A stretch of DNA of 51,928 bases from positions 1 through 51,928 of the forward strand of contig JAAXOC010000009.1 of NCBI GenBank assembly GCA_014237145.1. The letters run 5' to 3'. The position numbers and the translations under genes were made by a program. The DNA is from ANME-2 cluster archaeon. Lineage in GTDB: Archaea > Halobacteriota > Methanosarcinia > Methanosarcinales > Methanocomedenaceae. This document shows positions 1 to 51,928 of this stretch, piece after piece. The first letter of the stretch is position 1; the number at the start of each line of letters is the position of its first letter. The notes under the pieces were generated by a model. It did not search any database, had not been told where the DNA came from, and saw nothing but the letters and a program-made list of their open reading frames with translations.

Positions 1-102
1 TATATTCAGAGAACACCGATGATGGCGGCTGGAAAAACTGATCATATTTGGTCAATGGAGGAACTTTTGACGTTTCCTTATTTCAGAACATCAGTAAATT
101 AG
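1..102 (+). pseudogene. C-terminal tail of an insertion-sequence transposase
   Basis: The window opens in frame inside a coding tail that reads TPMMAAGKTDHIWSMEELL and ends at a TAG at 100-102. This kind of ending is familiar from DDE transposases of archaeal insertion sequences; I do not assign a family. The same ending (EELL-xx-PYF-x-TSVN) recurs as a remnant at 47032-47076, so the element has been present at least twice. Whether the gene is intact upstream of the window cannot be seen. Confidence 0.5.
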
Positions 103-200
103 CGGGTCAATATCTGATTTTCTGCAAATCCATAATTACCTATATCAATTGAATGTTATTAGATATTGTATAGCTGAAACTGGAAGAGAAATCTGGATTT

Positions 201-467
201 TTACTTATAGACGTCGCCCCTGAAATCAACTCTATGAATTAAGACGACCTTTTGTTCCCATATAACTTCATAAACAATTCTGAATCTACCTTTTCGTATA
301 CGATACTTATTCTTATCACCTTTCAGTTTAGCAACATCAAGGGATTTTATAGGAACCGGGTCATCCTTTAAGATAAAAATTGCCTCTTTGAGGCGTTTTC
401 TGTCATGTTTTTGCAGGGAAGATATAAATTTCAAAGATTTTTCTTTGATATTGATATCAAAGGTCAT
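201..467 (-). CDS. RelE/ParE-family toxin
   Basis: An 88-residue basic protein with the RelE/ParE layout: N-terminal helices rich in Lys and Arg, then the strand series YRIRKGRFRIVYEV and a C-terminal VHRVDFRGDVY. Toxins of this superfamily are usually ribosome-dependent mRNA interferases or gyrase poisons; which one cannot be told here. The ATG overlaps the stop of the upstream antitoxin by four bases (ATGA), the usual antitoxin-first arrangement with translational coupling. Length and motif are normal, so it looks intact. Confidence 0.85.
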   Translation of the reverse strand: MTFDINIKEKSLKFISSLQKHDRKRLKEAIFILKDDPVPIKSLDVAKLKGDKNKYRIRKGRFRIVYEVIWEQKVVLIHRVDFRGDVYK

Positions 468-652
468 GCGTCCAGTACCTTAAGAAGTTCAGATTCACTG
501 GAAATTTTATCCCTGCCATCAATAGCTTTTAGGTCTTCAGGCTCAGGTTCTTCTTCAGGGATTAATCTATCAACAAGTTTCGAATATAAGTTCGTAAGCA
601 TATCAAGATCTGTACGAATTTTTCTTAATTCAATCACAGCTTCGGTTTCCAT
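464..652 (-). CDS. Antitoxin partner of the RelE-type toxin
   Basis: A 62-residue acidic protein beginning METEAVIELRKIRTDLD, with a Glu/Pro-rich stretch (EEEPEPED) and an acidic tail. No HTH or AbrB fold is recognisable; it resembles the small helical antitoxins that accompany archaeal RelE toxins. An upstream in-frame Met at 709 exists, but the 652 start gives the typical size and begins at the conserved-looking helix. It precedes and overlaps the toxin by 4 bp, and this context is the main support for the call. Confidence 0.7.
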   Translation of the reverse strand: METEAVIELRKIRTDLDMLTNLYSKLVDRLIPEEEPEPEDLKAIDGRDKISSESELLKVLDA

Positions 653-779
653 ATAGTTGTTATTTGAGATTCTAGCCTTATAAGTGTTTACCACTACATC
701 TTGTCGCAAAAAAAATCTGCCTCAACTTATACCATCCATGCCCCGCATGCCTAAAACACACACTTCTGCCCCTACAAAC

Positions 780-1163
780 TCACAAAAGAACAGCACCCTC
801 AACTCCCTCGAAATGCGCATCCCCGCTTACAACCTTACAACCAAGACGCCTCTGCTGTGCCACAATCAGCGCATCCATCATCCCGAAATCCTTCGCCTTC
901 TTCCTCATCTCGCTCTGTACGGTTACTGTATCCAGCCAGTCCCCTGTAGTAATGCAATGGATATCTGACAGCTTCCTTACAATGCGGTACAGCTCTTCAA
1001 AGTCCACATTCTCCCTGATGGCCCAGCCCTTCAATTCTGCAAGACAGCATTCAGGGGTATAGATAACACTGTTCTCATCTTCCACCATCCCCTTAACAAA
1101 CTCACCCTTTGTTGAACCTATGAAATATTCTACCCAGGCGTAGGTATCCAGAAGATACGCCAT
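780..1163 (-). CDS. vapC: VapC-type PIN-domain ribonuclease toxin
   Basis: A 127-residue PIN-domain protein. The N-terminus MAYLLDTYAWVEYF carries the first catalytic Asp, an acidic residue lies in the ECCLAELKG segment, and the C-terminal part has MMDALIVAQQRRLGCKVVSGDAHF with the last acidic residues. PIN toxins cleave RNA with Mg2+ or Mn2+. The start at 1163 is chosen because it lies directly after the antitoxin stop and begins the PIN fold; a longer frame to 1232 would only overlap the antitoxin. It forms an operon with the AbrB-type antitoxin immediately upstream. Confidence 0.88.
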   Translation of the reverse strand: MAYLLDTYAWVEYFIGSTKGEFVKGMVEDENSVIYTPECCLAELKGWAIRENVDFEELYRIVRKLSDIHCITTGDWLDTVTVQSEMRKKAKDFGMMDALIVAQQRRLGCKVVSGDAHFEGVEGAVLL

Positions 1164-1164
1164 A

Positions 1165-1407
1165 TCACCACAGATCCTCATGCTCAGCAGTGTGCTCACG
1201 CCTGTAGGGGGACTTTCCCTCAGCAATTCCAAACCCAGATACCTTTTCCTTTTTGACTAAATCCAGGTCAATGATATCGTGTTCCGATAACCCCAGTTCC
1301 TCTATCTTGTCTTTCGGGATGATAATTCCCAGGGAATTCCCCCATTTTTTCAGTTCAACAGTTGCGTGGCAAATTCTGATCAAATAAGATATTGTGATCT
1401 TTGGCAT
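1165..1407 (-). CDS. vapB: AbrB/SpoVT-type VapB antitoxin
   Basis: An 80-residue protein with a swapped-hairpin AbrB core: VELKKWGNSLGIIIPKDKIEEL followed by SEHDIIDLDL. This fold binds palindromic DNA as a dimer and represses its own promoter, while the C-terminal tail neutralises VapC. The ATG lies inside one arm of a perfect 20-bp inverted repeat (1401-1444), an unusual position that would let the protein block its own translation-start region. The vapC start follows its stop by one base. The first 16 residues are longer than usual, so the start could be slightly internal. Confidence 0.85.
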   Translation of the reverse strand: MPKITISYLIRICHATVELKKWGNSLGIIIPKDKIEELGLSEHDIIDLDLVKKEKVSGFGIAEGKSPYRREHTAEHEDLW

Positions 1408-1444
1408 ATATAGTTATACTAAATAGTATAACTATATATGCCAA
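1401..1444. promoter_or_regulatory. Perfect 20-bp inverted repeat over the vapB start (candidate operator)
   Basis: The arm at 1401-1420 and the arm at 1425-1444 are exact reverse complements separated by AAAT. The left arm contains the vapB ATG and the first bases of the gene; the right arm lies upstream. The repeat is AT-rich with TATATAGTTATACT in each arm, so it also covers the likely TATA region. A dimeric AbrB antitoxin binding here would give autoregulation. The binding is inferred. Confidence 0.7.
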
Positions 1445-1540
1445 ATAACACCCTGCCATGCCCCCGGTCTCTTGAAAAACCTGTCCCTGCAAGCATCTCC
1501 GGCGGCACCAGACAACTAATTCTCCCGCCGCCCCGTCATC

Positions 1541-1880
1541 TGCACTTTATCCTGCCACTGCAGCCCGCATCGTAAAGCAACTGGGCGCAGGCTGTGAGGT
1601 TGAGCGAAAAGGGCGGCCGGGTGGGTGAAGGAGAAGCTCAGCAAAGTGGAAATTGTGTGCGATAGGAGAGCGAAAGATGGAATGTGGGTTGTAATTCGTA
1701 AGACATGGATTCACACCAATTTCCGCAGATTGATACTTGTTATTCTCTAAATTTACCGCGAAGGTCGCAAAGACCGCAAAGAAATTGTTACCTTAACTTT
1801 GCGTGCTTTTAGGCACGGTTTTACATAAATTATATAATTTAACAGATATATCCCTCAACGGCAGCACTAGTCAACACACA
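1541..1880. repeat. Composite dispersed repeat, copy A
   Basis: This stretch has no gene. It contains a GC-rich module (CATCGTAAAGCAACTGGGCG through GGGCGGCCGGGTG at about 1570-1625), then an inverted-repeat module (ACCGCGAAGGTCGCAAAG pairing with CTTTGCGTGC near 1755-1815), then the AT-rich module ACATAAATTATATAATTT at about 1824-1842. The same modules recur at 2500-2960, 3840-4350, 8310-8530 and 9555-10005. Bases 1881-2025 show nothing recognisable. Confidence 0.75.
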
Positions 1881-2025
1881 AGACCTACACCCGTATTGAT
1901 AGTCAAATTCAACCTATCACCCTTTACATCTCTACCACAGTAGGAAGAATCTCCATATTTATGCATTAATCTTGCCTTCTTTGCTCTAGCCCTTACATCA
2001 ATCCATTTTAGCAGTTTTGCAATAG

Positions 2026-2415
2026 CTATCTCGTTTTGTTCCTAGAAATTATGCGAGGATATTCTACTTCATTTTCAGGTTCTGCAATACTTTCCAGCGT
2101 AATTACATGTTGAATATCGTCACCGAAATCATACACATACTCTAATTTATCTCCTTCTGATAGTGCGAGTTGATATATTAGTTTCTTACTGCCACTACCC
2201 CCGCCATCGGGATCGATTTCGCCGTAGCCTTTTGATTTCCATGCTCGACCTGAAAAAAATTCACTTAAATGATCCCATATATCATGGTTGAATGCTTCAC
2301 GCATGATGTAATCAAAATCTCCAAGTGTTTGATTACCCATGATTTCAATATGAAACCAACTTTTTTTTCGATGCTTCAAAGCAGCTTTAAACATGTATAC
2401 CTTTTCATCTTCCAT
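2026..2415 (-). CDS. Plasmid pRiA4b ORF-3-like domain protein
   Basis: A 129-residue protein with the family pattern: MFKAALKHRKKSWFHIEIMG, then LGDFDYIMREAFNHD and the hallmark YVYDFGDDIQHVITLE followed by EVEYPRIIS. Related proteins usually continue past this point into a Cys/Pro-containing extension (the ACPPEDCGG type); here the frame stops six residues after the PRIIS motif, so the C-terminus is short or truncated. The function of the family is unknown. It stands alone among repeats in the accessory region. Confidence 0.8.
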   Translation of the reverse strand: MEDEKVYMFKAALKHRKKSWFHIEIMGNQTLGDFDYIMREAFNHDIWDHLSEFFSGRAWKSKGYGEIDPDGGGSGSKKLIYQLALSEGDKLEYVYDFGDDIQHVITLESIAEPENEVEYPRIISRNKTR

Positions 2416-2499
2416 AATTATCCTCCTTCTATATGAAAATCACTTTCGCTTAACAATCATATTTATATCTGAAGTTAGACGGATTAGAAAACATTATCA

Positions 2500-2960
2500 T
2501 ATAAGTTATATATTTTAACTGTCGTGGTTTCACTCTCGTCAGACCCACCAACACCCGTGGCTTGCGCCCGCATCGCAGAGCATCCGGGCGCAGGCTGTGG
2601 GGTTGAGCGGGAAGGGCGGCTGGGTGAGTGCAGGAGCAGCGAGCCAAATGAAGATGGTAGGCGGCAGCAGAGCGAAATAAGGCGTGGGGGATGGGGTCAT
2701 TTCAATATTAGCACCGAGAGCATAGAGGACACAGAGAAAAGCAACAAGGCGCTGTGCACTCTGTGTGCTCTGTGGCTTAAAAATCAGATAAATTATATAT
2801 TTCAACAGCCATGCCCTCCACCGGCAGCACCAACCAACACCCGCACGCCGTCTGCAGCGATGTCTGGCTGGGGCGGACGTGTGTTGCAAGTGGTGGCTGG
2901 ACGGTGCATCCATCAGCGGGCGTTCCATACCGGGCACATTTAGCGTGCATAGAGAAGCGC
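2500..2960. repeat. Composite dispersed repeat, copy B (two units)
   Basis: No credible gene lies between 2416 and 3139. The order is AT-rich module (AAGTTATATATTTTAACTG, about 2503), GC-rich module (GGGCGCAGGCTGTGGGGTTG, about 2589), a CACAGAG-type inverted repeat (GAGGACACAGAG at about 2725 pairing with CTGTGTGCTCTGTGGC at about 2761-2776), then a second AT-rich module (AAATTATATATTTCAACAG) and GC-rich DNA to about 2960. Frames opened here are low-complexity Ala/Pro/Arg translations of the repeat. Confidence 0.75.
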
Positions 2961-3139
2961 GGACTTTTTGGGATGGTGGTAGAAGTTTTATGGTGAATGT
3001 TCATTCTTTTGATAAATAGCCCCCCTTCTCCGAGAGTAATCGATAGCGATCGAAGTATCATGGAGTAAACACATTCAATATCTGATATTCATTATCTATT
3101 TAGAAATCACTTAGTGCAATAATTTGCATGATACTTTCA

Positions 3140-3502
3140 TCAACCATAGATAAATTTTCGCCGAATTCTTACCCTACTAGGCATAATTACCGTGAATGAC
3201 TGCAGAAGTTCTGCCAGATGATCTTCGATAGCAACGGTGATAATCTCTGCTTTGGTTGTGGCTGATAATCCGGCAAGGCGGACGAGAATAATGCCAGGTG
3301 CAACTCTATCCTGACGAAATACCAGTTCCCCAAAATCCTTGTCAGCCGTTAACAGTATCGCCTCTTCCTGATTAACCAGATTCAAAACCTCTTGATCAGA
3401 AATCCCTGGTTCCATTTCAGCAACGCATAACACAGTATGCCCATCGTGCCTGAGACGATCTACAATCTGTCGATCTACACACTCATCAGCAAGAAACTTC
3501 AC
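3140..3502 (-). CDS. DUF5615 PIN-like protein, putative toxin
   Basis: A 120-residue protein starting at a GTG (VKFLADECVDRQIVDRLR). It shows the DUF5615 PIN-like pattern: LADECVD near the start, DQEVLNLV, and the LLTADKDFGELVF motif near residue 70. The family accompanies DUF433 antitoxins and is thought to act as an RNase. The GTG at 3502 is chosen because it begins the fold and overlaps the 3' end of the DUF433 gene by 17 bp; a longer frame to 3556 overlaps the partner heavily. Confidence 0.85.
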   Translation of the reverse strand: MKFLADECVDRQIVDRLRHDGHTVLCVAEMEPGISDQEVLNLVNQEEAILLTADKDFGELVFRQDRVAPGIILVRLAGLSATTKAEIITVAIEDHLAELLQSFTVIMPSRVRIRRKFIYG

Positions 3503-3734
3503 TTTTCTGCCTCGTAATGGGGTAGACCACATCCGCCCGCAATGCATCTGATGCAAATGCTAACGCAGCACGAATCTTTTCTTCTGTCAGGCGTGGGTGT
3601 GCCTCGATGATCTGTTCAATGCTCTCGCCAGCAGCAAGTTTTTCCAGGATTAATTCCACTGTAATACGCGTACCTGCAATTACAGGCTTGCCCATCATGA
3701 TTGCCGGGTCGGATTGGATAAGATGTCTTTGCAT
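3486..3734 (-). CDS. DUF433 antitoxin
   Basis: An 82-residue DUF433 protein with GKPVIAGTRITVELILEKLA followed by GESIEQIIEAHPRLTEEKIRAALAF, a winged or paired HTH typical of VapB-like antitoxins of DUF5615 toxins. It begins MQRHLIQSDPAIMMGKP at 3734, the normal start for the family. It lies upstream of and overlaps the toxin gene, so the two are probably co-transcribed and co-regulated. It looks intact. Confidence 0.88.
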   Translation of the reverse strand: MQRHLIQSDPAIMMGKPVIAGTRITVELILEKLAAGESIEQIIEAHPRLTEEKIRAALAFASDALRADVVYPITRQKSEVSC

Positions 3735-3839
3735 AATGTATGCCTCTTTTTATAGATTGGAATGCAGCGATATATCTGTTTTGGGTATTTGTATGACAGT
3801 GGTGGCAAAACGAATGGGGGCTGAAATTCGTTATTCATA

Positions 3840-4350
3840 AGACACGGATTCACACGGATTTACACAGATTGAAAGTTTGCTGCCTTTTGTTTCACCGCAA
3901 AGGTCGCAAAGAGGGCAAAGACAATGTTTCCTTAACTTTGCGTGCTTTGCGGTGCAGTATTACATAAATTTTATAATTTTACAGATATGCCCGCCCCAGG
4001 CAGCACCCACAACCACCCGAGGCCGCCGCACGCATGTAGAGCAACCGGGCGCAGGCTGTGGGGTCGAGCGGTAGGGGCGGCCGGGTGAGCAGAGGCAGCG
4101 CAGGCGAGTGGAAATGTCGGGAGGCGGGAGAGAGAAGGAATGAATCGGGCTGGATTTCTGCAGAAATTAACCGCAGATGAACGCAAATAAACGCAGATTA
4201 AAGGTTGCCGTTCACTGTTTCACCGCAAAGTTCGCAAAACATTGTAACCTTAACTTTGCGTCCTTTGCGGTGCAGTATTTCATAAATTATATATTTCTAC
4301 AGCCATGCCCACCGCCGGCATGTAGAGCACCCGGGGGCAGGCTGTGGGTT
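3840..4350. repeat. Composite dispersed repeat, copy C (two tandem units)
   Basis: Two units lie head to tail. The first has a CACGGATT run (3843-3872), an inverted repeat (CACCGCAAAGGTCGCAAAG at about 3891 with CTTTGCGTGCTTTGCGGTG at about 3937), the AT-rich module (ACATAAATTTTATAATTTT) and the GC-rich module to about 4150. The second repeats this in shorter form at 4153-4350. Bases 4353-4458 could encode a short peptide (MKVPTMDLAEGVQYWSRGM), possibly a gene remnant; I cannot assign it. Confidence 0.75.
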
Positions 4351-4458
4351 GGGCGACGTTATCACGCTCATGAAAGTCCCGACCATGGATCTGGCCGAAG
4401 GCGTGCAATATTGGAGCCGAGGTATGAATGGATTAGACGATGCAGAAATAAAATTAAT

Positions 4459-4668
4459 TCATCTTAACAATGAGAAATAAATTTCTCCCAATTGAGTTTG
4501 TCCAAGTTCTGTTAATTCCACTTCGTCCATAGTTCGAATTCCACATTCGGGGCAGATTATGTTCTTTTCAAAATTGGGACGTTCTTCCTTCGATGGAAAG
4601 GAGATTTTTCCTATATTGCAATCGAAATATCTTTTGCATTTTTTACATTTGAAATTGAGTTCTGTCAT
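4459..4668 (-). CDS. Small zinc-ribbon protein
   Basis: A 69-residue protein beginning MTELNFKCKKCKRYFDC, with a second knuckle CPEC further on. The CxxC...CxxC spacing of about 30 residues predicts a rubredoxin-like or ribbon zinc site. The tail (MDEVELTELGQTQLGEIYF) has no known match. It lies on the same strand and at the far end of the attC-like cassette series (6267 to 4459). Start Met 4668 was preferred over 4677 because it opens the ribbon; both are possible. Confidence 0.6.
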   Translation of the reverse strand: MTELNFKCKKCKRYFDCNIGKISFPSKEERPNFEKNIICPECGIRTMDEVELTELGQTQLGEIYFSLLR

Positions 4669-4753
4669 TATTATCACCTTTATATTTTGTAATTATCATT
4701 TGTGCAAATATGTTCAGTTATCTCAGCAATTACCGAATCACCTTCACGCCAAA

Positions 4754-4906
4754 TTAGAGTTTCGGGAAAATCGGACTAAAAATTGTAAGTGCAATTCCTT
4801 CTGTTAACATTGATAAATCGCAATCATGTAGGTCACTGAAGCTTGCTTCTATTAGCTCAAAGTCTTCTTCTTGAGTGAGTTGTTTTAGTTCATCGTAATT
4901 GAACAT
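4754..4906 (-). CDS. Short hypothetical protein (50 aa)
   Basis: A 50-residue acidic frame starting MFNYDELKQLTQEEDFELIE. A GAGGA ribosome-binding sequence lies about ten bases upstream of the ATG, and base use fits coding. No family is recognised. It sits directly after attC-like site 2 in the reading direction, the place expected for the next cassette gene, and may be a truncated cassette ORF since no attC-like site follows it. Confidence 0.4.
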   Translation of the reverse strand: MFNYDELKQLTQEEDFELIEASFSDLHDCDLSMLTEGIALTIFSPIFPKL

Positions 4907-4933
4907 TATTAGTATTCCTCAAAAACCAATAGC

Positions 4934-5030
4934 ATATAACGCCCATCTGGTATTTGAAGATTGAGCGAAATGAAGATTTGGGCTGAACAAGCCTGAAGGG
5001 CAAAGTTATCCAGATACACGCCTGTTATGT
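4934..5030 (-). other. attC-like recombination site 2
   Basis: Read on the minus strand, this 97-bp site begins ACATAAC (5030-5024) and ends GTTATAT (4940-4934), close to the RYYYAAC and GTTRRRY core sites of integron attC. Inside the cores, TATCTGG and CCAGATG-GGC pair, leaving an internal region with a further GGCT/AGCC hairpin. It lies in the short gap immediately downstream of the membrane-protein gene that ends at 5047, as cassette attC sites do. No covariance model could be run here. Confidence 0.5.
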
Positions 5031-5046
5031 GACGTTGACATATTCT

Positions 5047-5472
5047 TCATTTTGGCCCCGAACCTATTAAATGAAAGATAAATGTATCTTTATTGTCAGA
5101 TTTAGATAAACCAATATCTCTCCTAATTGCCAATAATAGCTCTTTGAGTAAAGCATCATGTTTTTCAGACGATTTGTTTGTATTAGAATATTCTATTTCA
5201 TCATAAAATTCCATTAATGCAGTTACCACATCTTGTGGAGCAACAAGGCATATTGTATTGTAAGCCAATGCAAAACGTTCATTAGCTTCTATCTTATCCT
5301 TGCCGTCTACGGCTAAATTAGACAACGATGATAAAAGAACTTTATAATGATTCATTTTTTCATGTTGCCATTCAGTTTTTGTCTGCGAATGTTTTGTAAA
5401 ATAATAGGTTAGTGAGGCAACCAAAATACTCCCAGAGACTGTTATCACGGCAACCAATACATTTGTATCCAT
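5047..5472 (-). CDS. Single-TM hypothetical protein, putative gene cassette
   Basis: A 141-residue protein with one N-terminal membrane helix (about residues 5-25: VLVAVITVSGSILVASLTYY) followed by a charged helical cytoplasmic part (KTEWQHEKMNHYKVLLSSL, then acidic helices to residue 120). I recognise no named domain. Small single-TM unknowns of this kind are common integron cassette cargo. It is bounded by attC-like sites on both sides (5504-5586 upstream, 4934-5030 downstream) and shares its strand with the HNH gene before it. Confidence 0.65.
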   Translation of the reverse strand: MDTNVLVAVITVSGSILVASLTYYFTKHSQTKTEWQHEKMNHYKVLLSSLSNLAVDGKDKIEANERFALAYNTICLVAPQDVVTALMEFYDEIEYSNTNKSSEKHDALLKELLLAIRRDIGLSKSDNKDTFIFHLIGSGPK

Positions 5473-5503
5473 AATTTAACATCCATTGTATTTTTGCAAT
5501 GTC

Positions 5504-5586
5504 ACATAACATTTTGTGGATAAAAGAAGTTGACAAAGGCAATTTGGGCGAAAGTGCGAAGCACCGTAGCCTTTTATCCGTTATTA
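5504..5586 (-). other. attC-like recombination site 1
   Basis: On the minus strand this 83-bp site runs from TAATAAC (5586-5580) to GTTATGT (5510-5504). A perfect 9-bp stem is formed by GGATAAAAG (5518-5526) and CTTTTATCC (5571-5579), with an unpaired internal region of about 44 bp. It starts 22 bp after the stop codon of the HNH gene and ends 32 bp before the next start. The outer right core (GTTATGT) is a good GTTRRRY-like match apart from one position; the left core is weaker. Confidence 0.55.
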
Positions 5587-5607
5587 TATGATCGTAGGCT
5601 GGCCATG

Positions 5608-6267
5608 TCATTCCAAGTTGCTTTTTCCAAGGTTGCACTTCGAACATAGTGTTTGTAAATTTTCATAGATTGTCTCACCACCTTTACTCCAAGGCTTTAT
5701 GTGATCGACATGCAGTTCAACGCTTTGGTCCTTAGCTGGACTAGCACCACATTGGACACAAGTAAAGTTATCTCTTTTTAATACTTGAAATCTCAACCTG
5801 AGAGAGGGATCTCTATTTGTTTTCTGTGTAATATCTTTTGATTCGCTGGAGGTAATAACAGTATTATCATTTTCATTTGCGTATTCAACAAAACATCGTA
5901 ATGCTTCTGACCAAGATCCGAATCGTCTATTATAGGGATGTTGAGAAATGTTAGAGGGGGCTAAATCTAAATCTCTCCGAACAGGTTGTTTACATTTATG
6001 TTGCCAAATATTTAATATATTTTCAAATAATTCTTCGTCTGAATAATTATTAATATTTCCTGGTTTCAAACCTGCCTTTAATAGTGCTTTATTCCATGTT
6101 CCAAATCGTCGAGAAATATTAGTAACGTCGTATTTTCCATATTTTTTATAAACTCGTTGTGGTAAAATATCCGTATTGTTATCTGATGCAACCTTTTTTA
6201 AATTATGTAGTAATTCTTCAGATGAAACAGATGCATTCTTAGGTGGTGTATATTCAAATTTGCCCAT
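5608..6267 (-). CDS. HNH endonuclease with tandem DNA-binding repeats
   Basis: A 219-residue protein. The first 130 residues contain two repeats ending in RRFGTWNKALLKAGL and RRFGSWSEALRCF, the homing-endonuclease-associated repeat that binds DNA. The C-terminal HNH domain has LRFQVLKRDNFTCVQCG, then VELHVDHIKPWSKGG (catalytic His-Asp-His) and a second Cys pair in LQTLCSKCNLGKSN. It should be a metal-dependent nuclease of unknown target. Start at 6267 (MGKFEYTPP) avoids four extra residues. It is followed by attC-like site 1, so it is probably a cassette gene. Confidence 0.82.
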   Translation of the reverse strand: MGKFEYTPPKNASVSSEELLHNLKKVASDNNTDILPQRVYKKYGKYDVTNISRRFGTWNKALLKAGLKPGNINNYSDEELFENILNIWQHKCKQPVRRDLDLAPSNISQHPYNRRFGSWSEALRCFVEYANENDNTVITSSESKDITQKTNRDPSLRLRFQVLKRDNFTCVQCGASPAKDQSVELHVDHIKPWSKGGETIYENLQTLCSKCNLGKSNLE

Positions 6268-6298
6268 TATAATCCTCAATTTTTGGCCAGGTTATGTC

Positions 6299-6337
6299 GT
6301 ATAACAATGTATATCCGAACTTACTTCGCATATACAT
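6299..6337 (-). other. Partial attC-like hairpin
   Basis: ATGTATAT (6307-6314) pairs with ATATACAT (6330-6337), with CGAA/TTCG inside. On the minus strand the hairpin is followed at once by GTTATAC (6305-6299), a GTTRRRY-like core, 32 bp before the HNH start. The matching RYYYAAC core on the far side is not visible, so this may be half a site or an unrelated palindrome. Confidence 0.35.
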
Positions 6338-6380
6338 CCCTCTGGTCAAACTTCACAATCGTAATCATTTTCTTCTCCTT

Positions 6381-6722
6381 TTATCTATAAACCATCCAAC
6401 AGCTATTAATCTTACCTATATTCTTGTTACTTACATGCATATATATTTCTGTTGTCTTAGAACTTCTATACCCCAGCAATTCCTGGATATATCGAAGGTC
6501 TGTACCACTTTCCAGTAGATGTGTGGCAAAACTATATCTAAAAGAGTGACCTATGGCTTTCTTCTTAGTGTCAGCATTTTTATAGGCATTTGAGAATATC
6601 TACTCGACCGTCCGGGTTGTTAAGTGCTTTCCCTTATCCCGACTCGGGAATAACCAATTTGATCGTCCACATTCTTCCAGATATCTCCTTGCCATCTCCA
6701 ACACCACACTCCCATTTCGGAA
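6381..6722 (-). pseudogene. Tyrosine recombinase (Xer-like integrase), decayed C-terminal half
   Basis: Read through, the frame gives CGRSNWLFPSRDKGKHL, then [40 protein letters not shown] and [12 protein letters not shown] is box II of tyrosine recombinases and the Tyr of EIYMHV is the nucleophile position. A TAG at 6602-6600 interrupts the frame after RTVE. The usual LLGH is LLGY here, and the N-terminal half with the first catalytic Arg is missing. It looks closer to Xer/phage-type integrases than to IntI. It lies just upstream of the attC-like cassettes. Confidence 0.8.
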
Positions 6723-6754
6723 AAGCTAAATCATATCATACCATAAAACCCAAA

Positions 6755-6825
6755 AAACGTACATGAAATTCTTCGAATGACATGCTCAAAAAATGAAAGA
6801 ACCCAAGGGTACTTTCATGCTAAAT
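6755..6825. repeat. 71-bp exact repeat, copy 1
   Basis: Bases 6755-6825 are identical to 50383-50453, starting AAACGTACATGAAATTC and ending TTTCATGCTAAAT. Inside is a hairpin with ATGAAAG pairing to CTTTCAT around CCCAAGGG. This copy ends nine bases before the livG start; the other ends 40 bases before a lipoate-ligase-like gene. It carries no open frame and could be a regulatory RNA element or part of a mobile element. Confidence 0.85.
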
Positions 6826-6833
6826 GATTACAG

Positions 6834-7571
6834 GTGATTATACTGCTCCAAGCTACCAACCTAACCAAAACATTCGGCGGCCTTGTAGCCGTTTCCAACG
6901 TGGATATCCATGTAGGTCAGGGAGAAATAGTAGGTCTGGTAGGACCCAACGGAGCAGGAAAATCCACCCTCTTAAACCTCATCAGCGGCATATATCGCCC
7001 CGACTCAGGCTCCATCATATTCAACGGTAACGACATCACCAAAATGCCCCCTTTCAAAGTATGCAAACTGGGCATAACCAAAACATTCCAGTTGATACAT
7101 TCATTCCCTGAAATGACAGCCCTGGAAAACGTAATGGTCGGAGCCCTGTTCGGTGACGAAGATAACGGCAACATAAAAGATGCAAAGCACAAAGCAATCG
7201 AACTCCTCAAATTCATAGGATTCTCAAAAGATAAAATACACCTCCCGGTTAAGAACCTCAACCTCATGGAACTCAAGTACATACAACCTTAACCCAAAGG
7301 AGAGCCTCCAGGCCATCGCATCCTGCTGGATGAAGTGACCACGGGCCTCAATCCAAAAGAGAGCCTACAGGCCATCGAACTCATAAAAAAGATGCGCGAC
7401 AACGGCACATCAGTACTCATGGTAGAGCACATAATGCGTGTCATCATGGGTGTATCTGACCGCATCGTAGTGCTGGATTACGGGAAAAAGATAGCCGATG
7501 GTACACCTGAGGAGATAGCAAATGATGAGAAAGTGATTGAATCATATCTGGGTGAGAAGTACATCTTTTAA
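6834..7571 (+). pseudogene. livG: livG, branched-chain amino acid ABC transporter ATPase, interrupted
   Basis: A LivG ATPase with Walker A at residues 37-45 (GPNGAGKST) and Walker B plus D-loop region in LLDEVTTGLNPKES. The frame is broken by TAA at 7290-7292, in the place of the ABC signature segment. The 28 bases from about 7291 are nearly identical to 7348-7376 downstream, so the signature seems to have been overwritten by a copy of the later sequence. Both halves remain in one frame. Start at 6834 is a GTG and weak. Without the signature helix, ATP hydrolysis should fail. Confidence 0.85.
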
Positions 7572-7582
7572 GAGGTTATGAA

Positions 7583-8278
7583 ATGCTCAAAGTTGAAAAT
7601 GTCAATGTTTCCTACGGTTCTGTCAAGATACTATGGGATGTGGACTTCCACATCGGTGAAGGAGAGATCATCACAATTATCGGTCCGAACGGTGCAGGCA
7701 AGACCACCATTGTCAAGACCATAATGGGACTGCTCAAACCCACATCAGGTACTATCGAATTCAATGGAAACCCAATCCATCTGGCACCCACCCACAAGAT
7801 CGTAGAAGATGGCATCGCCCTTGTACCAGAAGGAAGAGAACTGTTCCCAAGGATGACCATAATGGAAAACCTGCAAATGGGAGCATACACCTCAGATGAA
7901 AAGGAAGATACACTGAAATCGGTGTTCAACCTGTTCCCCAGGCTGGAAGAACGACAGAAACAGTCTGCCGGTACTATGAGCGGCGGTGAGCAGCAGATGC
8001 TGGCCATAGCCAGGGGTCTTATGTCACGTCCCAAACTATTGATACTGGATGAACCCTCACTGGGACTGGCACCGATAATGGTCAAAACAGTGTTCGATAT
8101 AGTCAAGACCCTGAACAGTGAAGGCGTGACCGTGCTGCTGGTGGAACAGAATATCCATCACGCACTGGAAGCATCAAATAGGGGATACGTGCTTGAGACC
8201 GGGCGCATCACCCTTGAAGGGTCAAGCAGTGAACTGCTTGACAATAACCATGTCAAAGAGGCATATCTCGGGATGTAG
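7583..8278 (+). CDS. livF: LivF, branched-chain amino acid ABC transporter ATPase
   Basis: A 231-residue ATPase energising import of branched-chain or related amino acids at the inner face of the membrane. It has Walker A GPNGAGKT (34-41), signature MSGGEQQ (132-138), Walker B LLILDEP (152-158) and the switch His in VLLVEQNIHHAL. The length is standard and the frame intact. It follows livG by 11 bp; the permease genes livM and livH and binding protein livK lie 1.8 kb away on the other strand. Its last 81 bp are duplicated at 10006-10086. Confidence 0.93.
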   Translation: MLKVENVNVSYGSVKILWDVDFHIGEGEIITIIGPNGAGKTTIVKTIMGLLKPTSGTIEFNGNPIHLAPTHKIVEDGIALVPEGRELFPRMTIMENLQMGAYTSDEKEDTLKSVFNLFPRLEERQKQSAGTMSGGEQQMLAIARGLMSRPKLLILDEPSLGLAPIMVKTVFDIVKTLNSEGVTVLLVEQNIHHALEASNRGYVLETGRITLEGSSSELLDNNHVKEAYLGM

Positions 8279-8297
8279 TGCCCGCAACTTTATCAGT
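8198..8297 (+). repeat. 100-bp exact duplication, copy 1 (3' end of livF)
   Basis: Bases 8198-8297 are identical to 10006-10105. The repeat starts at ACCGGGCGCA inside livF and runs past its stop into what is, in copy 2, the 3' end of livM. The two copies bracket an 1808-bp period that contains repeat copies D and E and a nucleotidyltransferase gene pair. Confidence 0.95.
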
Positions 8298-8309
8298 GAT
8301 TTTTTTTCA

Positions 8310-8530
8310 CAAAGGATGCTCTGCGAACCTCTGCGGTTTAATATATTACATCGATTATATAGTTTAATAGCCATGGGGGTCCCTCCACTGCACTCACCAC
8401 TCCCCGAGGCCGCCGCACGCATGCAGAACACCCGTGCGCCGTCTGCCGCAGTGTTTGGCTGGGACGGGTGCGGTTTGTCTAGATCATAGGGGAGAGCAGA
8501 GGGGCCAGCGGGAGATAAAATGCAACGAAA
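8310..8530. repeat. Composite dispersed repeat, copy D
   Basis: The gene-free gap 8279-8571 holds a CTCTGCGAACCTCTGCGGTT run, the AT-rich module (TTATATAGTTTAATAGCCATG, about 8355), and a GC-rich module with CGAGGCCGCCGCACGCATGC and CGCCGTCTGCCGCAGTGTTT. It matches parts of copies B and C but lacks the GGGCGCAGGCTGTGGGG core. No gene is supported here. Confidence 0.65.
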
Positions 8531-8571
8531 GGACGCTGGGAGTCATTCTATTTTGAGAGATGGATTTCGTG

Positions 8572-8766
8572 TTATTTTTTAAGTGATTTTAAATACTTTT
8601 CTGGTGAAAATGGATAGTTGACTGCATTTTCAAATAAACTGTTGAGAAAGTCCGTTTGCTGTTTACTCCATACTTCATTTGGTACGGATTTGACCCATCG
8701 GCTGTAGAAACGTACAAATTCAAGTCTTTCTTTTAGGTTTTGCTTTTTATCAAAATTCGATTCCAT
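8572..8766 (-). CDS. Small partner protein of the nucleotidyltransferase
   Basis: A 64-residue basic protein beginning MESNFDKKQNLKERLEFVRF, with two aromatic helices (FYSRWVKSVPNEVW and FLNSLFENAVNYPFSPEKYL). No family is named with confidence. It overlaps the 3' end of the nucleotidyltransferase-like gene by 17 bp, so the two are translated as a pair, the layout of AbiE-like and other nucleotidyltransferase toxin-antitoxin modules. A role as toxin or antitoxin subunit is inferred from context only. Confidence 0.65.
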   Translation of the reverse strand: MESNFDKKQNLKERLEFVRFYSRWVKSVPNEVWSKQQTDFLNSLFENAVNYPFSPEKYLKSLKK

Positions 8767-9349
8767 AATTGCTACCTTCTACTTTAAGAAGATCCATATA
8801 GTGTTTCAATTTTTCTTTGTTTAGATGTTCACCAAATAATTCATATAAATAAACGGCATCTTCTATATCTTTATCACTGCCTAAATAAAGCTTGAAAGGT
8901 ATCTGGATTTCCAGAGGTGAAATGTTTATACTATCTCGATCGATTTTTACTTCCATATGCTTTTGTAAAGAGTCTTTATCTATTCTGTTTTTAGTAAATT
9001 TGATCTCGATATTTGGAATAACAGTATCCTGTATGGCAGCTCTGATTGCAAGTTTGTCATTAAGCATTCCATATAACTCTAAAGGATTTTCGGCATTTAA
9101 AAACCAATATTTCTTTTGGCGTAATTCGTCATTAAGCTGTTTGAACTTTTTGAAATCAATTTTTTCAATAAATATATCGATATCTTCCGTTCCCCTGGAT
9201 CTTCCGAAGAGTATAGAAACATAACCACTTACAATAACATAATCTGTATATTTTTCCAGAATTTTGATAAAGTCTATAACAAAAAGGTCCAGCTTGGAAA
9301 CCACTTTATTTCTTAGAAAAACATATTTTCCTTCTATTTCAAGTTCCAT
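8750..9349 (-). CDS. Nucleotidyltransferase-fold protein (AbiEii-like)
   Basis: A 199-residue protein with a nucleotidyltransferase core: DYVIVSGYVSILFGRSRGTEDIDIFIE carries the GS-like turn and the paired Asp residues of the DxD metal site near residues 50-75. The C-terminal part (SPLEIQIPFKLYLGSDKDIEDAVYLYELF) matches the pattern of bacterial and archaeal NTase proteins linked to toxin-antitoxin or abortive-infection systems. Start at 9349 has a GGATAAGG ribosome-binding site; the longer frame to 9409 has none. It lies inside the block flanked by the 100-bp duplication. Confidence 0.75.
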   Translation of the reverse strand: MELEIEGKYVFLRNKVVSKLDLFVIDFIKILEKYTDYVIVSGYVSILFGRSRGTEDIDIFIEKIDFKKFKQLNDELRQKKYWFLNAENPLELYGMLNDKLAIRAAIQDTVIPNIEIKFTKNRIDKDSLQKHMEVKIDRDSINISPLEIQIPFKLYLGSDKDIEDAVYLYELFGEHLNKEKLKHYMDLLKVEGSNYGIEF

Positions 9350-9554
9350 ATTATTTACCTTATCCTTAATTTGTAAATTAGAACTATCCCAATTCCATTG
9401 CTTCTTCAATTGGCATTTTTTTGAATTATCCGTTTATTGGAAACAAATTTGCTTATGTTTATGTTTTTTCATATACTGTTATTACTTAGGAACTACTTTA
9501 CTTCTTTTTATATATAATCATAGGCACCATATATGCCTGTTGTATTGCTAACCG

Positions 9555-10005
9555 GGCCACAAGTTGTTACTCAATGTTCCTACTGGTAAGTGCGTGTAGA
9601 ATACTAAAGGTGAAGTAAAGCATCTGGGTGCAGGAATCAGCGACAAGCAGGGGGGCATAAGAGCCTAAGAATGAACTAACGAGGGGGGGAATTAGTTCAA
9701 TACTAACTGCAGAGAGTCATAGAGAAAAGCAAAAATGCTCTGTGCACTCCGTGTCCTCTGTGGCTTAAGAATTACGAGACCGTCACATTACATGTTGGTA
9801 TTATCAAACTAACCGCAGACGAACGCAGATAAACGCGGATACGCTACCTGAAAATCTGTGTTCATCTGTGTTTATCTGTGGTTTAATTAAATTCACCAAC
9901 ACGAATTGTAACGGTCTCAGAATTACACAAACTATATATTTTAACCACCATGTCACCACCGGCAGCCCTCACCACCACCCAAGGCCGCCGCCTGCATACA
10001 AAGCA
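9555..10005. repeat. Composite dispersed repeat, copy E, interrupted by a MITE
   Basis: The gap 9350-10060 has no gene. From about 9610 it has a degraded GC-rich module, a CACAGAG inverted repeat (9710-9768: GAGAGTCATAGAGAAAAGC with CTCTGTGCACTCCGTGTCC), the AT-rich module (AAACTATATATTTTAACCAC, about 9929) and a GC-rich module to 10005, where it joins the livF duplicate. Copy B shows the CACAGAG and AT-rich modules directly adjacent, whereas here a 143-bp element lies between them. Confidence 0.7.
9776..9918. mobile_element. 143-bp MITE-like element with 8-bp target duplication
   Basis: The element starts GAGACCGTCACATTAC and ends in the inverted equivalent GTAACGGTCTC; the terminal 24 bp pair with 20 matches. 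AGAATTAC lies directly outside both ends (9768-9775 and 9919-9926). The inside is a nested hairpin of CGCAGAT-type repeats (9811-9840 with 9854-9884). Repeat copy B at 2770-2810 has the same flanking modules without this element and serves as a related empty site. It has no coding capacity. Confidence 0.8.
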
Positions 10006-10105
10006 ACCGGGCGCATCACCCTTGAAGGGTCAAGCAGTGAACTGCTTGACAATAACCATGTCAAAGAGGCATATCTCGGGATGTAGTGCCCGCAACTTTA
10101 TCAGT
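10006..10105 (+). repeat. 100-bp exact duplication, copy 2 (livF tail overlapping livM)
   Basis: Identical to 8198-8297. It contains the last 81 bp of livF including the stop at 10084-10086, then the sequence antisense to the last codons of livM. This copy therefore preserves what looks like the ancestral arrangement, with livF and livM converging and overlapping by 26 bp. The left junction lies at the 10-bp ACCGGGCGCA shared by the dispersed repeat and livF. Confidence 0.95.
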
Positions 10106-11089
10106 AATCTTTTTTATTAGCGGCATCAAGCCCTTAGGCAGGAACAGAATCTCAAGAACCAGTATCACACCAAGGATAAGCAGACGGTCAATGCTCATAC
10201 CCCACAATCCCATCTGTTCCCATAGAATATTTATTACCAGTGCACCTATGACGGGACCGCCTATTGTCCCGATTCCCCCGCTTATTGTCATAATAATAGG
10301 CATAAAGGAATTATGTATGCTGAATATCTCAGGGTTGATGAAATAATTGTAAGGAGCGAACAGTGCTCCTGCAAATCCTGCCATAAACGTACTGATCATG
10401 AACGCTATCAGCTTATACCGTGTGATATCCACACCCATCATGCCAGCTTCGGCCTGGTTCTCCCTGATAGCCGCAAAGGCAAACCCGATCTTTGACCTGA
10501 TCACCAGGTGAGATGCCAGTATTGTTCCTACCATAGCGAAGAAGAACAGGTAATAATATTGGGCTCTTGACACAATGTCAGGTGAATATATTCCAAGACT
10601 GCCGCCAAGCATATGTGGGTCCATGCTGCCTGATAGACCCACTGCAATAAGTACACCATTTATTGCCTCGATAAAAACTGATAACTCATTTACCACAGCA
10701 GCCATTATTATAGCAAAACCGAATGTGACAAGCCCCAGGAACCATTCTTTTAACCTGACACAAATAATACCTAAGAACAATCCCACCATTGACGCAGCCA
10801 GTGCGCCGGTCAACACTCCCAACACTGGTGTTACACCGTTTATAATAAGGATGGTGGAAGCAAAGCCCCCTATACCAAGAAAAGCCGCATGTCCCAGGGA
10901 TGCCTGTCCTGAATATGCCAGCAGGTTCCAGCTTGTTGAGAACATGATATAGAAAAACGTGAGTATTATTATCCTGTTATAGAAATCGTCAGTTATCACC
11001 AGTGGCAGTGCCAGCCCGATCATCACCAGTAATAAGTATGCTGAGTATGAGGAAACTGCATATTTGCTAACCAGTTCTCTAACAGTCAT
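10061..11089 (-). CDS. livM: LivM, branched-chain amino acid ABC transporter permease
   Basis: A 342-residue polytopic permease with about ten hydrophobic helices and the LivM signatures YSGQASLGHAAFLGIGGFAS (about 58-78) and FAAIRENQAEAGMMGVD, the cytoplasmic EAA-like loop contacting the ATPase. The C-terminal nine residues (GTTSRDMPL) are encoded opposite the livF tail. A GGAAC sequence sits upstream of the ATG, inside the end of livH. It follows livH by one base and is probably in one transcript livK-livH-livM. Confidence 0.92.
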   Translation of the reverse strand: MTVRELVSKYAVSSYSAYLLLVMIGLALPLVITDDFYNRIIILTFFYIMFSTSWNLLAYSGQASLGHAAFLGIGGFASTILIINGVTPVLGVLTGALAASMVGLFLGIICVRLKEWFLGLVTFGFAIIMAAVVNELSVFIEAINGVLIAVGLSGSMDPHMLGGSLGIYSPDIVSRAQYYYLFFFAMVGTILASHLVIRSKIGFAFAAIRENQAEAGMMGVDITRYKLIAFMISTFMAGFAGALFAPYNYFINPEIFSIHNSFMPIIMTISGGIGTIGGPVIGALVINILWEQMGLWGMSIDRLLILGVILVLEILFLPKGLMPLIKKITDKVAGTTSRDMPL

Positions 11090-11090
11090 G

Positions 11091-11963
11091 TCAATGTTCC
11101 TCCCCGAAAATACCGGTCGGCCTTATTACCAGCACGATGATCAGAAGTACGAATGCCACTGCTTCCTTCCATGCTCCCCCGAAATAGAATATAGTAAAAT
11201 TCTGGACCAGTCCCAGCATCAATCCTGCGATGATAGCACCCGGGATGCTGCCAAGACCGCCAATAATGATCACTGTGAAGGCCATGATACCTGGTATGGT
11301 ACCCATATACGGATTGAAAGGGGACAGGATAGCGTGGACCGTACCCGCTGATGCGGCCAGGGCTGAACCAATCCCGAAACTCAGCATATACATATGATTG
11401 ACATTTACACCCATTAACATAGCTGCTTCATGGTTCTGGCTGGTTGCCCGCAGCGCCCGGCCCACATCGGTCCTTGTAAGGAACAAATATAGACTGATAA
11501 GTATCAATGCCGTAAATGCAATAGCGATAATCCGGTCATATGTTATGTTCAGCACTCCAAGGTCCAGGGTCATTGAACTGTAAGGACTGTTGATCTTTTT
11601 GATGTCGTCTGTCCATAATTTCACTGCTGCATTTTGAAGAATATAAATTAAACCAAGGCTTAAGAATATCTCGTTCAGTTTTCCTGTTCCCAGAACCTTC
11701 CTGAACCCAAAACGTTCTATTATTACTCCAAAAATCCCAATGATGACCATTGAGAATAGCATTAGGAAATAAGGGTTCAGACCTGTGTAATAATATAGTC
11801 CGAAACTGGTAAAAGCGCTAAGCATCATGATCTCGCCATGAGCAAAGTTCACCACCTTCATCACACCGAATATCATATTCAGGCCCACTGCCATGAGTAC
11901 ATAGATACATCCGGCTGTCAGGCCCCAGATGAATATCTGTAACAATGTGGTGATTTCAGTCAT
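11091..11963 (-). CDS. livH: LivH, branched-chain amino acid ABC transporter permease
   Basis: A 290-residue permease with about eight membrane helices. Signatures are GLNMIFGVMKVVNFAHGEIMML (about residues 27-48), the loop DVGRALRATSQNHEAAMLMG and GGLGSIPGAIIAG. It forms the translocation pore with LivM, powered by LivF and LivG. With livG interrupted, transport may depend on a LivF homodimer or may be lost. It ends two bases before the livM start. It lies 43 bp after livK. Confidence 0.93.
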   Translation of the reverse strand: MTEITTLLQIFIWGLTAGCIYVLMAVGLNMIFGVMKVVNFAHGEIMMLSAFTSFGLYYYTGLNPYFLMLFSMVIIGIFGVIIERFGFRKVLGTGKLNEIFLSLGLIYILQNAAVKLWTDDIKKINSPYSSMTLDLGVLNITYDRIIAIAFTALILISLYLFLTRTDVGRALRATSQNHEAAMLMGVNVNHMYMLSFGIGSALAASAGTVHAILSPFNPYMGTIPGIMAFTVIIIGGLGSIPGAIIAGLMLGLVQNFTIFYFGGAWKEAVAFVLLIIVLVIRPTGIFGEEH

Positions 11964-12006
11964 GCTAAAAGATAATTAATAAAAATAAAGGAAATCGGTG
12001 GATCGT

Positions 12007-13308
12007 TCATCCACCAATTTCATAGTTGTCAGGCAGTACAAAGTCTTGCTCTTTTAGACTATCCGGAAGGACGATGACAGGTTTGAGTTCTTCAGTCTCC
12101 TCGTCCCAGAACATCTGTTCAATGAATATAATTGGTGATATCTCATTGTACTCATCAAAGGTGATGTTCCCGCCTTCCAGCAAAATAAGCATCTCGGATT
12201 CGTTAGTCTGTTTGATGGCATCCCTTACCTGTGTCCGATCAAGTGAACCTGCTCGCTCAATTGCAGAGGCTGCCAGATAGATACCGTCGTAGGTATCAGC
12301 ACCCATCATACCAGGCATTTCATCCCATTTGGCTAGATATGCTTCCTTATACGGTCCCATCAGTTCAGTGTATTCGGCTGCATAGGGTGCGAACTTGCTT
12401 TCAAGAAGCTGGCCGTCGCCCCATTCGCCCAGGAGTTTGTAGAACGCAGGGTCCTCGTTACATTCCACTGCCATGTAAAGCGTATTAAGACCTACATCCC
12501 TCTGTCCCTGGATATAGACACTGGATGTGTCCTTCACAAAACCAACTGTGTAAACTGCATCAGGTTTTGCTTCTGCTATCTTGGTCAGGTATGTGTGGAA
12601 ATCAGTTTCATCTGTGGGATACTTCTCCTGAGCCACTAATTCTATTGGCATGCTGTTATCCTCAATATATGCCACACTGGATTCAATAACACCTTTTCCA
12701 TAGGCATCGTCCCTGTATATCAAAGCCAGTTTCAGGTCCCTGTCTGCGGCAACCATTGGTTTAAGTTCGTCCACAAAGAACTGCAGGATGGGCTGTGAAT
12801 AGTCGTCCGTGGTTGAACAGTAATGGAAGAAATAACTGGTATCGATCTCTGTTCTTCTTGTAACCTGGGAACTGGACGCACCTGTGATAATGTACGGCAC
12901 TTTACCGGCGGCCGGTACCTGGTTGGCCAGAGTGACACCACTGGAGAAACCGCCCACAAGTACTACTACATTCTCGTTTGTGATCAATCGCTCCACAGCA
13001 GTTACACCTTCGGTTGGTGAAGTTTGTGTATCTCCTTCTACCAATTTCAGTGGTATTTTTACTCCATATTCTTCTACATACACTCCACCATCTGCATTGA
13101 TCTCTTCTACTGCCAGGACAGCAGCCTGTTTCATGTCATTACCTACATCAGAAGCACCACCGCTAAGCGGCGCTACAAGTCCGATGTTGATGTATTCAGG
13201 CGTACCTTCTTCAGACGTACCTTCTTCAGACGTATCGGTACAACCTGCGGTAATGAGTACTAGAAGAATTAATGCGATAATGGATAATTTAGCATTAATT
13301 ATTTTCAT
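12007..13308 (-). CDS. livK: LivK-type substrate-binding lipoprotein
   Basis: A 433-residue periplasmic-binding-fold protein anchored by a lipobox: signal helix then LITAGC with Cys23. The linker repeats EEGTSEEGT, encoded by a 15-bp direct repeat near 13201-13230. The receptor domain begins INIGLVAPLSGGASDVG and shows ERLITNENVVVLVGGFSSG, typical of branched-chain amino acid or amide binders; the ligand is not evident. An AGGAGG ribosome-binding site lies upstream of the ATG. It is first in the livKHM operon. Confidence 0.92.
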   Translation of the reverse strand: MKIINAKLSIIALILLVLITAGCTDTSEEGTSEEGTPEYINIGLVAPLSGGASDVGNDMKQAAVLAVEEINADGGVYVEEYGVKIPLKLVEGDTQTSPTEGVTAVERLITNENVVVLVGGFSSGVTLANQVPAAGKVPYIITGASSSQVTRRTEIDTSYFFHYCSTTDDYSQPILQFFVDELKPMVAADRDLKLALIYRDDAYGKGVIESSVAYIEDNSMPIELVAQEKYPTDETDFHTYLTKIAEAKPDAVYTVGFVKDTSSVYIQGQRDVGLNTLYMAVECNEDPAFYKLLGEWGDGQLLESKFAPYAAEYTELMGPYKEAYLAKWDEMPGMMGADTYDGIYLAASAIERAGSLDRTQVRDAIKQTNESEMLILLEGGNITFDEYNEISPIIFIEQMFWDEETEELKPVIVLPDSLKEQDFVLPDNYEIGG

Positions 13309-13324
13309 AACTTTTATTCCTCCT

Positions 13325-13385
13325 ATTATATAAATATTGAATAAACAAAATCATACTATTTCTTAGTATATATATATTTAAGTTT
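13325..13385 (-). promoter_or_regulatory. Probable livK promoter region
   Basis: Directly upstream of livK lies a run of alternating A and T (TAGTATATATATATTTAAG at 13364-13382, and TATATAAATATTG at 13326-13338) that fits archaeal TATA elements reading toward livK. The gap 13309-13570 separates livK from the convergently unrelated PflX-like gene; no other gene was seen in it. Confidence 0.4.
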
Positions 13386-13570
13386 TTCTAAATTCTAAAC
13401 ATCCGGGACTACACATATTATGATTCTCATAATGAGCAGTGTGTTCACAATATTATCCATAGATATAGTCTCCGGCCGGGGTCGTGTCTCCGAGTAAAAA
13501 CTGGTCCCAATTTATTGCCAATATTCGTGTACATCATATACAATCATTGGATACTTCCCTGCCATACAGT

Positions 13571-14506
13571 TCACTCGTTAGGAAATCCCCTGTGCAGCCC
13601 CAGTCCCCTGGCCATATCCAGCACATTATAATATTCCTCAATGTACACAGCCCTGTTAATATCCTCAAATTCCATTGCACGATATGCGGGCCTGTACTGA
13701 AGCATAATATTCACATAACTCTCCCTTGATATTTCATTGGCAATGAACTCCAGCACCTGCAAACTATCAGCCCCGTTATTGGGAAGTACCAGGTGGCGCA
13801 TCAGCAGCCCGTGCCAGGCAATAGTCCGATCGATCACAAGGTCGCCCACCTGCCTGTGCATCTCACGCACCGCCAGCTTGCACACCTCGAAATAATCAGG
13901 GGCATCACTGTACAGTTTCGCACTCTCAATGCCGCCATACTTGATATCAGGCATATAGATATCCACAATACCGTCAAGCAGTTCCAGGGTCCGGGCATCC
14001 TCGTAACCGCTGCAATTATACACAACAGGCAGTCTCAACCCCTTTCTGGCTGCAATAGCCACGGCCTTTACAAGATGGGGCGTGTAATGGGTCGGAGTGA
14101 CAAGATTGATATTGTGGCAGCCGATACGCTGGAGCCAGAGCATGCTATCTGCCAGTTGCTCTTCGGTGATTGGATTACCTTTTCCCTCATGGCTGATATC
14201 ATAATTCTGGCAGTACACACAGCGCAGATTACAATTTGCGAGGAACACAGTACCCGAACCTCCAATTCCAGCCAGGGGAGCTTCCTCCCAGAAATGGGGC
14301 TGGACCGAGGACACCACCAGTTCAGCACCGGCCTGGCAGTACCCTATCTCACCATCAAGCCTGTTCACACCGCAATTCCTTGGACAGATATCACAATGCT
14401 CAAGTTTCGAAAACAGCTTTTCGATACGGTTGTCAATCTCACCACTATTGACCAGTTCCATATAGGCCGGCTCAAATTCAGTTAAATAATCTAATTTTTC
14501 ATTCAT
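13571..14506 (-). CDS. PflX-like radical SAM protein
   Basis: A 311-residue radical SAM enzyme of the COG1313/PflX type. The CNLRCVYC motif at 92-99 binds the [4Fe-4S] cluster, and an N-terminal Cys set (CDICPRNCGVNRLDGEIGYC, 38-57) is characteristic of this group. The family resembles pyruvate-formate-lyase activators, but its target is unknown. The start overlaps the end of the DUF47 gene by 4 bp, so it is the last gene of the phoU-pit-DUF47 operon, which is not an obvious functional match. Confidence 0.88.
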   Translation of the reverse strand: MNEKLDYLTEFEPAYMELVNSGEIDNRIEKLFSKLEHCDICPRNCGVNRLDGEIGYCQAGAELVVSSVQPHFWEEAPLAGIGGSGTVFLANCNLRCVYCQNYDISHEGKGNPITEEQLADSMLWLQRIGCHNINLVTPTHYTPHLVKAVAIAARKGLRLPVVYNCSGYEDARTLELLDGIVDIYMPDIKYGGIESAKLYSDAPDYFEVCKLAVREMHRQVGDLVIDRTIAWHGLLMRHLVLPNNGADSLQVLEFIANEISRESYVNIMLQYRPAYRAMEFEDINRAVYIEEYYNVLDMARGLGLHRGFPNE

Positions 14507-15192
14507 CTTCGTAAGATCATCGTCCTTAGGCGGTCTGCTGCCTTACTGGCACTATCAGCAATGTTGCCCATATCCCGCAACAGACTTATCAAATAGAACA
14601 CGCCCGTACCGCCAAGTTCGTCCTCGTATTTGAAGACCGTGGCCTGGAGTTGTTTCTTGGTAATATCTGTCTCATGTTCCAGTTCCTCGACAATGGGGAC
14701 TTTTTTGAGTATTCTCTTAATTTCCTTTTTACTGAAAGATGTTTCAAGGAGTTTGGCAATATCATCCACCATATCCTCATAGGCATCAACAGTTTTGACA
14801 ATACGCTCCATCAACTCAAGCACCCCTTCCTTGATCTCAGGCTGAAGTTCGGTCTCCCTTAAGGTAAGCCAGTGGGCAGTATGATGGGCATTATCTGCGA
14901 TCGAGTCCTGGGGTTTCAGGAAAGAAAGCAGGTCATTAGGGTCTACCGGCAGCATCATGGAACTGGGTATGAGCTTACGTATGGTCTGTTTGATTATATC
15001 AGCCTCATACTCTATAGCAGATATTTCAGTGTTGAACGTATGCACCGCCATATAATCGCCCCTGCAATAGGCTTTCACGGAAAGCTGCAGCTTTTGCACA
15101 GCCTGCCCTCCTTTCTCTGCATGTGTGTGAACAGGTTTAAAGGGTGATTCCCCGAATATTCCAAGCACAGAACGAATATACTCAATTGGCAT
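14503..15192 (-). CDS. DUF47 PhoU-like phosphate transport accessory protein
   Basis: A 229-residue all-helical protein of the DUF47/TIGR00153 group: AVQKLQLSVKAYCRGDY near residue 30, EYEADIIKQTIRKLIPSSMM, and VEELEHETDITKKQLQATVF late, repeating the PhoU E-x-E-x-D metal pattern. Such proteins accompany Pit-type transporters and are thought to gate or regulate them. The start overlaps the pit stop by one base (TAATG), indicating translational coupling. Confidence 0.9.
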   Translation of the reverse strand: MPIEYIRSVLGIFGESPFKPVHTHAEKGGQAVQKLQLSVKAYCRGDYMAVHTFNTEISAIEYEADIIKQTIRKLIPSSMMLPVDPNDLLSFLKPQDSIADNAHHTAHWLTLRETELQPEIKEGVLELMERIVKTVDAYEDMVDDIAKLLETSFSKKEIKRILKKVPIVEELEHETDITKKQLQATVFKYEDELGGTGVFYLISLLRDMGNIADSASKAADRLRTMILRR

Positions 15193-16232
15193 TATAGCAC
15201 CTTCATTAATATTACAAATATCAATCCTGATGTCAGGGCGGCCACTGGCACCGTGATTACCCAGGATAAGATTATTTTCTTTATAACACTTAAATCAACC
15301 GCTGCAAGACCGCCCGCCAGTCCCACACCCACAACTGCCCCAACCAGGGTATGGGTAGTGGATATGGGTAGTGCACTATAGGAATGACCGAAGACTACCA
15401 CGGCCGTGGCAAACTCGGCTGAAAAACCCCTCGTGGGCGTCAGCTCAGTTATGCTGCTGCCGACTGTTTCAATAACCTTCCAGCCCCAGGTCCCAAGACC
15501 GATCACGATGCCGATACCGCCGATGGCCAATACCCACATAGGTATGACACCGTACTCTGTAATATTGGCAGCAGACAGGGCTGCAGACAGCGGGCCTATG
15601 GCATTGGCAACATCATTTGATCCGTGGGCAAGTGCCACAAAACAGGCAGACAGTATCTGGAGGTACCCGAATTTCTTTTCCAGCTTGTAGGGGTCATCCA
15701 CACGTGCCAAGAGGAAAATGCGTATAATCGTGAATATGGTAAATGCCATCAAGGCCCCGATAAGTGGAGATGTGATCCAGGAGATTACGATCTTTCCCAG
15801 CACGATCCATTGTATCTGGTCAATGGTGAAGGTATCAACAAACATGGTAGCAACCAGTCCAAAACCTGTTATTGCGCCCACGATTGAATGGGTCGTGGAA
15901 ACGGGCAAATGGTAGAAGGTGGCAAAAGTGATCCAGAAACTCGCAGCAAGTATAGCCGCCAGGGAACCGATTATTACAATGTTCGGGTCAACGCTTATAA
16001 TATTTTCAATGGGTACAATACCCTTTGCGATCTTGGTTGTGACCCTGTCGCCGAATACGAGTGCACCGACCAGTTCAAGCGTGCCTGCTATGATCACTAC
16101 CTGTTTGATCGATAATGCACCTGTACCAACCGAAGTGCCCATTGAATTGGCCAGGTCGTTGGCACCGATATTCCATGCCATATACAGACCGGCCACTAGC
16201 ACTAACAGTATGATCGGATCGAAAATATCCAT
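15192..16232 (-). CDS. pit: Pit-family inorganic phosphate transporter
   Basis: A 346-residue membrane transporter with two inverted halves, each carrying the family motif: GANDLANSMGTSVGTGALS (about 23-41) and GSNDVANAIGPLSAALS (about 205). Around ten membrane helices are predicted. It imports phosphate or metal-phosphate with a cation. It lies between phoU and DUF47 on one strand with a 3-bp gap and a 1-bp overlap, a dedicated low-affinity phosphate uptake operon. Confidence 0.93.
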   Translation of the reverse strand: MDIFDPIILLVLVAGLYMAWNIGANDLANSMGTSVGTGALSIKQVVIIAGTLELVGALVFGDRVTTKIAKGIVPIENIISVDPNIVIIGSLAAILAASFWITFATFYHLPVSTTHSIVGAITGFGLVATMFVDTFTIDQIQWIVLGKIVISWITSPLIGALMAFTIFTIIRIFLLARVDDPYKLEKKFGYLQILSACFVALAHGSNDVANAIGPLSAALSAANITEYGVIPMWVLAIGGIGIVIGLGTWGWKVIETVGSSITELTPTRGFSAEFATAVVVFGHSYSALPISTTHTLVGAVVGVGLAGGLAAVDLSVIKKIILSWVITVPVAALTSGLIFVILMKVL

Positions 16233-16235
16233 TTC

Positions 16236-16904
16236 TTAACCCCGTTTGTTCAGGTCCGGCTTTTCGCCGGTTACCATGTACACAACCCTTTCACATAGGT
16301 TGTTTATGTGGTCGCCCATACGTTCCAGGTATCGTGACGCAAATGTAAGATGTGATGCATTGGCTATCTTTTTTGGGTCCTCGATCATGTAAGTGATTAG
16401 TTCCCGCCTGACCTGGTCGAACAGTGCATCAATTTCCTCGTCCCTGGAAGCTATATCCTTTGCCAGTTCTACATCCTGCTTTTCCAGGGCTTCAATACTA
16501 CCATCCAGCATTTCCTGCAGGATATCAGACATCCTTGGTATATCCACCAGTGGTTTAATGTGTGGTGAACCTGCAGTGGCCTTGGTGATGTACGCAATTT
16601 CAACTGCCAGCCCGCTTATACTTTTAAGGTCGATGATCATCTTCAGGGTGCCCTTTAGCATCCTGAGTTGGGCTGGTGACACTTTTATTGTCATGGTCCT
16701 GGTGCACTTATCCTCAACAACATCACCGAATTCATCGATCTCCCTGTTCATTCCAATGACCTTATCTGCCAGGCTAGTCTCCTGCTCTTTGAGGGAAGTG
16801 ACGGTTCGGTCAATGGAAAGCCTGGTACGCTGCCCCATCTCCTTAATATCCCGGATAATATCCCTGATTATGTTATCAACATCTGTTTGTGCTTTATCCA
16901 CCAT
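16236..16904 (-). CDS. phoU: PhoU phosphate regulator
   Basis: A 222-residue three-helix-bundle repeat protein. Two PhoU repeats are visible: REIDEFGDVVEDKCTRTM and ASRDEEIDALFDQVRREL, each with the acidic metal-binding E/D pattern, and the C-terminal ASRYLERMGDHINNLCERV motif is diagnostic. It negatively regulates phosphate uptake. A GGTGA sequence precedes the ATG. It is the first gene of the operon, divergent from dihydroorotase across a 202-bp AT-rich gap likely to hold both promoters. Confidence 0.92.
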   Translation of the reverse strand: MVDKAQTDVDNIIRDIIRDIKEMGQRTRLSIDRTVTSLKEQETSLADKVIGMNREIDEFGDVVEDKCTRTMTIKVSPAQLRMLKGTLKMIIDLKSISGLAVEIAYITKATAGSPHIKPLVDIPRMSDILQEMLDGSIEALEKQDVELAKDIASRDEEIDALFDQVRRELITYMIEDPKKIANASHLTFASRYLERMGDHINNLCERVVYMVTGEKPDLNKRG

Positions 16905-17106
16905 ATTTTCACCATGTCAGATACTCAAAATATGTTCTACAAATATGCTCTTTCATCTTAATATCTTGTTACAAAATAGCATAGATATTTTTCGATTTGT
17001 GTTTACTGCCAAAGTATCTAAATATTTTCTACATAAAATATATAGTCATATATAGCCCCCTCCTTACATCAGGATTAATATTATATCAATTACATATACA
17101 ACCACA

Positions 17107-18516
17107 ATGCCTGACACAATAATCAAAAACGCCCGCATCTTTTACCAGGGACAGATACATGAAGCAGAGCTGGCTATTGAAGACGGGAAGGTTGTCGAGA
17201 TTGCAAAGATCATACCCAAAAATGATTTCGATCTTGTTATCAATGCAGACAATATGCTGGTACTTCCCGGCATAATCGATGTCCACGTTCATTTCAGGGA
17301 ACCGGGTATGAGCCACAAGGAAGACTGGTATTCAGGTTCATGTTCGGCTGCTGCCGGTGGGGTGACCACAGTAATAGACCATCCCAACACCATACCTCCT
17401 ACACTGGACAAGGACACTTTCAAGGCAAAACAGGAACTTGCCTCTTCCAGATCCATAATCGATTTCGGGATCAATGCCGGTGTAAAGGATAACCTGGATG
17501 AGCTTGCTTCATTGTGGAAGGCAGGCTGCTCGGCCTTTGGCGAGATATTCCTGGGCGAAAGCACGGGTTCTATGACTATAGAGCGCGACCACATGACTGC
17601 AGCATTGCAGATCACCCGCGACCTGGATGCCCTGGCATGTATCCATGCAGAAGACCAGGAGATACTCGAATCATATGGCAAATTGACAAAGGGAAACCTG
17701 GAGCCCGAGTCTTATTCAAAGAGCCGCCCGAATTTGTCAGAAGCAGTGGCAGTTGCCAATTCTATTGAAGATGTTATGGCTTTCAATGCAAAAGCACACT
17801 TGTGCCACATCAGCACCCGGGAATCTGTTGGCCTCATCAGGGGTGCCAAATGTGGAGATTATGGTGATTCCGGGGATTGTGGCGGCACGATCACAGCTGA
17901 GGCTGCACCGCACCACCTGTTCCTGTCAAATAAGGATTACGACCGGCTGGGCACACTTGGCAAGATGAACCCACCTCTTCGGAAAAGGCGCAGTCTCCAG
18001 TACCTGTGGAATGGCTTGAACGATGGTACTATTGATATCGTGGCCTCCGACCATGCCCCCCATACCGAAGCAGAGAAGCAGACAGATATCTGGTCAGCGC
18101 CTGCAGGTGTGCCCGGTGTTGAGACCATGCTGCCATTGATGCTGCTGGCGGTGCGGCGCAATCTTATTCCTTTGCCCAGGATGGTTGAGGTCATGTGCAC
18201 CAATCCGGCAATGATATTCGGACTGACAAACCACAGGAAGGGCGCCATCTGGAAAGGGTTCGATGCCGACCTGGTGCTTCTGGATACTGCAAATATATCA
18301 GAGGTCGATGCTGATAAGCTGCACAGCAAGGCAGGCTGGAGTCCCTATGAAGGTATGGAAGCTATATTCCCTGTAATGACCATATCAGGAGGCGAGGTGA
18401 TATGGGATGAAGGTATTCATGCCAAAAAAGGACGCGGCAAATTCCTGCCAGGTGCCGGGTACGATGAAAAGGCTCAAGAAGAGCCGGCAGCAATGTGCAG
18501 TATTGACGAAAAATAA
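17107..18516 (+). CDS. pyrC: Dihydroorotase
   Basis: A 469-residue type I dihydroorotase, third step of pyrimidine synthesis. Metal-binding HVHFREPG lies at 60-67, followed by GGVTTVIDHPNT, the ALACIHAEDQE and KAHLCHIST His motifs, and IVASDHAPH with the catalytic Asp (near 315). The length is slightly above the usual 420-450 because of an insert near residue 250 (CGDYGDSGDCGG). It is followed after 12 bp by mtxX, so pyrimidine and C1 genes are probably co-transcribed. Confidence 0.92.
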   Translation: MPDTIIKNARIFYQGQIHEAELAIEDGKVVEIAKIIPKNDFDLVINADNMLVLPGIIDVHVHFREPGMSHKEDWYSGSCSAAAGGVTTVIDHPNTIPPTLDKDTFKAKQELASSRSIIDFGINAGVKDNLDELASLWKAGCSAFGEIFLGESTGSMTIERDHMTAALQITRDLDALACIHAEDQEILESYGKLTKGNLEPESYSKSRPNLSEAVAVANSIEDVMAFNAKAHLCHISTRESVGLIRGAKCGDYGDSGDCGGTITAEAAPHHLFLSNKDYDRLGTLGKMNPPLRKRRSLQYLWNGLNDGTIDIVASDHAPHTEAEKQTDIWSAPAGVPGVETMLPLMLLAVRRNLIPLPRMVEVMCTNPAMIFGLTNHRKGAIWKGFDADLVLLDTANISEVDADKLHSKAGWSPYEGMEAIFPVMTISGGEVIWDEGIHAKKGRGKFLPGAGYDEKAQEEPAAMCSIDEK

Positions 18517-18528
18517 CCATATCATGGT

Positions 18529-19359
18529 GTGAGCATGAGCGAAATAATCTCAAGTATTGAGAAAAAGGCGGTGGAGAACCATGCCCGGGTTGCCCTGGGT
18601 ATGGGCAGTGTAAGTTCTAAACTCCTGAATAGTGCGGTTCTGGCAGGTGAATTCGCAGAGGTAGTGCTGGTTGGGAACAGCAGTGAGATTCATGAAATAG
18701 GCACAGACCTGGAAGTGGTTCATTCTGTTGAGGCTGCCAAGACCATAGTTGACATGCTTGCCACAGGGGGTGTGGATGCGGCTGTTCGCGGCACCCTGTC
18801 GGCCACGTCCACGCTGTCTTATCTCAAAGAAAGGCTGGGTATGAAAAGCCTCTACCGGGTGGCACTGCTTGAAACCCCGGACGGGATTCCGCTGTTCCTG
18901 GCTCCGGTGGGTATTGATGAAGGGAGCACTGTTGAGGGTAAACTTGAGTTTATCAGGCGCGGGGCAGAGCACATCAGGAGGTTGGGTGTGGAGCCAAGGA
19001 TAGCGATACTTTCTGGCGGGAGGTTCGAGGATAAGGGGCGGGACCCGTATGTGGATAAGACGCTGGACGATGCTGAGTTTGTCACACGCAAAGCCTTAGA
19101 AGAAGGCTATGATGTACGACACTACGGCATACTTATCGAGGATGCAGTGGGTGAGGCTAACTTTATTATTGCTCCTGACGGTGTTTCAGGGAACCTTATT
19201 TTCAGGACTTTGGTTCTGGTTGCCGGTGGGTACGGATATGGTGCGGTTGTGTTGATGGATAAAGTGTTTGTGGATTCCAGCCGGGTGGGCGGGCATTACA
19301 CTAAGGCCATTATGATAGCTTCCGCACTTGCGGGTAAATCCTCTCTTCGGTTGGGTTGA
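18529..19359 (+). CDS. mtxX: MtxX, methanogenesis marker protein 4
   Basis: A 276-residue protein of the phosphate acetyl/butyryltransferase fold, known as methanogenesis marker protein 4. Features include VALGMGSVSSKLLNSAVLAG, the AAVRGTLSATSTLSYLKERL segment and EARVVILSGGR-like AILSGGRFEDKGRDPYVD. Its biochemical role is not established. The GTG at 18529 or the ATG at 18535 may start it; the latter has GGTG at fitting distance. It leads an mtxX-mtxA-mtxH cluster like that described in Methanosarcina barkeri. Confidence 0.9.
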   Translation: MSMSEIISSIEKKAVENHARVALGMGSVSSKLLNSAVLAGEFAEVVLVGNSSEIHEIGTDLEVVHSVEAAKTIVDMLATGGVDAAVRGTLSATSTLSYLKERLGMKSLYRVALLETPDGIPLFLAPVGIDEGSTVEGKLEFIRRGAEHIRRLGVEPRIAILSGGRFEDKGRDPYVDKTLDDAEFVTRKALEEGYDVRHYGILIEDAVGEANFIIAPDGVSGNLIFRTLVLVAGGYGYGAVVLMDKVFVDSSRVGGHYTKAIMIASALAGKSSLRLG

Positions 19360-19431
19360 CTTGGAGTATATACTCATGTTACAATCACAACATAAGCCAT
19401 TAAATAACTGAAAAACAATGAGTGTGCAAGA

Positions 19432-20025
19432 ATGTCGGATGACACCATCGATAAAGAATGGCCACCTGTACGGGGTGATTATACAGTGGTCGACCCAAGC
19501 TCGCGGATTTGTGTAGCCACCCTTGCCAGTGACATGGAAGCGTTCCCTGGTGCATGTATGGTAGGCAGCTGCAAGACAGAGAACCTGGGTATTGAGAAGA
19601 TCATTATAAATACTATTTCAAATTCCAATATCAGGTACATCTTAGTATGTGGCAACGAGTCAAGGGGACACCTTTCAGGCAATACACTTCTTGCAATACA
19701 CCATAACGGTATAGATGAACAGGGCAGGATAATCGGTTCGGACGGTGCAATTCCTTTTATAGAGAACATCCCGGCAGAGGCCATTGAACGATTCAGGCAG
19801 CAGGTGGAACTAATTGACAGGCGCGGACTTGTTGAGACAAATAAGATACAGGAATTGATCAATGAATACCGGTCAAGGGGCAACCCCTTCCCGGAACCGC
19901 CGATGGTCATTGAAACCAGGAAGAAGAAACAAAAGATTAATCGTGAGATCACAGGCGGGGACATGATGATAGCTCCCGGAATCATGATGGACTCAACATC
20001 AGGGGTCATATTTGCCGAGACCTGA
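19432..20025 (+). CDS. mtxA: MtxA, soluble MtrA-type corrinoid methyltransferase subunit
   Basis: A 197-residue homologue of MtrA, the cobamide-carrying subunit of tetrahydromethanopterin:CoM methyltransferase. YTVVDPSSRICVATLASDM opens the fold, and GNESRGHLSGNTLLAIHHNG carries the His (His80, in GHLSG) equivalent to the cobalt-ligating His of MtrA. Unlike MtrA of the Na+-pumping Mtr complex, it has no C-terminal membrane helix, so it should act in the cytoplasm. It lies between mtxX and mtxH and probably hands a methyl group to or from MtxH. Confidence 0.9.
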   Translation: MSDDTIDKEWPPVRGDYTVVDPSSRICVATLASDMEAFPGACMVGSCKTENLGIEKIIINTISNSNIRYILVCGNESRGHLSGNTLLAIHHNGIDEQGRIIGSDGAIPFIENIPAEAIERFRQQVELIDRRGLVETNKIQELINEYRSRGNPFPEPPMVIETRKKKQKINREITGGDMMIAPGIMMDSTSGVIFAET

Positions 20026-20049
20026 AACAAAAAAACAGGACTGATCAAT

Positions 20050-20982
20050 ATGTTCACATTCCAGAAAGTGCAGGAGATCGTAAATATCGCTAATATCAAG
20101 ATTGGCGGCCAGCCCGGCGAATACCCGACAGTACTGGCAGGGACCATCTTCTACAACAAACACAGCATAGTCCTGGACCCTGGGAAAGGTATCTTTGATA
20201 AGCCCGCTGCCGAGAAAATAATCAACAGGCAGCAGGAACTCTCTGATGAAACAGGCAATCCATGCATGGTGCACATCTATGCAGAGAGTCGTGATGCGGC
20301 AATGCGCTACCTGGACTTTGTGAGCAATGTAACTGATGCGCCCCTTTTAATTGATTCTACTGAAAGCCGTGTACGGATGGCTGCAGCCAGTTATGTCAGT
20401 GAGATCGGACTGGCCGATAAGACCATTTATAACAGCTTGAATATGGCAGTGACAGAAGAAGAGATCGAGGCACTGACTTTATCAGACATGGATACTGCCA
20501 TCATCCTGGGCTTCAATGCAATGGATTCAAGCCTGGGCGGGCGTATGGAACTATTGGAGAACGGCGGAAAGGTACTGCCTCATGGTCTGTTTGAGACAGC
20601 AGATGAATGTGGCATCAAGAAGAAGCTCATCGACCCCAGCATTACTCCCATGGGAAACGGTGCCGGAGTAGCGCTTCGGATGACCATTGCTGCCAAGGCA
20701 AAATGGGGCATTCCAGTGGGTTCAGGTATCCATAATGCCCCGTCTGCATGGAACTGGCTTCGAAATATGGGGGAAGATGATAAACTAATTTACAGGATAT
20801 GTGATATTGCATCCACTGGTATCCAGCAGATGGCAGCCGGGGACTTCATACTGTACGGCCCCATCGAAAATGCGCGATATACATTCCCAATGGCAGCCAT
20901 GGCTGATATCATGATATCAGAAAGTGTGGCAGACATGGGGATCGAACCGGTGGAAGGTCACCCGATATGGAAATTGGTTTGA
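20050..20982 (+). CDS. mtxH: MtxH, MtrH-type methyltransferase subunit
   Basis: A 310-residue MtrH homologue with a TIM-barrel methyltransferase fold: MFTFQKVQEIVNIANIKIGG at the start, IVLDPGKGIFDKPAAEKII, then LLIDSTESRVRMAAASYVSE and MGNGAGVALRMTIAAKAKWG. MtrH transfers the methyl group between tetrahydromethanopterin and the corrinoid of MtrA. It follows mtxA by 24 bp. No other mtr subunit (B-G) is present, so the pair likely forms a non-energy-conserving methyltransferase; direction and partner are inferred. Confidence 0.9.
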   Translation: MFTFQKVQEIVNIANIKIGGQPGEYPTVLAGTIFYNKHSIVLDPGKGIFDKPAAEKIINRQQELSDETGNPCMVHIYAESRDAAMRYLDFVSNVTDAPLLIDSTESRVRMAAASYVSEIGLADKTIYNSLNMAVTEEEIEALTLSDMDTAIILGFNAMDSSLGGRMELLENGGKVLPHGLFETADECGIKKKLIDPSITPMGNGAGVALRMTIAAKAKWGIPVGSGIHNAPSAWNWLRNMGEDDKLIYRICDIASTGIQQMAAGDFILYGPIENARYTFPMAAMADIMISESVADMGIEPVEGHPIWKLV

Positions 20983-21050
20983 ATGTATCGATAATGGGGC
21001 ATGTGAATATACCGATACGTATAAATTTCATATACCATACTATGATATTA

Positions 21051-21107
21051 GTGGAAGTTTATAATAGAAGTTTATTAGTAGAGCTTCATTAATAGAAGTC
21101 TGGTTTT
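21051..21107. repeat. Degenerate short tandem repeat upstream of the DHH gene
   Basis: Four imperfect 14-16-bp units are visible: AGTGGAAGTTTATA, ATAGAAGTTTATTA, GTAGAGCTTCATTA, ATAGAAGTCTGG. They lie in the promoter zone of the DHH-like gene (start 21125) and may be an operator or a slippage product. Confidence 0.5.
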
Positions 21108-21124
21108 ATTGGACGTGACATATT

Positions 21125-22177
21125 GTGAAAAAGCTGGGATTTTTTAAGCGCAGGAAACTCAAGTCCATATTAAGAAGAACACAAGACGGACTGACAATAC
21201 TTATCAGGAAAAACCCTACTGTAGATTCTCTTGCAAGTGCCTATGCTCTTGCAAGGATTGCAGAACATTTCCATATCAATGCAAAATGCTATTATTCCGG
21301 CACCGTACACCATAAGGGCCTGCTAAATATAATGGGATCTGGTATAGAACCTTTGCCTGATGTAATAACAGATGAAATTTCAGGCACGCTTGCTTTGGTA
21401 GATGTAGTCCCAAGTGAATTGCCTGAAGATGTCAGTGCTTTAATTGACATCCCTGCGATAATCATTTCGCATTCCAGGATGGCGAATAAGGATATCAAAT
21501 GCCATTATAAAGATATAAGGGCAAATGTTGAAACAACTTCCACCATCATGGTCCAGTACTTCAGAAGCCTGAAGGTACCAATAGACAGTACCATAGCAAC
21601 CATGTTCCTGTTCGCGATCAGGGACAGAACCAGGACTTTTTTAACTAACCTGAATAAACACGGACTTGAAGCATACCTCTTTGTGCTTGAACACATGGAC
21701 CATGACCTGCTCCTGAAATTAGAGAAACCAGATGTAAAATCCGAGACATTTAATGATCTTTCAAAAGCACTGAATAACAGGGAGATAAAAAGTACATACC
21801 TTTTGACCAATACCGGTTATATCAAAGACCCTGGTACTCTGCCAAAGGTATGCAAATATATGCTTGACCTGGAGGGGATATCTACCGCCCTTGTCTATGC
21901 AGTGGACACTTCCAATATATACGTATATGCAGTATCCAACAATATCGAGATCAACCTGACACAGGTATTTAAAAAAGCATTCGGACACTGTGGTAATATA
22001 ATCGGCAATTCGTCTTATGCATCCATTACCATTCCACTGGGGCTGTTTAGTGTAATTACCAAAAATAGCAATAATGTTAAAAGTAAAGAGTTAATGTTAG
22101 ATACCATTAAAAATTCAATCTCATCAAGGTTCTCCAGGACCATTAAGGAAGGAGAAGGTAAACTGGAAGACGAATAA
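21125..22177 (+). CDS. Degenerate DHH-family phosphoesterase-like protein
   Basis: A 350-residue protein with the RecJ/NrnA-like DHH layout: TILIRKNPTVDSLASAYALARI at 24-45, ALVDVVPSELPE, IIISHSRM near residue 118, and a C-terminal DHHA1-like part (AFGHCGNIIGNSSYASITIP). The metal-binding residues are largely lost: the usual NPDxDAIGSA is NPTVDSLASA and the DHH triad is ISHS. It is therefore probably not an active phosphatase and may be a binding or regulatory protein. Start is a GTG. It follows mtxH by 140 bp. Confidence 0.75.
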   Translation: MKKLGFFKRRKLKSILRRTQDGLTILIRKNPTVDSLASAYALARIAEHFHINAKCYYSGTVHHKGLLNIMGSGIEPLPDVITDEISGTLALVDVVPSELPEDVSALIDIPAIIISHSRMANKDIKCHYKDIRANVETTSTIMVQYFRSLKVPIDSTIATMFLFAIRDRTRTFLTNLNKHGLEAYLFVLEHMDHDLLLKLEKPDVKSETFNDLSKALNNREIKSTYLLTNTGYIKDPGTLPKVCKYMLDLEGISTALVYAVDTSNIYVYAVSNNIEINLTQVFKKAFGHCGNIIGNSSYASITIPLGLFSVITKNSNNVKSKELMLDTIKNSISSRFSRTIKEGEGKLEDE

Positions 22178-22203
22178 CCTGCTTATTCGATAGAAGGGTA
22201 ACA

Positions 22204-22374
22204 TCATCCACTAAGTACAGTATCTACAGAACCCAGCCCGGGCCCACCTTTGCACTGGACACAGACTCCCCTTGTAGCATCAAAGCAATTGCTACATACG
22301 AGACGACCACATAACTGGCATGTATACATTGTAGCCGAATGGTGACATATACTGCATATTCCTTTTAATTCCAA
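22204..22374 (-). CDS. Small cross-brace zinc-finger protein (TTG start)
   Basis: A 56-residue protein reading GICSICHHSATMYTCQLCG, then RLVCSNCFDATRGVCVQCKG. Ten Cys/His ligands in CxxCHH...CxxC....CxxC.......CxxC spacing suggest a two-zinc RING- or B-box-like cross-brace fold. The likely start is a TTG at 22374, as no ATG or GTG opens this frame; upstream sense codons continue without one. Similar small zinc proteins occur in methanogens with no known role. It lies convergent with the DHH-like gene. Confidence 0.6.
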   Translation of the reverse strand: MELKGICSICHHSATMYTCQLCGRLVCSNCFDATRGVCVQCKGGPGLGSVDTVLSG

Positions 22375-22438
22375 GATATATCGCCATCGATTGTGGTTAA
22401 TTGATATAATGTCAAATAATTGAATCCCAAAATATACT

Positions 22439-22585
22439 TCAGGATGCCTGGTATGGGGAGTAGAACTCTTCGATTATCCACTGGCTCAATTCATCTTCCC
22501 AGTTTTTGTCAATGTTTTTCTTATCGACCAACAGGGAAGATTTGTGTTGTTCACATTTTTCGATTTTACATTTCATGATTTTCAT
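22439..22585 (-). CDS. Small hypothetical protein (48 aa)
   Basis: A 48-residue frame, MKIMKCKIEKCEQHKSSLLV onward, ending WIIEEFYSPYQAS. It contains two Cys and a His in CKIEKCEQH spacing. No family is recognised. It shares strand with the zinc-finger ORF downstream (65 bp gap), so the two could be co-expressed. The remaining DNA from 22586 to 22801 contains only the hairpin repeat at 22716. Confidence 0.4.
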   Translation of the reverse strand: MKIMKCKIEKCEQHKSSLLVDKKNIDKNWEDELSQWIIEEFYSPYQAS

Positions 22586-22715
22586 ACCATTACTTTATAC
22601 ATTACGCTCTAAAAAGCCAACATGTATTATGCCTTAAATAGTTGTCGATTTTTTCTACAGTTATCGTATGAAAAGGATATCCTGTTTTATTTACATTTGA
22701 TCAAAACAGGATCAA

Positions 22716-22768
22716 GAAAACGCTCACTTCGTTCGCTTTTTCTAAGCCTGCTGAAAAGTATATACCTT
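22716..22768 (+). repeat. Dispersed hairpin repeat near the pdxS 3' end
   Basis: AAAACGCTCACTTCGTTCGC followed by TTTTTCTAAGCC and AAGTATATAC. An inverted, diverged copy lies at 26843-26899. Both are just downstream of a minus-strand gene (pdxS here, the helicase there). The GCTCACTTCGTTCGC part is near-palindromic and T-rich behind, so a terminator-like role is possible. Confidence 0.55.
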
Positions 22769-22801
22769 CACTATACGTTAAAAAAGCAAAATGGGTGGTA
22801 A

Positions 22802-23713
22802 TTACCACCCTCGGGTCTGCAGTATTTCCTCTTCGGGAATGCTGCTTATACTGATACCTTTCATCTGGTCGCCCAGACCCTTTGAAATCTCGGCCAGTAC
22901 ACCCGGATTGTCAAAATTATTAACAGCTTCTACAATGGCAGAGGCCATCGTGGCCGGTTTTTCGGATTTGAATATCCCACTGCCAACGAAAACACCATCA
23001 ACACCAAGCTTCATCATCAATGCCGCATCTGCAGGAGTGGCAACACCTCCGGCTGCAAAGTTCACTACTGGAAGGCGCTGTCGTTGGGCGGTATCCACAA
23101 CCAGTTCGATTGGAGCCTCAATTTCACGGGCTACACGTTCTATTTCCTGAAGGTCCATGCCTTTTAATTTACCAATCTGTTCGTTGATCAGGCGCATGTG
23201 CCGCACAGCTTCGCTCACATCGCCTGTGCCTGCCTCGCCTTTAGTGCGTATCATGGCCGCTCCTTCGTGTATCCTTCGCAGGGCTTCGCCCAGGTTCCGT
23301 GCTCCGCATACGAAGGGTATGGTAAAATTTCTTTTGTCTATATGATATTTAATGTCAGCCGGTGTGAGCACTTCAGACTCATCGATCATATCCGCGCCTA
23401 ACGCTTCTAATATCTCAGCTTCTACAAAATGCCCGATACGGGCCTTTGCCATAACAGGTATAGTGACCGAATCAATGATCTCGGCTATGATCTGCGGATC
23501 AGCCATCCGTGCCACTCCGCCAGTTTTCCTGATATCGGCCGGAACCATATGCAGGGCCATGACCGCAACAGCCCCGGCATCTTCTGCTATATGCGCCTCT
23601 TCCGGATTAGTTACATCCATGATGACCCCGCCCTTTTGCATTTTGGCAAACCCGCGTTTTAATAGTTCAGTACCGTGTCGTAATTTTTCAAGTTCCATTT
23701 TATCAACCTGCAC
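22802..23713 (-). CDS. pdxS: PdxS, pyridoxal 5'-phosphate synthase subunit
   Basis: A 303-residue TIM-barrel enzyme that builds PLP from ribose 5-phosphate, glyceraldehyde 3-phosphate and ammonia with the glutaminase PdxT. Motifs: [20 protein letters not shown] (about 48-67), [16 protein letters not shown] with the catalytic Lys, [10 protein letters not shown], and [16 protein letters not shown] with the phosphate loop. The family is very conserved and this copy is full length. No pdxT is in the window. It is divergent from an Lrp regulator. Confidence 0.95.
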
Positions 23714-23852
23714 TCTAAATGTAATTCATGCCTATTATCTTTACGTCTGGCAGCATGTGAAGTATAATTCCTAATACTCATGTGAGTATGTATCCATAAA
23801 ATCCAGACTTAATCTAATATGATAAATGATAAAACTTGCTTTCTATTACCGG

Positions 23853-23950
23853 AAAAAAAGTGCAAACTTTATATATTTATAAAATATAAAATATAAAACT
23901 TAATAATCACTTATTTTGCACCACTTTTTTTGATTTTGCTTGATTTGTCG
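23853..23950. promoter_or_regulatory. Inverted repeat between pdxS and lrp (candidate operator)
   Basis: AAAAAAAGTGCAAA at 23853-23866 is the inverse of TTTGCACCACTTTTTT at 23935-23950 except for three extra bases. Between them lies a very AT-rich stretch (TATATATTTATAAAATATAA). The position, upstream of the Lrp-type gene and divergent from pdxS, suits autoregulation by the Lrp protein. Confidence 0.45.
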
Positions 23951-23991
23951 AAATTTTTATATTGTAGTACTATAAGATATTCTGTTTAATT

Positions 23992-24450
23992 ATGGACGAA
24001 TTGGATATTTTTATTCTTAAATTTCTTTCAAAGAATGGCCGTATGCACAGTACTGACATAGCAAAAGAACTTGGAGTTGCCACTTCTACCATCCACAAAC
24101 GCATTAAGAACCTTGAATCTGAAGGCATAATTGAGAATTTTACAATAATAACTGACCCGTCCAAACTTGATCTTAACATTACCACATTCATTGGCCTTAA
24201 TATAGATTCAAGCCTGAGGATCAATATAATCAATAAACTCAATAATATCGAAGATATACTTGAGATATATGAACTGCTGGAACCCTATGACCTGTTTTTA
24301 AAAGTAAGGACCTTTGACATAAATTCCCTTAAGAACAATGTACTTCGTATAATCAATGAGATAGAGGGGGTACTTGGGTCAAGCAGCCTGATCACTACAA
24401 GGAGGCACAAAGAAAAAGCTTGTAACATTTTAATAAAGGATGTAAAGTAA
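23992..24450 (+). CDS. Lrp/AsnC-family transcriptional regulator
   Basis: A 152-residue regulator with an N-terminal winged HTH (LDIFILKFLSKNGRMHSTDI, then ELGVATSTIHKRIKNLESEG) and a C-terminal RAM/ACT-like ligand domain (residues about 70-150). The family binds amino acids and forms octamers. It is divergent from pdxS across a 278-bp AT-rich region with an inverted repeat, and is followed by a single-TM peptide gene. The ligand and targets are unknown. Confidence 0.9.
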   Translation: MDELDIFILKFLSKNGRMHSTDIAKELGVATSTIHKRIKNLESEGIIENFTIITDPSKLDLNITTFIGLNIDSSLRINIINKLNNIEDILEIYELLEPYDLFLKVRTFDINSLKNNVLRIINEIEGVLGSSSLITTRRHKEKACNILIKDVK

Positions 24451-24468
24451 AATGTGAGGTAAAATAAA

Positions 24469-24585
24469 ATGATTTTAGGTCTGGATACAGTTATGATCCT
24501 GACTGTGATAGTATATCTTCTTGGTGGGGTATTCGTATTATTCATTTATGAAGCAATGGGATTGATACAGATATTATGTCAATAA
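24469..24585 (+). CDS. Single-TM small protein (38 aa)
   Basis: A 38-residue protein starting MILGLDTVMILTVIVYLLGG with one hydrophobic helix spanning about residues 8-28. A GAGGT ribosome-binding site lies nine bases upstream of the ATG. It follows the Lrp gene by 18 bp and is probably co-transcribed. Such peptides often assist a neighbouring transporter, but what follows (24586-24720) is only a short hydrophobic frame (MNVLSMTYWWVFYLISF), possibly the stub of a lost transporter. Confidence 0.5.
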   Translation: MILGLDTVMILTVIVYLLGGVFVLFIYEAMGLIQILCQ

Positions 24586-24693
24586 AAAATACCACTGTAT
24601 CCTTTAAAATATATGAATGTCCTTTCAATGACGTACTGGTGGGTATTCTACCTAATATCTTTCCCAACCCATACTTTCGCAAACCTTGCTCTC

Positions 24694-24738
24694 CTAACCC
24701 TTACTTTACTAACCCTTACTTTACTAACCCTTGCCTTT
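24694..24738. repeat. 15-bp tandem repeat, three units
   Basis: CTAACCCTTACTTTA occurs twice exactly (24694-24708, 24709-24723) with a third, altered unit at 24724-24738. The stop codon of the minus-strand PUA gene lies in the third unit, so the repeat trims or extends that 3' end. Confidence 0.85.
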
Positions 24739-25182
24739 TCTTACTGCAACAGCAGCCCCGTAATTAAAATCCTTCATCTCGGCTGCACAAAGTAGCGCCT
24801 GTCCTGTTACCAGCAGGTTGTTTTCCAGGTCCACCAGCAGTACTTCATCCATGGCCCTGATAGAAGGGTCAACATCAACAACATGTTTTGCAAACAGGGT
24901 TTTGCCCTTAAGGACAAAGGGTACTGCATCTGCATGCACCGTCACCCGATATGCGGGCAATTCCAGGAAATCATGCAGGCGCAGGGCACCATTCATGCTC
25001 AATGTAAGGAGTCCGTCCCTGGCGCGGACAGTGGCGATCCTGGTCCCGTTAAAACTTACCTGCCTGATCCTGTTGGTCCTGGACATTAGAAACTCTGAAT
25101 CTTCAGGGAACAGGGCACGGCCTACCCCCCTACCAAACTGGAAATCTGCAATGGTCCTGACACGTTTAAGGTTGCTGGACAT
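24724..25182 (-). CDS. PUA-domain RNA-binding protein
   Basis: A 152-residue protein with an N-terminal part (RVRTIADFQFGRGVGRALFP) and a C-terminal PUA domain (about residues 75-145: GKTLFAKHVVDVDPSIRAMD, EVLLVDLENNLLVTGQALL). PUA domains bind tRNA or rRNA in archaeosine and pseudouridine enzymes; this stand-alone archaeal family has no assigned role. Met at 25182 was chosen over 25191. It lies 12 bp downstream of... no partner on its own strand other than hom (25204), which precedes it by 21 bp. Confidence 0.8.
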   Translation of the reverse strand: MSSNLKRVRTIADFQFGRGVGRALFPEDSEFLMSRTNRIRQVSFNGTRIATVRARDGLLTLSMNGALRLHDFLELPAYRVTVHADAVPFVLKGKTLFAKHVVDVDPSIRAMDEVLLVDLENNLLVTGQALLCAAEMKDFNYGAAVAVRKGKG

Positions 25183-25203
25183 AAAACTCAAGAATATAGC
25201 CCC

Positions 25204-26214
25204 TCAATGGCTGTTCCTGCAAATTGCGATAATATCGCTCAATATGGCACTGGCAGTCTCCATTGACCCGGCCCCTTTTCCGGTCACACATACAGGACCT
25301 GCCATGTCGGTCTTTAACAAGGCCACGTTAAGTGTGCCTCCCACTGCAAGTGGATGTTGTTCAGGCACAAGTTTGGGCGAAACCTTTATTACGCCATTCT
25401 CACCGTCTTTGACCTCTCCAATAAGCTTGATAACCATCCCTTCGTCCCCTGCCAGTGTGAGGGCCTCGGGTGTGATCCTGGTGATGCCTGTAACCTCTAC
25501 ATCATCATAGGTCACATCCATCCCGAAAATGGAATTTGCCAGTATGACAAGTTTACATGCGGCATCGATACCCTCAACATCGTAGGTAGGATCGGTTTCT
25601 GCATAGCCCAGTTCCTGGGCTTCACCCAGTACGTGCTGGTATGATAGGCCCTCCTCTGTCATCCGGCTGAGTATGTAGTTGCAGGTACCGTTCAATATCC
25701 CTTCTATACCAATGATCCTGTTGCCTGCCAGGGCATCATGTGCCAGGTTCAATATTGGCATGGCACCGCCCACTGTCGCTTCATACCTGAAATGGACAGC
25801 ATTATTTTTTGCTTCATCACATAACTGGTTGTACTTGAGTGCAAGTGGGCCTTTATTGGATGTCACTACATGCCGCCCATGCCTGAATGCCTCCAGCATA
25901 AAGGTAAGACCAGGTTCCCCGTCATCTATATTTGTCGGGGTAGCTTCCACTACCAGTTCATGATCCACATCCCTGATCACTTCGAGGGACATAACATCAG
26001 ATGTGGCAACTGAACCCGATTCCTTTTTCCTTTCCAGTGCAGCCTCAAGGTCAACTCCATCAAGGTCGATGCATGCACCCAGGCGATCGGATATTGCAAC
26101 TACTTTGAAGTTTATGCCTGCACTTTCCAGGTAATCCTGTTTATGCAATAATGCATTGGCCACGCCCTGGCCTACTGCCCCGAACCCGATTATGGAAAGT
26201 CTTATGGTCTTCAT
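25204..26214 (-). CDS. hom: Homoserine dehydrogenase
   Basis: A 336-residue NAD(P)-dependent enzyme converting aspartate semialdehyde to homoserine for threonine and methionine synthesis. The Rossmann motif [13 protein letters not shown] lies near residue 11. The substrate region shows [39 protein letters not shown] and [20 protein letters not shown], with catalytic Lys and Asp. It lacks a C-terminal ACT domain; the separate ACT protein upstream overlaps it by 4 bp and probably provides feedback control. Confidence 0.94.
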
Positions 26215-26729
26215 GTTTTCACCGATAATTGATCCTTTTCTATGGGTTCGATGACCAGCAGGTCCTTTTCCGAGGCAACCCGTTTTAATATATCCAGTGC
26301 TTTAACAAGTTGTGCCATATCTACTGCACTTATAACCATTGATGCTGATGAGGGTTCATTTATCCCGGGCATGGAGATAGACAGGCTCACCACTTCGGCA
26401 AAGCCAGTGCTGTCGATCTGGTCAATGGTATCACCCATGTCACTGTTGACTATGTGGCCTATAAGAATGACCGTCACTTCTTCGTACATTAATTTTTTTC
26501 CTACACATACTATACGGACCCCTCCATTTTCCAGTTCGGCAATGATATCATCCAATTTTCCGTTGGTCAACTGGAAAACGACCTGCACAGGTATGGCACC
26601 CCTGGGTGTGCGCTGGTCGTGGTGGTGCAGGACACTCATTATATTGGCACCGAACGTGGAAAGTGGTTTGAGGGCCTGGACAAGCTGGCCGGGTCTATCC
26701 TTCAACTCAAGGTCCATTGAAACAATCAT
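26211..26729 (-). CDS. ACT-domain regulator, partner of homoserine dehydrogenase
   Basis: A 172-residue protein with two ACT domains: residues 1-80 ([34 protein letters not shown]) and 85-165 ([20 protein letters not shown]). The DRPGQL turn is the typical amino-acid-binding loop. In methanogens this protein precedes hom and likely senses threonine or another end product. The stop overlaps the hom start by 4 bp, so the two are translated together. Confidence 0.88.
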
Positions 26730-26842
26730 AGAATATATTCCTGGGAGATATTTCAGGCATTTAAGCCTGTGGCGTTAAAATTTGATTCATTTACGCCCTT
26801 GTCAGTATTAAGCGTTTTGTGTATTTGGTTTTTCAACATATA

Positions 26843-26899
26843 GGAATTATATACTTCCCTACCGGCTTAGAAAATGCGAACGTTAGCGAGCATTTTATT
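26843..26899 (-). repeat. Dispersed hairpin repeat, inverted copy
   Basis: Contains TATACTTCCCTACCGGCTTA, then GAAAATGCGAACGTTAGCG and AGCATTTT; AAAATGC pairs with GCATTTT. In reverse complement it matches 22716-22768. It lies in the 299-bp gap between the helicase 3' end and the ACT gene start. Confidence 0.5.
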
Positions 26900-26970
26900 G
26901 GCGTATAGGAAATTACAAACGCATTTCGATATCGATATAGTTAATTTTCTTACTTTCAATAAAATCTTTT

Positions 26971-27009
26971 GACAGGATTTACAGGATTGGATCGTATCCT
27001 GTCAATCCT
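26971..27009. terminator. GACAGGAT inverted repeat after the helicase gene
   Basis: GACAGGAT (26971-26978) pairs with ATCCTGTC (26996-27003), with ACAGGAT repeated inside. It lies 20 bp beyond the helicase stop (minus strand). It may act as a terminator or is one of the widespread ACAGGATTT repeats. Confidence 0.35.
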
Positions 27010-27028
27010 ATCTGAAATTTCCATTTTC

Positions 27029-29221
27029 TTAATCAACAGGTCCCTGTATATCATTAAAAAAGTTCATCAATGAGAATTTAACTTTTTCCAGTTCCACATC
27101 TATGATCTCCTCACGCTCCTCCTGCGGAAAGGCATTAAATACCGAATATTTTTTCCACTGCCGAGGTGATGAGGTAGTGAACCTGCCGTCCAGCAGGATC
27201 CGCACGCCATGGTCAGTTGGGGATCGAATGACCCGACCCATTGCCTGCCTGATCTTACGTATGGCAGGCACCTGGATCGCATAATCCCAGCCGTGCCCGG
27301 CAAACTCATGCTCATAAGCGGATTCAATGGCCCGCATACGATCGTTCAGGGCAGGGTAGCCCACCCCTACGATCACAACAGTCCTGCCCCGCCCCTCTTT
27401 GTAATCTACACCTTCGGTCAGGGTACCCCACAGGTATGAAAATATCACAGCTTTATGGCCAGATTCACCGATCTGGAAGAACTCCTCCCTGATCTTCTGG
27501 GAAGATGTACCTACTTCGTCCAGGTACACGGGTATGTCGGTAGTGATGCGATCCTTATACATCAGGGCTTCGTGATAACTCTGGAAGAACACCAATATAT
27601 TCCCCCTGCTGCAGTGGATGATATCGTTAAGTGCATAGGTCACTTGTTCAATTATAATGGGATCGTCCCGGTTCCTTGCAAACAGGGGCGGTATATTAAC
27701 GGCAATAGTAAGCCTGTTATCTTCAGGGAATGTAAGGCCGAATGCTATTTCTTCCACCTGCCTCTTGATGGCAAGTGAGGCACCCATTACATGGAAGGGC
27801 TTAAGGGTGGCAGACATGAGGATTGAGGAGTATAATGAACTAAACAGCGGTGCGGTAATGTTTCGCGGGATACACGAAACAAGTTCTATCCTGCCTTCCA
27901 TTTCGCCATCCCGCATTCTCAGGTTGAGTATTGGATAATAGATGGGGTCCGCAGCATGTTCAAGATAGAACCTGGCAAACTCGGCACTGCGCAGCAGCTG
28001 GGACCTTTTGCGCCTTCCTGCATGTCCGTTTTTATACTGATCTTTATAAAAATCATCCAGGAACTGCCCCAGTTCAACTGCTTCTTCAATCAGTTCACCC
28101 AGGTCGGTTATCCCTGCCTCTTCCACCTGTTCCAGTAAACGATGCAGAAAATAGTCGTTTTTGTGTTTAGGGTCGCAGATGCTTACATCCTTCCATGTGC
28201 TGCTCAACCGTTCCCTTTCACCGAACTCCAGTCTTGACTCGTATGTATCCTTCAAATGCAGGTGCATGGTCTTGAAGAACACCTCCATATCCCTTATGCG
28301 GTATGAATCGTTCCTGCCCATGGCCTCGTTGGCAGTAACTTCCTCATATGCGTGCTGCAAGCTGTATTCTGGCAGCATCATGGATGAGTGGCTCCTGGCA
28401 GCAGATTCGATGTTATGGGCCTCATCAAAGATTATTATTACATCATCCAGTCCCCTGTCTATCCAGCCCAGCAGGTTGCTTAAGATGTCAAAGTTCAGGA
28501 TATGGTGATAATTACAGATTATCAGATCGGCATGTATCATCTGGCGTTTGACCAGTTCATAACTACACATTCCTCTTTCATATGCCCATTCGTTCAAGTC
28601 CTCTGGTGTGCGTACATCTTCATAGTACCATGCAGAAAAATCCTCTATATCAGATATTGCAACTTTATACAGGTAAGAGCAGTGCCGGTCACGAAGTTCC
28701 CTGACACGTTTTTCAATTTCATTGAGTTCAGCCATTCTGCTCAGTTCACCGGACATCGTCCTGACAGATCCTGGAGCTGATCTATCCGGGCCCGGTTCTA
28801 ATTCCTGCTGCAGATCAAGGCGCGATTCAAGTTCAATGATCTCCCGCTCTTTGCCTATCAACTCATAGGTATTTTCCCGAAGCACACTGCAGGTCTCGTA
28901 ATCCTCATCCCTGGGGCACATGTGCTTTTTCCCTTTCAGGATTGCTACTTTTATGTCCTGTTTCTGCTTGATCTCCCTGGATTCCTCAAAGAACTGAAGC
29001 ATCTGCTGGTGGACATTGGTGGCGATGATGACCACCTTGCCCAGTTTTTGTGCTGCGGCCAGGGACGGAACAAGGGCACTCAAGGTCTTTCCGGTCCCGC
29101 AGGCACCTTCGAACATTATTATTTTTTTGTCCAGGATGGCCTTATAAATGGAATCCATTGCCTCTTCCTGGTTAGGGTAACAGGTAGGCTTGGGGAAAAA
29201 ATTCATGAGGCTGGAAGTCAT
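27029..29221 (-). CDS. XPD/DinG-type Fe-S DNA helicase
   Basis: A superfamily 2 helicase of about 730 residues. Walker A GACGTGKT, DEAH in IIIFDEAHNIE, and the C-terminal motif VI QAMGRVIRSPTDHG are present. Four Cys (numbered from the longest frame: 118, 127, 197, 235) between motifs I and II fit the [4Fe-4S] domain of XPD helicases, here enlarged by a charged insert. It unwinds DNA 5'-3' in repair. Start at 29221 has AGGAATG upstream; the frame can extend to 29269 without a ribosome site. Confidence 0.9.
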   Translation of the reverse strand: MTSSLMNFFPKPTCYPNQEEAMDSIYKAILDKKIIMFEGACGTGKTLSALVPSLAAAQKLGKVVIIATNVHQQMLQFFEESREIKQKQDIKVAILKGKKHMCPRDEDYETCSVLRENTYELIGKEREIIELESRLDLQQELEPGPDRSAPGSVRTMSGELSRMAELNEIEKRVRELRDRHCSYLYKVAISDIEDFSAWYYEDVRTPEDLNEWAYERGMCSYELVKRQMIHADLIICNYHHILNFDILSNLLGWIDRGLDDVIIIFDEAHNIESAARSHSSMMLPEYSLQHAYEEVTANEAMGRNDSYRIRDMEVFFKTMHLHLKDTYESRLEFGERERLSSTWKDVSICDPKHKNDYFLHRLLEQVEEAGITDLGELIEEAVELGQFLDDFYKDQYKNGHAGRRKRSQLLRSAEFARFYLEHAADPIYYPILNLRMRDGEMEGRIELVSCIPRNITAPLFSSLYSSILMSATLKPFHVMGASLAIKRQVEEIAFGLTFPEDNRLTIAVNIPPLFARNRDDPIIIEQVTYALNDIIHCSRGNILVFFQSYHEALMYKDRITTDIPVYLDEVGTSSQKIREEFFQIGESGHKAVIFSYLWGTLTEGVDYKEGRGRTVVIVGVGYPALNDRMRAIESAYEHEFAGHGWDYAIQVPAIRKIRQAMGRVIRSPTDHGVRILLDGRFTTSSPRQWKKYSVFNAFPQEEREEIIDVELEKVKFSLMNFFNDIQGPVD

Positions 29222-29577
29222 CAAAGTAACATTCCTATTACCCTTTAAATATGGTTGGTAATTCACCATCAGAAATTATACAAACATTCATCAATTTTAA
29301 AAGATCTAGCTTAAGTGATGGTATCAGATATTAAAGAAAATAATTGCTCCATCACATTATTTGTTTCTGGTGTAAATCTTTTCGTAAGTAATATTACAAA
29401 AAAATATTTCATTTAATATCATATAAACTTATATTAAATAAGTAAATATCTATCTACATATATCTAATTAAATTGATTTAAATTGGCCATTATCAGATAA
29501 TAATTAAAAGTATCTAATAGCACATAAAAAGATTTATCTATTTTGGAGGCTTATCGAATATTGGAGATGTGTTGAAT
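29222..29577. other. AT-rich intergenic region, no gene
   Basis: A 356-bp AT-rich gap between the divergent helicase and zinc-ribbon genes. It contains several TATA-like runs (for example TTATATTAAATAAGTAAAT near 29431) but no convincing gene or structured element. Confidence 0.5.
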
Positions 29578-29748
29578 ATGTATTTACAATGCCAAACATG
29601 TGGCTATAAGTACAATTTTTTCATGAGCGACATAAAAGCCAAATGTATAATCTGTCAGTCTGACCAGGTTATAGTTGAAAAACCAGAAATTGAAATTGAA
29701 ATTGAAATTGAATCGAGTAGTGTCGAGTCAACCATACAATATCGCTAG
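29578..29748 (+). CDS. Small zinc-ribbon protein with a MITE-encoded tail
   Basis: A 56-residue protein, MYLQCQTCGYKYNFFMSDIK, then AKCIICQSDQVIVEK, with two CxxC knuckles forming a zinc ribbon. It continues into an EIEIEIEIE repeat. The last ten codons (from VES) and the TAG stop lie in the left end of the MITE-like element at 29721, so the original C-terminus has been replaced. GGAG lies 11 bases upstream of the ATG; a TTG at 29572 is an alternative start. Confidence 0.6.
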   Translation: MYLQCQTCGYKYNFFMSDIKAKCIICQSDQVIVEKPEIEIEIEIESSSVESTIQYR

Positions 29749-29990
29749 ATATATTATCTGACACTGTTCCATTTCCCAGTTATTTTTAAGACGCAGATTT
29801 ACACTGATCTACGCAGATTTAAGGTTGCATCTGAGTAACCTGCACGCCCTTAAGGCGTAGCAGGCATTCACTTCCCGCGGAAGTGAATGTATCTGTGTAA
29901 ATCTGCGTCTAATATTATTATTAAAATAATTTGATTTTAGAATTGTGCCCTATGCCCTTCATAATCTGACACTTGAAGGTTGACTCGACA
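29721..29990. mobile_element. 270-bp MITE-like element with 13-bp terminal inverted repeats
   Basis: TGTCGAGTCAACC at 29721-29733 is exactly inverted at 29978-29990, and GTAG lies directly outside both ends (29717-29720, 29991-29994), suggesting a 4-bp target duplication. Inside are a CGCAGAT inverted repeat (29789-29808 with 29891-29910), a hairpin around CTTAA at 29839-29864, and a perfect 11-bp palindrome CATTCACTTCC/GGAAGTGAATG at 29865-29889. No coding capacity beyond the tail it lends the zinc-ribbon ORF. Confidence 0.65.
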
Positions 29991-30185
29991 GTAGGAGTAG
30001 TTTAATTTGCTTGACTCAATTGCTTTATTTTCAAACTTTTATAAGCTGTAAATTTTTTGTATTTGAATTTTGCTCAATTTTTTAGTTTAGTATAAAATGC
30101 ATTCATAATATGCTATTGAGTATGGGGTGTGCTTGAACTGAACAAATACAAATATTATATTAGTAATCAGCAATAACGGTTCAAT

Positions 30186-31235
30186 GTGAGTAAAATGGAT
30201 AAAAAGATATTGATGTTATGTGTAGCGTTCATGATATTTTCAACTGCAGTCCATGTTCATTCTGAAACCATTCCTGCAAATATCTGGGAGTTCACCGAAG
30301 ATTACTATAACGTGATAGGTGAACCGCAATTAACAGCTTCTATTGTGGGAAACCCGGAATATGAAAGTGGTGAGACATCTACGATTTTTATCCAGTTGAT
30401 GAATGACGGGCTTATATTCGGGTTTGAGACTGATGAGACCCCATCCGGCTCCAATGAAACCATGGATGCCCAGGCAGAGCTTGACCTGGAATACGATGTC
30501 ACTACTGCCATCAATATCAGGGGAACCCTGGAAACTGAAGATGGAAATGCATTCAGGGTTTTAAGCGGTCTCCAGCAGGCAGGCTCTCTTCGGAGCAGCG
30601 AAACATCCCAGCCAATGGAATTCGACATTGAGATATTTGAGAACGCACCTGCGGGAATATACGACCTCACGCTTAACCTGACATACCAGTACCAGTATGA
30701 CGTAAAGGTCGAAGGATATCCTGAAAAAGAATTCGATTACTGGTACATCACCAAAAACCAGACGATCCCTCTTCAGATAATAGTTAAACCAAGGGCCCAG
30801 TTCGAGATCGTGAAGGTCAGTGATAGCCTGGTCTCAGGTGGGCAGGGTGTTCTTCATATCACGTACAAGAACACAGGGGATGAAGTGGCAGAGGATGCTG
30901 TGGCCAGGATAAGTGTGGTAGACCCCTTTAGTACCACTGATGACCAGGCATTCCTGGGTACACTGAACCCTGGGGACTCATATGAAGCACAATATAAGGT
31001 AAAAGTGGATAAGGATGCCCTTCCCAAGGCCTATGGTATCAATACCGAAGTAAAATACAGGAATGAACACGGCGATACACAGATATCGGATGTTATGAAA
31101 GCATCTATTGAGGTGCGGGAATCCGTTCCCCTGGCCCAGAGGATAGGGTATGCAGGTTATCTGCTGGTAATTTTCGTAATCCTGGGCGCTGTAGGATACT
31201 ATTTCTACAAAAAACAGGGCAATACAGGAAAATGA
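30186..31235 (+). CDS. Secreted membrane-anchored protein, COG1361-like
   Basis: A 349-residue protein with an N-terminal signal peptide (ILMLCVAFMIFSTAVHVHS, cleavage near residue 26), a large extracellular beta-rich region, and a C-terminal membrane helix (about 322-342: AGYLLVIFVILGAVGYYFY) followed by KKQ. The segment AQFEIVKVSDSLVSGGQGVL with ITYKNTGDEVAEDAVARISV resembles the S-layer-associated COG1361 or NEW3-type immunoglobulin folds of methanogens. It probably sits at the outer cell surface; the partner is unknown. GTG start 30186, ATG 30195 also possible. Confidence 0.75.
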   Translation: MSKMDKKILMLCVAFMIFSTAVHVHSETIPANIWEFTEDYYNVIGEPQLTASIVGNPEYESGETSTIFIQLMNDGLIFGFETDETPSGSNETMDAQAELDLEYDVTTAINIRGTLETEDGNAFRVLSGLQQAGSLRSSETSQPMEFDIEIFENAPAGIYDLTLNLTYQYQYDVKVEGYPEKEFDYWYITKNQTIPLQIIVKPRAQFEIVKVSDSLVSGGQGVLHITYKNTGDEVAEDAVARISVVDPFSTTDDQAFLGTLNPGDSYEAQYKVKVDKDALPKAYGINTEVKYRNEHGDTQISDVMKASIEVRESVPLAQRIGYAGYLLVIFVILGAVGYYFYKKQGNTGK

Positions 31236-31254
31236 GATATCCGGAAAAACACAG

Positions 31255-31998
31255 GTGATCAAATTAACTCCCAAACCAATTGAATCCACCATAATACAAA
31301 AAAAGCAAGAACTCCGGGGTGTCATTGATTATCCGGATAAAACACTTAGCAGCATTATCAGGGAAATTGGATTTAAATGCGACCTGTGTGGTAAATGCTG
31401 TACAGCAGAATTCAATGACCATGTATTCCTGCTGGATACTGATACCGCCCGGATAAAGCAGATAGCACCGGACGCCCTCATCCCTGCACCGTACTATGAG
31501 TTCTGTGACAGGAAGGGAAGGTTCTATGTGTCGGGCTATGCCCTCAAGAGCAGGCCGGATGGTTCATGCATTTTCCTGGAACAGGGACGGTGCAGTATCT
31601 ACAGCCAGCGTCTTACTATTTGCCGGATATATCCGTATATGCTTTACAGGGAGGCAGATGAAGATGGAAATATGGACTGGCGGCAGATAAGCGGTTTGAA
31701 CGAGCACGGGTGCTACCATACAGATATTGAGGAAAGACAGTGCCGCCAGATCGCAGAGGTGACTAAGGGATATGAGATTGCCTGTCTGAAACAGGAGATA
31801 GGGTTCCTGGAGGCAGTAGATGCCCACTTTGGGAAGAACAGGCTCAGGCACGTACAGGGAATCTACGACAAACAGATGAGGCATTTTCAGCATGGCGGTG
31901 AGATAGAGGTCTTGGTGTATTATGACGGGGGGTTCGAGAAGAACTTGATACGAATAAGCGATTATGTATCGGGCAGTGTATCATTTGCCATCGGTTAA
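31255..31998 (+). CDS. YkgJ-family cysteine cluster protein
   Basis: A 247-residue protein of the YkgJ (zinc- or iron-chelating) family. The Cys cluster is FKCDLCGKCCTAEF (about 41-54), GSCIFLEQGRCSIYSQR and TICRIYPYMLYR. Eight or so conserved Cys suggest a metal site; the role is unknown, though some members bind Fe-S clusters. Start is a GTG at 31255. It lies 19 bp after the secreted-protein gene and is likely co-transcribed. Confidence 0.85.
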   Translation: MIKLTPKPIESTIIQKKQELRGVIDYPDKTLSSIIREIGFKCDLCGKCCTAEFNDHVFLLDTDTARIKQIAPDALIPAPYYEFCDRKGRFYVSGYALKSRPDGSCIFLEQGRCSIYSQRLTICRIYPYMLYREADEDGNMDWRQISGLNEHGCYHTDIEERQCRQIAEVTKGYEIACLKQEIGFLEAVDAHFGKNRLRHVQGIYDKQMRHFQHGGEIEVLVYYDGGFEKNLIRISDYVSGSVSFAIG

Positions 31999-32069
31999 GG
32001 CCACTATCTACAGAAAAAAAAGAGATGGATCGGTCAGCATCCTGACCCAATCACACCTTTTAATGGTAA

Positions 32070-32744
32070 CTATTTAAGTACACCATTCGAAAACTCAGTA
32101 AACCCTATGCGTTCTATGAATTCACCTAAACGCTCTTTTGGCTTACTATTCGCTTTATAGTAGTCAATGATATCCTGAGTCACTTTCATTGCATCATCTA
32201 TCGATGCAGCATAAGTCAGTTCAGTTCCAATTCTCGGCTTCCTGCCAGCTTCACCACCAACTACTACTTTGAATCCATCCTTGAAACCAATGAACCCAAT
32301 ATCCTTTACCCACGACTCAGCACAGCAGTTCGGACATCCGGATGCTCCCATCTTGAACTTGGCCGGCAGACTCATACCATGATAAGTTTCATGCAGTGCC
32401 ATCCCAAGGCTCAAACTATCTGAGACAGCTCGTTTACAGAATGCAGTTCCGGGACATATTTTGACACTTCGAACACACAGCCCTATCGCAGCACCAGGGC
32501 TCATTCCAAGGTCTTTCCAGGCATTATCAATATCTTCTTCTTTAAGGCCTACGATCACCATCCGCTGTGCACTTGTGATCTTTATTGCTGCTGCATTATA
32601 TTTTTCTGCGACATCAGCGATCTTACGTAAAATTTCCGGCGGTACTATACCGGCAGGCGTATCAGGTGCTATTGCATATGTTTCCCTGTCTCTTTGCAGT
32701 ACTGCTCCTTTCTCAGGAAGATCTGTTTTCTTTTCATCAGCCAT
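32070..32744 (-). CDS. Small siroheme sulfite reductase-like protein (dsr-LP)
   Basis: A 224-residue single-module protein of the sulfite/nitrite reductase superfamily. GIVPPEILRKIADVAEKYNA and AAIKITSAQRMVIVG form the ferredoxin-like half-domain; the catalytic part has ICPGTAFCKRAVSD and GASGCPNCCAESWVKDIGF, whose four Cys bind the [4Fe-4S] cluster coupled to siroheme. Methanogens carry such short proteins; their substrate is unproven. Start at 32744 has AAGGAG at ideal spacing, unlike 32750. It is divergent from an Lrp regulator. Confidence 0.88.
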   Translation of the reverse strand: MADEKKTDLPEKGAVLQRDRETYAIAPDTPAGIVPPEILRKIADVAEKYNAAAIKITSAQRMVIVGLKEEDIDNAWKDLGMSPGAAIGLCVRSVKICPGTAFCKRAVSDSLSLGMALHETYHGMSLPAKFKMGASGCPNCCAESWVKDIGFIGFKDGFKVVVGGEAGRKPRIGTELTYAASIDDAMKVTQDIIDYYKANSKPKERLGEFIERIGFTEFSNGVLK

Positions 32745-32832
32745 TTTCATAACTCCTTATTTAGTATCTGGTACGCAAACCTTTTAAAGGTTTATCGATA
32801 TGCTAATATTTATTATGAATATATAACTTTAT

Positions 32833-32866
32833 GGTACGAATTTCGTCCTTTTATGGTATATAAAGT
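32833..32866. promoter_or_regulatory. Near-palindrome and TATA element between dsr-LP and lrp
   Basis: GGTACGAATTTCGTCC (32833-32848) is an imperfect palindrome, directly followed by a TATA-like GGTATATAAAG (32855-32866) reading toward the Lrp gene. A related GGTACGCAAACC lies at 32769. An Lrp dimer site controlling both divergent genes is plausible. Confidence 0.4.
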
Positions 32867-32927
32867 ATAAATTTCCCCCCAAATCTTGTTCCCCATATAA
32901 TGTATAAACCAACGTGATGATACTACA

Positions 32928-33377
32928 ATGATCGACGAAAAAAATCTAAAGATAATAGATATGCTGCGTGAGAATGCACGCATTCCAGTTACAGAAATTG
33001 CATCAAGGCTTGATGTTAGTGAATCAACTATACGAAAGCGTATCAGAACACTTGAAAAAAATGGCGTAATAACACAATACACTGTTGTTGTTGATCCTTC
33101 AAAACTCGGTTACAATTCGGTTTCTATGGTTGGTATAGATGTTGAATCAACACATCTTCTTGATGTCGCAATGCGAATGACCGAATTTCCTGAAGTGAAA
33201 TTTGTTGCAACTTCAACTGGAGACCACATGATCATAACAGAGATCTGGACCAATGATAGCAAAGAACTTGGCAGGTTTATTACTGAGAACATTGAAAAAC
33301 AGGAAGGCGTAAAGAGGGTATCTCCAACTATTATCCTGGAGAACTGGAAAGTGCATAGTGGATATCTACTGCCGTGA
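32928..33377 (+). CDS. Lrp/AsnC-family transcriptional regulator
   Basis: A 149-residue Lrp-type protein: winged HTH in residues 1-55 (NLKIIDMLRENARIPVTEIA, RLDVSESTIRKRIRTLEKNG) and a RAM ligand domain (VSMVGIDVESTHLLDVAMRM, FVATSTGDHMIITEIWTND). It is divergent from the sulfite-reductase-like gene with a palindrome between them, so it probably controls that gene and itself. The effector is not evident. Confidence 0.9.
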   Translation: MIDEKNLKIIDMLRENARIPVTEIASRLDVSESTIRKRIRTLEKNGVITQYTVVVDPSKLGYNSVSMVGIDVESTHLLDVAMRMTEFPEVKFVATSTGDHMIITEIWTNDSKELGRFITENIEKQEGVKRVSPTIILENWKVHSGYLLP

Positions 33378-33416
33378 TAATTAATTATGGAATTACTGAT
33401 CTAATTATCTAATTAT

Positions 33417-34154
33417 CTAATGAAGTCCTTTCTCTACAGCCTCCCGAATAATATATCCTCCTTTATGCAGTATAGTATCTTCCAGTTGCACATCCCTATC
33501 CATGCTGGCTGTACATGGATATGAGTGATGGGCATTTGAAATTGTTTCTTTATATCCTGCTGTATCTGACCACTTTAATTTCCTTGCCACAAACCAGGTG
33601 CTTCCACAGGGAGCGTCCCTGAGTACTTCTACCCTGGTAAAAAATCTGCCATCTTCACTCAAACATATCTTTAGTTCAGGTTTACCAAACCCAAGCTTTA
33701 CGAACATATCGATCACAGGCTTACCTGTCAGTGTTAATGAGCAGAACGGCTTGGGGAACTCACATTCTACACCTATGGATTCAAGTTTTTCACGTATCTG
33801 TTTTTGAAGCCCTGGTGGTGCCCAGCCCGGCTCTTCCACAGGAACGATCACTGCCCTGGTATTTGTTGATTCTGCTATTGCAGGGATATCAGCCAGCAGG
33901 TCAGGGTGGATACCCAGAGCAATGATCAGGTCACAATGACCGATCTTTGGAAACAGATCTGCTGGATCTTCAATAAAATCAGGCAGGTCTGCTGGAAGTT
34001 CATGGATCTCATACACCATATCTGCAAAAGACATCCTGCCTGCGCGACACTTATCACACAGATCGCCGCAGGCCGTACAGAAATTACTGAGATTTACCAG
34101 GTTTCCAACAACCTTTTTTCCAAACTCACCGGAATACAATATACAGATCTGCAT
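33417..34154 (-). CDS. DUF166 family protein
   Basis: A 245-residue archaeal protein (MQICILYSGEFGKKVVGNLV) of DUF166. A Cys group near residue 26 (FCTACGDLCDKC) suggests a metal cluster, and DLIIALGIHPDLLADIPAIA, then FCSLTLTGKPVIDMFVKLG and APCGSTWFVARKLK follow. The family was once annotated as thymidylate synthase, without support. Start at 34154 is chosen for the conserved MQI opening; the frame reaches 34169 and there overlaps the 96-residue gene upstream. Confidence 0.8.
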   Translation of the reverse strand: MQICILYSGEFGKKVVGNLVNLSNFCTACGDLCDKCRAGRMSFADMVYEIHELPADLPDFIEDPADLFPKIGHCDLIIALGIHPDLLADIPAIAESTNTRAVIVPVEEPGWAPPGLQKQIREKLESIGVECEFPKPFCSLTLTGKPVIDMFVKLGFGKPELKICLSEDGRFFTRVEVLRDAPCGSTWFVARKLKWSDTAGYKETISNAHHSYPCTASMDRDVQLEDTILHKGGYIIREAVEKGLH

Positions 34155-34165
34155 ATATCCCTCTA

Positions 34166-34456
34166 TCATGTTCCAAATGCTTGCTTAAAGCTGTCCATCA
34201 ACTCTTGAGTATTGTGTACTCTTTTTGAATATTTCTTATTTTTATTAATAACGCTTAAATGAACAGAAGGTGTTTCAACTGGTTCGCCAAAAATACCCTG
34301 CATGATCCCGGCAAAGATATTCTGGGTCTTTTTATCTTCGAGATCCAGTTCCCCGAAATGTGCAAACCATATACCCAGTTTATTCTCTCCCGAGCTTATG
34401 GTTATTTTCCTTATCCTGTGCTCCCACCATGTATGCACCTTGATATCGTATTCCAT
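34166..34456 (-). CDS. Conserved-looking hypothetical protein (96 aa)
   Basis: A 96-residue protein starting MEYDIKVHTWWEHRIRKITI, with IWFAHFGELDLEDKKTQNIF in the middle and a basic tail. No domain is recognised. It lies directly upstream of the DUF166 gene with an 11-bp gap or a slight overlap, so it is probably in the same transcript. The 299-bp gap upstream (34457-34755) is AT-rich and shows no gene. Confidence 0.6.
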   Translation of the reverse strand: MEYDIKVHTWWEHRIRKITISSGENKLGIWFAHFGELDLEDKKTQNIFAGIMQGIFGEPVETPSVHLSVINKNKKYSKRVHNTQELMDSFKQAFGT

Positions 34457-34755
34457 AGTTATTCCTCATTATTAATAATATACTCTTCATATTCAATACT
34501 TCCGAATACCCTTGCTTCCGAATAGTCCTACTTCTGATTAGTGATCAGTTAGTCTTTATTCCTCACAGCGTGTAAAAAATTTGTAACAGTATAAACGATT
34601 TTCCATAATAAAAAGGATACCATCTTACGGCACTGTCCGCTGCACATTTTGCAAAGTGGATGTCATAGTGTAACTATAATATCCACTTTATCTTAATGTG
34701 AACGATCTCTTTTGCTTACAGGGAGTTTAAAGGGAGCTAACAGGGAAGTTCCTGC

Positions 34756-35181
34756 CTACTCTTCAACAACCTTTACCTGTTTCATCACGTCGCCCTGGCG
34801 TATAGCATTCACTACATCCATACCTTCGATCACCTGGCCGAATACGGTATGCACACCGTCAAGATGGGGCTGGGGCGAGTGGGTGATAAAGAACTGGCTT
34901 CCTCCTGTATCCTTTCCTGCATGGGCCATAGAGAGTGTACCTGTAAGGTGTTTTTTGGGATTTATCTCGCATTTTATGGCATATCCAGGCCCGCCTGTGC
35001 CGTTACCTACGGGACAGCCGCCCTGTACCATGAAATTCGGGATGACCCTGTGGAATTTGAGACCGTTATAGTATCCCTTGTTTATCAGTTTGACAAAATT
35101 CGCCACTGTGTTGGGGGCATCATTTTCGAACAGTTCCAGTACAATATTACCTTTATCGGTTTCAATAATTGCTTTTTTCAT
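34756..35181 (-). CDS. Cyclophilin-type peptidyl-prolyl isomerase
   Basis: A 141-residue cyclophilin accelerating proline isomerisation in the cytoplasm (no signal peptide). Active-site motifs are [13 protein letters not shown] (about 43-55) with the catalytic Arg, the [20 protein letters not shown] segment and [12 protein letters not shown]. The length is typical of short prokaryotic cyclophilins. A GGTAA sequence precedes the ATG. It appears to be a single-gene unit. Confidence 0.94.
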
Positions 35182-35469
35182 AATTGTTTACCTCAATGCA
35201 GGATTAATGGATGAGGTTGATTTAATAGTTTATGTCTACTTAAGATTCCGGATGATGGGAATTACAGACCGCCGAACATGGCGAATTATTAACCTGTGTT
35301 GACATAAATCCACAGCTAGTCGAAATAATTGAGAATCACTTTCAACTGATGCTTTTAAATAACCGGGAAATGATTTATTTATATGGTGCGTTAATTATAT
35401 AATCTAATACTTGATAATATTATTATAATTTCTGTACATATGATCTGATCAAGAAAAAGAGGAATCTAT

Positions 35470-35673
35470 TTGTTATTACCAATAAAATGCCCTCGTCTTC
35501 AAACAGGTTGCTATGCTATAATGCCAGGCAGGGAAGAGCATATTAACAAGTGTTATGATAAATGTGAAAAACTGGAAGAATACATCTATTGCGAACACTA
35601 CAGCAGTGGTGCACTGATCCAGGAAAGTAATATTCACATAATGCAAATTGTGCAATCCGCACGCAAACGATAA
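35470..35673 (+). CDS. Small Cys-rich protein (67 aa, TTG start)
   Basis: A 67-residue protein with five Cys in CPRLQTGCY, CYDKCEKLEEYIYCEHY, a probable metal-binding module. It starts at TTG 35470 preceded by AGAGGA at a good distance. The family is not recognised. It is convergent with the Thg1-like gene. The gap 35182-35469 upstream is AT-rich with TATA-like runs and no gene. Confidence 0.55.
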   Translation: MLLPIKCPRLQTGCYAIMPGREEHINKCYDKCEKLEEYIYCEHYSSGALIQESNIHIMQIVQSARKR

Positions 35674-35740
35674 TCAAGAATTCTATTTTAAGAATAAGAA
35701 GTACATCTGGCTTAGTTTCACATCTGGTTTTTTTGTTATT

Positions 35741-36487
35741 TTATTGGAGGATATTCTCTATCATCCGGGATCCTTCTTCTGTCTTGAATATCGGAGGCTC
35801 CCAGTCCTTTACTATCTGGGTTCTCATGGCTTTTGTTTTTTCTCCAGTCAACAGATTTTGACCATCCTTTTCAAACTTCTGTTTATAGACCAATATACCT
35901 CTGCGCTGCCATGCAGGAGTTTCTGATAGGTTAACACCATAACCCCAGGCAAGTTCATGCAGGTCATCGGATTTCAGGCCTTTCAACCTTTCTGCGGCTT
36001 GTTTAGCTGAAAAACCATCATCTCTTAAAAGGTAAAAAGCATATGAACTCACCAGGTTGCGCCAGCATTCCTCCTGACGCCAGATCAGGTACTCAATTAT
36101 ATTTTTAGAATCTATTACGCAAACCCTTGAGTCAAAAGACATAGGATCGGGGCTGCCCAGGTTCAAGGCAAGTGCTGAAGAAATAAAGCTGGGAATAACA
36201 GAATCGACCTTCTCCAGCCTGCCATTGAACGGAAGGTTCCTCATAAATAGCAGGCTGATCTCATCTGAAAATAAATATGCTAACACAGGATTGATCGCAC
36301 TTTTTTTAGAAAAGAGTTCAATGGATTCAACCATTCCATTAGCGAAACGAAGATCAAATGGTTTGCTAAAATTTAATTTGCGAAGGACCTTTCCAAACCT
36401 TCTCCCATCGACTCTCACAATAGCCGTGTCCGGAACCTTTAGTTGCGAGAATATCTCACAGTCCTTCATCCTGGCATTAAAAAGCAT
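35741..36487 (-). CDS. Thg1-like tRNA 3'-5' polymerase family protein
   Basis: A 248-residue protein of the tRNA-His guanylyltransferase/Thg1-like family, which adds nucleotides 3'-to-5' at tRNA 5' ends. VRVDGRRFGKVLRKL (Asp27) and YLFSDEISLLF hold the metal-binding carboxylates, and the C-terminal RQEECWRNLVSSYAF and GYGVNLSETPAWQRRGILVY blocks are family landmarks. Archaeal members mostly repair truncated tRNAs. The start overlaps the PRC-barrel stop (TAATG), so translation is coupled. Confidence 0.85.
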   Translation of the reverse strand: MLFNARMKDCEIFSQLKVPDTAIVRVDGRRFGKVLRKLNFSKPFDLRFANGMVESIELFSKKSAINPVLAYLFSDEISLLFMRNLPFNGRLEKVDSVIPSFISSALALNLGSPDPMSFDSRVCVIDSKNIIEYLIWRQEECWRNLVSSYAFYLLRDDGFSAKQAAERLKGLKSDDLHELAWGYGVNLSETPAWQRRGILVYKQKFEKDGQNLLTGEKTKAMRTQIVKDWEPPIFKTEEGSRMIENILQ

Positions 36488-36765
36488 TAATCAGATTCTT
36501 CTTCCTCTTCCTCTTTAGACTTTTTTAACCGGTGAACCATCTGTTTTATAAGAATAACATCAGCTACTGCAATTACCCAGCGATAAGGCAGGATTATGCC
36601 CTTATTGCCTTCAACATTGAACAACTTATCATTTATTTTTCTCACTGCCAATCCCGTTATCTTGGATTCATTGGGATCGAGGATGACATCATTGACTTTA
36701 CCAATATAAACGCCCTTATCAGTGTAAACGTTTAATCCGAACAATGTAGATATTTCCGCGCGCAT
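36487..36765 (-). CDS. PRC-barrel domain protein
   Basis: A 92-residue protein: PRC barrel in residues 4-75 (STLFGLNVYTDKGVYIGKVN, VILDPNESKITGLAV, KGIILPYRWVIAVADVILI) and a charged tail (KKSKEEEEEESD). Archaeal PRC-barrel proteins often bind RNA or protein partners in RNA processing or cell division. GGGAT precedes the ATG. It is coupled to the Thg1-like gene by a 1-bp overlap, hinting at a role in tRNA metabolism. The 236-bp gap to 37001 shows no gene. Confidence 0.88.
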   Translation of the reverse strand: MRAEISTLFGLNVYTDKGVYIGKVNDVILDPNESKITGLAVRKINDKLFNVEGNKGIILPYRWVIAVADVILIKQMVHRLKKSKEEEEEESD

Positions 36766-37001
36766 GATTATCCCTCTTTTGCTATGTGTTAAACTTATGT
36801 AGATATATACTTTTTTAATCCATATTTATTTTTCGGGATTATACAGTACTTTGCAGAGCCCTACACATGCTGGCCTAACAGCCATCTTACACCCTGTTAA
36901 CGCCTGGTGGACAGTGGTGCATATACGACTGCAATTTCACGATAAATTGAGTGTATCGATGAGGATGTAGAGAGAATGAGCGAACTTAATATCTGGTAAT
37001 C

Positions 37002-37973
37002 TCAGATCTCCCGCAGTTCTTTAACACTCATATTGATCGATACTTCGGCAATATCAGCGCTATACTCAGCTATCCGTTTCAAACTCTCAAGGATCGATCT
37101 CATTTCAGTACCGGATATACATGGATCTGCATTTTTCCTGTTCTTCTTAGCAAGAGAAGCACCGGCAGTTACAGCTTTTTTCGCATTTGCAATGACCCTG
37201 TTCGCATGTTTTACATCGTTTTCTGCAAGTAATTTGACAGCATCAGTAAAAACATTATGTACATGCACCCCCATCTTAAAGATCTGATCGCCCTCATTGA
37301 TCCCGTGATCCAGTTTGATGATATTCTTTGCCATCCGCTCGGCATGATCGCCGATCCGCTCCATGCTCTTTGTGGCGAGCCGGTATCCGAGGCATTCTCT
37401 TGGGCGTTTGATCCCTATCTTCTCGGAAAGATGCGGGTCCTCTATTGCTGCTTTGAGCTGACGTACTGTCAATAAATAGAAACGGTCTACTTCATTATCT
37501 CGCTGGATGATATCCGTTGCAAGTTCAAGATCATGGTCACGCAATGCACGCATGACATCCTCCAGCATAGATGACACAAGCCTGGACATGCTTTGCATAG
37601 CTTTATCGAGTGACAGGTCACGGTAGTTAAGAAGGCTTTGCAGGACCAGTTCATTCCTGGACTCTTCAATGACCTCAAGACCAATCAACCTTTGGCGTGC
37701 GGCGTCCTTGATAAACTTCCTGTCAGATACACTGAATCCTTTATGTGAGACCAGTTTTATAATGTCATATCCGACAAGGTAGTGTGCAACAAGACACCTG
37801 AAGTTATCCTCAGGATCATCACCCTGGAAGAGTTCGATGGTTGCTTTATAAAGCCGCTCCTCTACCTTTGGCTCTGATGATATCAGGAGTGTCCGGTCCG
37901 GCTGCGGTGACAGTGTTACGGAATCTCCGGCTGACAGCCCGATCTCCCGCACCCACTTGATGGGTAAGGACAC
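37002..37973 (-). CDS. AbrB-PhoU phosphate regulator, 5' end unclear
   Basis: A 323-residue archaeal regulator with an N-terminal AbrB-like DNA-binding fold and a C-terminal PhoU pair (DIIQRDNEVDRFYLLTVRQL, GYRLATKSMERIGDHAERMA). The GTG at 37973 is the first standard start, but it cuts into the AbrB fold: upstream in frame the codons read PEKRKIQLTGGSTFI back to an ATT at 38030, then TGA. One extra A there would give GTG-GAA-ATT, so a one-base loss or unusual start is likely. A MITE sits immediately upstream. Confidence 0.8.
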   Translation of the reverse strand: MSLPIKWVREIGLSAGDSVTLSPQPDRTLLISSEPKVEERLYKATIELFQGDDPEDNFRCLVAHYLVGYDIIKLVSHKGFSVSDRKFIKDAARQRLIGLEVIEESRNELVLQSLLNYRDLSLDKAMQSMSRLVSSMLEDVMRALRDHDLELATDIIQRDNEVDRFYLLTVRQLKAAIEDPHLSEKIGIKRPRECLGYRLATKSMERIGDHAERMAKNIIKLDHGINEGDQIFKMGVHVHNVFTDAVKLLAENDVKHANRVIANAKKAVTAGASLAKKNRKNADPCISGTEMRSILESLKRIAEYSADIAEVSINMSVKELREI

Positions 37974-38037
37974 TATGAATGTAGAGCCGCCTGTTAGCTG
38001 TATCTTTCTTTTTTCGGGTGTGATAGTAATTCCACCT

Positions 38038-38241
38038 CATTAGTCATCGGTTAAGGAGTTTGACTGGCTCGATATGTATTGTTTTCCAAATAACCAATGA
38101 TTTTTTATGATTTACCAATTTAGTTTGAATGGAACACAGATGACACGGATTAGACGGATTTTCACGGATTTATTTTGGTATCCGCGCGAATCCGTGTCAT
38201 CCGTGTTCTATCACAATATTACTCTTAACCGATGACACATG
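38038..38241. mobile_element. 204-bp MITE-like element with 10-bp target duplication
   Basis: The ends pair over 21-22 bp (CATTAGTCATCGGTTAAG against the inverse of CTTAACCGATGACACATG) with two mismatches and one gap. AATTCCACCT lies directly outside both ends (38028-38037, 38242-38251). The inside holds an 18-of-19 inverted repeat, AACACAGATGACACGGATT (38134-38152) with AATCCGTGTCATCCGTGTT (38189-38207). The duplicated bases cover the ribosome-binding site of the PhoU-like gene, so the insertion separates that gene from its upstream promoter. Confidence 0.8.
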
Positions 38242-38531
38242 AATTCCACCTATATAGAATAGTGGTATTCCATATAGTAAGTAGTGAAATATATAAATCT
38301 GTTGAAAAATGTTGTTGATAGATCGTCAGGCAGGTGGCAGATAGACATATCGTTATATCGATAAATCATTATGTGAATCAGAGAATGTGATTCCTAAATA
38401 ATGAAGTTTCCACATGATGTTAAGGTGAACCTTCAAGTTCAAAATAATTTTATAAAATCCTCTGGAGAAAGTCCAGCTTGCCTGATTATTGATTTTAAAG
38501 TGCCGATTGGTATTTCGTTATAATTTACTAA

Positions 38532-38563
38532 ACTCCCAAATGACCGATAAGTCAAATGGGAGT
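38532..38563. terminator. Symmetric hairpin downstream of the TPR gene
   Basis: ACTCCCA-AA-TGAC pairs with GTCA-AA-TGGGAGT around CGATAA. It lies 59 bp past the TPR stop (minus strand). It may end transcription or be a small structured RNA. The rest of 38252-38622 shows only a doubtful 40-codon frame at 38401-38523. Confidence 0.45.
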
Positions 38564-38622
38564 ATTTATGATACTATATACCACAAATGTATGGTTACAT
38601 CGTCATCCATACTAATTATATT

Positions 38623-39096
38623 TCAGTTAGTATCTGCCTTTCGATGGGCCTTAGCTAACCGGAAATGTTCTTCAGCGTCCTCATTTCGTCCAATTTCCTC
38701 AAGGAGAATCCCATAATTAGAATGAGTCATGGCATCATCAGGGTCAGAGGCAAGTGCCAGCTCATACTGTTTCTCAGCTTCATCTGCCAGGCCCATACGA
38801 TATGATGCCACACCCGCATTACAATGTGCAATGGATTTTATTTTGCCTGTTGACATACCAGCAGCAGCATCGGCATAAATAAATGCTGCACTGAATATAT
38901 TATTCGACAAGTAGATGTTGAACCCTTCCAGGAGAACTTCTGGCGGAATGGAGTTCTTGACAGAAAATTCAATTGTTTCATCTACAACCGATTGAAGATC
39001 AGACCCGTCACCATTTTTAATGGATCTAAGCCTTGTAAAAACAATCAAGGCAAGTTTTTTGATTGTCTCACTACTATCAAAATCCATACATTCCAC
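38623..39096 (-). CDS. TPR-repeat protein
   Basis: A 157-residue helical protein. The last 90 residues hold two to three tetratricopeptide units (AHCNAGVASYRMGLADEAEK, YELALASDPDDAMTHSNYGI, LLEEIGRNEDAEEHFRLAK). The N-terminal half (LALIVFTRLRSIKNGDGSDL) may contain further degenerate repeats. TPR proteins act as scaffolds; the partner is unknown. AGGAAAG precedes the ATG at 39096. It stands alone. Confidence 0.8.
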   Translation of the reverse strand: MECMDFDSSETIKKLALIVFTRLRSIKNGDGSDLQSVVDETIEFSVKNSIPPEVLLEGFNIYLSNNIFSAAFIYADAAAGMSTGKIKSIAHCNAGVASYRMGLADEAEKQYELALASDPDDAMTHSNYGILLEEIGRNEDAEEHFRLAKAHRKADTN

Positions 39097-39307
39097 TTTC
39101 CTACATTAAAATAATGCCAAACACTAATCCATTATCATACACATTGGGAATAATTTTATCATGTATTCCGAGATAACTAATGAGTATTATATTTTTCGAT
39201 TTTAAATGACTTTTATGCATGAAAATATAGTTTAACTTTTCATCTTTTGATAGCCTTAGGACAAAATAACAGTAAGTATTATATTGATTGCTATTTATTT
39301 TAATTTT

Positions 39308-40096
39308 ATGGTACCAAGGTTAGACATTGATCCTGAAGAGACCACAAATAGAATTACTGATTTTATCAGGTCATATGTGAAAAAGTCAGGTACCAAAGGA
39401 TGCATAGTGGGACTAAGCTCAGGTATTGATTCTACTGTTACTGCATACCTGGCAGTGAAAGCACTGGGTCGGGAAAATGTACTGGGCCTGATCATACCTG
39501 AGAGGAACCTGACACCTGATGAGGATGTGCTTGATGCTACAGAGATTGCAAGTATATTAGATATTGAATTTTCAGTGGTAGAGATTGCAGATATATTGAA
39601 TACGTTCCTTATTGCCATACCAGAATCGGTAGAGTCTGATCTGGCAGCTACCGGGAACCTGAAGGCCAGGATACGGATGTGTACCCTATATTATTATGCT
39701 AATATCATGAACAGGATAGTGGTGGGTACTGGCAACAGGACCGAACTCCTGCTGGGTTATTTTACTAAATACGGTGATGGCGGCGTTGATATTGAGCCTC
39801 TGGGCAACCTTTACAAGACACAGGTAAAGACACTGGCAGAATACCTGGAAGTGCCGCGCCATATTATCGATAAAACGCCAACTGCCGGACTGTGGCCGGG
39901 ACAGACCGATGAAGGAGAACTGGGTATGTCATATGAAGATATCGATACTATGTTCTTTACCTTACTGGATATAAACAAACCAATGGAATACCTGGTAAAC
40001 CGCTACGGTATTGAAGTATCAGCAATAAACAGGCTGATGGAGCGTATCGAAAAGAATATCCATAAACGCAAGGTAGCACCTACTCCTCCTAAATAG
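39308..40096 (+). CDS. nadE: NAD+ synthetase
   Basis: A 262-residue ammonia-dependent NAD synthetase completing NAD from deamido-NAD. The PP-loop GLSSGIDST lies near residue 37; further family motifs are GNLKARIRMCTLYYYANIMN, VVGTGNRTELLLGYFTKYGD and GLWPGQTDEGELGMSYEDID. No glutaminase domain is attached. The ATG at 39308 is chosen; the frame upstream begins at a TTG. No ribosome site is obvious, so it may be leaderless with the AT-rich run near 39220-39240 as promoter. Confidence 0.94.
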   Translation: MVPRLDIDPEETTNRITDFIRSYVKKSGTKGCIVGLSSGIDSTVTAYLAVKALGRENVLGLIIPERNLTPDEDVLDATEIASILDIEFSVVEIADILNTFLIAIPESVESDLAATGNLKARIRMCTLYYYANIMNRIVVGTGNRTELLLGYFTKYGDGGVDIEPLGNLYKTQVKTLAEYLEVPRHIIDKTPTAGLWPGQTDEGELGMSYEDIDTMFFTLLDINKPMEYLVNRYGIEVSAINRLMERIEKNIHKRKVAPTPPK

Positions 40097-40153
40097 AAAT
40101 ATGATGTTGGGGGAAAAGAAAATATTGACTTGCCAAAGGTGGGTTATAGATAA

Positions 40154-40267
40154 TCACACGTCCCGCACAACAGCACCGGTCGCTTCATATCCTGCCCTGA
40201 CTGAACCGTTCATGCTGCGCTCTGGATAATTAGCCTCAGAGAACATGCCTTCAAGGTACAGCCCATT
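40154..40267 (-). pseudogene. C-terminal fragment of an FAD-dependent oxidoreductase
   Basis: About 38 residues read NGLYLEGMFSEANYPERSMN and GSVRAGYEATGAVV, which resembles the last FAD-binding segment of flavin amine oxidase or desaturase-like proteins (GLYLAGD...SMEGAV.SG). The bulk of such a protein (over 400 residues) is absent; upstream in the same frame the sequence becomes unrelated hydrophobic residues. Probably the remnant of a deleted gene. Confidence 0.5.
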
Positions 40268-40361
40268 ATCACTCTGCGCCTGCACGCCCGCAGTCGTTCC
40301 AACCAGAATTTCGATTACAACCAATAGCCCTATAATCAAGATCCCTATAACCAGTTCCGGT

Positions 40362-40514
40362 TCACATATCCTTTAGGACTTCTCGTATCGCAAGCGGATT
40401 CAGACGTGATTGCGGTTTGATGACTCCAGTATGCGGATTAAAGAACAAAATGTTATCCTTGATCAGGAAATGCTTTGCAGGTCTGTTCAACCCTTCATCA
40501 TCGATATATTCCAT
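40362..40514 (-). CDS. Short hypothetical protein (50 aa)
   Basis: A 50-residue frame starting MEYIDDEGLNRPAKHFLIKD and ending REVLKDM. No domain is recognised and no clear ribosome site is visible. It may be a small protein or a remnant of a longer gene, since the neighbouring 40154-40267 is also a fragment. Both lie between nadE and moaC. Confidence 0.35.
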   Translation of the reverse strand: MEYIDDEGLNRPAKHFLIKDNILFFNPHTGVIKPQSRLNPLAIREVLKDM

Positions 40515-40589
40515 GTAATTATGCACACGATTTACATAAATACAAAGTTAACCCTGATTTGATGTTATGTGTGTGTAATATATTATTAC

Positions 40590-41063
40590 TCAAACCTCTC
40601 TCTTAACTTTCTCATCAACCCTTATCCCGCAAATTTCAGTCTCAGGATAATTCCCTGTCTCATCCTTCTCAGCAGACTTTACCATATCCCACACAGTTAA
40701 AAGCCCCACCGAAACCCCATGCAGCGCCTCCATCTCAACCCCGGTCTTGCCCACCGAGCGCACCTCAACAACAACACTCACCCTGTCATCATCCACATCA
40801 AAGTCCACGTCCACATGGGTGATAGGTATCTGGTGGCACATGGGTATGGTATCCCAGGTGCGCTTCACAGCCTGCACCGCCGCAATCCTCGCAGTATCCA
40901 GCACACTGCCCTTTTCAACGGTATGGCTCCTTATCGCCTCGATAGTTGCAGGTTTAAGCCTGATATATCCCGAAGCCACGGCACGCCTGGTGGACTTGGC
41001 CTTATCACTAATATCCACCATCCTGGCCCGGCCTTCGTGTATGTGTGTAAAAGTCCCGTCCAT
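40590..41063 (-). CDS. moaC: MoaC, cyclic pyranopterin monophosphate synthase
   Basis: A 157-residue enzyme of molybdopterin synthesis converting the MoaA product to cPMP. Motifs: FTHIHEGRARMVDISDKAKS at the start, IPMCHQIPITHVDVDF, and the active-site GKTGVEMEALHGVSVGLLTV followed by DMVKSAEK with the catalytic Lys. The length is standard. ATG 41063 (MDGTF) is preferred over 41069. It is the last gene of a nnr-small ORF-moaC group. Confidence 0.94.
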   Translation of the reverse strand: MDGTFTHIHEGRARMVDISDKAKSTRRAVASGYIRLKPATIEAIRSHTVEKGSVLDTARIAAVQAVKRTWDTIPMCHQIPITHVDVDFDVDDDRVSVVVEVRSVGKTGVEMEALHGVSVGLLTVWDMVKSAEKDETGNYPETEICGIRVDEKVKREV

Positions 41064-41078
41064 GTTCAATCAATCCTT

Positions 41079-41249
41079 TCAATCGATCCTGATGTGCTTT
41101 CGCTGCTGGTAATCCTCCAGAGCATTTGCCAGGTCAGCAGAAAGTGCCTCAGCCTCTTCTAGTTTCAGTTTCAATACAATTTCATCCTCGCCATGTCGCA
41201 CCACCAGCCTCACCCGGTTGCGTTCCAGTTCTACTAACAACTCCCTCAT
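41079..41249 (-). CDS. Small conserved-looking protein between nnr and moaC (56 aa)
   Basis: A 56-residue protein starting MRELLVELERNRVRLVVRHG, then IVLKLKLEEAEALSADLANA. An AGGAGG ribosome-binding site lies eight bases upstream of the ATG, strong evidence that it is translated. It lies 15 bp after nnr and 15 bp before moaC on the same strand, so the three form an operon. The charged amphipathic sequence has no known domain. Confidence 0.7.
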   Translation of the reverse strand: MRELLVELERNRVRLVVRHGEDEIVLKLKLEEAEALSADLANALEDYQQRKHIRID

Positions 41250-41264
41250 TATCTAACCTCCTGT

Positions 41265-42725
41265 TCAAATCTTCATAGCAGCCGGGATCTTGTCTATCAC
41301 ATCGGTTGCCGTAAGCCCGAGCCCCAGTTTATCATATACTATATCACCTGATCGCCCGCAGATGTATGCTGCCGCTGCCGCAGCTTCGATCCCTGTGTAT
41401 CCGGCGAACAGTGCCCCAGTGATACCGGCCAGCACATCCCCGGTACCGCCAACTGTCATGCCCGGATTGCCTGTAAGGTTGACCCTGTTGGCCTGGCCGT
41501 CTGAGATAATATCTTCAGGGCTTTTCATTAGGGTAACGACATCGTTCTCCCGAGAGAACCGATTAACAAGACCGATTCGCGCCTCACGGTCAACAGGAAT
41601 ATCTTCACCACTTAAATTCTTGAATTCACCTGCGTGAGGTGTTATTATCATATTACAGCCATACTGTTCCAGTGGCTTTTCAAGGGCAGCTAGTGCGTCG
41701 GCATCAACCACGACCTTATCACACAGCGGCAGGATATCACACACAACCGCAGCCGTCTTATCATCCCTGCCCAGCCCCATGCCTATAACAACCACATCGT
41801 GAGCCTTTATCAGTTCTTCCAGTACAGGAATATCCTTTTGGTGCAGTCGTTTTTCAGAGAGTTTCCTGACTATCAGGTTAGGTGAAAAAGATGCAATGAT
41901 CTTTGAAACGCTTTTTGGGGCTGCCACAGTTACAATATCAGCTCCTGTTCTAAGTGCAGCCATTGCCGCCAGGGCGGGTGCACCGCTGTATGCCCCACCG
42001 CCGATCACAAGCACACGACCGCCATCACCTTTATGACTATCATGACCACGCCCGCTCACCAGTTTCACATCACCTACACCCACTACAGTTTCTGCTTCCG
42101 GTGGGATGCCGATATCTGCCACTGCGATCTCGCCCACGAACTCCTGGTTGTCCACATTTATCAAACCCGGTTTTGGCAAATAGAAAGTAGCGGTCACATC
42201 TGCGTATACCGCCTTTTCGAACTGGCCGCCATCCGGGTCCATACCTGAGGGGATATCCACAGATACTACTTTTGCTTTTGAATCATTTATCAGGTCAATG
42301 GCAGTGTTTTCAGGCTCCCTGACGTGACCTTTGATACCAGTGCCGAACACGGCATCCACGATCACGTCACATTCTGAGAAATATTCAGGTTTAAGTCCGG
42401 ATACATCTGTTACTTCAATTACAGGTATACCTGTCCTTTTAAGGATGGAAAAGTTCCGGGCAGCTTCCGGGGTCTTGATCCCATCTGACTTTCCCAGGAG
42501 CAATACCGTAACCTCATAGCCTATCAGGTGCCTGGCAGCCACAAACCCGTCCCCGCCATTGTTACCGCGCCCGGCCACTACCAGTACACGCTCCCTGGTA
42601 GGAAGGTTCATAACTTCGGCCGAAACTGCAGAACCTGCATTCTCCATCAACTGAAGAGGGATCAGGCCCAGTTGCTCAAAGTTAGTATCCAGTGCATCCA
42701 TTTGTCTGGAAGTAATGGTCCTCAT
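41265..42725 (-). CDS. nnr: Bifunctional NAD(P)HX epimerase and dehydratase
   Basis: A 486-residue metabolite-repair enzyme restoring hydrated NAD(P)H. The N-terminal epimerase (YjeF_N, about 1-210) has AGRGNNGGDGFVAARHL and DIPSGMDPDGG; the C-terminal ADP-dependent dehydratase (about 225-486) has GGGAYSGAPALAAMAALRTG, ITPHAGEFKNL and NPGMTVGGTGDVLAGITGAL. GGAGG nine bases upstream supports the ATG at 42725, rather than 42743. It heads the operon with the 56-residue ORF and moaC. Confidence 0.94.
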   Translation of the reverse strand: MRTITSRQMDALDTNFEQLGLIPLQLMENAGSAVSAEVMNLPTRERVLVVAGRGNNGGDGFVAARHLIGYEVTVLLLGKSDGIKTPEAARNFSILKRTGIPVIEVTDVSGLKPEYFSECDVIVDAVFGTGIKGHVREPENTAIDLINDSKAKVVSVDIPSGMDPDGGQFEKAVYADVTATFYLPKPGLINVDNQEFVGEIAVADIGIPPEAETVVGVGDVKLVSGRGHDSHKGDGGRVLVIGGGAYSGAPALAAMAALRTGADIVTVAAPKSVSKIIASFSPNLIVRKLSEKRLHQKDIPVLEELIKAHDVVVIGMGLGRDDKTAAVVCDILPLCDKVVVDADALAALEKPLEQYGCNMIITPHAGEFKNLSGEDIPVDREARIGLVNRFSRENDVVTLMKSPEDIISDGQANRVNLTGNPGMTVGGTGDVLAGITGALFAGYTGIEAAAAAAYICGRSGDIVYDKLGLGLTATDVIDKIPAAMKI

Positions 42726-42898
42726 GTTTTGAAAATCCTCCATTGATCATAAAATACTATTATGTGACATATATGACATTGTATAAAGCACTTTTTTGGT
42801 CATCCGGATTTTTTGCTACAAAACAGACCAAACTTATATATTGAATTAGTATATTTCAATCAATAATTTTATTTTAAGTTAGAATATGGGACGTTAAT

Positions 42899-44926
42899 AT
42901 GCATCTGATGGTCACAGAAAAACACAATACGGCAAAGAGAATAGCCTCAATCCTGGCCCCAAAAAAACCCAAACAGGTAAGGGTAAGCGGAGTTGACACA
43001 TACCAGTGGGACGGCACTGTGGTAATGGGGCTTAGCGGTCATATTGTTTCAGTGGATTTTCCAAAAGAATACAATAACTGGCAAAAAGTTGACAGCAGGG
43101 AACTGGTAAATGCCGAGATAATCACAACGGCTACCCAGAAGAAGATCGTATCGGCCCTGCGTAAGCTGGGTAAGGAAGCAGACCATGTTTCCATTGCCAC
43201 TGACTACGACAGGGAAGGGGAACTGATAGGCGTTGAGGCACTGCGCATAATTGAGAAGGTCAATAAAGGTGTTACTGTTGACCGTATTCAGTACAGTACA
43301 ATCACAAAAACAGAGATCGAAACGGCTTTTTCAAACCCTGTTGCAGTAGATTTCAACCTGGCGGCTGCTGGTGAGAGTAGACAGGTCATTGACCTCATCT
43401 GGGGTGCGGCACTGACCAGGTATGTTTCCACAACAGCAGGCAGGCTGGGCAACCTGTTCCTGAGCGTGGGACGTGTCCAGACCCCGACCCTGGCACTGCT
43501 GGTTGACAGGGAAAAGGAACGGATGGCCCATGTGCCAAAACCGTACTGTGAGATATTTGCCACCCTGGTGGACAATATAGAGTTCAAGGCAAAGCACAAG
43601 GCCGGACGGATATGGGATAAAGATGAGGGGCGAAAGATTTTCGATAAACTGGGTGATACAGCTATTGTCATAAAACTGAAAAAGGATGAGAAAATAGACA
43701 GTCCCCCCACACCCTTTAATACAACAGAATTTATCAGGGCGGCCAGCAGTATCGGTTTTACCGCTTCTAATGCCATGAGGATAGCAGAGAACCTGTATAT
43801 GGAGGGTTTCATATCCTACCCCAGGACAGATAATACAGTATATCCTGCGAGTATTGACCTGCGGGAGCTGATACAGGTTATTAGCAAGGGCCCGTTCAAG
43901 CGATATGCTGAACACCTGCTGAAATTACCAGGATTAGAACCCACAAGGGGGAAGAAAGAGACCACAGACCATCCACCCATTATCCCAGCCTCATATGTGG
44001 AACCATCCAAGCTAAAGGATGATGAATGGAGGATATATGAACTGGTGGTACGCCGTTTTTTTGCCACATTTGCCGGGCCTGCAAAATGGGCTGTTATCCA
44101 GGCAGGGTTCGACATCTCTGGTGAGGTGTTCAAAGCCAGGGGTGCCAGCCTGCTGGAAGAGGGATGGCGCTGGTATTACCCGTACAATAAACCAGGGGAT
44201 ATGATACTGCCTGACCTGCAGGTGGAGCAGGTCCTCGTGGTCAAGGAAAAAGAGTTCGTGGAAAAAGAGACAAAACCACCTTCGAGATACGGACAAGGTA
44301 GGCTTATAAAGGTCATGGAAGACCTGGGACTTGGCACCAAATCCACCAGGCATGAGATCATATCAAAACTCTATGCCAGGGCATATGTCCACGGCAACCC
44401 CCTGCAGCCAACCAAGATTGCCATAGGGGTTATAGAGTCACTGGAAAAATATGCTGATACCATAACCAAACCTGACATGACTGCCACTCTTGAAAATGAT
44501 ATGGACCTGATAGCCGAGGGCTCCAGGAAAGAGAAAGATGTGGAAGATGAATCCAGGAAGATGCTTGATGCTGTCTTTGATGAACTGTTAAAAAACCAGG
44601 AGAAGATCACCGAGAGCCTGCGTTCCAGTATGAGGGAAGACAAGATCATAGGCACATGCGAGAAATGTGCCAGTAAACTGATCATCAGGCGGTCCAAAAG
44701 AGGCGGGCGGTTCATTGGATGTACCGGGTATCCGGATTGTGATTTTTCACTGCCGTTACCCAAAAGCGGCCAGATAGTGGTCACAGATAAACTGTGTGAG
44801 CAGCATAAAATGAACCATATCAAGATAATTACCAAGGGAAAGCGGCCCTGGGACCTGGGATGTCCTTATTGCAACTATCTGGAATGGCAAAAAAGCCTTA
44901 AGGATGACGAAAAGAAAAGTAAGTAA
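42899..44926 (+). CDS. topA: DNA topoisomerase I (archaeal type IA)
   Basis: A 675-residue type IA topoisomerase. The TOPRIM domain has ATDYDREGELIG (about 100-111), the gate domain LFLSVGRVQTPTLALLVDRE, and the catalytic Tyr is Tyr307 in GFISYPRTDN. A C-terminal zinc finger CEKCASKLIIRR ... CTGYPDC lies near residues 585-612, and a second Cys set (CEQHK, CPYC) follows. It relaxes negative supercoils. The DUF2119 gene starts one base after its stop. Confidence 0.94.
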   Translation: MHLMVTEKHNTAKRIASILAPKKPKQVRVSGVDTYQWDGTVVMGLSGHIVSVDFPKEYNNWQKVDSRELVNAEIITTATQKKIVSALRKLGKEADHVSIATDYDREGELIGVEALRIIEKVNKGVTVDRIQYSTITKTEIETAFSNPVAVDFNLAAAGESRQVIDLIWGAALTRYVSTTAGRLGNLFLSVGRVQTPTLALLVDREKERMAHVPKPYCEIFATLVDNIEFKAKHKAGRIWDKDEGRKIFDKLGDTAIVIKLKKDEKIDSPPTPFNTTEFIRAASSIGFTASNAMRIAENLYMEGFISYPRTDNTVYPASIDLRELIQVISKGPFKRYAEHLLKLPGLEPTRGKKETTDHPPIIPASYVEPSKLKDDEWRIYELVVRRFFATFAGPAKWAVIQAGFDISGEVFKARGASLLEEGWRWYYPYNKPGDMILPDLQVEQVLVVKEKEFVEKETKPPSRYGQGRLIKVMEDLGLGTKSTRHEIISKLYARAYVHGNPLQPTKIAIGVIESLEKYADTITKPDMTATLENDMDLIAEGSRKEKDVEDESRKMLDAVFDELLKNQEKITESLRSSMREDKIIGTCEKCASKLIIRRSKRGGRFIGCTGYPDCDFSLPLPKSGQIVVTDKLCEQHKMNHIKIITKGKRPWDLGCPYCNYLEWQKSLKDDEKKSK

Positions 44927-44927
44927 T

Positions 44928-45515
44928 ATGATTAAAAGCCTAAGCAGCGGCAGTCCTGTGCGCCTGTTCGCAGGGGGGCTGCATGGTGATGAATGGGAAA
45001 CCACTACTCCATTGCTGGAAGAGTTGACCCAACCCCTGACCGGGACATTGCTTATTATGTCCAAAGTGTCTGGAAATGAGTACCTCAGCACACTAGACAG
45101 GAACTATTACACTCAATATGCTCCCCATTTACTGGAGGCCATAAAGGAGTACCGTCCATGTATCTATCTTGAACTTCATTCCTATTCGAAGGTTAACTTT
45201 TCAATACTAACAGGGGACGGCAGGTTCGAACGCCATGGTATACCTGCATATATCGAGATCGAAGCCGGTGTGCTAATGGGTTCGGTATCACCCCATATCA
45301 GGCGGGATCATTTCAGCCCATATGACCTGTGCGTATCCTTTGAGATGCCAAAAAGACCATCAGGGCAAACCCTGGAAGTGATTGGCCACTTGCTTGACAT
45401 TGTAAAGGAATGTAGGGGCCGGGATGCTTTTGTCAGGTACATGAAGGTGCACTATCCTGAGCAGACCTCAGTGGCTGTCAGGAACTATCTCAGGTTTTAC
45501 GGAGACCTTTACTAA
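44928..45515 (+). CDS. DUF2119 family protein
   Basis: A 195-residue archaeal protein: FAGGLHGDEWETTTPLLEEL, GTLLIMSKVSGNEYLSTLDR and PCIYLELHSYSKVNF. The GGLHGDEWE and ELHSY motifs resemble the zinc ligands (HxxE ... H) of succinylglutamate desuccinylase/aspartoacylase carboxypeptidases, which suggests a metal hydrolase; the substrate is unknown. ATG 44928 is preferred because it follows the topA stop by one base, indicating co-translation. Confidence 0.85.
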   Translation: MIKSLSSGSPVRLFAGGLHGDEWETTTPLLEELTQPLTGTLLIMSKVSGNEYLSTLDRNYYTQYAPHLLEAIKEYRPCIYLELHSYSKVNFSILTGDGRFERHGIPAYIEIEAGVLMGSVSPHIRRDHFSPYDLCVSFEMPKRPSGQTLEVIGHLLDIVKECRGRDAFVRYMKVHYPEQTSVAVRNYLRFYGDLY

Positions 45516-45587
45516 CATCAAACATTGCAGCAAAATAACCATAGACAAAATTGATTTTTGCTTTTTATCTGTGTAATCTGTTTTTTT

Positions 45588-45640
45588 TGCCACAGAGGAC
45601 ACAGAGAGCACAGAGTATTTTCCCTCTGTATTCGTATATA
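45588..45640. repeat. CACAGAG hairpin remnant upstream of the carB fragment
   Basis: GCCACAGAGGACACAGAGAG followed by CACAGAG and a partner CCCTCTGT. It is a partial copy of the CACAGAG inverted repeats seen at 2720, 9710 and 50310. The junction to carB sequence follows 70-80 bp later. Nothing else was seen between 45516 and 45706. Confidence 0.6.
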
Positions 45641-45706
45641 CACTATTCTTGCAATATCAATAAAAAAGTATCTCGTAGCCTACTATATAGGTAGGCCGAG
45701 AGGGAT

Positions 45707-46858
45707 AACAACTATGCTATCACGGAAGCCGTGGCCAGGGAAGTGGCAGCCGGTATCGGGTACCCTGTGCTGGTGCGCCCCTCCTATGTACTGGGCGGAC
45801 GGGCCATGGAGATAGTATACGACGAGAACGACCTGAACAGGTATATGAATGAGGCAGTGCGGGTCTCGCCCGAGCATCCTGTGCTCATCGACAACTTCCT
45901 TGAGGGTGCCATTGAGATCGATGTGGATGCCATATGCGATGGCGAGGACGTGCTCATCGGTGCAATCATGGAGCATATCGAGGAGGCCGGGATACACAGC
46001 GGTGATTCGGCCTGCGTGATACCGCCCCAGTCACTGGGACACTATGTGCTGGATACGGTCAGGGACAATGTGAGGCGCATTGCCCTGGCACTCAGGGTGA
46101 AGGGCACCCTGAACATCCAGATGGCATACAAGGACCGGGTGGTCTATGTGCTGGAGGCGAACCCCCGCAGCAGCCGTACCATTCCATTCGTATCAAAGGC
46201 TGTGGGCCTGCCGCTGGCAAAGATTGCGGCCAGGGCCATGATAGGAATAACATTGAAGGAACAGGGATACCTCCAGGAACCCAGGCCTGTACATGTTTCA
46301 GTGAAGGAAGTCCTCCTGCCATTTGACAAACTCCCTGGAGCGGACCCGATCCTCAGCCCTGAGATGCGCAGTACTGGCGAGGTCATGGGTGTGGATTACA
46401 GTTACGGGCTGGCTTTTTTCAAGGCAGAACTGGCAGCAGATAATGCACTACCGCTTAAGGGTAAGGTGTTCATGTCCATCAGGGACCAGGATAAACCGGT
46501 ACTGGTGCAGATAGCAAGGAAGATGGTTGATGCGGGACTGGAAATCATTGCTACCAGCGGCACGGTCCGGTACCTGTCTGGCAAGGGTTTCGATGTTACT
46601 GAAATAAAGAAGGTACATGACGGCAGTCCAAATGTCATTGACCTGATGCGCAAAGATGATGTCGGCCTGGTCATAAATACGCCCACAAGCAAGATAAGCT
46701 ACAAGGACGGGCGGAGTATACGGCGGGCGGCAGTGGATTATGCGATACCATACATCACCACGATACAGGCGGCAATGGCTGCTGCCGATGCTATTGAGGC
46801 CGTGAGCAGGGGAGAACTGGTTATAAAGAGTATTGGCGAGTACCATTTGGAGATGTGA
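45707..46858 (+). pseudogene. carB: carB, carbamoyl-phosphate synthase large subunit, C-terminal part only
   Basis: About 380 residues equal to the last third of CarB. It opens inside the second ATP-grasp domain (AITEAVAREVAAGIGYPVLV, RPSYVLGGRAM) and continues through VYVLEANPRSSRTIPFVSKA to the complete MGS allosteric domain (LEIIATSGTVRYLSGKGFDV, INTPTSK). The first roughly 690 residues, including the first ATP-grasp, are absent; the sequence before 45707 is repeat DNA. The remaining frame is intact, so truncation may be recent. An internal ATG exists at 45731 only. Confidence 0.85.
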
Positions 46859-46871
46859 AAAACTGAATATA

Positions 46872-47036
46872 ATGATGGTGGTGGGAAGTTTGGGAAAATT
46901 AGATCATGCCTTTACTGCAATAGAGGGAAACCTCCTGGCCTTTGAAGAGGTCAACCAGCTTGCTCTGGGTGGGAAGATTATGGCCACAAGAAAGGCACAG
47001 CATGAAGTCCCCTACAATATCCAGGTGACTGGATGA
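46872..47036 (+). CDS. Short hypothetical protein (54 aa)
   Basis: A 54-residue frame beginning MMVVGSLGKLDHAFTAIEGN and ending in MATRKAQHEVPYNIQVTG. It follows the carB fragment by 13 bp and its end overlaps a transposase remnant. It has protein-like composition, but I do not recognise a family; it may be the end of a lost gene. Confidence 0.35.
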   Translation: MMVVGSLGKLDHAFTAIEGNLLAFEEVNQLALGGKIMATRKAQHEVPYNIQVTG

Positions 47037-47076
47037 GCTACTGATTTATCCTTATTTCAAAACGTCAGTGAATTAG
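47032..47076 (+). pseudogene. Transposase C-terminal remnant
   Basis: The frame reads DELLIYPYFKTSVN then TAG, the same ending as the transposase tail at 58-102, with about 30 of 35 bases identical around the stop. Only the last 15 codons remain. It marks a past insertion between the carB debris and the ammonium transporter operon. Confidence 0.5.
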
Positions 47077-47120
47077 CAGGTCATGGAAAAATAGTGGAAG
47101 GAATCCAATGATCCCTTCAC

Positions 47121-48314
47121 TCAAATATTATACGCTGTCTCGCCATGACATGTCTTGTCAAGCCCGATATTTTCCTCACTCTCAGTAACCTTCAGCCCCA
47201 TCGTTCTGTCAAGCACAAATCCGATCAAGATAGTACAAACACTTGCATAGATGATCGTAATAACTACCCCTTCAAGCTGGAGCAATAGCTGCTGTGGATT
47301 ACCAAGCAGGAGACCTGTGGTCCCCACACTTGCAAACACGCCTGTTAAGAGTGCACCCGTAATCCCGCCGGCACCGTGAACCCCAAACACATCCAGTGAA
47401 TCATCATAGCCCAGCTTACCTTTTAGCATTACAGCCCAATAGCACACAAATCCTGCAATTAGCCCGATTAAGAGTGCAGCCATCGGTGTGACAAAACCTG
47501 CACCTGGCGTGATTGCAACAAGTCCGGCCAAAATTCCGGTTGCAAAACCCAGTGCAGTTGGTTTTCCGCTGTGGGTCCATTCTGCTGCCATCCACGAAAG
47601 TCCTGCAGCTGCCGGTGCAATGAACGTGGTTATAAATGCAAGTCCTGCAACCTCATCGGCAGCCAGGGCTGACCCTGCATTGAACCCGAACCAGCCAAAC
47701 CATAAAAGCCCTACACCAAGCAGTGTGAAAGTAACGTTGTGCGGCTTAATTGCATCCAGGCCATATCCTTTCCTCTTGCCAAGGAAGACCAGGAGTGCAA
47801 GGGCTGAGATACCTGATGTTATGTGGACAACCGTACCACCTGCAAAATCAAGTGCTTCCCCTGTAAGGAATCCGCCGCCCCATACCCAGTGACATACTGG
47901 TGCATAGACGATAAGGCCCCATAATGCGACGAATGCTATGTATGACTTGAACTTGATACGCCCGACAATAGCACCAGAGATCAGGGCAGGCGTTATTATG
48001 GCAAACATCCCCTGGAATACAATAAATGCATATGTGGGAATCGTGCCTGATGTCGAGTAAAGGTCAATCCCGCGCAGGAATACATGCTCGAACCCACCTA
48101 TGAACCAGTTCCCTGTCCCGAATGCAAGCGAGTAACCAATTATCACCCACTCTACAGCAATAATACCCATCGCAACGAACGAGTGCATCATGCTGCTAAG
48201 GACATTCTTACGCCGCACCATCCCGCCATAGAACAGCGCAAGCCCGGGAAGCATGAATAATACCAGTGCTGATGAGATCAGGACCCATGCAGTATCTGCT
48301 GCAACAATAGCCAT
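47121..48314 (-). CDS. amt: Ammonium transporter Amt
   Basis: A 397-residue membrane protein with about 11 helices. Family motifs are WVLISSALVLFMLPGLALFY (first helix), DFAGGTVVHITSGISALAL and FGVHGAGGITGALLTGVFAS with the twin pore His residues. It conducts ammonium into the cell. GGTAAAG lies before the ATG. It lies 12 bp downstream of glnK, the standard pair in which GlnK blocks the pore when nitrogen is plentiful. Confidence 0.95.
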   Translation of the reverse strand: MAIVAADTAWVLISSALVLFMLPGLALFYGGMVRRKNVLSSMMHSFVAMGIIAVEWVIIGYSLAFGTGNWFIGGFEHVFLRGIDLYSTSGTIPTYAFIVFQGMFAIITPALISGAIVGRIKFKSYIAFVALWGLIVYAPVCHWVWGGGFLTGEALDFAGGTVVHITSGISALALLVFLGKRKGYGLDAIKPHNVTFTLLGVGLLWFGWFGFNAGSALAADEVAGLAFITTFIAPAAAGLSWMAAEWTHSGKPTALGFATGILAGLVAITPGAGFVTPMAALLIGLIAGFVCYWAVMLKGKLGYDDSLDVFGVHGAGGITGALLTGVFASVGTTGLLLGNPQQLLLQLEGVVITIIYASVCTILIGFVLDRTMGLKVTESEENIGLDKTCHGETAYNI

Positions 48315-48326
48315 ATCTTTACCTTC

Positions 48327-48674
48327 CTAAATAGCCCCGGACCCGATTTCGCCGGTGCTTATCCTTATGACATCCTCAAGTGGCAGCACGAATATTTTAC
48401 CATCCCCGATCTCCCCTTTATCGTTGGTTTTGGCTCCTCGCTGTATTGCCTCGATCGTGGGTTCTAAAAACTCGTCATTCACTGCGATGTCAAGTTTGAT
48501 CTTTTCAAGTAGGTTTACCTCATACTCCAGTGCCCTGTAAACTTCCAAATGCCCTTTTTGTGCCCCATATCCAGAAACAGATGTTACTGTCAATCTGTTT
48601 ACTTCAACCTCCTGAAGCTCCCGCTTGACAGCATCAAGCCGTTCAGGTCTTATTATTGCTATTACGTATTTCAC
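48327..48674 (-). CDS. glnK: GlnK/PII nitrogen regulator
   Basis: A 115-residue PII protein starting at GTG (VKYVIAIIRPERLDAVKREL). The T-loop GYGAQKGHLEVYRALEYEVN and the C-terminal ATP-binding GEIGDGKIFVLPLEDVIRIS with TGEIG are typical. It binds ATP/ADP and 2-oxoglutarate and docks on Amt. An in-frame extension to 48728 is not needed. It precedes amt. Confidence 0.94.
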   Translation of the reverse strand: MKYVIAIIRPERLDAVKRELQEVEVNRLTVTSVSGYGAQKGHLEVYRALEYEVNLLEKIKLDIAVNDEFLEPTIEAIQRGAKTNDKGEIGDGKIFVLPLEDVIRISTGEIGSGAI

Positions 48675-48849
48675 AGGTATCACTACACGATAGCCTACTG
48701 CATAATATATATAGATTTCTATAAACATATTCTATAATTTATTAATGTGTGGACAGTCAAGAGTATTGAAAAAATTGTAAAGCAATTAAACAAATAAGTA
48801 GTACTGCCTCACCGATCATTTAATAAACACAACAGTAATTCAAGCGATT

Positions 48850-49449
48850 ATGATTGCAATAATTGACTATGGGATGGGAAACTTGCGCAGTATTTATAAT
48901 GCATTGATGAATGTCAATGGAGATCCGGTTATTGTATCAGATAGTGCAAAACTTTCAGGTGCTGATGCAGTTGTTATTCCAGGAGTTGGGTCATTCGGTG
49001 ATGGAATGAACAACTTAAAACCGTTTGAAAATGAACTGTTAGACTTGATACACGACGGTATACCATTGCTTGGGATATGTATCGGAATGCATGTTCTATT
49101 TGACTGGGGTGAGGAAAGCAACTGCGCAGGATTCGGACTTATCAAAGGAGATGTTATCCGTCTGCCACAGGGGGTCAGGGTCCCACAGATGGGATGGAAC
49201 GAGCTGCAAATTCGCTGCGATTCAGACCTACTTTCAGGGATCAATGATGGTGATTTTTTCTATTTTGTGCATTCATATTACTGCGTCCCTGCAAATAAGC
49301 ACACTATCACTGCAACAACTGATTATGGTGTGGATCTGGCTGCGGTTGTAGAAATGGATAATATCCATGCAGTCCAGTTCCATCCGGAAAAGTCAAGCAC
49401 TAAAGGGCTTATTATCCTGAAAAATTTTGTCGAGATGACCAGATGTTAG
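48850..49449 (+). CDS. hisH: HisH, imidazole glycerol phosphate synthase glutaminase
   Basis: A 199-residue class I glutamine amidotransferase supplying ammonia to HisF in histidine synthesis. [16 protein letters not shown] forms the oxyanion region, the catalytic Cys is Cys77 in [12 protein letters not shown], and His/Glu lie in VQFHPEKSS near the end. No ribosome site is obvious, so it may be leaderless. It overlaps hisF by 7 bp. Confidence 0.95.
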
Positions 49450-50255
49450 CAAAAAGGATTATTCCGTGCCTTGATTGTGATCTTGGAGTTCCATTCGGAC
49501 GGGTCGTAAAAGGGGTCAAGTTCAAACAGATCAGATATGCAGGCATACCCTGGGAACTGGCGCAGGAGTATGATGAACAGGGTGCGGATGAGCTGATCTT
49601 TCTGGATATTACAGCATCACATGAAAGAAGAGAAACAATGTCTAAGGTGATTGAAAAGACATCTGAGAACGTGTTCATGCCGCTTACGGTTGGTGGCGGT
49701 ATCAGGAGTTTAAAGGATGCCAGGACTGCCTTTAATGCCGGAGCTGATAAGGTCTCGGTCAATACGGCTGCAATAAAGAACCCTGACCTTATTCATGAAA
49801 TTTCAAAATACTTCGGGACACAGGCATGTGTGATAGCGATCGATGCCAAACGCAGATACGAACGTAAGACCGGTCAGGAAATTGTTGACACTCCACAGGG
49901 CGAATGCTGGTTTGAATGTTCACTCTATGGGGGAAGGGAATTTACAGGTATAGATGCGATACAGTGGGCAATGGAAGCAGAGGAGCGCGGAGCCGGAGAT
50001 ATTATGCTCACAAGCATGGATCGAGACGGCACCAAGGATGGGTTTGATATAGAACTAACCAAAGCGGTCAGCAATAGTGTGAACATTCCTGTGATTGCGT
50101 CAGGCGGCTGCGGGAATTTGGAACACATACTTGAAGTGTTTAAAAAGACCAATGTATCGGCTGCATTGGCTGCAAGTATCTTCCATTTTGGAGAATATAC
50201 AGTTTCTGAGGTTAAGGAGTATTTGAAGAAGAACGGTGTGCATGTGAGGTTATAG
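49443..50255 (+). CDS. hisF: HisF, imidazole glycerol phosphate synthase cyclase
   Basis: A 270-residue TIM barrel. The first catalytic Asp is Asp11 in [10 protein letters not shown], the second lies in [10 protein letters not shown]. Phosphate loops are [20 protein letters not shown] and [15 protein letters not shown]. It is slightly longer than typical bacterial HisF because of an insert after CLD (CDLGVPF). It overlaps hisH, giving an equimolar complex. Confidence 0.95.
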
Positions 50256-50309
50256 TTGATGAGACTTTTTAATTTATTCTGGATGAAATAGATCATTGTA
50301 AAGAAGATC

Positions 50310-50367
50310 AACCACAGAGAACACAGAGCGTGATTGTTTCTCTGTGCTCTCTGTGCACTCTGTGGTT
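50310..50367. repeat. CACAGAG inverted repeat
   Basis: AACCACAGAGAACACAGAG (50310-50328) pairs with CTCTGTGCACTCTGTGGTT at 50349-50367. It lies between hisF and the lipoate-ligase-like gene, 16 bp before the 71-bp exact repeat. It belongs to the same hairpin class as 2720 and 9710. Confidence 0.8.
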
Positions 50368-50382
50368 ATTAACCGTTCCAGG

Positions 50383-50453
50383 AAACGTACATGAAATTCT
50401 TCGAATGACATGCTCAAAAAATGAAAGAACCCAAGGGTACTTTCATGCTAAAT
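50383..50453. repeat. 71-bp exact repeat, copy 2
   Basis: Identical to 6755-6825. It ends 40 bp before the ATG of the lipoate-ligase-like gene, so it is in the promoter or leader region. The ATGAAAG/CTTTCAT hairpin is near its 3' end. Confidence 0.85.
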
Positions 50454-50493
50454 AATAGAAAGTCTCTAACTGATCTGCTATAAGGATGATAAA

Positions 50494-51585
50494 ATGACGG
50501 GGGAAATAAAAGAAAACAATGATAATAATGAATGGCGGTACCTTGAGGTAAAAGAAAAGGAAGTAATAAGGTGCAATTCCATACACTCCACGCTTGTAGA
50601 CGGGATGATCAAAGGAATAAGTCCCAATACCGTATTTTTAGAAGAATGCCCAGGTTATGTGCTTTCCTTAGGCAGGAATCAATGTTGTGAGGAAGAATGT
50701 GACATTGTGGAATGTGAAAAACTTGGAATAACGATCGAGAGGCGGGAGACTGGTGGAGGAGCGGGATTAATGGTTCCTGGCTCCACATCCTGGGGTATCT
50801 GTATGGATAAAAGGGATTCCCGTGTTTCAAATGATATGGATCGGAATTTTAAGATATTGTCAAGAGGTGTCATAATAGGTCTGAAAAAACTTGGCCTGGA
50901 TGCGATTTTTGCCCCAGTTAACGATATAAATATCGGGGATAAGAAGGTTGGCGGGATGACCGCAATGACCAGGCAGAATTCCATGCTGATATATGGCAGC
51001 GTTATATGGGATTTCGATATGGACACATTTATGAAGATAGCCAGGATCCCGGCACCCAAATTAAAAAAGAAAGGAGTTTCTTCCGTACAGAAAAGGATAA
51101 CCACAATTATCCAGGAATTAGGGAGAAAGATACCTCCTGCAGAACTAAGGGATTGTCTGATCCAGGGATTTGAAGAGGCATTAAACGTAAAATTAACTAA
51201 AGCGGGATTAAACGAGGCGGAAAATGCAATATGGAATAAAAAGATGGATATTTTCTCGTCAAAGAAATTTATCCTGAGACCGGGTCACTGCAGTGTATCA
51301 AATGTCTCGTGTGTCTATCCTGCAGAGAAGGGAATTATCAGGATTTCATTATATGTAAATGAAGGAAAGATAATGGATGCCGGGATTACCGGCGATTTCA
51401 TGCAGATAAATGATATTGATTTTGATCCCCTGGAGGGGCTGCTTGTCGGATCAAAAACAGAAAGAGAGAATATAGAACGGATCGTTCACAGATATTTTGA
51501 TGAGAATGATATCCGGATGGTTGGTGCCAGTGCAGATGACTTTGTCGATGCGATTGTTGGAGCGGTGAATGAATACGAAGAGTGA
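50494..51585 (+). CDS. Lipoate-protein ligase A-like protein
   Basis: A 363-residue protein with the BPL/LplA/LipB catalytic fold. VLSLGRNQCCEEECD, then IERRETGGGAGLMVPGSTSW (in place of RRxSGGGAVYHD) and NDINIGDKKVGGMTAM with the conserved Lys are the lipoyl-AMP site. The C-terminal 120 residues (FILRPGHCSVSNVSC, RISLYVNEGKIMDAGITGDF) resemble the LplA accessory domain. It attaches lipoate or a related acyl group to carrier proteins; no target gene is in the window. Confidence 0.85.
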   Translation: MTGEIKENNDNNEWRYLEVKEKEVIRCNSIHSTLVDGMIKGISPNTVFLEECPGYVLSLGRNQCCEEECDIVECEKLGITIERRETGGGAGLMVPGSTSWGICMDKRDSRVSNDMDRNFKILSRGVIIGLKKLGLDAIFAPVNDINIGDKKVGGMTAMTRQNSMLIYGSVIWDFDMDTFMKIARIPAPKLKKKGVSSVQKRITTIIQELGRKIPPAELRDCLIQGFEEALNVKLTKAGLNEAENAIWNKKMDIFSSKKFILRPGHCSVSNVSCVYPAEKGIIRISLYVNEGKIMDAGITGDFMQINDIDFDPLEGLLVGSKTERENIERIVHRYFDENDIRMVGASADDFVDAIVGAVNEYEE

Positions 51586-51589
51586 ATGT

Positions 51590-51928
51590 TCAGTAAGTAA
51601 CACTTTTTGTATACATGCTTGCTTGTATTCGCAGTATAGCTTCCACACCATATCTATTTTCAGGCCATTTAGGCAGTTTTGGGCTGGCAAATTCTTGATA
51701 TGCCACAACAAGGATTGATTTGCCTGAAAGCCTTTCCATCTTCTGCAATTCTTCAATTACTGGTGTTAAGACATGTTTCCAGTGCTCAAAGGAACTGTTT
51801 CCTTTTCAATCAAGGACAATCCAGTATAATGGCAGAGCAGGCCCTTTATTACTGACAGCCAGTGATAAGATGTTGATATATTTGGCCTTATTTCTCCCGG
51901 TTTTTTGAATTGTGGGGCTGCCTCTATA
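51590..51928 (-). pseudogene. DDE transposase, decayed, running off the window
   Basis: Read through, the minus strand gives YRGSPTIQKTGRNKAKYINI, SLAVSNKGPALPLYWIVLD, a TGA, then KGNSSFEHWKHVLTPVIEEL and KSILVVAYQEFASPKLPKWP. This is an IS4-like transposase core; the usual DREF is YQEF here, so a catalytic Asp is lost. The frame ends at a TGA at 51592-51590. The 5' part lies beyond the window. Confidence 0.65.

Follow-up and report, generated by a model that had tools for sequence, protein, structure and literature searches.

The window (the whole stretch of 51,928 nucleotides analyzed here) is contig C9 of a 2.97-Mb host genome in 118 contigs. At 9776-9918 it carries a 143-bp element with no open frame of note, set within copy A of a dispersed repeat, of which the left part occupies 9709-9767 and the right part 9927-10005 (both on the plus strand). 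The element is flanked by two copies of the 8-bp sequence AGAATTAC, at 9768-9775 and 9919-9926. The first of its terminal inverted repeats (GAGACCGTCACATTACATGTTGGT; 9776-9799, plus strand) is of the type seen at the right ends of an insertion sequence (IS) in related genomes, and the second (the reverse complement of GAGACCGTTACAATTCGTGTTGGT; 9895-9918, minus strand) is of the left-end type of the same IS. A central hairpin core (CCGCAGACGAACGCAGATAAACGC, a loop, and TCTGTGTTCATCTGTGTTTATCTGTGG) lies between them at 9810-9885. The single strand is predicted to fold into one long hairpin (-28 kcal/mol, z = -5.3), and Rfam and tRNA scans of the window gave no match.

An earlier note on this DNA had described a 143-bp MITE with 24-bp ends pairing at 20 of 24 positions and an 8-bp target duplication. 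Both descriptions hold. The pairing of the 24-nt ends was reached by none of 200,000 shuffles, and nowhere else in the window do ends at that spacing pair at 18/24 or better. Across the window, only two positions show 8/8 direct repeats spaced 143 apart.

The Insertion Locus

The joined flanks of the element align to a second copy of the dispersed repeat, copy B (2720-2856, plus strand), with no gap at the junction and 79% identity (110/139). They also match diverged copies in the sister genomes G005, G002, and G003, which are paralogous empty sites; the copy on G005 contig C133 reads TGTGGCTTAAAAATTAC and then runs directly into the AT-rich stretch. Copy B had been taken for the pre-insertion state. 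It does lack the element, but its target 8-mer is AAAATCAG, compared with AGAATTAC at the element, so it is a diverged paralogous empty site rather than the ancestral form of the 9776-9918 locus.

Compared with G002 and G006, the window carries an extra 1.7 kb (8309-10005) that contains the MITE. On one side of this segment is an ABC-transporter ATPase gene and on the other livM; in both relatives the two genes adjoin. The true locus of the window MITE is a lineage-specific insert. Because G002 and G006 lack the whole segment, neither has an orthologous empty site for the window insertion; the search for the empty junction that the note had proposed thus yielded paralogous sites but no orthologous one. 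A 110-bp direct repeat (108/110 identical; 8199-8308 and 10006-10115) brackets the 1.7-kb segment.

Copies and Target-Site Duplications

In the host genome, 25 matches to the element are roughly 96 nt or longer, and about 19 of these are full-length. Identity is 99% or higher for nine copies and 86%-94% for most of the rest, so that many dispersed, near-identical copies are present. A 198-bp cousin with the same ends and another interior occurs three times, each time with a perfect 8-bp duplication. Matches at E ≤ 1e-12 were found in 17 of 60 relatives, a few of them covering the core only. Of the 17 named hits, 16 are Methanosarcinales/ANME-2 records, ANME-2 cluster MAGs included; the other, a Stahlbacteria match (L188), lies on a 3-kb low-coverage contig whose binning we distrust. 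These records, together with kinship to the relatives, suggest that the host genome lies on the ANME-2 side. Viral contigs searched with the MITE pattern gave no match.

Target duplications were surveyed in 48 distinct elements of the host and related genomes, comprising the 143-bp type, a ∼133-bp type, and longer cousins. A perfect 8-bp duplication flanks 27 of them and a 7/8 match four more, and perfect duplications of 6, 7, 9, or 10 bp are absent from the set. The targets follow a symmetric GWWWWWWC pattern, with G favored at position 1, an AT-rich middle, and C favored at position 8. In the host genome, perfect duplications surround eleven 143-bp copies.

About eight full-length host copies lack a perfect duplication, some of which are explained by exchanged flanks or contig breaks. 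Some copies without a duplication have a flank in common with another copy; the right flank of L010, for instance, matches the left flank of L025 (TTACAGTC). Such swaps point to recombination between copies or to exchange during assembly. It could be argued more broadly that the copies and their swapped flanks are artifacts of a draft, probably metagenome-assembled genome, several of whose 118 contigs end inside a MITE copy and in which the L010 and L025 flanks look exchanged. This is very improbable, however, given the perfect 8-bp duplications at the eleven 143-bp and all three 198-bp host copies and the occurrence of the same family in independent assemblies.

Other arrangements were also observed. 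At L004:1501-1794 (host contig C111), a tandem MITE pair has a single GTTTTTTT target between its members, as if the same site had been hit twice. At the end of host contig C115 (L057:2277-2777), an apparent group II intron starts ∼17 bp within a MITE arm; this contig end was considered as an autonomous IS and rejected, since it looks like an intron inserted at that point. The outer flanks at the ends of contigs C115 and C82 match as an 8-bp duplication (TTATTTTC). A 2215-bp element in a relative (L140:1989-4203; G047 contig C6) has the same terminal repeats and a perfect 8-bp duplication, GTTCCACC. It holds two cargo genes (a T4SS-pilin-like protein of 392 aa and one of 235 aa without a Pfam match) and no transposase, and resembles a mobile insertion cassette.

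Empty Sites in Related Genomes

For 14 insertions, the two flanks were fused around a single target copy, and the resulting sequence was used to search 20 genomes. Gap-free empty sites at a single target copy were found for L003 (in G001), L005 (G005, G020), L007 (G004, G005, and more distant genomes), L011 (G002, G003), L012 (G002, G005), and the 198-bp L036 (G002). The joined flanks of L001 span the junction in G006 with one single-base gap, which brings the insertions with empty sites in relatives to seven, all of them other than the window copy. For L017, the joined flanks match a paralogous copy in the host genome, again with one single-base gap. The L007 copy (L007:1073-1215; host contig C54) splits an apparent type I restriction subunit gene, which we take from its sequence to be hsdR and which is intact in relatives. 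Both halves match the uninterrupted G004 protein at 92%-93%.

The long hairpin, the position of the element inside a dispersed repeat, and the existence of core-like pieces without MITE ends might suggest a REP- or BIME-like palindromic spacer that spread with that repeat and not as a transposon. This reading is contradicted by the empty sites: the copies sit at unrelated sites with 8-bp duplications, the orthologous sites are gap-free, one of them in hsdR, and the dispersed repeat itself occurs without the element. We consider a spacer highly unlikely. The ∼19 full-length copies, the 8-bp duplications at most intact copies, and the seven orthologous empty sites instead establish the mobility that the note had claimed, through insertions other than the one in the window. 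The element at 9776-9918 is thus confirmed as a real MITE that spread recently to some twenty sites of an ANME-2-type archaeal genome. It conforms to a MITE on every feature tested, namely its size and lack of a transposase gene (short, <∼600 bp), inverted repeats, fixed duplication, copies, empty sites, and partner.

A Candidate Autonomous Partner

When the 60 relatives were searched with the 198-bp cousin, G022 was found to contain a 1415-bp element that has GTGACCGTTACATTACATGTTGG ends and an open frame of 401 aa. The left end of this IS is identical to the MITE at 31 of 34 nt, and the right-end type of the MITE matches the right ends of the IS copies L131 and L133 as well as the transposase remnants L153 and L154. 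The L133 copy shows the same difference between its ends as the MITE, with AATTCGTGTTGGTGAAT on the left and ATTACxTGTTGGT on the right. In the family members G010 and G013, transposase fragments (79%-83% identical) adjoin GAGACCGTTACATTACATGTTGG and GAGACCGTTACATTATATGTTGG, the end type of the MITE, and the right-type end GAGACCGTTACATTACATGTTGGT, or one base different, stands beside these fragments. Transposase remnants with GAGACCGT ends are thus present in two members of the family. Complete IS copies begin with GTGACCGT or TTGACCGT; a complete IS with GAGACCGT ends was not recovered in the relatives searched. The two complete copies in G022 are not bordered by matching 8-bp sequences. The left flank of one is found again, for at least 60 bp, at a truncated copy, which makes a rearrangement of the region likely.

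The agreement of both the left- and the right-specific ends, together with the remnants that carry the MITE end type beside the transposase, indicates that the 1415-bp IS of related Methanosarcinales is the likely autonomous partner. The search for a transposase with matching terminal repeats, which the note had suggested, was accordingly successful in relatives and not in the host genome. No transposase of the partner type was found there at E ≤ 1e-8, nor any IS256 transposase by Pfam. The best weak match (1.3e-5) belongs to another IS with non-matching ends, and the transposase on C2 was rejected as a partner, its ends being GGAGACTTTTTATTA.

The affiliation of the partner transposase is intermediate. 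Its best curated model is ISL3 (E 4e-11; residues 43-317 of 401), but with 42.6 bits against a cut-off of 180 it falls outside the family as that model defines it. ISL3 elements typically generate 8-bp duplications. Like IS256/Mutator transposases, the protein passes Pfam Transposase_mut (22.8 bits, cut-off 21), and its closest annotated plasmid match is the IS256-like ISCni1 (30%). The NCBIfam IS256 model aligns over the catalytic region with E 1.8e-9, at 37.1 bits against a cut-off of 150. Unlike that group, it has a cysteine-rich N terminus (DUF6431, just below cut-off) before the catalytic domain. In view of the weak ISL3 and IS256 model scores and the Transposase_mut match just above cut-off, the enzyme is weakly ISL3/IS256-like and is predicted to be DDE-type.

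A Hairpin Core Common to Two MITE Families

The interior of the MITE (9810-9885) is absent from both complete IS copies. The same core, ∼82% identical, occurs in elements of a second family of ∼143-157 bp, with ends GAGACTTTTTATTATTTTCTGGT and variants of GAGTCTTTTTAATTTTTTCTGGT. Two core-bearing copies of this family have perfect 8-bp duplications (ACCAATAC at L249 and GGATATCC at L251), and other elements with second-family ends also show 8-bp duplications. The second family thus resembles the first in its core, size, and duplication, but its ends match a different IS256-like group, found at several of L161-L172 in Methanosarcinaceae-like genomes and at L244 in the host. Transposases of this group are ∼26%-30% identical to those of the first over 160 residues. 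An intact-looking IS with second-family ends is present in the host genome at L244:812-2541.

One element, L254 (G005 contig C101), is a hybrid that has the left end of the first family, the right end of the second, and the common core, and lacks a target duplication. This structure is as would be expected for recombination through the core; a chimeric contig is the alternative. Core copies in family f5 of the order (L260, L261, L262, L267, L272) have flanks of neither MITE family. Several of these f5 copies have flank sequences in common, possibly a third end-set. Half-core pieces were found in a Thiodictyon plasmid and in a viral contig, so at least part of the core is older or more widespread than these MITEs.

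These observations qualify the proposal that the CGCAGAT-type hairpin is a mobile unit. The element at 9776-9918 is mobile, but its hairpin cannot simply be equated with the mobile unit: the core is also present in a second MITE family that has different ends, and parts of it are found beyond MITEs altogether. The 74-bp hairpin could be an independent module that came to be enclosed by the ends of two or more different IS groups, with MITEs built by end-swapping and L254 as a core-recombination intermediate; we give this even chances.

Discussion

With very high confidence, the best overall explanation is that the element at 9776-9918 belongs to a MITE family of ANME-2-type Methanosarcinales that is probably moved by the transposase of the 1.4-kb IS. 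The copies, 8-bp duplications, orthologous empty sites, and shared ends are direct observations; from them we infer the action of the transposase. The predicted DDE transposase of the IS (GTGACCGT/GAGACCGT ends), a Mutator-like enzyme intermediate between ISL3 and IS256, would recognize the left- and right-type terminal repeats, excise or copy the MITE, and insert it at AT-rich GWWWWWWC targets that are cut with an 8-bp stagger. The MITE would have kept both distinct ends of the IS and lost the transposase gene, with the unrelated 74-bp hairpin core in its place. As the transposase was not found in the host genome, the IS behind the recent burst probably was lost afterward, is missing from the assembly, or came from another lineage.

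The same absence, set beside nine copies at least 99% identical and hence a recent source, could mean that another, undetected element with the same ends mobilizes the MITE in place of the GTGACC/GAGACC insertion sequence. We regard this as improbable, though less so than the spacer or assembly explanations, since that IS agrees with the left- and right-specific ends of the MITE for 24-34 nt, and its transposase lies next to remnants ending in GAGACCGT in two members of the family.

Archaeal MITEs have been reviewed (PMC10969869), and several derive from Methanosarcina insertion sequences, such as the ISMac21/ISL3-associated 179-bp MITE of M. acetivorans (PMC3852290, Table 4). According to that paper, archaeal MITEs usually resemble their partner IS at the ends only. 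The present element is like the Methanosarcina MITEs in being short and without a gene, in its IS-like terminal repeats and short direct repeats, in its several to tens of copies, and in a partner similarity confined to the ends (PMC3852290). It differs in its host family, the comparison with ISMac21 and its MITE being one of descriptions only. A shared hairpin core is not described in the section on these MITEs (PMC3852290). The literal repeat sequences of the element had no match in the literature searched, and within that limited literature the MITE family and its partner appear undescribed. The unusual part of the finding is the hairpin core common to both families.

For uncultured ANME-2-type archaea, these results provide a well-documented, recently active MITE with a candidate partner, and its insertion sites, such as the broken hsdR, can be used for tracing strains. 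Because one core is present in two MITE families whose IS ends differ, the origin of MITE interiors becomes directly testable. If the hairpin is indeed an independent module, MITE families in these archaea would arise by end swaps around a common core and not only by internal deletion.
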